A stretch of 64,000 bases of DNA, from assembly GCA_001600635.1 (NCBI GenBank), contig BCKL01000029.1, positions 231,657-295,656 of the forward strand. The letters are read 5' to 3'. Under the pieces are notes generated by a model. The model was given only the letters and a program-made list of their open reading frames with translations, did not search any database and was not told where the DNA came from. This DNA is from Leucosporidium creatinivorum. Taxonomy: Eukaryota > Basidiomycota > Microbotryomycetes > Leucosporidiales > Leucosporidiaceae. This document shows positions 1 to 64,000 of this stretch, in pieces. Position 1 is the first letter of the stretch; each line of letters opens with the position of its first letter. A program made the translations under genes and the position numbers.

Positions 1-2846
1 GGCTCCTCATCCGTTCTCATCTTTCGAACGCCTTCACTGACACTCTTCGCCCTCGACTACAGAGCAGAACCCTTGCTGGGGCGCCGGCACCGGAGTCATC
101 GAGCGCGCTGTGATCGTCTGCCCCGTCACGCTTGTCAAGGTGAGTCACCATTCTTCTGCGACTCTCTCACGTCGCTCACTGTATCCCCTCGCTACAGAAC
201 TGGTCGACCGAGATCAGGAAGTGGCTCGGTCGCGACCGACTTCGAGTCTTTGTCGCCGACCAAGGCTCAACCATCAAGTCCTTCTGCGCCGGCAAAAGCT
301 ACCAAGTGCTTATCATCGGCTACGAGAAGGTGTGTCCCCTCTTCCTCTGCACTCGACCTGCCTCTGACTAGCAGCTGACTTGCGCTCGGCGGGGAACAGC
401 TCCGCACCGTCGTCGACGACCTCAAGTCAATCCAACCGCCCATCGGCCTCATCATCTGCGACGAAGGTAGGTCTGCTCTCTCTCGCAGTACACCCCGTCG
501 TCTCGCTAACGCTTCCCTTCACTCCCAGGCCATCGCCTCAAGTCCTCAGGCGCCAAAGTCACGAAAGCCCTCCGCAGCCTCAACTGCAAGCGTCGCATCA
601 TCATGACCGGTACTCCGATCCAGAACGACTTGCAAGAATATCACACTATGGTCGGTGCGTCGAGACTCTGCCTCACTGCTGAATTTGACGCTTGAGCTGA
701 CCCCGAGCTCTCGCAGACTTCGTCAACCCCGGCTGCCTCGACACCTACTCGACGTTCAAGAAGAGTGAGCCATGTTCTCGTCCTACAGCATCGGCAGAGC
801 TGACACGTCCTCCACCCACCCAGTCTTCGAGAACCCTATCCTCAAGTCTCGCGAGCCGAACGCCAGTGCCAAGGTCAAGGAAGTCGGTACCGCTCGTAAC
901 GACCAGCTGCAGCGTATTGGGCAAGCTTTCATGCTCCGTCGCACGGGCGAAGTCATCTCCAAGTATCTGCCACCGAAGCGTACGCCTTTTCCCTTCCAGC
1001 TCTTCCGCCGAGAGCTGACCTCGCCCCCCTCGCAGTCGAGTACACCGTCTTCATCATGCCCACACAAGTTCAACTCGCCATCTACGCCAAGATTATCGAA
1101 GGAAACGCTGTGCGCGACGTCCTCAACGGCGCGGGAGGGGGCAACGCTCAGCAGTTGTCGGTCCTCAACGTCCTCAAGAAGCTCTGCAACACGCCGGGGT
1201 TGCTCATGCAGCAGCTGAAGGAGGTGAGTTGCTTGCGGCATCAAATAGGCGTAGAGCAGAGACTGATGAGATTGAGCGTCCAGGGCAAGGGACTCGACAT
1301 TTTGCGAGGCTCGGTCGTCAAACTGCTCGAGGACGCCGGGACCGATCCTTTCGACTTTGGTCTCTCCGGTACGCTTCTCACTCCCTCATTTCGTCTTTTG
1401 GGCCCACTGACTCTGGTCCCCCGACCCGCAGGCAAGATGCTCGCCCTCGGTTCGCTCCTCCAAAAGCTCCGCGAGGCCAACGAAGAGAAGATCGTCGTCG
1501 TCAGCAACTTTACCTCGACTCTCGACATCATTGAGAAGCACTGCAAGAGCAAGAAGTACCCGCTCTGCCGTCTCGATGGGTTCGTCTCGCTCTCCCCCCC
1601 AGGTCGAGGGTCGAAAGCTGATGTGCGTTCCGTCTCGTACAGCAAAACCGATCAGAAGGATCGCATCTCCATCGTCAACAGCTTCAACCGCGGACCCGTC
1701 AAGAACAACTGTGCGTCTCCTTCGTTTCGTCTCGGGGGACGCAGCAAGCTGACCTCTCCGCACCGAACAGTCGTCTTCCTTCTCTCGAGCAAGAGTGGTG
1801 GAACCGGTCTGAACAGTTAGCTGTTCTCCCTTTGTTCCGTGTAGTCTCACGCTGACAGCATCCCTCTCGCAGTCATCGGCGCCTCTCGTCTCGTGCTCGT
1901 CGACCTCGACTGGAATCCCTCCGTCGACTTGCAGGCCATGGCTCGGTGAGTGCCGCTCGCTACGCCTTTCTTGTCGAGTTGCTGCTAATCCTCGGCCGTC
2001 TTACAGTATCCACCGCGAAGGACAGCAGAAGCAATGCGTGAGTCTCGCTCGGTCGCTTCTCGCAGCTCGGCGCTCACCCGGCGCCCTAATCTCACACAGG
2101 TCATCTACCGCTTCCTCACCTCTGGAACGATGGACGAGAAGATTTTCCAGCGCCAGACGACCAAGCTCGGTCTCAGTGGATCGCTCATGGTGAGCCTTCC
2201 TTCCCTCGCGCGCCCAGCACCGAACACGAGCTGATCTTCTTTCCTTCAGGACAACGACAGCGTCGGTGCTGCGAGCAAGGGAGACGCTTTCACCATCAGC
2301 GATGTGAGCCACCTCTCCATCTCTCCAGCTCTTGTCGGAAAAAGCTAATCCTCTCGTCGCCGACAGCTTCGCAACATCTTCAAGCACCACCCCGGCGTCG
2401 CCTGCCAGACTCACGACCTCTTGGGCTGCCGCTGCCATCTCGATGGGGCTGAACAGGGCGATCCTTTTGACGACGACGACGAGGACGAGGACGACGACGT
2501 TCCCCTCGAGCTCGGCTTTACTCAGGCTTCGCAATACGTCGAGGATGCGAGGGTGAGTCGGTGCTGCTTCTCCTCGAGTGCATCTGCTGACTCTCGCCTT
2601 TCACAGCCCAACAAGGACCGCAAGACCCTGTCGGTCCTCAACACCTGGACCCACCACAACGGGTGCGATCAGCAGTCGGTCGACGAGATCGAAGACGACC
2701 TCCTTCGCGGAATCGTCTACGCTCGAGTGGCCGAATCTGGAGATGAGGAGGGATTCGACCCGTTGGGCAAGGGTGGCATACGCTTGAGGGGAGGTCAAAT
2801 TGGCATGTGCTTCGCCAAGAAGAGCACCGCGGGCTCGGCCGAGTGA
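1..2846 (+). CDS. RDH54: Rdh54/Rad54B-type SNF2 DNA translocase, 5' end outside window
   Basis: C-terminal two thirds of a Swi2/Snf2 ATPase of the Rad54B/Rdh54 (Tid1) branch, which remodels Rad51/Dmc1 filaments in homologous recombination in the nucleus. The first visible exon starts at 63 after an acceptor at 57-62, so the start and Walker A motif lie upstream of the window. Helicase motifs in order: Walker B D-E-G-H near 460 (split by an intron), T-G-T-P-I-Q-N-D near 607, S-S-K-S-G-G-T-G-L-N near 1785, and A-R-I-H-R-E-G-Q across the intron at 1948-2006. The C-terminus has the C-Q-T-H-D-L-L-G-C block near 2400, typical of Rdh54/Rad54B rather than Rad54. About a dozen short introns; the stop is at 2844-2846. 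Open reading continues through all inferred joins, so the gene appears intact where visible. Confidence 0.93.
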
Positions 2847-3091
2847 TTCGGCGCTGTTGTGTATTCTCTCGCTGCATTTGCTATCACCTCGTTTGCTTCT
2901 CTTGGACTGCTGCACTACAGCGAGCTGTTCCCATCGACCTCTGGCGATGCTTGGCCCTCGCCCCACATTTCGTGGATCGCCCTCCCGTTAGCGCACAGAA
3001 CCCTACTTCGCTTCTCTTCATCCTGCCGCTCACGCGGGACAGCTCAGTCGACGTCTCTCGCACTCGCACCCTCGCCGAGTACCCTACAGCC

Positions 3092-5315
3092 ATGCCCCAT
3101 GCAGCCTATGGCAAGCAACCCGAAGCGGAAGGTCAACGGCCCTTCGCGACCCCCTTCGACCAAATCAGCGAGGAAGAGTTCTCGGGCGAGGTCCCAGACT
3201 ACTTGGAGCGTGAGTCTCCCACCGGTGTTGCTTTTCAACGGCGGCAGGGCTGTAACGGGGCAGAAGGCTGAAGCGGAGCGGCCAAAGAACGCGCCTGCCC
3301 ACGAGTTCGCCGACGAGCAGCGCCGAGCTGACCTTTCCCTTCGATTACACAGCTCCGTACTCACTACAAGGTGAGCTATCTACATAGCTCGGCTAACCCT
3401 TGCCCTGAGCTTGCCTCAGTTTTGCGCTCGAGGCTGGCAGACCCTCGCCGAGATTGCGCCGAAAGCTGACCTATATTCTTCGCAGACATCACCATGCAGT
3501 CTCTTTCATACGAAATACGCTCGAAGCCCGACTGGCAGACGAAGCGCAAGTATTCCACGATTCGCGCCAAGTGGAGAGCCGAGGCGCTCGCTCAGAACCA
3601 GATGGAGGGAGGTCTCACCGAGGCCATGGTCGACTACGTTCTCGACGAGCTAGAGCTACACGAGCAAGATATGAGCGATCCGAACGGTATCCGAGTGAGC
3701 TGGCTTTCTCGCTCGATCAACTTCGGCGCTGAGCTGACCCATTCCGCCTCGCTAGATCTCCTGCTTCGACAAGATCTACGAGTCAGACTCGCTCATCCCT
3801 TCTGATCTTCGCGACACTCTGCTCGAGCACATTGCCAAGCTGGAGAACGTCCCCGAAGAGGCGCTCGACTGGCACCCTGGCTCCAACAAGCAAGTCCTCG
3901 ACCTCGTCCACCCCTCGCTCTACCCTCTACGCTACGGCATCACACCTATCCATACGCGCAACGATGCTGGAGAGCTCAGCGAGGAACTCTCGGTAGCTCC
4001 GGCGGCGAGGAATGCCAAACACTCGACGAGCAAGAAGTTCCAGTGGCTGCCGACCGACTTCGCCATCGCCGAGGACGGTTCGGTCAAGATTGAGTCGTAC
4101 ATCAACAATCTGTGAGTGTTTTCTCGACTGTGCGTACAGCTATAGAGCTGACCATCCTTTTTGCCAGCCACCCCGAACGCGAGGCTGCCTTCTACCCCGT
4201 CCTCGCTCGGCTCTTCGAGCGCTTCGTGCCGATGTACGAGCGCGTCCTCTCCGACCTCCAATCTCCTCCTCCCCGTCGCATCACCGTGGCCATGGATGAC
4301 GCATACCATTGGTATGCGGACGAGTTCGACGAGGAAGGTTACGAGGGCTCAGATGTCGACACGGCCATGGAGGAGTTCTACGAGTCGCGCAAGATCACCC
4401 TTCCCGCTCCCAAGAAGCCTTTCTCCCTTCCTCCAGCACCCGAGGGCGACTCTCCCGCCTTCAAGCTGCGCGGCCGAACCGTACAGGTCATCGTCAAGCT
4501 CGCCAGCATCCTCCTCACCCCCGAGCAGCCGAATTACGAGGGGGGTGTCTGGCACGTCGAGGGTATGCAGAACGAGGAGATCGTCGCCTCGGGCATCTAC
4601 TACTACGACGAAGAGAACATCTCGGAGAGCCGTCTCGCTTTTCGTGGCACTTTCGCCGAAGACGAGCTGCCTTACGAGCAGAACGATGCTCGAGGGGTCG
4701 GAGCGGTCTTTGGCATCGAGAAGTGAGTCGACCTCTTTCTCTGACAAGCACACCTAAGTCTTGTGAGGGGCAGGGAGGCGCTCGCTGACCCTCTCGGCGA
4801 TCCTTCTCGGCTCTGCTTCTCGGCTCCGCAGTGAGGGCCCCTGCATCCAGGATTATGGCTCGCTCGAGACCAAAGGCGGTCGGGCTATCGCTTTCCCCAA
4901 CATCTACCAGCACCAAGTCTCCGACTTCTCCCTCGTCGACCCCACCAAGCCCGGCCATCGCAAGATCCTCGTCTTCTTCCTCGTCGACCCCCTCAAACGG
5001 GTCCTTTCGACGACCGAGGTACCTCCTCAACAGCAGGACTGGGCGCTGGCGGAGCTCCTGAAGGGTCGACAGGCGGATTCAACATTCCCTTCGCTGCCGA
5101 ATGAACTCTGGGCCAATGTCGTGGAGGAGAGCTCGTTACTATCGCTGAAAGAGGCGAAGGCCGTACGGGAGGAGCTGATGAAGGAGCGCAAGTTTCTGGT
5201 TGAGGAGAACACCACCGCCATATTTGAGTGAGTGGACTTTCGCCGCCTGGTTCGAGCACCGAGCTGACCTCGCTTCGGGTTTCGCAGGCGCCCATTCTCC
5301 CTTTGCGAGCATTGA
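3092..5315 (+). CDS. DUF4246 family protein
   Basis: Fungal protein of the DUF4246 family, function not established. The chosen start (M-P-H-A-A-Y-G) opens a short exon, joined across introns at about 3210-3352, 3371-3485, 3694-3756, 4111-4167, 4725-4831 and 5230-5287. Family landmarks are D-W-H-P-G-S-N-K-Q-V-L-D-L-V-H-P-S-L-Y-P near 3865-3925, W-H-V-E-G-M-Q-N-E near 4550, and a D-P-T-K-P-G-H-R-K-I-L block near 4935. The H-x-E pair in W-H-V-E-G and the later H and R would suit a 2-oxoglutarate/Fe(II) oxygenase-like fold, but that is inference. The C-terminus ends C-E-H before TGA. It lies 245 bp downstream of RDH54 in the same direction, with no sign of functional linkage. Confidence 0.85.
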
Positions 5316-5498
5316 GTAGCTTGTTAGGCAGCTGTAAATATCATCTATGAGTGTCTCCACTCCGCTCAGGAGAGGTGATCAAGGTGTGCACCCCTCCTTA
5401 CCCCGCTCGACCTTGTCGCCTTCGCTCGCTCGACTCTCTCTTTCCTCCCGCTCACTCGTCTCGGTGCTTGACTCGCCTGCTCGCTCTGCTGGACGATG

Positions 5499-6384
5499 AT
5501 GGAAGCTACAGCAGACCTCGCTCGCTACTGCTTGCATTGTCACGCTACTGGTAAGCCCTGTTGAGCTGCAGGGAAGCGAGGATAAGGGGAGGGCTGACGC
5601 CGACCGTCTCGAGCAGCTGCTGCTGGCGGAGGATCACTCAAGGCTTGCGGCGGGTGCAAGAAAGCGCGATACTGCTCTACAGAATGTCGTGAGTCTCTAA
5701 ACTGAGCGTAACGAGGCGGATACGAGCGCCGAAATTGACTCTCGTCTCGCTTCGCAGAGAAGCTCGACCGGCCTCAGCATAGAATTTGGTGCTCTGCTCT
5801 CAGACGCAGCAATACGGACGACCGTGTGTGCATCCCTATACATGAGCTTGAGGCGTTCGAAAGCGCAGCAGGAGGTAGATCCCTTCACAGCTTGAACCCC
5901 CCAGTCACCACCGAGCCGTTTCAAATTCGCTGACACCTCTTGACCTGCAGGCATGGTGGGGTGGGCCGCCGAGCGTGCACTCGATCTGATGAATCCCACT
6001 AGCACACACTTGAGCCGTGTGCTTGTCACGTCACGTCATTCCGAATCAACCATCTTTGGCGATTTGGCGACGACCCCGTCAACCGCTTTCGCCTACTCGA
6101 GGTCTCTACTCAGCCGATCCGCTATGTCGCGCAACACCTTCTATGGATGCACGCCGAAAAAGGCCAAGAACTCTCGGAGATGCTCTCCATGCTTAACGGG
6201 GCGCCCGACGAAAAAGGCAGACCAAACGCCGATCTTTTCTACAGTCAGCTCGCCCTCTATGACTTAACTCGCGTGGAGGGCGATCACCGTCCGCGGGTTT
6301 ACCAAGGGCGGTCGGCGTATGCTGGTTGCCGAAGAGAACTGGCAGGACCAGCTCAAATGGATGCTCGGCGGAGGCTCGGCATGA
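5499..6384 (+). pseudogene. MYND-finger family gene, copy 1, frameshifted
   Basis: Starts M-E-A-T-A-D-L-A-R like its relatives at 54,085, 55,322 and 61,723. The finger is complete over three exons: C-L-H-C, C-G-G-C-K-K-A-R-Y-C-S-T-E-C-Q, then H-R-I-W-C. After the intron at about 5872-5951 the body opens in one frame (V-L-V-T-S), is interrupted at about 6023-6037 by GTCAC repeated in tandem (5 extra bases), and continues in a second frame with family-like residues (N-H-L-W-R-F-G-D-D-P and so on). Near 6275 the family sequence returns to the first frame and ends N-W-Q-D-Q-L-K-W-M-L-G-G before TGA 6382-6384, matching the D-W-x3-L tail of other copies. Two frame changes make a functional full-length product unlikely unless there is a sequencing error. 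An alternative Met at 5496 is in frame. Confidence 0.75.
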
Positions 6385-6766
6385 AGAAGGCAGCGGGAGC
6401 AGAGACGTTTTGAGGTTGCAAACAGCCGACCATCAAGTTTCACTGGCCTTTTAGCTCTTTGTGAACAGAGAGAGAACTTGAGAGGGTGCTCGATACACGG
6501 CTTCCTACCTTTGCCATCGCCGAGCTTGCCTCCTTCGCCTTTCCCAATCGATCTGCCTCGCTCTTCTAGGTCTTGAAAGCTCTCAGAAAGTGCTCTTGAG
6601 CCATTTCACTACATCTAGAACATACTACAGAACCCCCTCGCCAAGCTTGGACCTCCTCAGCCTCGCTCGACCCTCTTCGATTTCGCTCGTCCTCCTTTGT
6701 CCCTCCTCCCTCATCTTTGCTCGTCTCTCTCTCTTTCGACCGCGCTGGAAGCTGCTCGCTCGTAGG
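6385..6766. other. Spacer with leader repeat shared between MYND genes
   Basis: No gene seen. The part from about 6500 to 6700 is closely similar, in the same orientation, to 55,075-55,260 upstream of another MYND gene (see the repeat entries). Confidence 0.6.
6500..6700 (+). repeat. MYND-gene leader repeat, copy 1
   Basis: Includes a near-perfect stretch from about 6613 to 6690 (catactacagaaccc, then ctcgccaagcttggacctcc, then ccctcttcgatttcgctcg) that recurs at about 55,182-55,253. Both copies end 80-130 bp before the start codon of a MYND gene, so promoter or 5' leader duplicated together with the genes. Confidence 0.7.
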
Positions 6767-7819
6767 ATGGAAGCTCAAAGCTCAAGCTCGAAGGGACGGT
6801 TCTGCTTCAAATGTGGGGTGCTCGAAGGTGAGCTACAGCTTGAGTTTGAGCGAGCGAGGGCTCGAAGCTCACCAGCTCCACCCGCGGCGAGGGAAAGCTG
6901 ACGAGTCTTTTGCTCGACACGCAGACGACGGCAAGGGCTCGGCACGGAGGTTAATGGCTTGTGGGCGGTGTCGCGGTGCATGGTACTGCTCCAAAGAGTG
7001 TCGTGAGTCTCGCCGAGAAAAGCGACCGAGGTGTGTGAGCGAAAGACGACTAATCGGCGCTCGGATCCATCTACAGAAACTGTTGACTGGCTCAGGCAGC
7101 ACAAAGTGCACTGCTCTGCCATCAGCACCGTCAGGTCGCGTCCGCCGTCGGTCGTCCCCGATCGCTCGAGCACTCGGCGTGAAGCTGAGATCGCGGGTCT
7201 ATTCGCCGAGTTCACTACAAATGTCATGGGTGAGCTCTGCACTAATTCGATCTTGCTTGCGCCAGTAGCGATTCTGATATCCTTCCTCTGCTGCAGACGA
7301 GCTTACGACGCGTGCTTCGCTCGCTTCCCTTTTCGGCTCGGCATGCCCAACGCTCTCCACGAGACGCACTTCCTCACTCTAGAGTTCGTCCCTACCCTTG
7401 ACCCTACACTAGTCTCTCAAGGCGTCCGCCATCGCATCCAAGCCGTCGGCCACGCAATGCTCACGACGACCGAGTTGGACGCCCTCTTCGCTAAGCTCAA
7501 CGTACCGGGCCCTAAAGGTACCCTTGGCCGCTTTAAAAACGAAGAGTTCAGTCTGACAGCAGCGGAGAACGCCAAACGAGGACGGATCACCTGCCGACTC
7601 ATCTGCTACGCTCGCTTCGACATCCCCGAGGGAGGGGGAGGGCAGATTGTGCTCGCTGCCGACGCTTTGTACCTGCCTCCACTTTCCCCAACGCAGCAAA
7701 CAGCTACTCACATATTCCGTCGCTGGTACTCTCTCCTTCTCGCCTCGCTCGCTGGACCAGTGCCGAGCCAGGAGGAGCTCGCCGCGAGGATGTTCGTGGC
7801 GTCGCTGGGGGGCGAATGA
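6767..7819 (+). CDS. MYND-finger family protein, copy 2
   Basis: N-terminal MYND finger: F-C-F-K-C, then C-G-R-C-R-G-A-W-Y-C-S-K-E-C, then H-K-V-H-C, split by introns at about 6828-6924 and 7003-7078. The C-terminal domain starts with a C-F pair like its relatives and carries an R-R-W-Y-S-L-L-L-A-S-L segment near the end that resembles the family's D-W-x3-L tail. Odd point: the third intron (7230-7296, gtgagc to ctgcag) would shift the frame and hit a stop; an acceptor five bases later (acgag, ending 7301) keeps the frame and gives a 72-nt intron. Either that weaker GAG acceptor is used or the copy carries a one-base frame error. MYND fingers bind proline-rich peptides in other proteins; the role of this family is unknown. 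Confidence 0.7.
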
Positions 7820-8324
7820 AGGCGCTAGCTGTTTAGCAGCTGGCCGAGGCTCTCCGACAGCCTCTGAGGGTGAAATCAAGTCTACCAGAGCTCCTGAGCG
7901 GTACCGAGAGAACATCTCGCCACCCGAAGACGGCTGCTCGGCGAACCCGAGCTGCTGAGTGGCAGAAGCGTCGACTGCAACTACCGTTCGGCAAACACGA
8001 GCCGTAACATGAGCCTTGCCTCTGTTGTCTTCGTCAGAACTTGGCGATGGCAGCTTCGCAAATTCTTGTGCTTCCATGCACTGGCAGACTGCCGACCGCG
8101 ACTTCTTCGGCGATCGCTGCTCGGGCTCGACAATGTCAGCTCGTCGCGTCGTCTCGAGGCTCTCTAGCTTCAAGCACAAACGAAGAGTGCTGTCCTAGCT
8201 TCACGAGCGACCATCATACCCCTATCGAACTCGACTTGGCCTCGAAGGAGCTCGACCACTCATGCCCTCCCACATCTACCTCGCCTCTGCTTTCGACTCG
8301 CGTTCGACTTTGCTACAGCTCAAG
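7820..8324. other. Intergenic spacer
   Basis: Downstream of the MYND gene and upstream of the F-box gene. Scattered short open frames have no coding character; nothing recognisable. Confidence 0.5.
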
Positions 8325-9979
8325 ATGGGATCCTGCTCCTCGATACTACAGCGTCCAAGCGTCTCCCCTACTTCCAACGAAGCTGCCGGCGAAGGGCGTC
8401 ACTCAACCGCCGTGATGCCTGAGTTGGCTAGCTCTGCTTCTGAGGCTTTGCCAGAGCACAGAGATGAGGCCAATGTCCTTGGTGAGTCGTATCCTGCTGA
8501 GACTACTCTTCCCGCTCAGTGCTGACCCCAGGCTATCCGCTCTCAGAGCACGACCCACCTCAGCTCGCTCAAGCTTCGACCGTGACGCCGCCTGCTGCTG
8601 TGCTCGAGGCCGACAAGGATGTCTGTGAAGCTACAAATACTCCCAGTAGGTCGTCTGCCAGTCTGAACACCCGTAACGCCCAGCGCTAAAACAAGTTCCC
8701 TCGCAGAGCGCGCGCTGCCTCAACTCCCTCCCGAGGTCTGGGGACAGGTCCTCAGCTACTTCCAACTACCCTTCGCAACGCTGTTATCGCTGCAGGACCC
8801 CGAGCTCTCGACCAGCCCGCACTACGCCGACCTCGCTCGCTTCACCCTCATCAACTCGACCTTCGCCGAGCTCGTCAAGCCCTATCTCTACGAGCGCCTT
8901 CACTACTTCAAGCCCGAGTCTGAGACCAGCGGGCTGGTCCGCTCCGGCGCCGCCCCTCTTCCTCACTTCACCATGAAGACCAAGGGCAAGTCGACGACCT
9001 TCCTGCGAGACTTGACCGTCGTCGGAGCTCGTCACAGTGGACTCGAACTTCAGGAGCTTCAGCACGGCATCATCCCCAGTTGCTACCAGAACCTCACTCA
9101 CTTGAAGCTTTGCGGCGTGACAACGCTCGAGTTGGACGTCTTCTCGTTCCCCGGTAAGCGCTCGTCTCCATCGCCGAAGGTTCGCTCGCTGACTTGCTCC
9201 ACGGCGCAGAGCTCCAAGTTCTCACCCTCATGAATACCGAGCGCGGAGTCTGCACGCTCATGGGAGGTACCCCTCGACTCCGCCACCTCGGCGTTCTGCA
9301 CGGAGCCGGCCTGCCCGACTCGACGCCGTCGCTCAACCAGCTCTGCGCCTCCCTCTTCTCCCTCGCCGTCGGAAGTGACGCCATCTATACGACTTCAGAT
9401 TCGGACGACGGAGCTCTCGTCTCGTTGCAGGGCACCGCGTATATCGAGGCCACCGAGCGCCTCTTCGGCCCTCTCTGTCCAACCCTTCGTCACCTCGCCC
9501 TCGATGGCCACTTCAACAACCTCGCAGCTTGGGAGCCACTCTTGAAAAACTGCGACTCGCTTCGCTTCCTTTGAATTTATAACATCGAAGAGCAATCATT
9601 CCCTATCTTGCGCCGTCTCGACATCCCGACCATCACGCTCCTCCACCTCGACGTTTCGAGATCAGACGATGTGCTTGAGCAGCCGCAGCAGCCCAGAAGG
9701 AGGGGGGCCGGTCCCGTGGACAAACGCTTTGATCTACTCTCCGACGCTGTCTACGCGGGACGCTTCGCCAGCTTGCAGACGTACATCGGCGGCATCACCG
9801 ACGACTTCAACTACCCTCAACGACGCACCTGCATGACTTTCGCCAGTGTTGTCCTCCGTCCCAACGAACCCGTCTCTATGAGCTATGGATCCGGCCACCG
9901 AGACCTCGACGCTTATACGAGGAGGGATGAGTGGGATCCGCTCGGCGAGGAGAGTCGTCGCAAGCTGCTGGGGTTGTGA
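8325..9979 (+). pseudogene. F-box/leucine-rich-repeat-like protein with in-frame TGA
   Basis: Four exons joined across introns at about 8482-8532, 8646-8706 and 9153-9208. An N-terminal F-box follows a Ser/Ala-rich leader: L-P-P-E-V-W-G-Q-V-L-S-Y-F near 8722, then L-I-N-S-T-F-A-E-L-V-K-P-Y-L-Y near 8850. The rest looks like irregular leucine-rich repeats (L-R-H-L-G-V-L, L-R-H-L-A-L-D-G), as in SCF substrate receptors that recruit proteins for ubiquitination. At 9572-9574 an in-frame TGA follows L-R-F-L; the same frame then continues for about 135 codons with matching character (L-R-R-L-D-I, Q-T-Y-I-G-G) to TGA 9977-9979. So this is either a nonsense-mutated gene, a readthrough, or a base error. 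The first residues M-G-S-C-S-S fit an N-myristoylation/palmitoylation site. Confidence 0.75.
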
Positions 9980-10503
9980 GATGGGGCTGGCGTGAGCTGA
10001 CGGATAGGGTGGATGAAGATGAAAGAGGGCTTCTGTGCTGCTATATGTGAGCTTGCTTTGCTTGATGCAGAGGAGAGTGAAGGGAGCGAGCGCCGAGAGA
10101 GCCAGCTCGGCCGAAGAGCTGAGCAGCTTCTGCTGAGCCGAAAGAGACAGATGACAAAGGACGGGTGCTCCCATGTGGAGAGAGGATGGCGGAGGGACGT
10201 TGGGCAATTACTGTCGAACACAACGTCTCGACTTGAGGAGGCAGCTCGGCGATTGTAGGCTCGCCGGCCTCAGCAATCGAACGGCTCGCTTAGTGAAGTA
10301 CTGGAACCTCGCGTTGACACTCTCGTGAAATGACACCTCGAGATGCAGACAGATCACGAGGGTCTCATCTCGTCAGCCGGTACATCGCAAGAGAGACGAG
10401 GAAGATCAACGCTTGCGAAGCCGAGTTACATCCACTCTCGCCGAGAACGAGGGGGAGCCAAATCTTGACTGATGGCTATCACTCGAATGCTACAGAAAAG
10501 GTC

Positions 10504-10581
<78 letters not shown>

Positions 10582-10815
10582 GGGGGGGGGGGGGGGCTAT
10601 GGCGTTCAGCTAGCTAGGTCCCATGCGTCGCCTGGTGCATCGGTTGCGAGGCGCCGACGGCCGACTACTGCTCGCCGAGCTTCAGCCTGGAGGGTCAGGA
10701 AGAGTCAGCAAGCGGCCTCCAGCAGGAGAGCGATCTCGTCTCACCTGCGTAACTTCGCATGTGCGCCTCGAAGCGATCTCTCGAGAGCCCTCTCCGCTAC
10801 AGCTCGGCGCTCTGC
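9980..10815. other. Spacer containing edge of inverted duplication and poly-G tract
   Basis: No gene. From about 10,280 onward the sequence matches the reverse complement of the region ending near 63,420. It includes the poly-G run at 10,508-10,596. Confidence 0.6.
10508..10596 (+). repeat. Poly-G tract
   Basis: A run of 73 G (10,508-10,580), one A, then 15 G. The matching place in the inverted copy (near 63,210, other strand) has only about five G, so the tract is an expansion or an artefact confined to this arm. Confidence 0.95.
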
Positions 10816-11602
10816 TCAGTCCTGCTCGTCGTCGAGAAAACCGAGCAGCACCATCATGACGCGCTCCTGCTTCTTGAGCGCCGACTCGTTTCTTGTGCGG
10901 TACGAGGTGGGGACTCCGAGCTGTGTAGGGAGGGGAGAGCCAAGAAGGGAGAGCCAAGAAGGGAGAGCCGAGACAGGATCAGCTTCGGCCGGCAGAGCTG
11001 AAGAGCGCCGAAAGAGCTCACCTCTTGTAGCTTAGCCTGCTGCTCTCCCTGCAGCTTCTTCCACCTCACCAGCGCTTCACGATCCCACAATCTCAGCTTG
11101 GACGACACGGCCGGCACGCTGCTCACAACACGAAAAAGCGGTCAGCGCTTGCAGCTATACAGCTCAGATGTAGCTCAGCACTCACCTCAAGCCTTTCCTC
11201 TTGCAATCCTGCTCCAACTTAACTCGCTCATCCCTCAGCTTGAGCTCCTCCTCGTCCTGCCTTTCCCTCAACCGGACGACGTTGGCGAGTCAATGCGAGT
11301 CCAGAGCGAGCGATTGGACGATAGGGATCGCTTCGGGGAAGGACAGCGTGGTCAGATCTCTGGTACGAGTCGACGGTGCAGCGGGATTGAGCGATGAGAG
11401 CAGAGCATCGAGCTGAGCTTGGGACGGGGCGGGCTGTAGCAGAGTTGGAGGAGCGGGAGATGGTACTGGAGCAGCAGTAGTGTCCTGGGATTGACGCAGC
11501 TGAGCCAGCAGAGCGTCCAGATCCGAGTTTTGCTGTTGAAGAGCAGGCGGGAGACGGTGAGCTGTGAGGAGCGAGCGCTGGGCTGTAGAGAGGACCTACC
11601 AT
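10816..11602 (-). pseudogene. Coiled-coil protein gene, left copy, with premature stop
   Basis: Copy of the intact gene at 62,221-62,992. The first coding exon is just ATG (11,602-11,600), followed by an intron directly after it, then Q-N-S-D-L-D-A-L-L-A-Q-L-R. At 11,292-11,290 the codon after D-S-H is TGA, where the other copy has TTT (Phe); the same frame then continues (L-A-N-V-V-R-L-R). Downstream exons (W-D-R-E-A-L-V-R-W-K-K-L-Q and the F-L-D-D-E-Q-D terminus) are still open. The stop truncates the protein before its coiled coil and conserved C-terminal block, so this copy is probably nonfunctional. Confidence 0.8.
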
Positions 11603-12070
11603 GCTGTAGCGGTGTCTGAGAAGGCGTCGGTAGATTATTGAGAGCTTCCAGCGAGTGTCGAAGCTTAGACGAGGTGAGACGTAGAAGAACAAGAGCGGCT
11701 GATGAGCGCCGAGTTCCTTGCAGCTGAGGAGGCCGATGTCTGCGGCCAGCTTGCGGTGCACAAGTATAGCACATTGATCAGCAATAGAGCCTCTGAGATC
11801 ACCTAGACTGAGCTGCAGCGAGGACAAATCGAGGCTGCGCCGAACCTCGGTCGGCGTCGAAGGCTCGGCGAAGACTAGCAGCGCTGCAGAAGTGCAGAAA
11901 CCTGGAAGCGGATGTCAATCTGGTCTGGGACATTCTGGAGGGATCTGTACCTCTTCAGCTTCGCTTCGACCCCTGCCCCGCTGCCCGCCTCCTCGCCCTT
12001 GTCCGTCTGGCCTCTTGCTTTCCTCCCAATTCCTCGTCTCGCGACTCGCTTCGCCCTCTCGCCGGCTAGG
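11603..12070. promoter_or_regulatory. Divergent promoter region, left copy
   Basis: Lies between the starts of the coiled-coil gene (-) and the MYND gene (+). The right arm has the same arrangement at 61,724-62,220 with high sequence similarity, so the pair probably moved as a divergent unit. No specific binding site is recognised. Confidence 0.5.
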
Positions 12071-13076
12071 ATGGCTACAGAAGCTACAATTGACCTCGCC
12101 CGCTGCTGCTTGCACTGTCACGCCCAACGTGAGTCTCTGTAGCGGTGCAGAAACGATGTGAGCGCTCCTGCTGCCCTCGTCCCACGGCTCAACAGCGGCG
12201 GCGTGGTGCTCCGCGTCTACGCTGATTCGCTGCAACTCGGGGTGTGGAAGTGCTAAATACTGCTCAGGTGTCTGTGGTAAGTCGAGTCCTGTAGGCGCTC
12301 AGCGGGCGAGACGGATGGGGGACGAGACGAGAAGCGAGCAGCGCTTCGTGCAGCTGACGCCGTTGCTCCTCGTCTGCAGAAAAGGCGGATCTCAGTCAGC
12401 ATCAAATCTTCTGTGAGACGATTCAGCGCATCGATGAGACTACGCCCACTGCTGCTCTTCCTTCCCCGAACGACTGGGAAGCGTACGAACGAATGCTGAG
12501 CTGTAGGTCTAGGTTGTGCTGCTCGGTCCTCCAGAGCCCAGCTCACGAGTACAATTCCCAACAGTACCGCTCTGGAAAGCCGCTTCGACTGCTCTCCCGC
12601 CCGATCCTCACTCGCATGATCAAGTCCTCGTCGTCAAATTCATCGCCGAAGCGCCTCGAACGCCCGTCGACCACCCCTCGCAGCTGCTGAACCCTGTCGC
12701 AGGAGCTATCGTTCCTTCGGCTTACCTCGTACAACACCTCAACTGGGCGAGTCTGACCCCACCGAGCGCTCAAAGCTTCCTCAACGGACTCGTCACTCGT
12801 CAGCAGCATCTCGGCTCCGGAAAGTCCAAGTACCTCGTCGTGCTGCTCATTCGCACCGGAAGAGGCGAGAAAGCGAGATGGAACGCAGTCGGAGCTGGGC
12901 TGGGTGAGATGGGCACCGAATGTGAAACTGAGCCGATCGCCGAGCGACGAGACGACTGGTTCGAAGCGTTGGTGAGGGATCTGGACGCGGCTAAGGGACG
13001 CATCAAGGCGGAAGATGAGAAACAGCGCTTCAAGGCTCTCGAAGGCGGAGGAGGAGCTGTCGTAGCTGCTTCGTGA
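12071..13076 (+). CDS. MYND-finger family protein, copy 3
   Basis: Opens M-A-T-E-A-T-I-D-L-A-R. Finger residues are C-L-H-C, R-C-N-S-G-C-G-S-A-K-Y-C-S-G-V-C and H-Q-I-F-C; the residue after the last Cys of the Y-C-S-x2-C unit is Glu where most copies have Gln. Introns at about 12,129-12,195, 12,277-12,379 and 12,503-12,564. The third intron is phase 1, as in the other copies. The C-terminal domain keeps family landmarks: V-L-V-V-K-F, a V-P-S-A-Y-L-V-Q-H-L-N-W segment, and D-D-W-F-E-A-L near the end. It is followed by a charged, Gly-rich tail. Open throughout. It sits between near-identical duplicated flanks but differs strongly from its positional counterpart at 60,745-61,723. Confidence 0.78.
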
Positions 13077-13442
13077 GGACCCGGTGAGCTCGGCGCTGAC
13101 ATCCCGAGCTATTTGAGCTTGACTGACCTATTCTCGCGCTGACAGCGGGTTGTTGCTGTCGAGACGTGTAGCTATAGCTGCTCTCCTGTATACCGCTCTC
13201 CCCTCCTCGTCTTCTGAACAATTCTCGGTGGCTCGGCGAGCGAGAGCAGTCACCGAGCAGCTTCCCGATCCCCTCTCCCTACATAGTCGAGAGAGCAGCC
13301 AGAGAATCAGATCGCCCGGATAAGCTCTGAGAGCCTAGGTCATTGTCCTACAGCCCCCCGCTCCTCACCGCGGCCCACTCACGACGCCCTTCCGCCTCTC
13401 CCTTTTGGCTCTTCACCTCGACTCTCGCTGCACCTCACCAGC
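13077..13442. promoter_or_regulatory. Promoter region of SLD5, left copy
   Basis: Noncoding. The last 60 bases before ATG match the region upstream of the right-arm SLD5 (ctcgactctcgctgcacctc in both). Nothing else recognised. Confidence 0.5.
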
Positions 13443-14614
13443 ATGAACAAGTCCTTTTTCGACGACGACGATGACGAGTCTGTGCTCGGCTCTCCCGGCC
13501 GTTCTTCCCTACAAGCCGACTACAACTCGAACCGCGCCGCCTCTCCTCGAGCTTACGGTGCTCCTGCCGGGCCTTCCAAATCAACGACTACAGGCGGCCG
13601 TCAATCATCCGTCACCGGAGCACAAGCCAACTCGTCTGTCCGAGCTTATGAGAGTACACGAGGAGGAAGCCCAACGCTGGAGGACATCTTGGGCAAGGAG
13701 GGCGGGCACGAAGGCGAGAGGAACGTACAGAAGCTCATTCGGGCTTGGAACAACGAGATGGGCGCGCCAGAGCTGCTCGTGTACCCCAAGCGGTTGGTCG
13801 AGCGGCTGGTCAAGGATTTGGTCCATCGCGTGAGTTGGGTCGCGTAGAGCTGGTTTGCGGATGAGGTGCAAATGGCTGATCATCCATACTACCTACAGAA
13901 AGCCCTCGTCAAAGAGGCCAACATGATGGTCGGAGAGGATGAAGCGCTGTACCTACAAGCCAGCCTCGTCGCGACCGAGTGCATGAGGACGGCTCATGTC
14001 CTCAAGTCGTTCCAGCGGTGTAGGATATACAAGGTGGGTGTTTGAGTNGACTGGGCNACTNTTNAGTTTCACGCNGACCCTCCTACGCACCACAGGTGGA
14101 GCAGTTCGCCGACTTCTACCTCGACCAGGAGGATCGCGAGGAGCGACTGAGCCGAGATGAGCTGGCACACGCTGAGGGGTGTGTGGTGCTCTCTCTCGCT
14201 TCTCTGAGTACTCTAATGACCCTCTCCTACCCGCACAGCTACTCCGACATTCGCAAACAATACATGAACGCCAGCGGCCGAGAAGGCTTCCCCGGCTCGC
14301 TTCTCAACAAGGAGATGCCTGGTGAGCTTCACCGGTCCTTTATGCCTCTCCTCCCTGTCCTAAACCTCTCGTCGCCCAACAGTCCTCGAACCCGACCTCT
14401 CGCAAGCCGTCTTCGTCCACGTCCTGCGCGAGTGTGGGCCGGTCTTGCTGCCTGAGTGAGCTTTGCTCCGCTCTTCCGCCTGTCGCGTAGCCTGCTGACC
14501 ATTTTATCATCAAACAGCGGAGAGCTCATTGCCTTAACGCAAGGCTCTCAGCACATGCTCCGGTACAGCACGATTCGGACTTGCCTCGAGCGAGGGGATG
14601 TCGAGCTAATGTAG
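13443..14614 (+). CDS. SLD5: GINS complex subunit Sld5, left copy
   Basis: Sld5 is one of four GINS subunits that join Mcm2-7 and Cdc45 in the replicative CMG helicase. The N-terminus is acidic and Ser-rich (M-N-K-S-F-F-D-D-D-D). The GINS A domain runs from L-I-R-A-W-N-N-E through the helices at 13,900-14,030 (E-C-M-R-T-A-H-V-L-K-S-F-Q-R-C-R); the C-terminal B domain is P-D-L-S-Q-A-V-F-V-H-V-L then L-R-Y-S-T-I-R-T-C-L-E-R-G-D-V-E-L-M, the usual Sld5 ending. Introns at about 13,830-13,899, 14,033-14,095, 14,180-14,239, 14,321-14,382 and 14,454-14,518. The second intron contains five undetermined bases (14,048, 14,057, 14,061, 14,064, 14,075). The frame is open throughout. The nearly identical inverted copy is at 52,491-53,662. 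Confidence 0.9.
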
Positions 14615-14977
14615 ATGGGGCGTCGGAGGTGAGGGCATGACAGAGGCTGATTGTTGTAGAGTTTGCTATGTTGTACTTGATCCGGCGTTGACCGCTCGAG
14701 CTTCGCAGGTCAGTCGCCGAGCAAGCGAACTGCTCAGGTTTCGAGGCCCCTCTCCTGCTTCCGATCTCCCCACCTCCTGAGTGTGGCGACTCTATCTCTT
14801 TCAATCACGGTCTTCCTCCTTCTGCACCGACTGGTCATCGGCTGAGCTTCCATTCGACCGGTTCCCCGACGATTGCCTAGTGGGCGGCGACCTCAACTCC
14901 AAGTCGCCGAGCTCAAGAAGTGAAGACCGGTCAGCTTCCACTTTCTTTCTACGACCAACAACAAGCTCACATTCGAC
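14615..14977. other. Intergenic spacer
   Basis: The first 60-70 bases are still similar to sequence beyond the right-arm SLD5; the remainder is presumed promoter of the hydroxylase gene. Nothing else seen. Confidence 0.5.
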
Positions 14978-16749
14978 ATGGTTCTACTCCGAACAGCATC
15001 GGCACTCAACATGTCATCAGCAGCAACTTCACCCACCTCCCCTTCGCCTCTCAGGCGCCAGAGGTCCTCATCGGCTGGCTCTGATGCTTCTTCAGGCTCA
15101 GCCGGCTCGTCGACTTCAGATCTCATCATCTACGCCACGCCTGCCGAGCCTATGGCCGGTCCCGAGAAACGTACTACACGGCAAAAGGTCGACCGTCGCC
15201 CTCCATCCACCTTTGTAAGCTCAGCCTTCTCCAGCTCGGCGGCGACCGCGCCCGCTGACCTCATCGCCCTCATCCCACAGTACCTCAAGCCTCACTCTGA
15301 GATGAACATGGCTGAGAAGGTCTGCAACCTCGCCACCTGCCCGACTGAGATGCACGAGCTCAAGGACGAGGAGCTGGATCGTGGCCCTATCCCGACCCAG
15401 TCGATCCTTCGCGAGAACGCCTTCATCCTCTCGAGGGGACTCGTACCGCTCGCTATCCAGTGTGCAAGCTACTATCTCTTCCCTAGTGAGTACTTGCCGG
15501 CCCTCTTCCGCCGCGTTGGCCGTCACTAACCGATCTCGGCGATCGCAGATTCGAAGTGGCCGCTCTACGCTGCCTACCCCTTCTACCTTCTCGCCTTCAT
15601 GGGCTTCGCTCTGCAGGTCGTGGCTCGTCTTAACCGTGTGTATTTCATCGCTGCGAAGTTGAGGACCCGCTAACGCCTCCTTTCCTCTTCAGACTACTGT
15701 GTCGAGCTCGGAGTCTTTGACGAGAAGAATATTGGCCGAGATCGCACGCCGGACAAGTCGGTGAACGGGCTGGCGAAGGGCATCACAGGTGAGTAGCTCA
15801 GGCTGATAGGTTAGCGACTTGGACGTCGTTGACCTCGCCGCCGCCCTTTCGCAGCCTACATGATCGTCCGAACCGGCTTCGCCTTTTACCTCGACTACAA
15901 CAAGAACATCACGCCTCTCACCGACTTCTCTTGGACGTATCCTCTGCGCCTTGCCGCCTGGGAGATCACTATGGACTACTTCTTTGTGAGTCGCCGCCGC
16001 TTCGGCGCTCGTGCTTCCCCTTGTCGCTGACCCGTTCTCGTCCTCAGTACGTCTACCACCGCTCCTGCCATGAGATCGACTCTCTCTGGTTCATCCACCA
16101 GCACCACCACACCACCAAGCACCCGACGGCCATCCTCGCGTGAGTTCATCTTGACATCTCGTCGCCATCGCCGAGGCTGACCTCTTCTTTCGCAGTATCC
16201 TCGCCGAGGACAAGCAAGAATACCTCGAGATCTTCTTCATCCCTCTCGCCGCGACCCTGCTCATCCCCATGAGCTTCTCGGAGATGTACCTCACCCTCTG
16301 CTACACCATTGTGAGTCGCCGACTCGCTCGCAAGCTCGCCGAGGCTCGTGCTGATCCCCTCGGTCCACTACAGTACGTGGAAATGCTCGGGCACTCAGGC
16401 GTCCGCTCCTACTGGGCCCACCCTATTCTGTGGGGACTCAAGGCCCTCGACATGGATCTCGCTGTCGAGGATCACGATATCCACCACCGATTGTGAGTGT
16501 CTAGCACTTCATGCGGTCCTTGCTACCCATCGCTGACGGTATCTTTCGTTCGCTTTTTCTCTCCAGCGGCAAGAGCGGCAGGAACTAGTGAGTCTCGACT
16601 GCTTCCTCGCAAGTTGACCGAGCACCGAGCTGACCTTCCACCCCACCTTTCTCTTGTTGCGTGTTCTGTCCTACAGCGGAAAGCAAACTCGTGTCTGGGA
16701 TAAGCTCTTTGGCACCATCGGCGAGCGCATCGAGACGTACGGCATGTAG
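14978..16749 (+). CDS. Fatty acid hydroxylase/sterol desaturase superfamily protein
   Basis: Membrane-bound di-iron oxygenase of the ERG3/ERG25/fatty-acid hydroxylase superfamily; the exact substrate cannot be told. Histidine boxes are visible: Y-H-R-S-C-H near 16,055, I-H-Q-H-H-H near 16,095, G-H-S-G near 16,390 and D-H-D-I-H-H-R near 16,475. Hydrophobic segments lie around 15,430-15,480, 15,570-15,640, 15,855-15,890 and 16,225-16,310. The Ser/Pro-rich N-terminus suggests a cytosolic tail. Introns interrupt nearly every 60-200 bases (seven or more); the last exons are tiny, joining H-H-R-F-G-K-S-G-R-N-Y. The start could be 14,978 or the in-frame Met at 15,011. It is open to TAG 16,747-16,749. 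Confidence 0.87.
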
Positions 16750-17103
16750 AGAGCCATTCGCCGAGGCTCGGTTCTCTCTTTCCGCCTCCCTGTCAACCCC
16801 CTCCTGTCCCCCTGTATAACTGTCGACAGCTGTGAATAGCCATGCATTGTCTGCACCCGTATCTTACCACTTCGCATCTCTTTGTAAGCGAGCAGGCGAG
16901 CAGACTCTCGAGCAGGGAATGGCTCGGCGTTAGAGCTTCCGCCGAGCGCTCGCCTTCGCTCTCGTAGCTCAGCCACAGGTCGAATCACAGATGAACAGAT
17001 GGTAAAATTGCGACTATACAAACAAGGTGGAGTGCCGATATAAGTTGGGCTAAGACCCGAGACAGCTACAATGCCACACAGCGCCGACCGCGCCCCTCCT
17101 TCT
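16750..17103. other. Convergent 3' spacer
   Basis: Between the 3' ends of the hydroxylase (+) and the Ser/Pro-rich gene (-). It must hold both 3' untranslated regions; nothing else seen. Confidence 0.5.
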
Positions 17104-19971
17104 CTACATCGCCACCCCAATGTACCCAACATCATAAGCACAACTGACCCTCTGACCCATCATCACGACTCCAAGCTCGGCAGTATACAGTGAATCCCCA
17201 TCGCCCTCGCCTTCGAGCTCCGAATCCTCTGTCGTCGCCTCGCTGAGGATGGAGGCCAAGTCCGAGGAAGTCGTTCTGGAGCGAGGGATGCGAGGGGAGG
17301 AGGGAGGGGACTTGGCGTAGGCGAGGGAAGAGCGGTCGGAGGCTGCTCGTGAGGAGGCGAAAGAGGAGGAAGAGGAGGAGGAGGCGAACGAGTTGAGCGA
17401 AGGAGAAGCTTGGATGGAGGCGAGCGTGGCGTTGATCTCTTGTTCGATGGGGTCGATCTCGTCTGCTAATGACACCTCGGAGTTGATGGTGATGCCGGGC
17501 GACTCGTCGATGGTGGGCATAGTCGGGCACGAGGTGACGACGGGGGAGAGGGGGAGGGGGATGTGGGCGGGGTTCTGCGCCGTAGTGATGCGAAGCTTAG
17601 GGATGATGATGGAGAGAGGCGCGTCGCTGAACCGCGAATCGTCCGACTCGTAGGCCTTCTTCCCTGGTCGTCCACTGTCAACCGACGTCGATGCCGAAGT
17701 CCATCCCTCGCCCTCCTGGTCCTGCTCGAACCGCTCCCTCTCCCGTTCCATCTCCTCGAACTCGAGGTCCGTATCGGTGACGGTGATGAATGGTCCGTCG
17801 AACGAAGGCGCTCGTAGGCGACGCTCCCGCAGCGCATCGGCGGCCTGCTGAACGGCGTGCTGCTCGAGGGCCGACGTGGTGAGGGAGGATCCAGGGGAGC
17901 CGGAGGGAGGAGTATGAGGCCGGTTGAGGCGCATGAGCAGGTTGTGGAGCGTCTCCTCGCAGTCGGATGAGTCCTCGGCGTCCGATTGGCGGACGGTGAG
18001 GGGCGAGTTGGAAGAGAGGCGCCGAGCGTCGATAGCCGAGGGAGGCTGCATTGGCGTATGGATGGTGGAGGTGGTGCTGAGAGCGGGGGAGTGAGGAGGT
18101 GTGTAGTTCTCCTTCTCCTGCTGAGGTGGAGCAATGTACGTTCTCCGCTCGCCTGCCTTCTTCGGCACCGCTCGAGTCGACGCGCGAACCAGTCGTTTTG
18201 GCGGGAGAACGACGACCTTGGTTGGACCTGGTTGAGCGGCCTGGTTGATGGGCGCTTCCCACTCGCCGTGCTCGTCGTCGAAGGTTGGCGGGAAGATGCA
18301 GACCTCGGGGATGATGGGAGAGGAGCGGAAGGTGGACGTCGAGCTGGGCGTGGGCGAAGGAACGAATGGCTCGGCGAGACGAGGCGGCGACACCGGTGGC
18401 GAGGCGATCCGGGGCGACGAGGAGAATGTTGGTGAAGGCGCGAGGGAGAAGGTGGGAGAGGCTGGCGAGAAGAGGTCTCTTGGTGCCGAGTGGGGGACAG
18501 CGGCGAATGCGCCGGAGAGGGGAGGAGAGGCGAAGGAGGCGAGGCTGTCCGCTGGTGAAGCGGCGGCGAGAGCGGCGAGTGTAGGGAAAGCGTTGGCTGC
18601 TTCGACGTCGAGAGGTGCAGGTCGAGAGGACGTTCGCCGAGGGTAAGGACGAGGGCGGGCAATATCCATCGGCCGCTCGGGAGTGGGCGTTGTCGAGGTG
18701 CAGCGAAGGGCGTCCAGATCGCTGGATGATGGCGAAAGGGTGTTGGCGTCAAAGACGACTGTGCCCTCCTCCTCCTCGACGATCGCCTGCTCCGCCGGTG
18801 CTGGCTCGGCGTCGCCGCCAAACGACATCGGTCGATACATGCTGAGCACTCGAGTCCGCCTCCGTGCCGCTTTTTGCTCCCTCGACGCCTTGGGCGATCC
18901 CTTCATGTTCTTCTCGACCTGGGCAAAGACGGCATCCATCGAGATGCCCTCGAAGCGAATCGAGGGGATCCTCGTCTTGGATCCGACGCTCGACAGCGAG
19001 TCCTGGGAAGGGAAGAGGCGAGCAGCTGCTGCTCCCTGAGTTGGCGAGTCGTCCTCATCGTCTGCATCGCGAGATCCTTCCGGCGAAGCGGGCGGGCTGG
19101 GAGTGGCTTGACCGCGAAGAGCTCGGAGCATGCGCTCGTAGCCGAGGTCGAGAGGAGGGGAGGTAGGCGAGGGCTTGGACTCCGAAGCGGAGTAGCGCTT
19201 GGGTCGAGGGGGAGTTTCGGGGTCGGCCAGCATTGCAGCGACCATGCGAGGGATCGGCGTCGAGTTGCGCCGCGACTCGGTCTCGTCTTCCTCCTCAACG
19301 ACGCGAAGACCTCCTTGCTGCTGACCTCGATGCTTCAACGGCGAGTCGGCGAGTCCTTTGACGCGCCACATGCGCTGAGCTCGTGTCTCGCCGCCCGTCG
19401 AGTCCTTGCTGCTGCTCTCGGGCGATGAGGTGATGGACATTGACGTCGCTTCGGAGCCCGACTCCCACTCGTCGGTGTTGTGGAAGAGGTTGGAGGAGGC
19501 GAAGGAGGAGGAGGACTTGAAGGTGGAGACTGTCGATACCGAGTCGCTGGTACAAACGCCGACGTGAGGCGCGATGAAGGCGGTCGGATGCTGCTTCGGC
19601 GCCGAAGAGGATGGGGTCGTTGAGGCGGCAGGAGGTACGGGGAAGGCGGCGAGAGTGGAATGGCGAATGGAGCTTCCTCCGGGCGAGTCGGGCGAGTTGA
19701 GCGAGCTACTCGAGTAGATGGAGGAAGGGCTGCCAGGGACTGCGAGGCCAGGCGAAGGAGGAGGGGCCAACGACGCGTCGATGGGAGCGAGTTGCTTCTT
19801 GCCTCCCCATGGGAATGAACGTAGCTTCCGTCCTAGCCCTCCCTCATTTCCTACACGGCCGTTCCGGGGTTGAGAACCGTCTCGGCGATCCTGCGCCTCG
19901 TCTCCTACGAACGACTGGTCGAACGCGGGTGCGCTGAACGAGTGTGTACTCTTGCGCATCATGAAGCTCAT
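17104..19971 (-). CDS. Large Ser/Pro-rich hypothetical protein
   Basis: About 955 codons in one uninterrupted exon, unusual here. I chose M-S-F-M-M-R-K-S-T (19,971) because the longer reading starting at 20,058 runs through what looks like an intron: donor gtgagtgtttgc at 20,062, branch actgac, acceptor catacag near 19,980. No enzyme domain recognised. The protein is disordered and rich in S-P/T-P sites, with short basic blocks (R-R-R-T-R-V-L; P-P-K-R-L-V-R), acidic runs (V-E-E-E-E-G), a poly-Ser stretch near 17,370, and an E-K-E-N-Y segment that matches a KEN degron. The many S-P sites suggest a CDK or MAPK substrate or scaffold; this is inference. A 451-codon antisense-frame reading over the same stretch is a by-product of codon bias. 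Confidence 0.75.
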   Translation of the reverse strand: MSFMMRKSTHSFSAPAFDQSFVGDEAQDRRDGSQPRNGRVGNEGGLGRKLRSFPWGGKKQLAPIDASLAPPPSPGLAVPGSPSSIYSSSSLNSPDSPGGSSIRHSTLAAFPVPPAASTTPSSSAPKQHPTAFIAPHVGVCTSDSVSTVSTFKSSSSFASSNLFHNTDEWESGSEATSMSITSSPESSSKDSTGGETRAQRMWRVKGLADSPLKHRGQQQGGLRVVEEEDETESRRNSTPIPRMVAAMLADPETPPRPKRYSASESKPSPTSPPLDLGYERMLRALRGQATPSPPASPEGSRDADDEDDSPTQGAAAARLFPSQDSLSSVGSKTRIPSIRFEGISMDAVFAQVEKNMKGSPKASREQKAARRRTRVLSMYRPMSFGGDAEPAPAEQAIVEEEEGTVVFDANTLSPSSSDLDALRCTSTTPTPERPMDIARPRPYPRRTSSRPAPLDVEAANAFPTLAALAAASPADSLASFASPPLSGAFAAVPHSAPRDLFSPASPTFSLAPSPTFSSSPRIASPPVSPPRLAEPFVPSPTPSSTSTFRSSPIIPEVCIFPPTFDDEHGEWEAPINQAAQPGPTKVVVLPPKRLVRASTRAVPKKAGERRTYIAPPQQEKENYTPPHSPALSTTSTIHTPMQPPSAIDARRLSSNSPLTVRQSDAEDSSDCEETLHNLLMRLNRPHTPPSGSPGSSLTTSALEQHAVQQAADALRERRLRAPSFDGPFITVTDTDLEFEEMERERERFEQDQEGEGWTSASTSVDSGRPGKKAYESDDSRFSDAPLSIIIPKLRITTAQNPAHIPLPLSPVVTSCPTMPTIDESPGITINSEVSLADEIDPIEQEINATLASIQASPSLNSFASSSSSSSFASSRAASDRSSLAYAKSPPSSPRIPRSRTTSSDLASILSEATTEDSELEGEGDGDSLYTAELGVVMMGQRVSCAYDVGYIGVAM

Positions 19972-21021
19972 ATCGGCTGCTGTATGATTGCAAGAAGAAG
20001 AGCTTTCCGTCAGTTGTTGTGTTCGGAGCGCGAAGCCAGCGAAACGCGTAGCAAACACTCACGGGAAGGTGGCTCAGAGGCCTACTGGGGTACAGATGTA
20101 GTACAATTAGGTGTCGAAGCTTGCTCGAGGTGCTTTGCTGTGGGTTGAAGAGCAGGTCAGCTGTTTGTTCGAGCTCCCTTGTCGCGTCTCCCTGCCAATG
20201 CGGAAAGCTCACCTGCAGAACGAGCTACAGTACGATGTGCTATGTACAGCAGTAGAAGTAGCGAATGTGTTGTGAAGATCCAAAAATCACGAGTCGAGTA
20301 CAGCGAGCGAAGCGGGCAGAGGCAAAGAGCTTCGGCGACGACGAGGGAGGGGTCAGAGGGAAAGTCGGACTTGGAGCTGTTGTGGAAGCGTCGAAGCACA
20401 GACTCGATGATCGCCTTTTGCCAAAAGCAGGGGCAAGCAGAGTTATGCATTTTGAAAGCCGTTAACGTCCCCCACACTTGGCCTCGACGGCGCGTCGGAA
20501 CTGGCCTTCTCACTAGTTTCTCGACGTCTGTGCTGCAGGAAGGTATCCCTGAGCTTGCAAGTCTGTGCTTTGATGTTGTCAGCACCTCCCTCTGCTCCCC
20601 CGAGCCGTCGCATCAGCTTCTGCCCCCTCCCGACTGCCTTTCGCCAAGTCCGAGCCGTTGGAGTGTGTGATGGCTGCTGTTTTCGGATCCGAGATGCTGC
20701 TCGATTTGGTGCTCGCAGCAGAAACCTACATGCCTTGCACTTCTCTCCCTGCGAGTGATTGACTCCACGGCCAAGCAGACGGGGTCAGTCCCTTTTTGAA
20801 ATCAACGCCGAACCGGCTTTTCTGATGCAAGGGGGTCGTGTAGCCCGTCCCTTCAGAGGTCTGAGGGGCGTCGACTCAAGTACTCCACGGAACAGATTCT
20901 TTCGCGGCTCTCCAAGGTCGTTTCGCAGTCCTCGCAGTCAGGTTCGCCCAGGCTTGCGATGCTCGGCGCGAGCAGATGAAGGAAGTTGGAGTTGATTGAG
21001 CTCAATCAAGCGGCTCCTGAG
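19972..21021. other. Long spacer with presumed 5' leader introns
   Basis: Upstream of the Ser/Pro-rich gene and downstream of the zinc finger-GNAT gene. On the minus strand there are two intron-like segments (about 20,062-19,980, and one ending in cacag near 20,140), so part is spliced 5' leader. No convincing gene on either strand in 20,200-21,000. Confidence 0.45.
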
Positions 21022-22729
21022 CTACACACTGCAAGCCATGAGATACTGCTGCACGTAGTCCGCGTCCGCGGTGATGGGAACACGCCCAGAGAAGGACTCA
21101 TCCGCGAGCTTGCACGCTTCGCTGCACCAGCGACCCCAGTCGCATCGTGTGCAGGTGATGGTCGCGGTCGAGTCGGCGCGTTGACACCTGAGTGAGAGAA
21201 GGCGAGAGGTCAGCTCGCACGTGACGGCAGCAAACGCAAAAGCGACCTACCAGCGGCAGCCCTCGCTCGCCTTCTCCCTCAACCGCTGCTTCGTTCCCCT
21301 CTCCCTCGTCTTCTCCGCCTCGTACCACTCATCTCTGCTTATAGCCCAAAGCTCCTGCGTTATGTGCTCGTTTGTTGGAGAGTACCTTGACGTCTTCTCC
21401 TTGAAGTTGGCGCCGAACCGCTTGGCGATCCGAACTGAAGCCTCGTTCCCTTCCCGAGGGTCGATGAGGACAGAGGGGAGACGGAGGATGTCAAAGCAGT
21501 ACCGTAGGACAGTCTCGACAGCTTCGGTCATTATGCCTTGGCCCCAGAAGGAGGGATGGATCTCATAGACTGCGCGAGGAGGGAGAGGTCAGCCGAGATT
21601 CGAGCGTGGACAGTGCCGAGAGGCCTGAGAGCTCTTACAGATGGTCCCATGCATGCCCCAGGCGCTCAGTTGCTTCAATGAAGGGTATCGGAAGCGCTGT
21701 CCTGCCTTCGGTCCTTGCACGAAAGCGAGGTAAGCGGGATCCGTAGACGGCTGCTCGGGGCTCTCGATTTGAATCGCTGTAGGACCGTCAAGAGGGTCAG
21801 CGTGGAGCCGGCGGGGCTCGCAGTGACGTTCAACGACTCACCAATGTTGCCAATGTACCCCTCCGTGCTCATCGCCTTCTTCGCCTCACACTTCCTCGCC
21901 TTGACCTTCGGCGCGCCCGCCTCGTCTGTTGCGATCGTAATGGCGAAAACATAGCGGGCGCGAGAAGTGCGGTCGGGCGACTTCTCGGGTCGAGAACTAG
22001 AGAAGGCAAGGGGAAAGTTGTCGAGGAAGTAGCCCAGGGTCAAAAAGTCGGTCCAGCTTCGCTCGGGGTTGGCGCCGTACAGCTGCGAGAGAGTGGTAAG
22101 CTTCCTGGTGGATACTACAAGGAAAGGCAACGCTATACCTGGGTTCTATTGACCAGGCGCTCACGCTTGATGGCGTACACTCGCGAACGGTCTGGAAAAG
22201 AGCGAGTCAGTCTTGCGCCGAGCGAATGGAAGCTGCCAAAGCTCTCACCAGAGAGGCTGACAGGTCGCAGCACAAGGCGGGCAGTAGTCAGCGTGACCTT
22301 GGATCCCTCGGTTAGGAAGAGGTCGTAAGTCGACTGCGAGGAAGACGTCAGCGCCTTCCCTTACTGCTCCGGCTCGGCGCTGGCAAAGCTCACCTTCCCC
22401 AGATCCTTCAGCTTGCCAGAGGTCGACGGGAGCTGTGGCGGTGAGACTCTCGGCTGTCCGTGGTCCAGCTTGTGCTCGGCGTAGTTGTCCCTGAAGCATT
22501 TGCTGAGTGAGAGAGGTGGTCAGTAAAAGTCTCTGCCGAGGTCTCGCTAGAGCGAAGGTCGAGGCGCGTACGGAGTGCAGAAGTATACCTCCTCTCCTTC
22601 CCTCAGGCAGATGGGGCAGGCGTTGCATTTTTGTGCTGTAGAGCACGAGTTCGGTGAGCGATGGCAGGTTCAAGGGGAGAGTTGCTGCTCACCTGGCTGA
22701 TCACAGTTGTCGCAGATAAGCTCGTCCAT
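21022..22729 (-). CDS. MetAP1-type zinc finger-GNAT acetyltransferase-zinc finger fusion
   Basis: Starts M-D-E-L-I-C-D-N-C-D-Q-P. Exon 2 gives C-P-I-C-L-R-E-G, Y-F-C-T-P-K-C-F-R-D-N-Y and H-K-L-D-H, the spacing of the zf-C6H2 finger at the N-terminus of methionine aminopeptidase 1. The middle is a RimJ-like GNAT domain: T-A-R-L-V-L-R-P-V near 22,270, then W-G-Q-G-I-M-T-E-A (acetyl-CoA loop) near 21,530, then N-E-A-S-V-R-I-A-K-R-F-G. The last exon holds a second, MYND-like finger: C-R-W-C, C-T-R-C, W-C-S-E-A-C. Eight or nine exons join in frame to TAG 21,024-21,022. RimJ-type enzymes acetylate protein N-termini or small amines, and the MetAP1 finger docks on ribosomes, so a ribosome-associated N-acetyltransferase is a reasonable but untested guess. 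Confidence 0.8.
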
Positions 22730-23203
22730 GTTAAGCACCGAAGGTAGAAGTCTACAGCAGGCGGTGGGACGATCTGACGAGGCTGACGACAAGCAGCGGA
22801 TACGGAGGAGGAGGAGGAGGAGCGGATCGCAGGTTGGTTTCCCGTTGTTTCGTTGCTTCGCCGAACTTCCGTACAGCGCTACACGACTTCACTCACGCTC
22901 ACTACTAGCTGCTGCTGGCCCATCGCCTGCCTCTTCCACCTCCCTACACCTCTTCGCCCTACGCCAGACGCTCGTCCGGCTCTCCACCTAGTCCCGGCGC
23001 TTCACCTCGCTTTGACGCGCTTCTGTAGCTCTCCAGACCTTTCTCGTCATCTTGTGAGCTCGGTACAGCTTCAGCTCTACCCGAAGAGCGATGTAGCGGA
23101 AACGGAGACATGCCCGACGCGTCAAGCCGCCCAAGATGAGGGATGGAGGCTGCTGTAGGGCTCGCGAGGGCATGGGCGATCACAGAGCATCAGATAGTAG
23201 TAT
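22730..23203. promoter_or_regulatory. Divergent promoter between zinc finger-GNAT gene and PSF1
   Basis: 474 bp between opposed starts. No clear TATA or known site; short open frames without coding character. Confidence 0.45.
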
Positions 23204-24020
23204 ATGACAGGCTCTGAGCATGCTGACCCGCCTTCCGACTCCCACAGCTCTCCCACCTCGGACCGCGTCGAACACCTCTCCTTCTCCGGCTCACGTTCTC
23301 GCTGCAAGAGTAAGTACTTAAGCTGTCTACTTCGCAAACCTACATGCCGATGCTCTTCCTCCCACAGTGCTCGGCGATCACGCCCAAGCGCTACTGCTGG
23401 ACGCCCATCGCTCGCTCCAAACTCGCACCCTCATCCCTTACAACACCGAATCGGTTCGCGCCGTCCTGCGGGAAGCTTCATCACTCGGCGACTCCCTCGA
23501 CGAACTCACTACCGCCTACGGCAACCCCCCTCCCCCACCCTGGTACGGGGAAGCTGTCATCAAGGTGCTGGCCCTCAAGCGCAACTACCGGAACCACCTC
23601 ATCTACCACCAACAAAGGCTCGATACGCTCAAGGACAAGTTCTGGGAGAAGGGAGGGATCCTCGGCGCGGCGTTTGGAGCAGAGACGGATACGCGCAAGC
23701 ACATGACGACCGCCGATGAGGAGTTCGCTAAGCGCTACGCCGAGCTCTGCATGAACCTCAAGACGAGCTACTACGAGGACGCCGATGAGCCGGGGATGCA
23801 GGGTCCGCAGATGATGGATGCGTTCGACCTGCTGGGAGGTGGAGTGGAGGCGGCGCCGCCGAAGGACGTCTTTGTGACGGTCCGAGTGTTGAAGGATGTA
23901 GGAGATGTCGAGACGGTTAGTGGGGCGAGGTTGACCCTCACGAAGGGGAGTCAATACTCGTTGGCGAGGGAGGACATCGAGAACATGATTGTGCAGGGCT
24001 TTGTCGAGATTATCGACTGA
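23204..24020 (+). CDS. PSF1: GINS complex subunit Psf1
   Basis: Second GINS subunit in this window. The main exon begins L-G-D-H-A-Q-A-L-L-L-D-A, the usual Psf1 N-terminus, and runs through N-H-L-I-Y-H-Q-Q-R to the C-terminal B-domain strand block P-P-K-D-V-F-V-T-V-R-V-L-K-D and the end I-V-Q-G-F-V-E-I-I-D. One intron (about 23,310-23,367) splits a Met codon: A at the exon end, TG after the acceptor. That Met aligns with the start of typical Psf1 proteins, so translation may begin at this split ATG. The upstream in-frame ATG at 23,204 would add about 35 residues rich in Ser and His. Psf1 binds Sld5 directly in GINS. Confidence 0.9.
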
Positions 24021-24776
24021 GCCTCGGCGCTCAGCTGAAGGTGGAGGGTGAGTTCTGCTTCTCTTTGCGCTTCTGCTGCTACATCGGACTCGTCTCTGAC
24101 TTCTTATCACCTCTAGTAGATCACGCCGTCAAAATATACGATCACATGGCGACCTCCCTCTCTTCCCTTTCCTCCTCTCTCAGCCGATCCGAGCCTCCCG
24201 TCCAAGCTCGTCCTCGTCAACCTCTCTCCACTGCTCGACGAATGTATGGACAGTCGAATGGAGTGCGCTACCAATCGTGCTAGCGGGAGGGAGGGCAGAC
24301 ATTTAGGTGTAGAATTGGCGAGCGCCGAGCGGCGGAGATGAGCTACCGTGCTGAGCAGCGCACGGGTGGAGAGCGTAATGCTACATATGTTGATGTCACT
24401 TTGAGATCCACGGTAGAGCTGCCTCCTACCTCTTAAACCGCTACAGAAGAACAGCGAGGTCTCGATGGAAGCTGCACAGCCCCTGACCTCCGCTTCTCCC
24501 GAGTTGCGCTCAGAAACGCATCATCGCTCTTCTTTCTACCTCTCGCTCGGCTCGCTCGCCTCGGTACAGCAGCTGCAAGCTCGCCTACAGACCTGCAGCA
24601 CACATCAGCTTAGCCCTGCTCCGCTGAACAACGTCCCCGAGCGATCTCGGCCCGCTTCTTTCGCTCGAAGACGGACAACAAGGTGCGCCTTCGCTGAGCT
24701 GTAGTCCACCGAGCGCACTGCTGACACTCCGAGAGCGCCATCAGAATCGACACCACTACATTTGAAGCGCTACACA
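24021..24776. other. Intergenic spacer with possible 3' UTR intron
   Basis: A gtgagt...ctgac...ctag segment at about 24,049-24,117 looks like an intron in the PSF1 3' leader. A 45-codon frame at about 24,147-24,283 (M-A-T-S-L-S-S-L-S-S) has weak support. The rest shows nothing. Confidence 0.4.
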
Positions 24777-26711
24777 ATGACCTCCGCTCTCTCGCTCGCC
24801 GCCATCATCGTTCCCCTCGTCGTGCTGGGAGTCGCAATCCTTCTCGGCTTCCTCTGGCACCGGAGGTTACGCCAGTTACTGCAGCACATCAAAGACGTCG
24901 AGTCGAGGTCAGCAGGCAGCGCAGTGGGAGCGAGCATCGGCTCGAGCGAGTGGGCGAGACCTCCGCCGTCGCCCCGAGTGCAGGTCGATACGGATGGAGC
25001 TTGGGTGCCAGTCGCCTTGGGCGATATGGTGATGCAGGAGCGGGATAGAAGCACAGAGACTATCGGCGAGGAGTGGGGACTCAAGGCGCTCGCGACCGAG
25101 GATCCGGGCGAGCTCAGCGCGAGTAGCGCGGGAACGGGGCAAGGGTGAGTCGTACATCTTTCGCATGCTCCAAGTGAACCTCTAACTGATCCTACTCGTC
25201 TCGTGCAGGCCGAACAAGTCGCGAGTCTCGCTCCCTCCGCCTCACGACTACGAGCAACCTCAGCTCTTCGGCTCAACAACCTCATTCGGCTCCAAGAGCA
25301 GCACCTACCACTCGGACTCCAGTGCACCCGAGACCGACAAGGTAGCCATCGGAGGTCGAGGTCAGCGCGTCCTCTCCAAGCGGTACTCTCGTCGACCGAA
25401 AAGTTTCGGCGGCAACTCTCCCTCCGAGCCGCCTTCGCCCAAGCCTCAGAAGACGAGGAAGGTCAAGAAGTCGTTCGGCATCGGTCTCTCAGATGACATC
25501 AGCTACCGCGACTCGGACTCGGACGACCAGGCGAGGAGCATCAGGCCGACCTACAGCTCCGACCCAGGTCACCGCTTCTCCACCGGCGGATTGTCCATGT
25601 TCCTCACAGTCGGCTCGCAGCAGAACCTCTCCTCGCCATCCGCTTCCCCTTCCTCCACTCCGCCGCACTCGAATCCTTCTACGCTCGGTCGGCGCAACAC
25701 CGAAGCAGGACCGAAACGCTCGAGTGGAAGCAAGTCGAGTCGCCCGCTGCCTCCTCATCGCCATCCTTCCTCTCAAGGGGGTATTCCCATCCGCCCCTCA
25801 AGCTACCAGGCTCCTCACTCGTCGTTTGGAGCTGAGCCTACCTCGCCGGCGGGCACTCTCCCCTTAGGCGCCGCTCCATCGCTCGCCAGCCCGTCTCATC
25901 CTCGACTCGACGCTCGATGCGCTTCCGACGCTCAAAGTTGGGAGATGAGCGGTAGCTCTGGATCCAACGACAGCCTCGGCCAACCTCCGACGTCTGCTCT
26001 CAAGCGAACTTCGCCTCACCCGCTCGCGCATCCCGAGCCGGTCATCTCGCCTTCCCCCATCTCAGCCTCTACATTTCGCCCTTCTCCGCTCGCCTCCACG
26101 CCGCTCATTCTCTCCCCTATAACTTCCAGTGGAGGTGCCAGCCCCTTCGCCTCTCCTCACTCGCCCATCCAACGCCCCTCGCTTCCCTCTCCTCAGCGCC
26201 TTCGGAGCAGCTACTACACCTCTGCCGACCTCTACTCCGACTCCGAGGTCATCCTCACCTCCCAACCTCCTCGCGAGGAACGCACTTCTCTGCTTCACCG
26301 CTCACCTTCAATCGAGCCGGCGCTGCTTCTGGGCGAGCAGCTCGAGCGGGCGAGCTCGGCGAAGGTGGGGAGGGAGAAGGAGAGGAAGAAGGTCAGGAGG
26401 CTGACACTCGAAGAGAGGGAGGAGCTGGAGGCTAAGGCGAGGTTCCCTCATCCGTACGAGAGAGGGATGAGCTGGATGGGAGGGGCAGCGGCGGACAGTC
26501 GAGGCAGCCTGGCGAAGAGCCTCGAGCTGGAGCGGGCCAAGCTCATGGTGAGCAGCTGTCTCGCCCCGAGAACAGATCTGCAGTTAACACTTCATTCTTT
26601 CTCCAGCTCACCAATCCCGATGATTCTTCGGCTGTCGAATCGACGACCGCTTCGGCGACTCCTTCCCGAGCAACTTCGATGGAGGAGCAGGCGCCGGGGA
26701 GAGGGTTCTGA
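24777..26711 (+). CDS. Single-pass membrane Ser/Pro-rich protein with FG[VI]G motif
   Basis: Opens M-T-S-A-L-S-L-A-A-I-I-V-P with one hydrophobic segment (residues about 5-27) followed by W-H-R-R-L-R, so a short lumenal end and a long cytosolic tail. Two introns (about 25,147-25,209 and 26,548-26,606). The tail is rich in Ser and Pro and contains V-K-K-S-F-G-I-G-L-S-D-D (25,461-25,497), a charged helix (R-R-L-T-L-E-E-R-E-E-L-E near 26,395) and a C-terminus with L-T-N-P-D-D-S-S. The two minus-strand genes downstream carry comparable F-G-V-G-D-D and N-P-D segments. No known domain; function unknown. Confidence 0.75.
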
Positions 26712-26835
26712 ATCCTCGCAGCACGTGATGGAGGCTTTGAGATTGTGTATATCTGACGTAATGTGTTTATGGACATTCAAAGAGGTACAGCGAAACAGAG
26801 AGCGCTTTCCGGAGCGAGCTAACCGAAGGGTGCAG

Positions 26836-28210
26836 CTACAAAGCGAGCCCGACTGCTGGGGTATCGTCCATTTCCATGGCGACCTGCGCCTCATCATCTT
26901 TGATGCTTCCCACGTCATCAACAAGTCCGTCTGGGTTCGTGATCTGACGAGGCAAGGCGTGAGTTCGGCGATCCTTGACGTCGCCTAAAATTGCTTACAG
27001 CCAACTTTCGATTCGGGAGCTCTCCACCGCTCCATCCGTAAGATACAGTGCCATCGAAACGCGAGCTCCCAGCCACCTCAAAACCCACCCATCTCCCATC
27101 CGTCGACTCTTCGCCGAGCACTCCTAAAACGCCGAGCTCTCGCTTCCACCCCGAGGCGGCGCGCTTCCCTTTCGTGTCCGACGAGCTTCGGCTGAGTTGT
27201 AGCTCGGGAATCTGGGTAATCGAGGGTCGAAAGATGGCTGTTGTTGATCGCCGACGTAGGGGAATGGGATTCGTGAGAAGGCGGGAAAGAGATGTGGCTC
27301 GGCGAAGCGTTGGAAGGCTATCGAGCGGTGAGGGCTCAAGGGTGGCGCTCTGGATGGGGGAGAGCGGGAATAGCGGCAAGAAGGATGGTCCAGGTGTAGG
27401 GATGGTGAACGATGGAAGAGGGAGGAGGTCCTCATCCTCGTCGTCGCCAACGCCGAACCGCTGCTTGATTCGTTTCGTAGGTGAGGGGGGCGGAGAGGTG
27501 GCGCTGGGACTTCTTCGACGGTGTAGGACTCTTGCGCCGTCGCTGTTGAGCGCAGTCGGTATCCTCGAAGTCGCAGAAGAGGGGGAAGGGGGAGGCGAAG
27601 CAGGTGCTCGGCGGTCAAGGGGAGGGAGGAGATCCGGCTTTTCCTCCTTCGGCTTGCCCAGATCCATCTGCAATCCCCAGCATCTTCTCGGATTGAGAAT
27701 GTCGGGATGCTTCAAGCCGAGCCAGCTCCCATTGGCTTGCTCGGCTTCGTTCAACATGGCTTCGTCTTGAGCGAGTGAAGGGGGTAGGGGCGACATCACC
27801 AGTGACCGGTCGGGGAGGGCGATGGGGCGGAGGTATGGTGTGTCGGGAACGGAGCAATAGGGTGTCATGATGGTGGGCGAGGGAGCGGAGAGCTGGGGAC
27901 GGGAGCGGACCCACGGGAGCGCTTGCGAAGCGAAGCGAGGGGAAGGGGAAAGAAAGGGGGAGCGTTTTCGGCGGTCGTCCCCTGGCGAGGGGGGAGCTTC
28001 AGAGGTGCACCCGAGGAGAGGGAAACTGTAGAAGAGCAAGCTTGGATATCTTCTAGCGACTGAAGACGCGAGGCGCCCCCTCTTTGAAGCTTTCTTGGAG
28101 CCCTTCTTGGAGCACCGACTCCGATCATCCCTCAGCTTTCGCAGCCCCTTGCTCTGCAAGTCTGTCGAGCCGTTTCTGCTTGTCTCGCTATACATATTAG
28201 GTTCTTGCAT
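26836..28210 (-). CDS. Ser/Pro-rich protein with FGVGDD motif
   Basis: Body contains P-T-K-R-I-K-Q-R-F-G-V-G-D-D-E-D-E-D (27,475-27,431) and long S-P-rich stretches. The continuous frame runs to a stop near 26,918, but a gtaagc...ctcgtcag intron (about 26,996-26,943) gives a better end: K-L-A then I-T-N-P-D-G-L-V-D-D, ending G-L-A-L before TAG 26,838-26,836. Start uncertain: 28,210 (M-Q-E-P-N-M-Y) is the first in-frame ATG, but the first 70 codons look leader-like and a later Met (M-T-P-Y-C-S-V-P) is possible. Convergent with the previous gene, 124 bp apart. Function unknown. Confidence 0.6.
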
Positions 28211-28620
28211 CTTGCCTGCAGTGCGACACGAGCGCCTTTTCTTCTCGATAGACGTTCGCACCGGGAGCGCCGAGCCTTGCGCCGAGACTGATATTCACGC
28301 CGTAAGGTCAGCGCCCAAGTCTGTAAAAAAGCTCGTGCTCGCTCGAACGTCTCACGAGCTGTACGACAATCCTCACTAACGATTACAACTGGTAGCGTAC
28401 CGTCGTATATGCGAGACAATTCGATCCCCCTCATGTCCTTTTCCCACCCCGTCCTTGACTTCAATGCACGCCTATATAAACAGGAGGAAAGAAGCGAAGT
28501 ATGTACATGAATCGTCCGTGTGTGAGAGAGTTAAAGGAGGTAGCTAACGAAGCTATGGCGCGCCGGGCGACTCGGATGCTAATGCGAACGGGAGGAGGAG
28601 CGAGGAGCGCCGAGCTCGGC
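28211..28620. other. Intergenic spacer
   Basis: Upstream of one Ser/Pro-rich gene and downstream of the next. A tatataaa occurs at 28,473-28,480 on the plus strand, but no credible plus-strand gene follows. Confidence 0.45.
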
Positions 28621-30402
28621 TCAAGCGACGAGACCTATCGGGAGAGGTTCGCCGAAGTCGCTGGAACACGAGTAGTAGGAGGAACGGTTGGTGATTGGAA
28701 GCTGTGGGGAAACGTGAAGTCAGTTGCGGAGTCCGAGCTGTGACGATAGAAGCGTGGCGCACCTCGAGGGAAGGGCGCCTTGACGTCGACGAGGAAGAGC
28801 CAGCTCCTTCGTCAGGGTTGACCACCTGTAGAGCATCGGAATGAGTTAGCGACTTCCAGGAGTCAACTTTCGAGTCTCGGAACTCACCTTCAAGCACCCT
28901 CTGCCCCTCTCACGCTCGTCGCCGATCTCCCACCACTCCCTCCTCTCCTCCCAGACCGACTGCTGCAGCTCTTCCAAGCTCTTCCTCCCCTCGACCATCA
29001 TGCCACTGATAGCCCTCCCACACGCGAAACTCGGCTCCACGCTCATCGTCTCCCTCCTCTTCGCCCTCGCCAGCGCCGAAGGAAGCGGGATCGGCGCTCG
29101 CTGAAGTCGAGCGGAAGTTGAAGGAGAGTCGGCGAAGGCGATTGCTGAAGCTCGGCGAAGGGAGGATGGACGAGGAGTAGCGGAGGGCGATTCCTCGATG
29201 TTGTTGATGGGGAAGGAGTGTTGAAGGGGGGTGCATGCGAGGCAGTTTGCTGCGGAAGGGATGTGGGAATGGCGCCGAGTTGAGGAGAGAGGGATGATGA
29301 TGATGCGAGGAGTTGTAGGCGAGGGAATAGGAGTAGGAGTGAACTCGGAGGTAAGGTGAGAAAGAGGTGAGGAGGCGTAGGTTCGGCGACGCGGTTGACG
29401 AAAGGCGGGCGCCGTGTTTCGGCGAGAGAGTCCTCCTCCAGAAGGCGACGCTCCCGTCGGCGTAAGAAGCTCCATCGACTCATCATCCGCTTCGTAGTAC
29501 GCGACCGAGGGTGGCGGCATCGAAGTCCTAACTCTGGCGAGACCAGCTCGACCTCCGAGTCCCAGCCCCTCCCTCTCCTCGGCGCTAGCGCTCGAATCGC
29601 CGTCGTCTCCCACTCCAAAGCTCTTCTTCGACCTGTGTACCCTCTCGGGCTCGGGTCCTAGACTCCTCCTTCGTCGACTGCTGAGCACACGTCGGCCTTC
29701 TGCGTCGAGGCTAGTGTTGAGTTTCGGCAGGGAGAGGAGCGAGGAGGTCGGCGAAGAGGGAGGAGAGTGGGAGAGGTGAGAGCGAGTGGAGGAGGAGGAG
29801 CGGCGTCGGTGAAAGTAAGAGGAGGTGACGGTAGAGCTGCGAGTAATGGCGGGGCTGGGAGCGCACGAGGTCGGAGGTGTCGAGGGTGAGCGCTTGAAGG
29901 AGTGGTCGGAGTCGGAAGAAGGACAAGTCGGAGAGGAAGGTCGGCGGATAGGGACTCGAGTGCTGAAATTGCGCGAGAGGATGTGTTGCTGCTCCTCCTC
30001 CTTCTCGAACGGCGAGGCGAACGAGATCACCTCGACTGGCGCTCCGAGCCTGTCGCCGAACTGCTGTCTCCTTGCCGGCGCTCGACGCGGCTCCACCTCA
30101 ATCGCGCTCCCGTACCCCTCGTCCAGCTGCATCTCACTGCTACTGCCTCGTCCCATCTCCGAGCTACCAAAGCTCATCTCCGTCGAGCCGGTCATCCTCT
30201 CGCCCGACTCGAGTCGTACATCGAGATGGCACTTGGCCGACTTGTCGAGGGGAAGGGGAGCAGGTCGAGCTTTACGTAGGCGAGGAGTCGAGCGGCGTAG
30301 CGTGAACTGAGGCGAGGGGGATGGTGTTGCTGTTGAAGAGGGCTCTTCAAGCTGCTCGGGGCGAGTTCGTCGGAAGCCTTTTAGCCCGAGAGTCCACCGC
30401 AT
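28621..30402 (-). CDS. Ser/Pro-rich protein with FGVGDD motif
   Basis: Starts M-R-W-T-L-G-L-K-G-F-R-R at 30,402. Contains R-S-K-K-S-F-G-V-G-D-D-G-D (29,631-29,591), many S-P/T-P sites, R-R-x-S/T basophilic sites, and near the end a conserved-looking S-L-E-E-L-Q-Q-S-V-W-E-E-R-R-E-W-W. The unspliced frame stops near 28,846. A gtgagt...ctacag intron (about 28,886-28,829) leads to V-V-N-P-D-E-G-A, and a second intron (about 28,762-28,702) to a short last exon ending P-I-G-L-V-A before TGA at 28,623-28,621; without the second splice the frame would run to about 28,553. No known domain. Confidence 0.62.
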
Positions 30403-30884
30403 CGTGGATTAGGGAGTGCTAGCAAGAGGTAGAGAGGTGCTGAAGTGAGTCGACACCTGTTTGGTAGGAGATGAAGCCGTCAGCTGTCTCCTTCCAAGCC
30501 AAAAAGCAGTCGGCCTTACGTCGTGGGTCGTGCGAGCAGGGGGGGAGGGGATGAGGTGCAGGCTCCTCCAATGCTGCCAATGAGCTCCCTGCTGCTGTAG
30601 CGGTCCACGAGTTGAGCAAATCGAGTTTTAGGCGCCTCGACGACGCAAATCTCGAGAGACGTCGGAGCGAGAAAGACGACAGACGAGCAACCCCTCTCAT
30701 CTCGGCGCTTCGGCCGGGCTTCAGAACCGACTTCGACTGGGTCGTGTGTTGCAGCGAGAGTCACAAACGAAGGTGGTGAAATAGAGCAAAGGTCAACACG
30801 GGTGTATGTACATCTCCTTCCCCCGCCTTCGATCGAGCTTTTGGTAGGGCGATGCTGCTCGGCAAGGGAGAACTGGTCGAGCAC
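30403..30884. other. Intergenic spacer
   Basis: Promoter side of the preceding minus-strand gene and 3' side of the CFEM-like gene. Nothing recognisable. Confidence 0.45.
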
Positions 30885-31943
30885 TCAGAAGGCGAGGACG
30901 ATGGCCATGAGGACGCCGAGGGCTCCGTTGGTAGTGTAGTCAAACTTGTGACCCGAGCTGGCGTGATGAGGAGACGGAGGGAGGTCAGAAGTGCTGAGAG
31001 ATCGAACGCCGAGAACGACTCACCGTCGAAGTGGCAGCAGCGGAGGCCGACGAAGCCACGGAGCTGAGGCGGCTGGCGCTGTACACAGATCAAGTTGATT
31101 CAGGACTGTGCTTGCTATCCTAAAGCGCTCGAACGACTCACAAGGAGGAAGCACCCGCGGCGATGCTCTGCGAAGCGCGCGCGATCGCCTCACTGGCGCT
31201 AGCTTGACGGGACGAGATGGCCGAGGACGCCGACACAGCGGTGGAGGAAGCACCGGCGACGGCCGAAGAAACGGAGGACTGGACCTCGCTAGAAACGGAG
31301 CTGGCGGAAGCCAATGAACTCGCGACCGAAGAAGCCTCGCTGAGGATGCTGCTGGCGGCTTGGCTGGCGGACGAGGTGACAGAGGCAGCGATGGAGGGAG
31401 CCGAGCCAGCAGCTGCAGGAGATTCATGGAGACGAGGCGGGGGACGTAAGGCGAGCGGGGCGGTCAGCTCCATCCTCTCGACCGCTTCGGCGATCGCTTC
31501 TCGAGCTCGGAGCCCTTCACCTCGACCGTGGGACCACTCACCAGCAGACGCGCAAAGCTGTTGTCCAATCGCAGTGCCAGCCGCCAAATCGGCGGCGCTG
31601 CAGTGATCTTGGAGGCATTGACCGAACGCGGCGATGTAGCGAGGCGAGTTGCAGAGTCCAGCTGTAGGGTAGTAGAAGACAGAAAGTCAGCTTCTCCCTC
31701 CTCTGATCTCGTTTCGAGCCCCTTGCTTCGTCGATAGCGCTCCTCACTGCAGTACGAGCTCCACCCTCTCTCTTCTCGCTACTCACCCAGATCAGTGGGA
31801 GCGACACCAGGCGCGAGAGTCCCAATCTCGGCGCTCTTGGCGTTGGCGCAGATCTGTACGCAGGCAGGAGCATCGCTGCCGGGAGCTTGCGCGAGAGCGA
31901 GACCAGCGAGCGAGGAGAGGACGAGAGCGAGCGAGACGAGCAT
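30885..31943 (-). CDS. CFEM-like, Ser-rich, GPI-anchored cell-wall protein
   Basis: Signal peptide M-L-V-S-L-A-L-V-L-S-S-L-A-G-L-A-L-A. A Cys-patterned module follows (A-C-V-Q-I-C, G-L-C-N-S-P-R-Y, Q-C-L-Q-D-H-C, Q-L-C-A-S), with six cysteines against the eight of a full CFEM domain. Then about 100 residues of almost pure Ala/Ser/Val, a typical O-glycosylated wall stalk, and a hydrophobic end (G-A-L-G-V-L-M-A-I-V-L-A-F), a GPI-anchor signal. Introns follow D-L-A, S-A, S-S and S-T. The last acceptor is odd: the nearer cgccag would give an early stop, while cacaag 12 bases later keeps the frame (T-S-T-F-D-Y-T-T-N-G). CFEM proteins serve in haem uptake or wall structure; which applies here is unknown. 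Confidence 0.75.
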
Positions 31944-32327
31944 GGTGAGCTGAGGGAGCGAAGAGGGTCAGTCGAGCTGCAGAAGAGTGCTGTAGGATGT
32001 CGCACTCACCTTGAACGAGTGTTGAAACGAGAGGGAAGTCGAAGTAGAGTAGCAAGTTGTGTTAGGAGGAAGAGAAGCGAGAGGGTAGGTCGAGCTCTTC
32101 TCGAGCGAGAGCGAGCCGATCTTGACCTTCTACGGAGCGCGTTTCAAGTGCGGTGCAGCATCTCCAGTGAGTAGTGAACATCCGAAAGAACCAAGGATCA
32201 CCCTGAAGAGACAGCAAAAGCTGTACCGAAGCAACGCGAGCAGCTGGGCCGACGGCTTGGCCGACCGCTCCCCACTCAGTCTCTCGCTCTCCTACATCTT
32301 CGAATCAAGCGAAAAAGGTGCAGTCAA
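31944..32327. other. Intergenic spacer
   Basis: Upstream of the CFEM-like gene and downstream of NOP9. Nothing recognised. Confidence 0.45.
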
Positions 32328-34911
32328 TTACGCAGCCGAAGCCTTCAACGCCGCGTAGACATCATCCAGACCCTCCACCTTCTTGACCTTGACCGACTTC
32401 GCCTCGCCCTCCTCGGTCCTGCCCTTCTTACTCGGCCTCGCCGCCTTGCCACCAAAGATCTCATCCACCTCATCAGCCGGCCTCTCCCTCGTCTTCTTCT
32501 CCTCGACCGGCGCAGCAGCCTGCGGCGCACCGGGCATCCTCAACCCCTTCTGCTCGGCCATCTGCCTCGCCATCTTCGCCTTCCACTCCTCCCTCCTCCT
32601 CATGAACAGCGGAAGCTCCACCTTCCTTGCGAAGAAGTGACCAAACTGCGACGACTGCAGGAAGTTGCCCTGCTCCGTCAACGAAGCGGCAATCTTGTCC
32701 TTGAGGTAGACGTCGGCGGTGGCCCAGCAGCGCTCGACCACGCGAGAGCCGATCCGGTCGTCGGCGATGGTGTGGTAGTTGCCGATGAGGGAGAGGAGGA
32801 AACGGCGGATCTCGCGAGGTGGGGTTGTAGGGGAGGAGAGGAGGGAGTCGAGTACGCGGGAGGAGGTGGCGTCGCGGGTGAGGGGGAGGATGCCGTCAAA
32901 GCCGAGCGAGTTGATGCTGTAGCGACGCAGGGTCAGCGTGTGCTCAGATCTCGAAAGGAACCGGAGAGCTCACCTGTCGAGGACAACCTGCTGGTGAGGA
33001 GCATGCAGCTTGAGCCAAGTCTGGAGGAGGATGGAGCCTTGGGTCGAGGGCTGCGCCGTAACGTGCGAAGGGAGCTTCTTCCAGTACTATAGAGCGTAGA
33101 GAGTCAGCAACGTCACTATGAGCGAGTGAGAAGCAACGCACGTCGAGGCGGTTGAGTGAAAGCACACATGGAGCGACGAGCTTGCGGTTCTCGGGGTCGT
33201 TGAGACCGAAAGTGTCGACGATGATCTGTAGAAAAGCCAGGTCAGCTCGAAGCACGAGATGTACAACACGCTGCATCGACTCACCTCACTGATCTCCTTC
33301 TCGCACACACTCAGCTTGGCAGCCTGCTCCAGCAAGCTCCTAAACACTCCCGTCCTCGAGTTATCGATCCACTCGCCCCTCCTCTCCGTCGCAATCTTGC
33401 CCACCTCCTCAATCGTCTGCTTGAGCTCCTCCTCGTCCAGCCTGCTGATCCCGACGGCGACGACGAAATTGGCCACGGCGTTACCGGCCAGTCGATGGAG
33501 CTTGGAGACGAAGAACGATTCCCAGATGGCGGAGAAGATGGGCTTGGACGAGCGGGTGAGGAGCGTCTCGAAGGTAGGTGAAGAGGCCGGGTGTCGAAGT
33601 AGTCCAGCGAGGTATTCCTCCCTCAACTCTGAGCGTTCCTCCGTCTTGCTCTCGGCGTTCTTGACCTCCTCGACCAACCCACAGAGCACTCGGTCGGCCC
33701 ATCCTCCCTTCATCCATCCACCAGGAGCCACCGCCTCCATCTCAATCATCACGCGCACAGCAGGACCAGCCACATCGTCCATCGCGGCCCTCCTGATGCC
33801 CTCGCCGAGAGGTCCTCCATCGTCGACGGCGTTCAGGCTCTGCCACATGCTCGTCAACGCATCGTTGAACTCGGTGGGTATGTTCCTCTTAGTGACGACC
33901 TCCTTCTCCTTGCCCTTGCCGGAGTGATCATCATCGAGGAGGAAGGACTTCATCTTTCCTTGTCCCTTGCGGAAGTTGAGCGAACGCTTCGAACGCTCGG
34001 CGCCGGATTGACCTTCAGCGGTAGGGGCGGTTCCAGCAAAGAGGAGGAGCAGGATGCGGAGCGTGTGCGAGCCGAAGGGGTCGTAGAGGAGGGTGGGGAG
34101 GTGGGGGAGGAGCTCGGTGAGGGCGGAGAGGACGAGGGAGGTCATGGTGGGGAGCTCGACGGCGTCGGAGGAGGAAGAGACGGGAGGGGAAGCGATGATG
34201 CCGCGGGTCTGTTGTGCACAGGGAGAAGGGTTAGCTCGGCGCCGAGTCAGAAGAGAGAGAGAGAGAGCCCACCTCGCGGTCGATGGTCTCTCCAGCGAGA
34301 GTGAAGAGGGTTTGGAGGACGTGACTAGCACTTCGGTGCTTGACGAGCTTCTCGTAGTTGCCGATGAAGCGGTCGGCGAGCACTCGGCGAGCAAAGTCGT
34401 CCATGGCGTAGAGGAGGCGCTCGAGGATGACGCTGGTCTCTCCATCACCAGCAAGCGGGATCTCATGTCCCGACAAGCTCTCCAACGCACTCCTCAACAA
34501 GAGCGGTCGGTCGTCCTCCTCCTGCTCCTCCTCCTCGCCGTCCTCGCCGATCTTGGTGTAGCTGCCTTTGCCCTGTCCCAGACCTTCCAGCTCTTGAATC
34601 TTCTCGGCGATTTCACGGAAGTACGCCTTGGTATCGGGATCAGGCTCAGGCAGAGCGTCGGGGTCCACTGGGGCATCGGGGCGAGAGTCGGCGGTCGCGC
34701 TGAGCTGGTTCCAAGGCATCTCGCTCTTCTTAGCACGTTGACGCTTGGCGGCAGCATCGGCAGCACGAGCTTCAGCTTCTTCCTTCTCGCGCTTCATCTG
34801 TAGCATTGTAGACGGTCAGCGGCGGCCAGCTAAAGTGCCAGCTTGAAAGAGACGCACCTTCTTCTCCTCCTTCTTTGCGTCGGCTCCACGGCGCTGGCGG
34901 GGACGAGGCAT
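32328..34911 (-). CDS. NOP9: Nucleolar Pumilio-repeat protein Nop9
   Basis: Nop9 is a nucleolar PUF-like protein that binds 20S pre-rRNA and protects the site D region during 40S maturation. The start M-P-R-P-R-Q-R-R-G-A-D is basic. Pumilio-like helices follow: E-K-L-V-K-H-R-S-A-S-H-V-L-Q-T-L near 34,340, Y-D-P-F-G-S-H-T-L-R-I-L-L-L near 34,060, H-R-L-A-G-N-A-V-A-N-F-V-V near 33,470, T-R-D-A-T-S-S-R-V-L-D near 32,860 and G-S-R-V-V-E-R-C-W near 32,745. The end is Lys-rich (K-V-K-K-V-E-G-L-D-D-V). Introns at about 34,858-34,801, 34,271-34,211, 33,284-33,227, 33,144-33,088 and 32,973-32,916. Open to TAA at 32,330-32,328. Confidence 0.9.
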
Positions 34912-35261
34912 AGCTGTCGGTGGTTATGCAGTCTAGTCGGAGGTGTGAGAAACAAGCGCGGCGAGTCCTCGAGCTAATCGGCGAGCTCGGGAGGTGGTTG
35001 AAGCGAGAAGTTCAAAAGTCGAAGCGTCGCGCCCAGACGCATCTTGTACACCTCCTTAACATCTCGCTGTGGCTTTCAAAGACTTCTCAGGGCTCGAAAG
35101 ATCTGCCTTTATCTACTACAGAAGCTCTTGACTGCTGCCTTGCCTTCCTCCAAGTTGGAACTCCTTCCGGCGCCGAAGCCGCGAAGGCCTCGACCGAAAG
35201 AAGTGGGGCTGGCTGCAGGCGGCTGCAAGGCTTCTTCTCCTGCTTTTGTCGCCTGCAGGGG
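34912..35261. promoter_or_regulatory. Divergent promoter between NOP9 and histidine kinase
   Basis: 350 bp between opposed starts. The kinase frame is open upstream to 34,920, but the sequence there has no conserved look; nothing specific seen. Confidence 0.45.
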
Positions 35262-38200
35262 ATGGCAGCCCATCAGCCCATCTTCGCCTACAAGCAGGCA
35301 ACCTCACTCCCGACACCCCTGCTCGACTACCTCGCTCGGTCGCCCTTACCGACGCTCGTTCTCCCCTTCTCGATCGACTCGCAGGACAACAATCGCTACT
35401 CTGTGCTCGGCGCTCAGCCTCTCATCCTCAATGTACCCCTCCGCCAGCTCACCAGAGGCAAATGCTTGCACGAATGCCTCAGTGAAGAAGGCTTCTCGGC
35501 GCTGAGTGTGTGGGTCGGAGAAGGGCCGGCAGAGGATCGTTCCACCGTCGCCAACGATATCTCGCTAGACCTACGCTTGGGGGAAGAAGGGAGCAAAAGG
35601 ATACAGAGCATTCGATGGCGCAAGACCTACGAGACAGAGAACGGTGTACCCTTCGTTGCCCTCGTCGCTTTGACATTCCCGCCAACTCGCTCGTCCATCC
35701 TTTCCTCTCTTTCGACTGGGAGGAATCCTCTTGTCATCCCAGTGGTGGAGGAGAGGTCTCCCGAGGAGCGGATCGCCGAGCTGGAGCTGCTGTACGATCG
35801 CTCGCAGGTCGGACTTGCGCGAATGGACATCGAGGTGAACCGTCCTTCTTCAGCTGCTGTTGTTGGCCAGTAACGCTAACACAGGCATCCCACAGGGTCG
35901 TGTCATCTCCGTCAACTCGGCGTGGTGGAACATTACTCGCTACGACCGAAGCCAGCCCATCATGGAGTAAGCTCGGCGATGGCTTTCATCCCTTTGCCTT
36001 CCCACAACTAACGTCGCGCTTTGCACAGCTGGGCCAGAGTCATTCACCCGGAGGACTACGAGCACCTCTTCCACGCCTTTCAACTCGCGCGCTCCTCCCT
36101 CAACCCGATGGCCTCCTTCCGCTTCCGTCTCCGAACGGGCGAAGTCCTACTCGGGCACGTCACGCCCAACAGCCCGAACGTCGAATTAGCAACAGGGTGG
36201 ATTATGGACATCGCGGATATCACAACGCAGGTCAAGGCGGAGGAGGCTGTGGGGCTGTTGGCGGTGGAGAGGGAGAGAGCGGTGCAGACGGCTAAGCTGT
36301 TGGAGGAGGTGGAGGGGAGGAGGAAGGATGCTGAGGATCAGAAGAGGCATCAGGAATTGCTGATTGATTGCACTTCGCATGAGATCAGGTGAGTGATGAG
36401 ATCTGGAAGCTCGACGAACGCTCGGCGCAGAGTTCGGCGTTAATCGCTTGCTGACCTATTCGGCGTTGTTCCCTCCTCTCTCTTCTTTACACTCCAGGAA
36501 TCCCATCTCGGCCATTCTGCAAAACGCCGAGCTCACGCATGCCTCCCTCACTCGCCTTCGGTCGACACTACGTAGCTTCGAAGCCCGTGGGGTGCTTCCT
36601 CCCGAGCTGCTCGAGCAGCTGGCCTCCATCGACGATGATGTGGAGGCGGTTGAGTCAATCGGAGACTGTGCAAGAGCGCAGGAGATCATTGCGAACGACA
36701 TCTTGGTGAGTACCTGCTCGTTGGGTGAAGGGAAACGCTGACCTCGGCGTTCGGATTTTGCAGGGTCTCGCTCAAATCCAGCTCGGCACCTACTCTATCA
36801 CACCCGTTCAGTTTAATCTACGGCATACGCTTCGCACTATCATGCGCATGGTGAGCAGCTGATTGATTGGGGCTTCTCCGAGCATCGAGCTCACCTTGCT
36901 CCCCTTGCGCAGTTCTCGACCGAATGCCGAGCAAAGGGCATCGAGCTCTCCCTTGCTTTCGGACCCCATCTTGAGGGTATCACTGGGCCAGTCAACATCC
37001 TCGCAGATCCGGTAAGCTCGCCTGGCCCCTTCTTCTCTCTGAGTTCCGCGCTTCTCAACTGCTCGCTCGGCGCTCATACTTTTTCTGACAGGTCCGCTTC
37101 TCACAAATCATCACCAATCTTCTGACCAACGCCATTCGCTTCACCGCGTCATCACCATCACCTATATGCAAAGTCACTCTGTCATTGGACATCTCGCCTC
37201 ATCCTCCCCTTCCATCGCCGAACGACGAGATCCTTCCTCCACCGCCGAACGCGGACAGCTCGCATCTCGGCACTGGAGCGATATATCTCTACTTCGCAGT
37301 GGTGAGCACTCCCTATGACCATAGCCACTCACCTGAGCTTTCTCTTGCCCTCGCCTCAAGTTCGGCGCTAACTCTGCTCCCCTGCCCTCCTCGCTTCACA
37401 GACCGACACCGGCCCCGGTATGACTCCCTCCCAATCCCAACTCGTCTTCGAGCGCTTCATGCAAGCCTCCCCCATCACACACGTGACCAACGGCGGCTCC
37501 GGCCTCGGTCTTTGGGTCGCTCGCAACCTCTGCGAGCTGCACGATGGGCGGATAGAGGTTCGGTCCCAGCTGGGGAAAGGCAGTGTGTTTAGGGGATATG
37601 TGGCAGCGGCGATGGGGATGGGAGAGGAGGAACCGACGCAGTTGCCCAGTCCGGCAGGATCGGGAGAGGCGAGTGAGTTGCCTGTGGAGTTGCTGCCGCC
37701 GCTGGGGAGGAGGTTGAGGGTGTTGGTGGTGGATGATAATCAGGTGAGTAGTATACTGCATCTTGAACAGTCAGGGAGTGAGCTAACCACGCCTTCTCAC
37801 GCCAAACAGATTAACCGCACGATCCTTCGGCGACAGCTGCACGGCGTTGGGCATGAGGTTGAGGAGGCGAGGGATGGTCGGGAAGCGATAAAAAAGCTTT
37901 CTGCTGCATGTGTAGGAGGACTAGCTTACGACTGCTGCTTGATGGATGTCGAGGTGGGTTCCGTCCTTCTCCCTCTGCGCCGAGCCGAGCTGACCTTCTC
38001 CTTCGCCGAGCAGATGCCTGTACTAGATGGCGTGTCGGCTACGCGGCAGTGGAGGGAGCTAGAATCTCAGCAACCCGACTCGAGCTATCGGCTGAGGATA
38101 GTAGGGTGTACTGGTGAGCATCTCGGCGCAGTCAGGAGAAGCTCGGCGCTGACCTTTGCTCTCCGCAGGCAACGCACGAGAGGGCCAGATACAAACGGCA

Positions 38201-38346
38201 TTGGGAAGTGGTATGGATGCGTTGTGTACGAAGCCGTACAAGTGAGTCGACTTCCGGTTCTGCACCTTTGACCACGCTTCGCTGACCCTCGGTCGTCGAC
38301 TCGTCGCAGGCTCGCTGATTTGATTCAGAAGTTGGCGCCGGTGTGA
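35262..38346 (+). CDS. PAS-domain hybrid histidine kinase/response regulator
   Basis: Fungal two-component phosphorelay sensor. Start M-A-A-H-Q-P-I-F-A-Y. A PAS-like region spans the intron near 35,835-35,895 (G-R-V-I-S-V-N-S-A-W-W then H-P-E-D-Y), followed by a coiled-coil linker. The dimerisation box is C-T-S-H-E-I-R-N-P-I near 36,375-36,510 (intron after R), with the phosphoacceptor His present. The ATPase has N-L-L-T-N-A-I-R near 37,120, D-T-G-P-G-M near 37,405 and G-G-S-G-L-G-L near 37,495. The receiver has V-V-D-D-N-Q near 37,730, the phosphoacceptor in L-M-D-V-E-M-P near 37,945-38,020 (split by an intron), and the Lys in T-K-P-Y-K. About ten introns. No membrane segment, so a cytosolic sensor; the signal is unknown. 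Confidence 0.9.
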
Positions 38347-38512
38347 TTGGGTTCAGGTTGTACAGTATGTTGGGACACTGTTGTGGTAATAGGGTGCACT
38401 TCGATCGACTCGAACGACTCTGCTGCAGGTTGATTTGAGCTGCGTAAATGCCGACTTGCCTTCGGCCAGATTTCTCGGCATCTGCTTCTTCTTCGACTGC
38501 TTCCATTTCGAC

Positions 38513-40740
38513 ATGGCTTCGCGCGATCCTAGTCTACCCAAGCGGCTGCTTACCATCGCCGGAAGCGACAGTGGAGGAGGTGCAGGGATCCAAGCCGACA
38601 TCAAGACCTTCTCCGCCTTCGAGACTTACGGGATGTCTGTCATCACTGCGATTACGGCTCAGAACACGTTGGGAGGTGAGTAGATACTACAGCTACACGC
38701 TACTGCTCCGCTGACCCTTCTGATGTGCTGCAGTGCAAGGCGTCGAAGGAATCACGCCAGCGATGGTCTCTCAGCAGCTCGAAGCGGTCGTGAGCGACAT
38801 TGGAGTGGATGCCATAAAGACAGGGATGCTCTACAGCTCAGCAACCATCGCCGCCATCATCTCCTCGCTTTCCTCGCTGTACCCTGACGCCTCTTCGCGG
38901 CCGCCCATCGTCGTCGACCCCGTCTGCGTATCAACCTCGGGCCATTCCCTCTTCCCCATCGAAGCTTTGGACTCGCTGAGGAACGAATTCTTCCCCTACG
39001 CTACCGTCATCACCCCCAATGTCCCCGAAGGAGAGCTGCTCGCCGGCTTGGACGCTGGGAGCATCAAGAGCGTAGAGGACATGCTCGGCTGCGCTAGGAT
39101 ACTCGGCAAGATGGGTGCAAGATGGGTCTACTTGAAGGGAGGACACCTACCTCTCGGCGAGGGGAAGGGCAAGCACGTCGTCGATGTGCTGTGGGATTCG
39201 GCGGAGAAGAAGGAGTACTTGAGCGAGAGGCCGTTCTTGGAGCAGAAGAACACTCATGGGACTGGATGTACATTGAGCTCAGCTATTGCTGCTGAGCTGG
39301 CTAATGGCAAGAGTGGTGAGTTGTCTCGAACTCGCAGTAAAGGCGCGCCGAGCTGATCCGCTCCTCGGTCGTTTCGCAGTGCCCGATGCTGTCCGTTCGG
39401 GAGCCGATTATGTCGCTCGCGCCATCGCTACGGCTTATCCTCTCGGTTCTGGATCTGGTCCCGTACACCACTTCCACCTCATGGGCCCTCGCTCCCTTCC
39501 TCTGTGAGATCTTGGGCTTTGCGATGCTCATTCGACGGCCGCTGACATTCTGCTCGGCCCAGACCCACAAAGCTACACCCCACACCCTTCACCGACTACC
39601 TTCGCAACTATGATCGACCGCTATGGGAGAGCTACGTTAACCACCCCTTCCCGAACGGCCTCGCGAGCGGCAAGATCCCCTTGCCGAGCTTCCTGCACTT
39701 CATTGAGGTCCGTTCCCCACTTCCATCTCTCGTCGGAACAGTGAGCTAACACATTTTCCCGATACAGCAAGACTACCACTTCCTCAAAGTCCGTCTCGCC
39801 TGTCAGCCTTCGAAGAGCGCCGAACTGACCCACTCCCTCTCCTCTGCAGCAATATGGACGCACCAACGCTCTCGCGGCGTACAAGACCGAGAACATGGAG
39901 GAAATGGCCGCTTCCATTGCTATTGTGGACGCCGTCGTGAAGGAGACTGAGAGTGAGCGGCCTTTTTGATCCCGACTCGGCGCCGAACTCTCGCTGATAT
40001 TCGATCTCGTCCAGTGCACGTTGCTGTGAGCTGACCTCCATGTCGACAAAACATGGAGCTCTCGAGTGCTGACTTTGACTCCACCCTGCAGTACTGTGAG
40101 AAGTACGGAATCTCACGAGCTCAACTCATGGCCGTCGAAGAGTCGGTCTCCAACCTCGGTGCGTCGCCTCTTCGGCTTCTCGACCAGGTCAACTGCTGAC
40201 GCTCAAAGTCTCTGCGACCTACTTGCTCCTACCCCTGGATGACTCTCTCCTCGCCCAACCTTTGTCCGCCTCGCCCTCGATCCCTTTCGCCGAACTCGCT
40301 TCCTTCCCCCTTCTCTCAGCTTACAACCGCTATGTCCTCGACATCTCCCAAAAAGGCGATCTCCTGGACAACCGCGTCGTCACTGCTCCCTGTCTCCTAG
40401 GGTACGGCGAAGTGGGAGCTCGTCTCGTCGCCGCGACGGAGGGCGTCGACCGAAATGAGGAGACGAACCCGTATTGGGGGTGGATCAAAGAGTACGGAGG
40501 GGAGTGGTATCAAGGCGCAGTGAAGACTGGGATTGGTGCGCCCTCTTTCTCCCTTCTTTGCGATGGAGAGATGAGCTGACGAGAGTTATTCGACAGACCT
40601 CCTCGAAAAGACGGTGGCCCACTCGCCTATCTCGTCCGCGAGGCTCGAGGAGTGCTGCAAGATCTTCCAGCAGGCGACGAGGTTGGAGGTCGAGTTCTGG
40701 GATGCGGCTTGTAGGGTACAGACGAGGGGGGAGCAATAGA
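38513..40740 (+). CDS. THI20: Thi20-type HMP/HMP-P kinase fused to TenA domain
   Basis: Thiamine biosynthesis and salvage enzyme: the N-terminal ThiD-like domain phosphorylates hydroxymethylpyrimidine (phosphate), and the C-terminal TenA-like domain hydrolyses thiamine-related compounds. N-terminal landmarks are [18 protein letters not shown] near 38,550, D-P-V-C-V-S near 38,920, T-P-N-V-P-E near 39,015 and [10 protein letters not shown] near 39,250. The TenA part begins after the intron near 39,505 (D-Y-L-R-N-Y-D) and includes F-L-K-Q-Y-G-R and A-P-C-L-L-G-Y-G-E. An insertion around 40,245-40,320 ([12 protein letters not shown]) looks lineage-specific. Eight or so introns; ends R-G-E-Q before TAG. 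No thiamine-pyrophosphate riboswitch was recognised. Confidence 0.92.
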
Positions 40741-40897
40741 CTTCTCGCTTTCTACTCTTTCCCTTCTCGGCCGAAGCGAGAGATCGAAGAGCGAAAGGAT
40801 AAAATAGGTGGGCGAGTGCTTTACAAGGAGAAGCAATGTGCGTGTAAAAGTGTCCTATACGTCCTCTCGTCTGTACAACCTCCCTCCCTCCCTCTTC

Positions 40898-42758
40898 TCA
40901 CATCAATCTCGGGCTAGGCATCCTCCCGCTCGGATCCCCTCCTCCTCCAAACGGCGAGCCGACCCTCTCCGGCCCACCACCCTGATACATCATCCCACCC
41001 GGACTACCCTGCCTCTCCACCCCCTGGGCATACGTCCTCGGGCTCCCCTGCCTCTCAATTCCCATACCCATGCTCATCGGCCTCTGCGGCGCAGGGCTCG
41101 GCAGACGGTCAAAAGAGCCGGTTGAGCCGTTGTGGTGGTAGCCGTAGGAAGGGGAGTGGGTGAGAGAGGTCGTCGAGGGGCCGTCTTGGTAGGGTTGGAA
41201 GGGCGAGGCGGAACGGGAGCCGCCGACGGGGGGTGGAGGGTAGATGTTTGCTGGTGGAGGGTAGGGGGCGGCACTGGGGCCTAGGTAGGGGTCGTCTGTT
41301 TTGTGAATGGTTTGTGATTAGCCATCTCCGAGAGCGAGAGAAGCGCCGAGCCAGCGAGCCGAGAAACTCACAATACGCTCCACCTCCACCCTGCCCCGGC
41401 GACGGATGATCATAATACGCCAACCCCCCTCCCATGTCTCCTGCCCTCCCCCCTCCTCTCATACCAGGTTTCTCATCCCACTCCTCCTCATCTCCATCAT
41501 CCCCCACTCCAGCCCCTCCCGTCCTCCTCGTTCCCATCGGATTGAGTGTCGACAACCCAGTAGAGACGTCCTGTCCGTCGGGCTGCAGTTCTGGCCATTT
41601 GATGTCCTCTCGTGTGTTGTCGAGGTCGTTGAACCGCGAGTTGGTGCAGCGGTAGATGATGAAGCCGATGGCGGCGAGGAGGATGGCGCCCTGCAAGTCG
41701 AGTAAGTGGAAGGTCAGCGGCGCTCGAAGACAGCTGAATGAGAGGGATCAACTCACTCCGACCGAACCGCCGACAATGCCCCAAGTCTTGCCGCTTCCTG
41801 ATGATCCCTTCGACGAAGCGCTGTCGGCTACCGCGCTCGCGCTGGCGCTAGTGATGGTACTCGTCGAGCCATCTCGGTTGACGGAGATGGAGGTGATGGT
41901 CACGATGCGAGCGGAGGCGGCTGGATGAGAGCGAGGTCAGCTTCGGCCTCAGAAGAATGGTTCGGCGAAAGCTCACCCTTGGTCGAGGAGGTGGAGACCG
42001 AGGGCGTTGAGACGAGGGAAGGGGTGATTTCTGCTTCTGATGTTGTTGTTGGTAGAGTGGTAGTCCTCGATGTCGTGGCGACGACCGGTGCGGGCACTGG
42101 GAAGAGCAAGGGGAGTTAGCTTTCGCGCTCAGCGAACTCGAGCTGCTCGGCGCCGATATCGTAAGGCCTCGGAGGTGTCCAACAGCCTGCCAATAAGCTC
42201 CATCACGCGACACTCATCAAAAAAGCACCTCCATCGTCGGCCTGAGCCCATATACAGCCCTGCACAGCGCCTCAAGAAGGCCAAGAAGAGCGGCAGCCGC
42301 TAGCTAGCCCGCTCGCACCTCCGCCTTCCCCTCAGTCGCCTCCCAGCTTTCTCCAAGCAGCTGCAGCATGTAAAGCGATGCAGATCCTGGTTCTGAAACT
42401 CACCAGTCGTCGAACTCGAGCTAGGCAATGTCCTGGGCGTCGCGAGCAGGGTGGTCGAGCTGGTCGACTCGGGAGCGGCCGTCGTAGGCGCCAACGTAGT
42501 CGTAGTACTAAGCACAATGGGTGGAATAGTCGACAAAACAGCTGCTGTAGTCGTCTGCGCCAGCGGAGCCGTCGTTTCGCTCGTCAAAGCAGCGGCTGGG
42601 GGATCTGTTGATGCTGCTGCTGGATCCTCCAGAGTCCTCGCTGTCCCTAGACCTACTATCGCCTGCCGACGTTCGATGCCGAATCGTTGTGGTGGATGTT
42701 GGTGGGCTGCAGCTATGCTCGCTGCTGCTAGAGTAAAGAGGAGGGCGCGGGAGACCAT
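40898..42758 (-). CDS. Ser/Thr-rich single-pass plasma-membrane protein (Mid2/WSC-like architecture)
   Basis: Signal peptide M-V-S-R-A-L-L-F-T-L-A-A-A-S. Then a Thr/Ser/Ala/Pro-rich ectodomain, likely O-mannosylated, one transmembrane segment (V-G-A-I-L-L-A-A-I-G-F-I-I-Y near 41,680) with a basic R-C-T-N-S-R stop, and a cytosolic tail. The tail is Gly/Pro/Tyr-rich and ends with three related units, E-R-Q-G-S-P-R, E-R-Q-G-S-P-G and E-R-V-G-S-P-F, before P-S-P-R-L-M. The layout fits fungal wall-stress sensors or mid2-like proteins but no WSC cysteine domain is present. The first intron (about 42,404-42,095) is about 310 nt, several times the local norm. Other introns lie near 41,985-41,923, 41,757-41,697 and 41,371-41,296. 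Confidence 0.75.
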
Positions 42759-43324
42759 GTTGGAGGAAGCGAGTTGAACGCGTCGCGCTCCAACGGCCGC
42801 GTTGGTCTTGTGAGGGTTTGACAGGTGGAGAGGGAGGGGGGGAGCTGTAGCTGAGCTGGGTCGCAGGAGTGTAGGCTGGACGAGGTCGGAGCTGAGGAGA
42901 TGGCAAAGTCGCGCGAGTTAATCGGAGGCAAGCCTCGGGATTCGGTTCAAGGAATGCTCAGGCTTCGGGCCTCGATTCTCGGTATTGCGGATCATCGCAA
43001 AGGTGCAAAGCGTACAGCAAACGGCTTTCCAAGATGCATGTACACCTACAATAGATGATCACGCTGCTTCCCCTCTCCTCTCACTCCTGGCGAAACCTTC
43101 GGCGAAGGTCTCTCTCGCTCTCCAAACTCGGAACGTCATCCGACCGTTTTCCGCTCGGTTGCAGGCGATCAGACAGAGATGCTCACGGCTCTCGGGACTC
43201 AGCGAGTGGATTTGAAGCGAGTATGTAGAACTTTTCAAGCTCCCTGACGAGCGCAGATGACATCGCCAAGCGAGATGAATTGAACAGCGCCGATGTGGCA
43301 TAATTACATGCATGCTACTATGTA
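42759..43324. other. Intergenic spacer
   Basis: Upstream of the membrane-protein gene and downstream of the tetra-GNAT gene. Nothing recognised. Confidence 0.45.
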
Positions 43325-46300
43325 CTAAGTCGACTTGGTGGCTCGGTAGACCATTGGGAATGTCTGCAAGCCGTCAAAGAGAAGGTCAGCGCTCTGCTCG
43401 CCAGCCCCGAAGCAAGCTCGGCGATCCCGACCACCTCGACCGAGCAAACTCACTTCCGGCCATCCCTCTCCCACACTAGTAGTTTGATCCCACTGCACGA
43501 ACCCCATTTTATCATACATCGGTTTTCCCACTGTTCACCGTCAACGCCCTCTGATCAGCTCTCATTTTGGAGGGAGCGGGAAAGGGCAAGCGAGCAGAGG
43601 CTCACACTCGGTCGAATCGAGATACAAGTCCAACCCCTGCTCCTCCTGCTCTTGACAGAAGTCGATGCATGCTTGAGTGAGGGCGCGGCCGGCGCCCGTG
43701 CGTTGCAGGGAGGGGGAGATGGCGAGTTGGTGGAGCACTGCGAGCGAGGGCGCGAGGGAGGAGGAGGAGGGGGTCAGCTCGGCGCTCGTACCGGCCGTTA
43801 CGGCGAGCAGAGGGAGAGGGAGGAGAGAGGAGAAGAGAGAGAGAGAGAGAGAGTTGAAGACGTACTAACGAACCGACCCTCAATCCCCTCGCTCGCCGCG
43901 TGAAGAGCGTCAAAGATCCTCGGCCCCTTCTCCTTATCCGTTCCTTCGGGCAATTCGAGCTTCTCCTCCTCCTCCTCCTCCTCCTCGGCGCCTGCTCCGG
44001 GGTGCACCTCCCAATGCGCAAACCCTACGACCTGCTCACCCCTCCTCGCCACCAGCGTCCAGTGCTTCCTCCTTCCCCCCTCGGCGGCTTCGTTGGCCAA
44101 CCACTGCTTGAACCGGACCTCGTTCCAAGCGTCGTAAGAAGCAGAAGGGCACGAATGGAACATGGCTTGATAGATTTTTGTGGGTGCGAATGCCTGGCGG
44201 AAGAGAGCGGCGAGGTGGGGGACTTCGCCGAGGGAGGCGGGGGTGAGCTCGAGCCCGAGGGGGAGGGGGGAGATGGTGCTGGAGGGAGTGAGGGGGTGGG
44301 GGAGAGACATGGGGTATGACTGTGTTCCGGAGAGAGAGGAGGGAGTGTTAGTGAGTGAGGGAAGGAAGGAGGGAGAGGAAGAAGACGGACCTCGACGCTC
44401 CCGCCCCAGGCTGAGAGGTTCGGCGCCCATTGCTTGAAGCCCATCGAGTCGTAGAGGGGTCGACCGGCTACTCAAACGAAGCAAAGCGCGGCAAGGTCAG
44501 CGTGCGGGTCGGAAGAGAAGAAGGAGATGAAACCGCCGAGGACTCAAGCTTACGAGGCGTAGCGTCTAGATATAGGTCCAGCCCCTTCCCCTGGGTCAAC
44601 TCGATCCCCCACTTGAGTAACGCCCTCCCCGCGCCGGTACGCTGGTATGAAGGGTCTGTAGCTAGTTGATGAAGCACTGCGTTGGCGGCGCAGCGGCTCG
44701 TCAGCTTGGTTCGGCGCACCGCACGGACGAGAGAAGAGAAGGAGAGGGGTGGGAGAAGGGGGAAGCATGAGAGTAAATTGGAAGAGAGAAGCTCGAGAGG
44801 AGAGAGAGAAAAGGAGCAGAACGAAGGGCGAAGCTCGAGAGATGAGGGAAAGATGAAGATGAAAGAAGAAACTCACTGACATACCTCCCCCTCACCCTCC
44901 CCTCACTCTCGCCCAACACCTTATACAAATACCGCATCTTCTCCTCATCCGCTCCCTCGGGCAACGGCGGCATCTCCCCCTCTGCCTCTCCCTCTTCCTC
45001 CCCGTGCTCAGCGACGACGTAATGCGCAAACCCGAGCACCACGCCTCCTCGTTTAGCTACTACAGTATGATGCTTCCCTTGGTGTTGAGGAGCGAGCCAG
45101 GAAAGCATTCGAGCCTCGTTCCAGGCTTGATAATCTGGCTCAACTCGGCGCGGTCAGCTTCCGTTCTGTTCCCCCTCTCCACCCAGAGGAGGACGACTCA
45201 CCAGCGTCCTGTACATTAGGGAAGATCATCAATTTGTGCGGTGCCCCGTGGAACGCTCTCCGGTGGAGGCAGGCCATGGAAGGCACGTCGGCTCGCGAGG
45301 CGGGGAGGATGAGGAGCGGGTGCAGGACGAGGGGTTGGTCCGCGAAGGAGGAGTGGTTGGGGCTGCCACCGCCGCTGGTGATGGGTGTACTACAGGGAGT
45401 GAAGCCGAGGGAGAGGTAGAGAGGGAGGGCTTCTGCTTCGTTCAAACGAGGAGGGGGGTCAGCGCGGGAGGGAGAGAGGGAGAGGCAGAGGGAGAAGGAC
45501 GCACCGAGCCCGCCTTCCAAATAGGCTGGCAGACTGTCCTCCTGCGCGCGTGCAATGCCCCAGCGGATGAGAGATGTGCCGGCGCCGGAACGTTGATGGA
45601 GGGGAGAAGTCGCGAGGAAGTGGAGGTCTGCTCATTCTTCGGCGGTCAGCTGGGGAGGAGGGAGAGGGAAGGGAGGACCACGCACGCCAGTAACGACCCG
45701 AGATTGAAGAGGTGTAGGCCAGCATATCCTTATTGAACTGCTCAGCGACCTGGACGTTCGTTCCCTCGGGCCACTCCTCCTTGCCCTTCCCCTCCAGCTC
45801 CGAGTAGTCTGCCTCCTCAGCACCAGGACCCTCCTTCTCCTCCCAAAGCGCATAGCCCAGGACCTCCTCCCCCCTCCTCGCCGCCAGCAGATGGTCCTTC
45901 CCACTCGCGCCCTCGTTCTCTAACCACCCGCGAGCCTTGGCGAGAAACCAAGCGTCAAACGCCGAGGGCGAGGACTGACCCCAGAGGGCTTGGAACCAGG
46001 CGGTGGAGGCGAAGGCGGTGCGGTGGATGGTCGCTATAGTCGACAGATGGGAGGGGAGAGCAGGCGTGAGGAGAAGGGGAGGACGATGCATCGGGTAGAG
46101 CTGGGAGAGAAGGGCCGAGTCGAGTCAGCGAGGCGAGAGCGCAAACGCCACGCCGAGAGAAGGACGAAGGACGAAGGAGGGGCGCAGCGCACAATCATTG
46201 ACCCGTCTGGACCTCCTACGATGGGCTCTCGGAAGGGTTTGAAGCCTGCTTTCTCGTACAGCCCTACTCCAACTGCCAACAACCTCACCCACGAAGTCAG

Positions 46301-46993
46301 CGAGAGCCCGAGTCAAAAGTCCAAGTCGAGTTCAAAACTCTGAGCTCAACTCACCATCCGAAGCCTCGAGATAAGTATCCAGCCCCTCTTTATCCGCTTG
46401 TGTACAGCCCCAACGGAGGAGAGCCATGCCTGCGCCGGTGCGTTGGTGCGTTGGGGAGATGACTAGGATTTCGAGGTCTGCTCGGCGTGTCGGCGTGGCG
46501 TTGGCGTTGAGGGGGCGCCGCGGCGAGAGAGGTCAGCTCGGAGGGACGGAGGGAGGGAGGGAGGAAAGGGGAGAACAGGAAACGAACGATAGTGGGGGTT
46601 CCTGATCCCGAGGTCTAGGGAGCCGAAGAACGAGTCTGCGAGCTCATAGTCGGCGCCGAGAGGGAAGCGTTTCCTGATCCTCTCCTTCCTCTGCTCCTCG
46701 GTCTCTTTCTCCTCCTCCTCCTTCTTCTTCTCCTCCTCTTTCCACTCCTTGGGCAGTCCCCACAGGGCCATCCCAACAATTTCACCCCCCTTCTCCGCCT
46801 TACATACCGCTTGCTCGGGGTCTTGTATAGCTTTCAAAAAACGAGCAGAGGAGGATGCAAGCCCGTCGGAGGGAAGGACGCGGCCGAAGATGAGTTGTTG
46901 GATGCGAGAGCCGAGGAAGGCGGCACGTTGGATTTGGGCGAGGGAGGGAACGTCGGAGGGGAGGGCGGGGGAGATGGAGAGTGCTGCTGCCAT
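43325..46993 (-). CDS. Protein with four tandem GNAT acetyltransferase domains
   Basis: One start (M-A-A-A-L-S-I-S-P, 46,993) and one stop (TAG 43,327-43,325), with open frame through all inferred joins. Each domain has its own acetyl-CoA loop: Q-R-T-G-A-G-M-A-L near 46,440, Q-R-S-G-A-G-T-S-L near 45,590, Q-R-T-G-A-G-R-A-L near 44,640 and Q-R-T-G-A-G-R-A-L near 43,700. Each has the late Y-x3-G-F strand: L-Y-E-K-A-G-F, L-Y-L-S-L-G-F, L-Y-D-S-M-G-F and M-Y-D-K-M-G-F. Where one domain ends the next begins without a new start or a stop: L-Y-P-M-H-R-P leads into domain 2, and S-Y-P-M-S-L-P leads into domain 4, both equivalent to the terminal T-F-P-M-V-Y-R of domain 4. Between domains 2 and 3 the join lies inside one exon (45,440-45,200). 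About 900 residues in all. Substrate unknown. Intron positions repeat from domain to domain, as expected for tandem duplication. Confidence 0.75.
43834..43854 (-). repeat. (GA)n/(CT)n microsatellite in tetra-GNAT intron
   Basis: Dinucleotide run just downstream of the donor of the intron before the fourth Q-R-T-G-A-G block; the sense strand reads (CT)n. Confidence 0.85.
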
Positions 46994-47691
46994 CGTGGGC
47001 TGTAGAGTGGTAGAAGCTGAGCGGGAGAGCAGCGAGTTTGAACTGAACTCGAGAGATAGAAGCTGTAGGAGACTGAGAGCCAGAACGTCGAAGGAGGCCA
47101 AGCCCAAGCAGAGGCTGCTCATGCTGACTCTTGCTAGCACGCGGTTAACGGTTCCCCCTCCTCCGCCGGCCACGCTTGCTTCTCCTCCTGACTCGTTGAC
47201 TCGACTCGACTCGACTCGTCTTCGGATCTTGCTACGGATCTTACTCAGTAACAGGTGAGTCAACCCCCTTCAGCGCCTATTCTCTCCCTCTCCCTCTCCC
47301 TCTCCCTCTCCCTCTCCCCCACTCGACTGCTCGACCACCCAACCACGCGGAGGAGCACAGCTCAGCGAGTAAGAGCTTGCAAGAGCAGTCATGGGAGGAT
47401 GAGACTAGTCTGGCATCTGCTGGTGCTGGTGCTGCTCCCACTCTCCTACACGCCTGGAGCTGCGTGTCGGTGCTCTCTTGCAGCGCAGGGAGAGGGACGG
47501 CGGCTGAGCCAGAGTTGCCAGCTTCGAACGGCGTAGAGAGCTACAGAATATCCCACCTCTCATTCCATTGCATTCCAGTGCTCCAGCTAACCCTCCCGCC
47601 TACCTTCCTACAGCTCCTCATCATTTCCCTCCCTCGTCTCGCCCTTCGCCTTCGCCTGCTCTCCACCTTCTCTCACCGCCCTCTGCACACC
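46994..47691. promoter_or_regulatory. Divergent promoter between tetra-GNAT and S9 peptidase genes
   Basis: About 700 bp between opposed starts. Holds (GACTC)n at 47,198-47,219 and a CTCCCT-hexamer array at about 47,280-47,317. The plus-strand frame is open upstream of 47,692 but has no conserved look. Confidence 0.5.
47280..47317 (+). repeat. (CTCCCT)n array
   Basis: Six hexamer units in the divergent promoter; a polypyrimidine tract. Confidence 0.9.
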
Positions 47692-48719
47692 ATGGCGACG
47701 AGCAAACAACCCACTCCCACTCCCACTCCCACTCCCTACGGCACCTGGTCCAGTCCCATCACCACCCAACTCGTCACCTCCTCCGCCATCACTCTCGCCG
47801 AACTAGCCGCTACTCCTCACTCTCTCGTTTGGGTCGAATCTCGCCCCGAAGAAGGTGGGAGGAGTGCGTTGGTTTATCAGAAGCTTGGAGAGGGAGAGGG
47901 AGCGGGGGAGGAGGTGACGAGGGAGGAGAAATGGAATGTTAGGAACAGGGTGCATGAGTATGGGGGTGCGAGCTTTGCCATGGCGGGAGAGGGGACCGTC
48001 GTCTTCTCTAGTATGGAAGGACCCGTGTATAAGACCGAGAGGAGGAAGGAGGGAGATGGAGGGGTTTGGAGCGAGCCGGTGCAGGTTACGCCTGGTAAGT
48101 TTCGCTCTCGAACCTCTCCTGAGCTCGGCGCCGAAGCTGACCTACCTCGATTGAACAAACGAAAAAAAACAGACAGCTCGGTCCTCCGATTCGCCAACAT
48201 GCATTCCCACCCACTGCACCCCTCCCTCATCCTCTCAGTAGTAGAAGACCACACCTCCGACACGCCCTCCACCGTCCTAAACTCTCTCGCTCTCTTCGAC
48301 CTCTCCTCCTCCTCCTCCCGCACGCTCCACCCCATCGCCTCGGGCGCAGACTTCTACTCAACCCCTCAATGGTCCCCCTCGGGCCGATTCATCAGTTGGA
48401 TCCAATGGGATCACCCCGACATGCCGTGGGAGGGGTCCGAGTTATGGGTCGCCGAGGTCAATCGCCATGCTGAGGGCGTGCTGCTCGAGAAGGCGGTGCG
48501 AGAGGGGAGTAGGAGGAAGGTCGCGGGTGTGAGGGGGAATACGGAAAGCGTCAGTCAGGCGAGGTGGGGCATGGCCGTCGGGGAGGAGGACGGGGAGGAG
48601 GTGTTGGTCTTTTTGAGCGATCGGACGGGGTTTTATGAGCTTTGGAAATGGAGCGAGGGGAAGGAGGAGTGCGAGTTGATGTTGGAGGGACCAACGGGGT
48701 CGGACGTTGGTCGTGCGTT

Positions 48720-48760
<41 letters not shown>

Positions 48761-50164
48761 TCTCCGACCGAGCTTACGCCCAGCCGAGCAGCTCCCGACT
48801 GGGGTTTCGGCGCAGGGACTCATGCGCCCCTCTCCCCTTCTACCTGGATCTCCATCGCCAAAGGAGGCGACCTTCGTCTGATCGACCTCGGCACCAAGAG
48901 CAGCAGGATCCTCCCCACCCCCTACGCCTCAATCAAGGACCTCCGAGTCATCTCCCCTAGCCAGATCGCCGTCCTAGCTTCTCCCGCCGATACGCCCGCC
49001 CTCTTAGCTGTGCTCGACATCAACGCCAAAGATTCGACTGCGACTCCAACGACGACGACCATCAAACTCTCCTCCTCCGCCACAGTCGACACGGGCTACA
49101 TCTCCCTCGCGCAGCACATCTCCTTTCCCACGGCCGGCGGTCTCGAAGCCTATGCGCTCTACTACCCTCCTACCAACAAAGAGCATGTAGGGGTGCAAGG
49201 GGAGCTGCCTCCGTTGGTGGTGAAATGCCATGGAGGCCCTACGGCCGCTGCTAAGGAGGGGTTGGATTGGGGGATCCAGTATTGGACGAGTAGGGGGTTC
49301 GCCGTCGTTGGTTCGTTTTCAGTTTTCCCCTCTCCTGCTCTCTCTCTCTCTCTCTCTCGTGGCTGACGCCCGCCCGCCCGCCCGCTCACGCAAGACGTCA
49401 ACTACGGCGGTTCCACCTCGTACGGTCGAGCCTACCGCAATCGCTTGGCCGGGCAATGGGGGATAGTCGACGTAAAGGATACGATTGCCTGCGTGGAGCA
49501 TCTTGTCGAGACCGGCCAGGTCGATAAGAAGAGGGTGGCGATTACGGGAGGATCGGCAGGGGGTTATACCGTCCTTGCGGCGCTGTGTGCTGGTGATGTG
49601 TTTGGAGCGGGGTGCAGTCATTATGGGATTTCGGATTTGGGGATGCTGGCGGAGGATACGCATAAGGTGTGTTTGTGTTTGTCTCTCTCTCTCTCGTTCT
49701 TTGAGAGATGGAGGAAGAGAGCTGACCACCCAAGCTCGCTCGGCGTTTCGCAGTTCGAGAGCCAGTACCTCTTTGCTTTGCTCGGCGGAACGCCCGCCGA
49801 GGTGCCCTCCCACTACCACGGTACGCTCTTTGCTCTTTGGCTCTCTCTCGGCCTCTTCTTCTCCCCTCGCTAACTGCCTCCCCCCTCCCACGCCACGGCC
49901 ACGGCAGACCGTTCACCGCTGAACAACTCAGGATCCATCACCGCCCCGCTCCTCCTCCTGCAAGGCTCGCTCGACCGCGTAGTCCCCCAGGAGCAGGCGA
50001 TCCTCATGAGCGACAAGATCAAGGCGGCGGGAGGCGAGTGCGAGATGATCATCTTTGAGGGGGAGGGACATGGTTGGAGGAGGGGGGATACCAAGAGGAG
50101 GGCTATGAGGGAGGAGTTGGCGTTTGTTAGGAGGGTGTTTGGGATTGAGGGGGGGATGGAGTAG
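47692..50164 (+). CDS. S9-family prolyl oligopeptidase-like serine peptidase
   Basis: Dipeptidyl/acylaminoacyl-peptidase-type enzyme of family S9 (propeller plus alpha/beta hydrolase). Start M-A-T-S-K-Q-P-T-P after a T-P-rich leader. The N-terminal part has propeller-like strands ([30 protein letters not shown]). The catalytic domain shows K-C-H-G-G-P-T near 49,225, [10 protein letters not shown] near 49,405, nucleophile T-G-G-S-A-G-G-Y near 49,550, Asp in G-S-L-D-R-V-V near 49,970, and His in G-E-G-H-G-W near 50,070. No signal peptide, so probably cytosolic. Several introns begin with long CT runs (48,721-48,758; about 49,338-49,358; 49,682-49,694), and the exact join near 48,765-48,800 is uncertain. 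Confidence 0.87.
48721..48758 (+). repeat. (CT)19 microsatellite inside an intron
   Basis: Perfect CT run starting about 11 bases after a gtcgtg donor in the S9 peptidase gene. Two shorter CT runs occur in later introns of the same gene. Confidence 0.95.
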
Positions 50165-50588
50165 AGTGATGTAGCGTTGTAAGAAACTTGTGGTCTGTGA
50201 TGAGAGCTCGGCGGCGTGAGAGATCGACCAAGAGCTTTCGCTTTTCTTGCTCTCCGTCCGCTTTCTTCGTCTGCTTCTCATCTCGTCAATCGCCATCAAA
50301 GAAGTCTAGGGATCAAGCTACATCACACCTGCGCTCTACTGCACCTTCTGCTCTTGCTTCAAAGCGGGCTGTGCTGAACGCACGACCCTGGCTTGAGGTG
50401 AGCGGCTCTCTTGAGTCGCCGTCTGAGCAGCAACTAACTCTCAATAGCTACAGACACCTTCTGCGCCTCTGCTACAGCTCCCCTACGCCCTCTTTTTCAA
50501 GCTTGACTCGCTCAGCTCGAGGTGAGCTGCTCCCTCCCCCTTCCCCAGCTCTAGCGCACGACTGACCAGCTCTCCACCCTCTAGCAAC
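50165..50588. other. Intergenic spacer / IME4 5' region
   Basis: The segment just before 50,589 carries possible 5'-leader intron signals (gtgagctgctcc, ctgacc, ctctag). Nothing else seen. Confidence 0.45.
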
Positions 50589-52242
50589 ATGGAAGACCCG
50601 CAAACAGTCTACTGGGCCGCCCCACTTGCGCCAAACACCTCGCCAGCAGCTCCCTCATCGCTGGAGAACAGGGAAGAGGCTCTCGCTCGCGCCCGGGCTT
50701 TGCGCCAGTCGGTACGTTGCTAAGGTACAGCTACAAGAGCTCCACTAATCTGCTGGTGCGCTGCAGTACCTCCCAACTCGCCCTTACGTCCCCATCTGTC
50801 CCTCCGGCGTGCGCTCATCCTGCCCCTCCTCGCTCGCCTCCGGGGGATGCGGCGAGGTGCATTTCGAGCGAGCGCTCCGACCGCACACGGAGCCAAGTTT
50901 GGGGGATTGCAGCTATCTCAATACGTGCCATCGCATGGATAGTTGTCGCTATGTCCATTGGGTGCTCGAGGACCCGGGGAAGGGAGCGGCGCCGAGAGAA
51001 GGGGAGGTCAGGAAGGACGATGAGGAGGTCAGTTCTGGTCTGATTGTGGTCTTGAGTGAGGAGATGATCGAGCGAGTGAGCGAGCTGACTGGCAAGATGG
51101 CGTGCAGACCCTCCCGCCCCAATGGATCAACGCCGATCTCCGTTCTCTCGACGTCTCGGTGCTGGGCAAGTTCGAGGTGGTAGTAGCCGATCCTCCATGG
51201 GCGATTCATCAAGAGGTCCGTCTCTCTTCCTTTCCCTCTCCACCTCGCTTTCGGCGAGCTCGCGCTGACCCTCCCTCGGCGCTCGCGCACAGCTACCCTA
51301 CGGCACCCTCACCGACGACGAGATGATGCGTATGCCATTGGGGTCGATGCAGGATGAAGGAGGCTTGTTGTTCCTGTGGGTTACGGGACGGGCGATGGAG
51401 CTGGGAAGGGATTGTTTGGCCGCTTGGGGGTGAGTCGCTTTCGTTCGCCTCGCCGAGTTGGAGCGCCGTGAGCTGATGAAGGTGATGTGACAGGTATGAA
51501 CGGATTGATGAGCTCGTCTGGGTGAAGACTAATCAGCTTCAGGGGCTTATTCGAACGGGTGCGCCTCTCTCACTTCCTTACGATGCTCGGTGAACGCTCA
51601 AGCTGACGCTCTCCCTTTGTAGGCCGTACCGGACATTGGCTGAACCACTCAAAAGAAGTGCGCCTTCTCATTTTCCCTCCTCGACTCTCTCAGCTGACCT
51701 CTTGACCCTACAGCACTGCATCGTCGCCGTCCGCAAATCCCCGACCGACCCCTCCGCCGAGCCCAAACTTCCTGCATGGTTCAACAAAGGGCTCGACACG
51801 CAGGTCATCCTAGCTGAAGTGCGAGAGACTTCGAGGAAACCGGACGAGCTGTATGATATGGTTGAGAGGATCTTGGGAGGCAGGGGAAGGAAGGTCGAGC
51901 TGTTTGGGAGGACTCATAATTTGAGGAAGGGGTGGTGAGTTGGGCTCTTCTCTTATCTTGCGCTCTGATGTGGAGTGAATGAGAGGAGGAGTACAGGACG
52001 CTGACTCTGGCCTCTCTCGGCTCGACTCGGCGCAGGATGACCATTGGCAATCAATTCGGCTCGAGCGATCAGGTCTTCGAGGAGGACATTGTGGCCAACT
52101 TTGCGGCCAAGTGAGTCGACTACGTTGCTCTCGCTACCTTTGCGTCACTGTTGCTGATCTTTTGCCGGGCTGCTTCTCTCGCAGGTACCCCGAGCGAGGG
52201 ATGAAGCTGCTCGACCCCAAGACGTTGAAGCCGAAGGTTTGA
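50589..52242 (+). CDS. IME4: Ime4/METTL3-type mRNA N6-adenosine methyltransferase
   Basis: MT-A70 family catalytic subunit that writes m6A on mRNA in the nucleus. A short N-terminal region carries C-S-Y-L-N-T-C-H-R-M-D-S-C-R-Y-V-H-W near 50,915. The catalytic motif A-D-P-P-W near 51,190 follows L-S-x-L-G-K-F-E-V-V. Then L-P-Y-G-T-L-T-D-D-E-M, F-L-W-V-T-G-R-A-M-E-L-G-R, W-V-K-T-N-Q-L-Q, the substrate loop G-R-T-G-H-W-L-N-H, and E-L-F-G-R-T-H-N near 51,900. About ten exons, the smallest only some tens of bases. It is short for the family because the long N-terminus of animal METTL3 is missing. The end is K-T-L-K-P-K-V before TGA. Confidence 0.93.
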
Positions 52243-52429
52243 GTAGCAGGCCGTGCTGCGTGGCTCAAGAGACACTGGACACTAGCTTTAGGTTGTTGTA
52301 ACTCGATTTTGTCGACCGACCGTCGGTGAACTGCAAGCAAACGTGAGAGGCGAGCTCTGCCTTCGCCGAGCAGGTCGCCCTCTCGCTTCGCCATGTCCGG
52401 GCGTTGACGGAGATCGATAGGAAGCGGCT

Positions 52430-53730
52430 TAGTACAACAGAAGCTCTAGCTCTACAACATCATCGACGCCTTCATCCTCCGACAGCCCATCTACATCAGC
52501 TCGACGTCCCCTCGCTCGAGGCAAGTTCGGATCGTGCTGTACCGAAGCATGTGCTGGGAGCCTTGCGTTAGGGCGATGAGCTCTCCGCTGTTTGGTGAGG
52601 AAATGGTCAGCAGGCTACGCTACAGGCGTAAGAGCGAAGCAAAACTCACTCAGGCAGCAAGACCGGCCCACACTCGCGCAGGACGTGGACAAAGACGGCT
52701 TGCGAGAGGTCGGGCTCGAGGACTGTTGGGCGACGAGAGGTTTAGGACAGGGAGGAGAGGCATAAAGGACCGGTGAAGCTCACCAGGCATTTCCTTGTTG
52801 AGAAGCGAGCCAGGGAAGCCTTCTCGGCCGCTGGCGTTCATGTATTGTTTGCGAATGTCGGAGTAGCTGTGCGGGTAGGACAGGGTCATTAGAGTACTCA
52901 GAGAAGCGAGAGAGAGCACCACACACCCCTCAGCGTGTGCCAGCTCATCTCGGCTCAGTCGCTCCTCGCGATCCTCCTGGTCGAGGTAGAAGTCGGCGAA
53001 CTGCTCCACCTGTGGTGCGTAGGAGGGTCNGCGTGAAACTNAANAGTNGCCCAGTCNACTCAAACACCCACCTTGTATATCCTACACCGCTGGAACGACT
53101 TGAGGACATGAGCCGTCCTCATGCACTCGGTCGCGACGAGGCTGGCTTGTAGGTACAGCGCTTCATCCTCTCCGACCATCATGTTGGCCTCTTTGACGAG
53201 GGCTTTCTGTAGGTAGTATGGATGATCAGCCATTTGCACCTCATCCGCAAACCAGCTCGACGCGACCCAACTCACGCGATGGACCAAATCCTTGACCAGC
53301 CGCTCCACCAAGCGCTTGGGGTACAACAGAAGCTCCGGCGCGCCCATCTCGTTGTTCCAAGCCCGGATGAGCTTCTGTGCGTTCCTCTCGCCTTCGTGAC
53401 CGCCTTCCTCGCCCAAGATGTCCTCCAGTGTTGGGCTTCCTCCTCGGGTACTCTCATAAGCTCGGACAGACGAGTTGGCTTGTGCTCCAGTGACGGAAGA
53501 TTGACGGCCGCCTGTAGTCGTTGATTTGGAAGGCCCAGCAGGAGCGCCGTACGCGCGAGGAGAGGCGGCGCGGTTCGAGTTGTAGTCGGCTTGTAGGGAA
53601 GAACGGCCGGGAGAGCCGAGCACAGACTCTTCGTCGTCGTCGTCGAAAAATGACTTGTTCATCGCGCGAGATGAGGTGCAGCGAGAGTCGAGGTGGAGAG
53701 CGAAAGGGAAAGAGCGGAGGGCGCGTTCGA
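52430..53730 (-). repeat. Right arm of inverted duplication, SLD5 part
   Basis: Reverse complement closely matches about 13,380-14,680: coding sequence, introns and roughly 60 bp on each side. The five undetermined bases at 53,030, 53,041, 53,044, 53,048 and 53,057 mirror exactly the spacing of those at 14,048-14,075. Confidence 0.85.
52491..53662 (-). CDS. SLD5: GINS complex subunit Sld5, right copy
   Basis: Second, inverted copy of SLD5 with the same exon layout and length. The protein differs from the left copy at only a few positions (D-D-D-D-E-E-S-V-L against D-D-D-D-D-E-S-V-L; L-G-E-E-G-G-H against L-G-K-E-G-G-H; P-E-L-L-L-Y against P-E-L-L-V-Y). The C-terminal exon differs by several silent changes (for example ATCGCCCTAACG against ATTGCCTTAACG), as expected for two real copies or alleles rather than a verbatim assembly copy. 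Its first intron happens to be open in frame. Open from ATG 53,662 to TAG 52,493-52,491. Confidence 0.9.
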
Positions 53731-54084
53731 GGAGTTTGAAACGCGATTTGAGGGGTTGTATACCGCTTTGGGTCGTCAGGTGGAGGCTACCAGCTCAGTT
53801 GATGACTTGATGGGGTCTCTGTGCTCTGCCGAGCTTCCAAGCAGAGCCGAAGCCGAAGAGCAGCATCGCCGAGCAGCTTTCGGCGCTCGCAGTTCGTCCA
53901 AATGCAAGCTGAAGGCGGCGGGGAGCAAAGATGAGGAAGAAAGCTACAGTCCTCTGGCCCTAGTGCTCTTGCCCTCACTTGACTACACCCACGCTCAACG
54001 AATCGGCCTCCTCGTTCGTCTCATGCCCTCCCGCCGCTCACTCGTCTCGCTACTCTCATCGCCCGCCTGCGCCGCTAGACTATA
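53663..54084. promoter_or_regulatory. Divergent region between SLD5 and MYND copy 4
   Basis: The first 60 bases match the upstream of the left SLD5. The last 120 bases before 54,085 resemble the leader of the MYND gene at 5,499 (cgccgctcactcgtctcg). Otherwise nothing. Confidence 0.5.
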
Positions 54085-54956
54085 ATGGAAACTACAACAG
54101 ACCTCTCTCGCTGCTGCTTGCACTGTCACGCTACTGGTAAGCCTGCTTAGCTATAGAACTGAGATGACGATGAGAAAGCTAACATTTCCTTTCTCGAGCA
54201 GCTGCTGCCGGAGGAGAGGCGCTGTTGACTTGTGGAGGCTGCCGGAAGGCTAGATACTGCACGGTTGACTGTCGTGAGCTCTGCATGATCGCCTGGCCTT
54301 GATAGAAGCACGGCCCTAACCACCACTTCCCCTTTCGCAGAGAAGCTCGACCGGCCTCAGCACAAGGTCTGGTGTCGCGCTGCGATAAAGCCCCTGCCTG
54401 AAAGGCTTCCGCTCCCTGTATCTCTACCCGAGATGCAAGCTTGGCAGGCTGCTACGCAGAGTGGGTCGGGCTCGAGCTGGCTCACTTCCCGAACCGCACC
54501 TTTCGCTTCGCAGAGCCACTGCACGAGGCTGCACGCCAATCCATGCGTCTGTGTCGACCCGACTCGCTCAACCAGACTCACTAGCTCGTCACCACCTTCG
54601 AGGTCAACGAGAAATGGCAGTCCAGCGACGACCCAGCTCGTCTCTTCACCCTGCTGAATGCGGCAGCGCAACCAATCCCTTACGTCGCTCAGCACCAAGC
54701 GTGGTTGGAGACGACCGATTGCCTTAGGATGGGGGAGGAGCTCTCCAGGTATCACAACACGTCCTTCGCCGGTGGAAACCTCGCCGGGAGGGAGTTCTTC
54801 GGCCATGTCTGCATGTTCTTGATGAACAAGGGGAGGAATGAGTGGTCCTCGCGCGCCATGAGCGGTGGATTCCATGTCGCTCAAGCCAGAGACCTACCAA
54901 TCGCGGATGATTGGGTAGGCGAGCTGAAGCAAAAGCTCGGCGGCGTTTCGCGGTGA
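54085..54956 (+). pseudogene. MYND-finger family gene, copy 4, in-frame stop
   Basis: Opens M-E-T-T-T-D-L-S-R-C-C-L-H-C-H. The finger is complete (C-L-H-C; C-G-G-C-R-K-A-R-Y-C-T-V-D-C-Q; H-K-V-W-C) over three exons, with introns at about 54,137-54,201, 54,271-54,341 and 54,471-54,523. In the C-terminal domain, after Q-T-H, an in-frame TAG (54,582-54,584) sits where relatives have a Val or Ile. The same frame then continues L-V-T-T-F-E-V-N-E-K-W and so on for about 120 codons to D-D-W-V-G-E-L-K-Q-K-L-G-G and TGA 54,954-54,956. So the copy is a nonsense-mutated gene that would make only the finger and a short linker. Confidence 0.8.
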
Positions 54957-55321
54957 GCTGGAGGTCAGCAGTAGTAACGGCGGATGCTTGTATATAGATT
55001 TGGAGGGCGCAAAGCCATACACCAACACCCCAAGTCTCAGAGCAAGCAGCAAGCTCGTCTCTCACCGCGGTTCATCTCCTTGCCATCGCCGAGCGCCGAG
55101 CTTGCCCCCTTCGGCTTTCGCATATTGCCTCGCTACTGGAGCTTCAAACAGGTGCTCTTCAGTTTATCTACCACGCCTTCAACATACTACAGAGCCTCCT
55201 CGCCAAGCTTGGACCTCCTCAGCCTCACTCGACCCTCTTCGATTTCGCTCGTCCACCTCTTGCGTTCCCGCCGCTCGCTCGTCTCGCTGCTCGACTCGCC
55301 TGCTCGCTCTACTGCATAAGG
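54957..55321. other. Spacer with leader repeat
   Basis: Holds the second copy of the leader repeat and the presumed promoter of MYND copy 5. No gene. Confidence 0.55.
55075..55260 (+). repeat. MYND-gene leader repeat, copy 2
   Basis: Direct repeat of about 6,500-6,700; identical blocks include ctcgccaagcttggacctcc and ccctcttcgatttcgctcg. Lies just upstream of the MYND gene at 55,322. Confidence 0.7.
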
Positions 55322-56282
55322 ATGAAAGCTACAGCAGACCTTACTCGCTGCTGTCTGAACTTTCATGCTACTGGTGAGCCCTGTTGAGCTGCAGAACGAA
55401 AAGATGAGAAGTCGAGGGAGAAGCTGACTCGCGCTTGTCGAACAGTTGCTGCTGGAGGAGGCTCGCTGAAAGCTTGCGGAGGATGTAAGAAGGCGAGATA
55501 CTGCTCTACAGACTGTCGTGAGTCGCGTCTAGCGAGACAGGGACCGGGAGAAGAGCTGACCCGACTGGCCGCTCGCAGAGGCGAAGGATCGCTGGCGGCA
55601 CAAGATCTTCTGCGAAGCTATCAGCACTATGCCTGCGAAAGATGTGCCGCCTCAGGAAGATCGCTACCGTTTCCGCTTCGTCGATGGATCATATAGTAAG
55701 CGAATGGGCTCGGCACAGCAGAGCACACGCTGACCGGAGTTGGAAAACAGCCTGCTTCGCCGCTGCAGCATTCTCCGCTCTGAAGAAGTCGTCCGAGCCG
55801 TCTCTCTCAGCTACACACGTTCTTGTGGTCACTCTCGAGCCGAACGAAAGCTGGACCGAGGGCGACGACATCCGGCGCCGGTTTGCGCTCAAGTCGGGCG
55901 CCGCGCTCCCTGACGCATACCTCGAACAGCACATTGACTGGTCAACTGGCAATCCCGACCCGGCTTTCCCTGGAAATATAGCTTTCGTCCGGGCGAAGGC
56001 GGCGGAAGAAGAGGCTCTCAAATCGCTGGCTGTCGGTCAGCCGATGGAAGCCTGGATTCGCCTCTTGACTTCAAGTACCCTCACGCCGGCTACACACAGT
56101 GGGACTTCTTCCCACAACACGCTTGCCAACCTCGCGGCGCCTTGTCGGTCGCCCACGACGACGATTGGCTCGCGACTCTTGCCTCGGACTTGACGAGCGG
56201 AGGACCACCTGAGCTGCCTCTTCGAAACGTCGATGGGTTCACTGCGCTCTTTGGAGTGCACAAGTGCCCCGAAGGCCATTAA
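55322..56282 (+). pseudogene. MYND-finger family gene, copy 5, frameshifted and finger-damaged
   Basis: Opens M-K-A-T-A-D-L-T-R-C-C-L-N-F-H: the second zinc ligand of the first pair is Phe instead of Cys. The rest of the finger is normal (C-G-G-C-K-K-A-R-Y-C-S-T-D-C-Q; H-K-I-F-C). Introns at about 55,374-55,445, 55,519-55,579 and 55,695-55,750. The body is the closest relative of the intact copy at 61 kb (E-G-D-D-I-R-R-R-F; P-D-A-Y-L-E-Q-H-I-D-W). Around 56,063-56,070 one base is missing relative to that copy, so the frame runs to an early TGA at 56,191-56,193. In the shifted frame the family sequence continues (F-K-Y-P-H-A-G-Y-T; D-D-D-W-L-A-T-L-A-S-D-L) to TAA at 56,280-56,282. Confidence 0.78.
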
Positions 56283-56442
56283 AAGAGTTGCCCAGTGTCT
56301 TAGCTTCCAGTCTGATTCGGTGCGTTTCTCTCGGCCGCTCCTCGATTGGCAGCTGACCTCTCCGTCGACTACCGCAGCTCGCGTTACGCTTAGGTAGAGT
56401 AGATGGAATAGCAGAGCGTCTTGAAAGCTCGCTACAGATACG

Positions 56443-59400
56443 TCACCCTTCCACCACCACTGACAGCGGATTGCGAAGCCTCGTCTCGAGACCCGAACCG
56501 AGGTCGACGAGGCGCAGCTCATCGAGAGTATGAGCGCCAGGGCGAATCGCGAGGAAGCGAAGGCGCACCGAGGCGCAAGTGTTGGGCGCCAGAGGGCTGC
56601 GAAGCGATGCGGGAGGGTCAGCGGCGAAGCTCGGCGAAGAAGAGGGCTCGACTCGGGGGGCGAAGAGCGAGATGAAGCAAGACCGTGACTAACCCAATCC
56701 GCACATCGTTCTCCAGAGCCACAATCTTGGCTACCCGCTCTTCCCTCTTCCTCCCCTCAGCCGTCAAGCCCGCTCCCAGCCCTCTTGCGAGCCCCAAATC
56801 TCCCTTCGGCGGCACCTCGACTCCCTCGCTCAACCTCTTCACCGGCACCCCTACCGTGAACCTCTTCACCTCATCCCCACGGTTGACGATAAAGACCTCA
56901 ACGAGGAAGACGTCCAGTAGGCCGATTCTCGGCGCTCGAGGACGAGGAGCCTTCGCTTTTGGCGCTGCAGCGGGAGACGGGTAGATGGAGGAGGAGCGGC
57001 GGCGCTCGGTGATGAAAGACGGCGGAGTGGGTGTGGCGGACTGGTCGTTCGAAGAGGGCTCGGGGCTGTTGGAGGGGTTGGGAGAGGAGGGCGCCGAGGG
57101 GAATTGGAAAGTCGCGTGAGGGGAGAGTCGACCGGCGTGGAGGTCAACTTCAGGCGATGAGAGAGAGTCTGAGCCGGGTGTGAGGGTGGAGTCGACGGGA
57201 GGGGGTCGTTGGCTCTTGACGGTGCGAAGGGGGATGAGGGAGATGGAGACGACGATATTGCCGCTCGCCGGCCGAGCTCCTCGTCCTCCGACGATCTGAT
57301 CCAGATCCGCGTCGGTCGGTACTCCTGCTCCCGCTCCGTCGAATCCCAGCCCGACCGAGTTGGCCGGCGAGACGTTCCAATCTCTTCCCCCTCCTCCTGC
57401 GCCGACGCCGTGCTCGAACCCAGGCGCCATGACCGCCGTATTCCAGCTCTCCCGCTTCGGGTCGCTGTTCGACACTACATCGAATCGTCGGTTGAGAGGA
57501 TCGGCGTGCGGAAGCGAGTTGCGAGCGGACGAATGGGGAGGGTACGCGGGGGTGGGAGGGAGGTTGGCGTGTGAAGGAGGGAGAGGGGAGGGCTGGTTCG
57601 TGAGGGAGGAGAAAGACTGGTGTTGGCCTGGTGTGGAATAGGGCGAATCGCTTCCGGCGCCAGGAGGAAGGGAGAAGAAGTGCCGAGGAGGGCCAGTAGC
57701 GCCTGGCGTCTGTACGTCGAATGGCGTAGGAGGAAGAGCACGAGTGTCGCCTGTGAGTCTCGGGGGGAGAGGGCCAAGCGAGAGACGAGGGCGCTCGGTA
57801 TCGCCTCGCTTGAACCCCCGCTGGACGAGCACTGGCGACTTGCTCGCCAGCGAAGCGAGACTGGCCATCGTATGGCGCTTGCTGCCTGCTACGGCTTCGA
57901 CTTGAGCCATCTCGGCGCGGGAAGTGCGCTTACTGGCTGGTGAGGAGGGGAAGGGAGCGGAGGAGACGGAGAGGCGAGCGAGGGCGGCGGCGGAGTGGGT
58001 GAAGGTCGGCCGAATCGGAACGGGAGGGATGAAGGAGGCGCGTTTGGGCGGGGAGCGTTGGGCAAAGGGAGAGATGTCGAGGGTACAGTTCCAGCGGGAG
58101 GAGAATGGGTCGGTAGGGGAGATGATGGTTGGTTCCCCTCGCGCCGTCGTCGGGGACGGCGCCGCATCGTCGACGCTATACCCATCCATCAAGCTCCTTC
58201 CCTCACTCCTCGCACTTCCTACGCCCCTCCCACTTCCGCTGACCTTCATCGGCCTCCCTTTGACCACGATAGCCACTCCCCGCAACCACGGGCTCTCCTT
58301 AACCTGATGAGCCCGCTCCCTCTCCCTCTGCCTCTCCTCCTCCTTCCTCTTTTGCTCCTCCGTAGGCTCTTCCCCAAATCGTGCCGTAAAGCGCTGACTT
58401 GGGCTGGTGGCGACTCCAATGGGGACCGGCTCGAATGATGGAGGCTGACCGTGCAGGTCGAGGGAGGCGCCGTGGTGGAGAGAGGCGAGCTGGGCGGCCT
58501 CGGAGGAGAACGTGACGGCGTAAAGGAAGTTGTGCTGCTCTTGTGCGCCGAGGAGGAGAGGGAAGGTTGAAGAGGTGCGCTCGCCGAGAATCTCGCGGAT
58601 CTCGACGTCGCCGGGGTAGGAGGAGGTCGAGGAGCCGTTGGTCATCTCGACCGAGACGGACTCGATCTCGAAGGCGTCCTCTTGGTCGCCCGCTGGTGAT
58701 TCGTCCGGCGAGGTCGACCCTCCCTCGACCTCAACGCACATGATCAACCCTTCCCCTCCCGCTCCTCCCTCCATCCCGATCCCACTTCCCAAATCTTCGC
58801 TCGCGCCCTTCCTCCGTCCCAGTCCTTCCACCGAACAAGGAACAGTCCTCATCCTGACATTCAACGCGCTCTTGACGTTCAAGACTCGGCGGACTGCTCG
58901 GCGGATGGAGGGGTGGAGAGGCGCGTCGGCGGCGAGTGGGGGGAGTGTGGATCCGGGAGGGAGGGAGATGGAAGACCGACTCGAGCGGCGAGGGTGCGAG
59001 GCGGTGGAGGTGCTCGAGGTGGGGAGAGGGAGGCGAGAGGCGGGGAGATGAAGGGGCTGAGAGGAGGGGAAGGCGCCGGAGAGGGAGGAGAGAAGGTTGA
59101 CGTCTGTGGAGGATAGAGAGTGAGTATCTGGCTCGCTCGACAGGAAACGGAGTGGCAGAGACCTACCATCGAAGCTCTCGACGAGATACTCGTCCTCCTC
59201 GGCCATCAATTCCTCGAGGGTCTTTCCAGCTCCATTCACTCCGCTCGGGCTCCTCGAGTGGCTGGCAGGGGTTCTTGCGCGCTCGAGTAGGTCGGCGAGG
59301 CGTGGATCGTCCCGCAGAGTTGCCGTGATGGTGAGGCAGAGCCGAGGCGAAGTGAGGGGGGTTCGGACAAAGGCTGTGAGATGGCCAGAGAAGTCAGTGA

Positions 59401-60352
59401 TGCGATCTCGTTCGTTGCTCAGAAGCCCTTCTTTCAGTGAAAGCCGAGCACTGAGACTTCTACTCACCAACATCGCCGCCAAACTCCCACACGCCGATCC
59501 AATCCCCTTCGCCGCCGCCTTCTACCTGCTCACGGCCGACCCAAACCCTCGCACCCGCCTTTGCCTTTCCCTTCACATCCTCCCTGCTATCTTCTCTAGC
59601 CCCCGTTCCCTCCGAGCTGAAGACATAACTCCACAAGCTCACGCCCTCCTTCGTGCTCGCATACTGCGAATCGGTTGCGCGGGTGGACGGGAAGGGCGAA
59701 GGAGTGAGAGGGACTTTTGGGGCTGCTCCAGCTGCTGTTGTAGAGCTGTGGACGAGGTCGAGGGCGGGAAGACTGCCTCGCCTCGCTGGGAGGGCGGAGC
59801 TGGACGACGGAGGAGGGCCCCGTCCCAGCGCGCTGGACGAGGAGAGGGAGTTGCGCTTCTGGTGATGGGCCGAAGCCGGTTGGAATCCTGTAGTCTGAGC
59901 GGGCGTAGGAGCGCCTTCGATGTACGAGACATCGGCCGAGAGGGAGAGGTGGGGCTGAGAGCCGTGTTGTGCTTGTAACGAAGGGAGGAGGAAGGAAGCT
60001 GCTTGGGCGCGGTTCAGAGGTGGTGCAGGATGTGCTGTCGGTAACCGGATGAGGAGATAAAACGGTAGAGTCTCGTCTGTAGGGCGCGAGCGGGCTGTCA
60101 GCGAGCGCAACACGAGGCCTCAGCTGGATTCTGCAGCTCACCATAGTACGCCTGCTCCCGCTCTTCAGCCCTAGCAATAGCTGATACCCAAGCATCCGTC
60201 TCCTGCTCTTGCAGCTCTGCTTCGTCCGCCGAGAGCCCCGAGTTGTGGAGCGAAGTTGACGGAGGCGCGTCGTGTTGAGGTGGGGTTGGAGGGACGTGTA
60301 GGTGTAGTGTTGCGAGATTGAAGAGTGTAGCTGGGTCGTACACTCCGGCCAT
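56443..60352 (-). CDS. TRS65: Trs65-like TRAPP complex subunit
   Basis: Long protein (about 1,200 residues) resembling the fungal TRAPPII subunit Trs65, which helps activate Ypt31/32-type Rabs at the late Golgi. Start M-A-G-V-Y-D-P-A-T-L-F. The second exon begins D-E-T-L-P-F-Y-L-L-I-R, then V-W-V-G-R-E-Q and W-I-G-V-W-E-F. The C-terminal Ig-like part has L-D-V-F-L-V-E-V-F-I-V-N-R-G-D-E near 56,900 and, after an intron with a gttagt donor (about 56,691-56,596), G-P-L-A-P-N-T-C-A-S-V-R-L-R-F-L near 56,580, ending S-V-V-V-E-G before TGA 56,445-56,443. The middle 600 residues are disordered and Ser/Pro-rich. It sits between MYND genes and is absent from the left duplication arm. Confidence 0.72.
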
Positions 60353-60744
60353 CTTCTGTAGCTGAACAGTAGCCCGAGAGCGAGTTGAAAGCGCGACGAG
60401 TGAAGCGGAAGAGAGCAAGCGGGCGGCGAAATGCTGATGAGCAAGCGCTGTGGTTACAGTGTAGGCGGCGAAGCAGGGGCAGTAGCGCTATACTCGAGCC
60501 CGCTTTTCCTAGTGCTCCTCTCTTTCTTACTAGCTCCAGGTCATATTCTCAGCGAGCGCCGAGAGCTGCTCGGCGAAGGCAGGCGTCCCTTGTGAGCTGT
60601 CTCCTACATTTCAGCATGCTTCGCACTCGCACTGACACAAAAGTCCAACGTCCCGCGAACTATTAAGAAGGCAGATCAGCGCCGAATCGCGAAGCTAGGC
60701 TCGGCCGAGCACCAACCGCCGAGGCGAGAGGAAGAGCGGCTCAC
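60353..60744. other. Intergenic spacer
   Basis: Upstream of the Trs65-like gene and downstream of MYND copy 6. Nothing recognised. Confidence 0.45.
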
Positions 60745-61723
60745 CTACTCAGGCTTCTTCATCGTGTGCAGATAGGACGCCCTCATGACTGATCCTTCCT
60801 TACGAACAGCCACCGCAGAAGTAGGCGCGCCCTTCGCCAAGTCCGAAGCGAGAGTAGCGACCCAATCGCCGACGGGAGCCAAGGGGTGGACGCGAGTCGA
60901 GATGTAGCCTATCTGGGGATAAAGATCCCACATGGTGTATCCGGGCTTGGGAGACTTGAACATGGACATGCGCATCCAGACTTCCAAGTGCTGGTTCCCG
61001 GCGCTGGCGTAGTCGGGGATGGTCGTCGCCCCCTCCTCGCGCAAGGATGCCATGGTCCAGACGCCTCGAGCGTGCGGTCCTCCCGCAACCTCAACGCGCC
61101 ATTGGAGATGGTGGTCGACGTAAGCGTCGGGTACAGCGGCTCCGGACTCGAGGCGGTAACGTTGGCAGATGTCGTCGCCTTCGGTCCAAGCCTTGTTCGT
61201 CTCGAAGGTGGTGATGAGGATGTGTGTGGCGGTGAGCGAGGGAATCAAGTGCTTCTGCAGTCCGCTCCAGGCAGCTGCGCCGAAGCAGGCTGCTCAATGG
61301 TGGGTCAGCGCTAAGTCGAGCAGGGGAAGCGCCGAGAAACATACGGAACGACTCGCGAAGAAGGTGCGGCGTGCTTCGTCTTCGCTCTCGGGCAAGTCTT
61401 TACCGAACGACGTGCTGATCGCCTGGCAGAACAGCTTGTGCTGAGCGTAGTCCTTCGTCTCTGCGACGCCGGCGACCAGTCAGCTCCCGTTTCCCGCACC
61501 GCCGACTGGACAGCACTCACGACATTTGGCAGAACAGTACTTTGCTTTCTTACAGCCTCCGCAAACGCTGAGCGGCCCTCCTCCAACAGCAGCTGCTCGC
61601 AAAGCATCGCGTCAGCTCTCGGGCCCCTTGTCCTCCGACCCCTGCCTTTTCTGCAGCTGAACAGGGCTCACCAGTAGCGTGACAGTTCAAGCAGCAACGC
61701 GAGAGGTCTGCTGTAGCTTCCAT
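60745..61723 (-). CDS. MYND-finger family protein, copy 6 (intact)
   Basis: Best full-length member in the window. Opens M-E-A-T-A-D-L-S-R-C-C-L-N-C-H; the finger is C-L-N-C, C-G-G-C-K-K-A-K-Y-C-S-A-K-C-Q, H-K-L-F-C. Introns follow A-T (about 61,671-61,594), the finger (61,520-61,462) and the linker. The last donor is the weak gtttct, which lines up with gtaagc in copy 5 and keeps phase 1. The C-terminal domain has A-C-F-G-type opening residues, T-A-T-H-I-L-I-T-T-F-E-T-N, E-G-D-D-I, V-P-D-A-Y-V-D-H-H-L-Q-W, W-M-R-M-S-M-F-K and G-D-W-V-A-T-L-A-S-D-L-A-K-G. It is divergently paired with the coiled-coil gene, as in the left arm. MYND fingers usually mediate protein binding; the role of the C-terminal domain is unknown. 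Confidence 0.8.
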
Positions 61724-62220
61724 CCTCTTCCAAGAGAGCGAGTCGAAGTGCGAGGCGAGTTAGCGGGAGGAGAGCAAGAGGCGAAACGGACGAGGGCGAG
61801 GAGGTGGGCAGCAGCGTGGCAGGGGTCGAAGCGAAGCTGAAGAGGTACAGATCCCTCCAGAATGTCACAAACCAGATTGACATCCGCTTCCAGGTTTCTG
61901 CACTTCTGCAGCGCTGCTAGCCTTCGCCGAGCCGACGCCGAGCGGCGACCGAGGTTTGGCGCAGCCTCGATTTCACCTCGCGCAGCTCAGTCTGAGAGAT
62001 CTCAGAGGCTGTATTGTTGATCATTGAGCTACACCTGTGCCCCGCAAGCTGGCGGCAGACATCGGCCTCCTCAGAGTCTCCTCAGCTGACGCCGCGAAAG
62101 ACCAAGGAACTCGGCGCGCATCAGCCGCTCTTGTTCTTCTACTTCTGACCTCGTCTAAGCTTCGAAACTCGCTGGAAGCTCTCAATAATCTACCGACACC
62201 TTCTCAGACACCGCTACAGC
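61724..62220. promoter_or_regulatory. Divergent promoter region, right copy
   Basis: Inverted counterpart of 11,603-12,070 with high similarity (for example cctggaagcggatgtcaatc in both). It separates MYND copy 6 (-) from the coiled-coil gene (+). Confidence 0.55.
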
Positions 62221-62992
62221 ATGGTAGGTCCTCCCTACAGCCCAGCGCTCGCTCCTCACAGCTCACCGTCTCCCGTCTGCTCTTTAACAGCAAAACTCGG
62301 ATCTGGACGCCTTGCTAGCTCAACTGCGGCAATCTCAGGACACTACTGCTGCTCCTGCACCAGCTCCCGCTCCGCCAACCCACCTACAGCCCGCCCCGTC
62401 CCAAGCTCAGCTCGATGCTCTGCTCTCCTCGCTCAATCCCGCTGCACCGTCGACTCGTACCAGAGATCTGACTACACTGTCCTTCCCCGAAGCGATTCCC
62501 ATCGTTCAATCGCTCGCTCTTGACTCGCATTTTCTCGCCAACGTCGTCCGGTTAAGGGAAAGGCAGGACGAGGAGGAGGTCAAGCTGAGGGATGAGCGAG
62601 TCAAGTTAGAGCAGGACTGTAAGCGGAAAGGGCTGAGGTGAGTGCTGAGCTGAGCAGAGCTGTACCGCTGCAAGAGCTGACTGCTTTCCCGTGTTGTGAG
62701 CAGCGTGCCGGCCGTCTCGTCCAAGCTGAGGTTGTGGGATCGTGAAGCGCTGGTGAGGTGGAAGAAGCTCCAAGGAGAGCAGCAGGCCAAGCTACAAGAG
62801 GTGAGCTCTCTCGGCGCTCTTCAGCTCTGCCGGCCGAAGCTGATCCTGTCTCGGCTCTCCCTTCTTGGCTCTCCCCTCCCTACACAGCTCGGAGTACCCA
62901 CCTTCTATCGCACAAGAAACGAGTCGGCGCTCAAGAAGCAGGAGCGCGTCTTGATGGTTCTGCTCGGCTTCCTCGACGACGAGCAGGACTGA
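62221..62992 (+). CDS. Conserved fungal coiled-coil protein, intact copy
   Basis: Small protein of about 200 residues. The first coding exon is only ATG (62,221-62,223), followed by an intron to 62,290, then Q-N-S-D-L-D-A-L-L-A-Q-L-R. A Pro/Ala-rich linker leads to L-S-F-P-E-A-I-P-I-V-Q-S-L, a charged coiled coil (R-L-R-E-R-Q-D-E-E-E-V-K-L-R), then W-D-R-E-A-L-V-R-W-K-K-L-Q-G-E-Q-Q, L-G-V-P-T-F-Y and K-K-Q-E-R-V-L-M-V-L-L-G-F-L-D. The pattern resembles small fungal proteins I recall as conserved but uncharacterised; I cannot name it. Other introns: about 62,640-62,702 and 62,801-62,887. Unlike the left copy, no internal stop. Confidence 0.75.
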
Positions 62993-63462
62993 GCCGAGCC
63001 TCGGAGCTGTAGCGGAGAGGGCTCTCAGCAGATCGCTTCCAGGCGTTTATATGAGGAGTGCTGTGAGATGGCCTCGCCTCGCTTGCGGGAGCATGCCTGC
63101 TGACTCTTACCGACCCCCCAGGCTCAAGCGCAGCGAACAATAGGCGGCGCCTCGCCACCGATACACCAGGCGACACGTCGGACACGGCAGCTGGCTGAAC
63201 GCTGTAGGCCCCCGACCTTCTCTGTAGCATTCGAGTGATAGCAATCAGTCAACATTCGGCTCCCCTCGTTCTCGGCGAGAGTGTCGCTCGGGTCCGCAAG
63301 CGCTCGTCTGCCACGTCTCTCTCACGATCTACCGGCGTACGCGATGATACTCCCGTGACAGCTTTGCTTCTGAAGATTGTATTGTACAGGAGGGCCACGC
63401 TAGAATCGAGTACTTCGCACTTTAAAGCCGAGTGCTGAGCCCGCGATTGCCGAGCTTTCTAC
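62993..63462. other. Spacer, outer part of the right arm
   Basis: Matches 10,280-10,815 inverted up to about 63,420. The position equivalent to the poly-G tract has about five G (near 63,207). No gene. Confidence 0.55.
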
Positions 63463-64000
63463 TCAGCTAGGGACGTTCAGCTCGAAGGTGAACACCAAGC
63501 GTCCATCAGGCATCCTCCTCCCAATAGGTGGACCCGCCAGGATCTCCTTGAGCCCAGCGACCCAATCCCTGCCATGGCCGAGGGGGATGACGTTGGCGCG
63601 AGCCAAGATGGGCGAGAGGTCGACGGGGGTGGTGTTTATGATGTGAGGGGCACCGTTATGATCAAAGGCGGACATCTTCCATAGCAAGGCGACACGGTGC
63701 TCCCCCGGCGGCGTAGGCCATCCGACCCTAGCATCGAGCGTCGCCGGCGAGACGTCTTGAAGAAGCTCGACGAGGTTGAGGTTGGTCTCGGACCTGAGGA
63801 AGCGCTTGAAATCGTTGACGGGTACGAGCTCTCCAGACATGAGCTTGAAGCGATGGCGAGGGTCGTCCGAGGGGGAGGAGACAAAGCGAAGGTAGACGAT
63901 GTGCGAGTCGTGAAGGCTCTCAGAGGTGAAGGCCATCAGGATCGTGTGCATATAGACGCCGATGTCGGCTGTGCAAGGTGATTGTTAGCTGGTTNANCNT
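63463..64000 (-). CDS. MYND-finger family protein, copy 7, 5' part outside window
   Basis: Only the C-terminal domain is visible, from an acceptor (cttgcacag on the minus strand, near 63,970) to the stop at 63,463-63,465. Family landmarks: I-V-Y-L-R-F, R-H-R-F-K-L-M-S-G, L-V-P-V-N-D-F, L-L-W-K-M-S-A-F, and R-D-W-V-A-G-L-K-E-I-L-A-G near the end. The finger itself would lie beyond 64,000, so family membership is inferred from this domain alone. Three undetermined bases (63,995, 63,997, 63,999) lie in the visible intron end. Confidence 0.65.

Follow-up and report, generated by a model that had tools for sequence, protein, structure and literature searches.

Does the DNA between positions 43325 and 46993 of a Leucosporidium creatinivorum contig encode one protein with four GNAT acetyltransferase domains and, if so, how would such a protein have arisen and how would it work? 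GNAT is a very common enzyme type. The locus was analysed in a window of 64,000 nucleotides (contig BCKL01000029.1, positions 231,657 to 295,656), the whole stretch of DNA under study, and the genome searched comprised 27.7 Mb in 63 contigs. It gave 38 matches to Fungal_trans (PF04082), a family matched by 0 of 14 prokaryote controls, which marks the genome as fungal. The best explanation as a whole, to which we assign a probability of roughly 0.6, is an A-B-B-B protein of old A-B origin, acting as an amine acetyltransferase at multiple sites and packed as pseudo-dimers.

The locus, which runs on the minus strand from position 46993 down to 43325, was spliced by hand into a single gene of 13 exons with one ATG (46993-46991) and one stop codon (43327-43325). 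Its 12 introns are 58 to 200 nt long, every one is GT-AG, and their removal leaves a single 849-aa frame without internal stop. The coordinates given in the first-pass annotation are exact, and its description of one start, one stop and no stop at the joins agrees with this frame. The splice sites were picked on the basis of frame, CTRAC motifs and domain-domain likeness. In 11 of the 12 introns CTRAC was found within the final 65 nt, a count that, like the intron agreement described below, is partly built in by the choice of sites. Of the exonic AGs with 65 nt of their own exon before them, none of 157 was preceded by the motif; for all AGs of the window the counts were 367/5022 on one strand and 282/5334 on the other (5-7%). 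Counting the pair that was chosen, each intron offers 1 to 9 GT-AG pairs that keep the frame and lie no more than 15 nt from the chosen sites; the alternatives would alter a few residues around the junction. Judged from the genomic sequence, the gene almost certainly encodes a single four-domain protein.

The frame is also open upstream of the chosen ATG. An in-frame ATG is present at 47122-47120 on the minus strand, 129 bases upstream as counted by hand, and a start there would add a hydrophobic leader. The start at 46993 was preferred because the paralogues on contigs 19 and 21, described below, start at the matching place.

43325..46993, minus strand: entire coding region of the spliced model, 13 exons, 849 aa
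46077..46993, minus strand: GNAT domain 1 (A type), residues 1-211, exons 1-3 and the start of exon 4
45317..46076, minus strand: GNAT domain 2 (B type), residues 212-422, without intron c
44254..45316, minus strand: GNAT domain 3 (B type), residues 423-638; takes in the 18-residue linker that leads to domain 4 and carries the extra intron x
43328..44253, minus strand: GNAT domain 4 (B type), residues 639-849
46428..46445, minus strand: P-loop QRTGAG of domain 1
45578..45595, minus strand: P-loop QRSGAG of domain 2
44627..44644, minus strand: P-loop QRTGAG of domain 3
43688..43705, minus strand: P-loop QRTGAG of domain 4

Cut at matching points, the 849 residues give four GNAT domains of 211, 211, 216 and 211 residues. 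As the first-pass annotation had expected of a profile search, each of the four scored above the PF00583 cut-off of 20.7 bits (40.6, 32.2, 43.7 and 34.1 bits). The weakest match is domain 2, which also falls below the cut-offs of PF13508 and PF13673. QR[TS]GAG loops at residues 147, 353, 561 and 779, one in each domain, match the consensus of the acetyl-CoA P-loop of GNATs, Q/R-x-x-G-x-G/A (PMC4964394). Y-x3-G-F is present at residues 182, 389, 596 and 817, again one to a domain and with the tyrosine kept. All the loops and strands that had been read from the unspliced DNA were recovered in the spliced protein. Residue 712 starts a fifth, looser resemblance to the P-loop, which is located outside motif A and was taken as chance. 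An exon-by-exon search of the genome with PF00583 gave 14 matches, and the four-domain gene is absent from that list because introns cut each domain. Membership in MshD or another NCBIfam equivalog family was rejected, none having reached its own cut-off; on the MshD equivalog model (TIGR03448) the best score was 21.5 bits against a cut-off of 163.1, which sets the protein apart from MshD.

The assignment of the joins depends on the place of the YPM motif. It had been put at domain starts, but three observations place it at the domain end. In domain 4 the last intron is followed by TFPMVYRATKST and the stop codon. YPM stands at the end of both domains of the paralogue on contig 19. In addition, the ypmvrrp stretch of a profile built from seven domains of the family aligned with the C-terminal end of puromycin N-acetyltransferase (PAC, 7k09). 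As YPM is the last strand of the domain, the recurrent intron c lies just before that last strand, and all three joins fall inside single exons (4, 6 and 10).

45686..46100, minus strand: exon 4, join 1-2, with the YPM strand of domain 1 followed by the start of domain 2
45202..45435, minus strand: exon 6, join of domains 2 and 3
43866..44319, minus strand: exon 10, join 3-4, with the YPM strand of domain 3 followed by the start of domain 4
43325..43363, minus strand: last exon, T-FPM terminal strand and stop, which shows that YPM closes the domain

The introns reported to end before L-YPM and S-YPM at two joins are there, and another intron of this kind precedes T-FPM at the C-terminus. Likewise, domains 2 and 3 do meet within one exon, but this is not the only such join, since the other two are also inside exons. 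Moving YPM to the domain end strengthens the predicted fusion. From the last conserved strand to the first of the next domain there are about 4 residues at joins 1-2 and 2-3, and the linker at join 3-4 has 18 residues. The earlier term 'tetra-domain polyprotein' is well supported by the sequence in the sense of a four-domain fusion; in its other sense, a cleaved precursor, it finds no support, joins 1-2 and 2-3 being so short.

Searches of the genome with the four-domain protein and its paralogues, in which the best candidates only were scored, revealed two further loci of the family among those. One is a two-domain gene of 422 aa (C19:547046-548692) and the other a one-domain gene of 211 aa (C21:70400-69580); marginal matches were seen on C3 (E 0.0057) and C10 (E 0.064). 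The genome thus holds a series of genes with one, two and four domains of the same family. The paralogues share introns a and b with the four-domain gene, the contig 19 gene also shares intron c, and A and B types of domain recur; they differ in having two domains and one domain, respectively, in place of four. Intron a is present in 7/7 domains in one alignment column and in phase 1, and intron b in 7/7 domains, in one or a neighbouring column, also in phase 1. Intron c occupies one column in phase 0 in 5/7 domains, being missing from domain 2 and from the contig 21 gene, and intron x occurs in domain 3 only. In the contig 21 gene, intron b (69759-69693) is apparently GC-AG, where the other genes use GT-AG.

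The domains are far from identical to one another. Identities among the four range from 32 to 46%. Domain 1 is 44% identical to the first domain of the contig 19 protein, and domains 2, 3 and 4 are 38, 44 and 39% identical to its second domain. A tree was computed from seven rows (the four domains, the two of the contig 19 protein and that of contig 21). The first unit of the contig 19 protein (A type) is joined by domain 1, and its second unit (B type) by domains 2-4; support is 93/95 for the branch between the A pair and the rest and 93/94 for the one that encloses the B rows. None of the branches attained the starred level. With no more than seven rows, shuffled labels clustered equally well in 57 of 500 cases for A and in 64 of 500 for B. 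In the best tree, domain 2 falls outside domains 3, 4 and the contig 19 B domain (87/93).

Nine groupings were examined after the tree had been seen; three were already in the tree and the six others were tested. A single clade of the four domains costs 41 log units and is rejected (p-AU 0.0001). Domain 1 with the contig 21 domain gave p-AU 0.017, and domains 2-4 held together with the contig 19 B domain excluded gave 0.044. Placing the contig 19 B domain with domain 2, 3 or 4 gave p values of 0.068, 0.19 and 0.14, respectively. By the tree and these tests, the A/B split predates the split between the four-domain gene and the contig 19 gene. Codon positions 1 and 2 were more alike than position 3 in 21/21 domain pairs. 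By NG86, dN was 0.53 to 0.73 and dS 1.4 to 2.7 in six pairs, and dN was below dS in six of the seven pairs tried, dS for domains 3 and 4 not having been obtained. Synonymous sites look saturated between domains, and dN/dS at such high dS is a sign of constraint only.

These results bear on three other accounts of the locus. Two or more tandem genes or transcripts might have been joined by reading across: the model comes from genomic sequence, and the ATG within each YPM could in principle start a shorter product. This is highly improbable and was rejected, since the three joins lie inside open exons without a stop, no space for a terminator or promoter exists between domains, and the contig 19 paralogue has the same passage from YPM to the next domain. 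A recent internal tandem duplication of one domain, giving rise to all four units, was proposed by the first-pass annotation from introns recurring at the same places, and it is still harder to credit. Genes on two further contigs have these introns as well, the clade that it predicts is the one rejected above, and the low identities and a dS of at least 1.4 where computed do not suit a recent event. An unlikely but less remote alternative is that the four-domain form is ancestral and that the contig 19 gene reached two domains by loss of B units. The position of domain 2 in the best tree and the low p-AU of the grouping that excludes the contig 19 B domain favour it; against it, the support is not starred, the rows are seven with long branches, and multiplication followed by loss is needed. 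We consider it quite likely, from the tree and its tests, that the ancestor was an A-B gene in which the B unit was multiplied. The four-domain A-B-B-B protein would then go back to an old A-B protein with two domains, like the one that contig 19 still encodes. The multiplication of B may itself predate the separation from the two-domain gene, with loss in the latter, as the p-AU of 0.044 allows.

To which enzymes are these domains related? Against the PDB, the seven-domain profile matched 40 sequences of solved structure with E values no higher than 0.01, of which the best were 2qec (HPA2-related, 9.3e-14) and 7k09 (1.6e-10). The 7k09 alignment runs through the P-loop, Y-x3-G-F and the YPM C-terminal strand. 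The general acid of PAC is very likely Tyr171 (PMC7933286). In the profile alignment that residue aligns with the tyrosine of Y-x3-G-F (an offset of 2 was worked out by hand). A general-acid tyrosine is common among GNATs, not universal. In PAC the substrate entry is formed by a helical hairpin inserted between strand 3 and strand 4 (PMC7933286); the family has a longer stretch at the presumed place of this insertion. By a strict count, the segment taken as its equivalent is rich in Glu in domains 1, 3 and 4, and in domain 2 to a lesser degree. PAC differs in being one bacterial domain, compared with four in one fungal chain, and it is missing from the single-domain and B-only searches. A single domain gave a best E of 0.0067, and with the B-only profile 3fb3 ranks first, 2qec stands at 0.00055 and 7k09 is not listed. 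The PAC/Hpa2 placement is a lead at profile level: it is weak from one domain, and the B-only profile favours other GNATs.

The relation to Hpa2 is suggested by 2qec being the profile's best PDB match. In Hpa2 the last strand is exchanged between monomers, which form a dimer of dimers with acetyl-CoA, and the enzyme acetylates histones and polyamines (PMC4964394). Unlike the four-domain chain, Hpa2 has 156 aa and assembles without covalent links. Scans for the family elsewhere yielded little. In prokaryote contigs a three-row B alignment gave 7 loci from 318 pattern matches, and these are short matches, 32-43% identical, to bacterial GNATs; in viral contigs none of 67 pattern matches proved positive.

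The gene product is probably an amine acetyltransferase in which the units are linked covalently and more than one site is functional; its activity, packing and substrate we infer. More than one domain, perhaps all, would bind acetyl-CoA, and the acetyl group would pass directly to an amine, as in PAC and Hpa2. Two or more active domains are somewhat more likely than not. Because joins 1-2 and 2-3 are very short, neighbouring domains may be packed as covalent pseudo-dimers that would exchange the last (YPM) strand, as in Hpa2 and human HisAT, and the chain would then be the covalent form of an oligomeric GNAT. Such packing, argued from linker length, stands at about even odds, and the 18-residue linker between domains 3 and 4 is at odds with a uniformly tight chain. 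As substrate, a small or flexible amine (a xenobiotic or a polyamine) is the most likely; this is the weakest step, and it could as easily fail as hold.

How many domains work is best judged beside the tandem GNATs already described. HisAT/NAT16, NMT, MshD, Eis and the C-terminal region of RmNag also have more than one GNAT domain per chain (PMC12219266, PMC4964394, PMC6456759, PMC4680927). Those proteins have two domains, usually with one active, and here there are four. Double-GNAT proteins are called rare in PMC12219266, with usually one working half, and in HisAT strands are swapped between the two halves. According to PMC4964394, the N-terminal domain of MshD binds acetyl-CoA and is thought inactive. 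In fungal RmNag, according to PMC4680927, the two GNAT domains share less than 10% identity and domain C holds acetyl-CoA without apparent activity. An intact P-loop is thus no proof of activity, by analogy with these two domains. It is conceivable, at rather less than even odds, that a single domain or pair is catalytic here and that the others are scaffold, substrate-binding or regulatory acetyl-CoA-binding units. The precedents point that way, as does domain 2, with its weakest profile match and lost intron c. Against this, the P-loop and the tyrosine are kept in all four domains with signs of constraint, and these domains are 32-46% alike, compared with less than 10% for the RmNag pair. 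More than one working site remains the reading that we prefer. Its fullest form, a covalent GNAT tetramer with four working acetyl-CoA sites, strand exchange giving an Hpa2-like dimer of dimers, and specialised A and B units, is doubtful. If true, the A and B units could serve different amines or acetylate one polyamine successively, and the protein would represent a less eroded step on the route that has been proposed to lead from a homodimer to a fused GNAT.

Other genes of the window were also noted. A serine peptidase gene of the S9 prolyl oligopeptidase family lies head-to-head with the four-domain gene, from 47692 to about 50164 on the plus strand (PF00326, 2.8e-25 and 4.8e-13 in two open frames). 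The two ATGs are about 700 bases apart, and a shared promoter region is possible. Another GNAT-like exon, at 21412-21564 on the minus strand (PF00583, 1.1e-4), was not retrieved by searches with the proteins of the four-domain family; it may be RimJ/RimL-like. A NOP9-like PUF gene is found at 33090-34493 on the minus strand (PF22493, 4.4e-65). A histidine-kinase-type ATPase domain occurs at 37372-38268 on the plus strand (PF02518, 1e-13), with a receiver-domain match under the cut-off.

Fusions of two GNAT domains are already known, and four in one fungal chain is an unusual arrangement. The phrases 'three GNAT domains' and 'four GNAT domains' did not occur in the open-licence literature searched, and databases may hold similar genes. 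The practical weight of the finding is modest, the enzyme type being so common. Tandem GNATs have been proposed to descend from a homodimeric GNAT that was duplicated and fused, with rewiring afterwards (PMC4680927, citing earlier work). Because the four domains are far more alike than those of RmNag and have kept their motifs, they are perhaps at an earlier stage of this path. The presence in one genome of genes with one, two and four domains, with shared introns and intact P-loops, makes the path from homodimer to fusion testable, and it raises the questions of whether the added units are still active and whether they are packed like the subunits of an oligomer.
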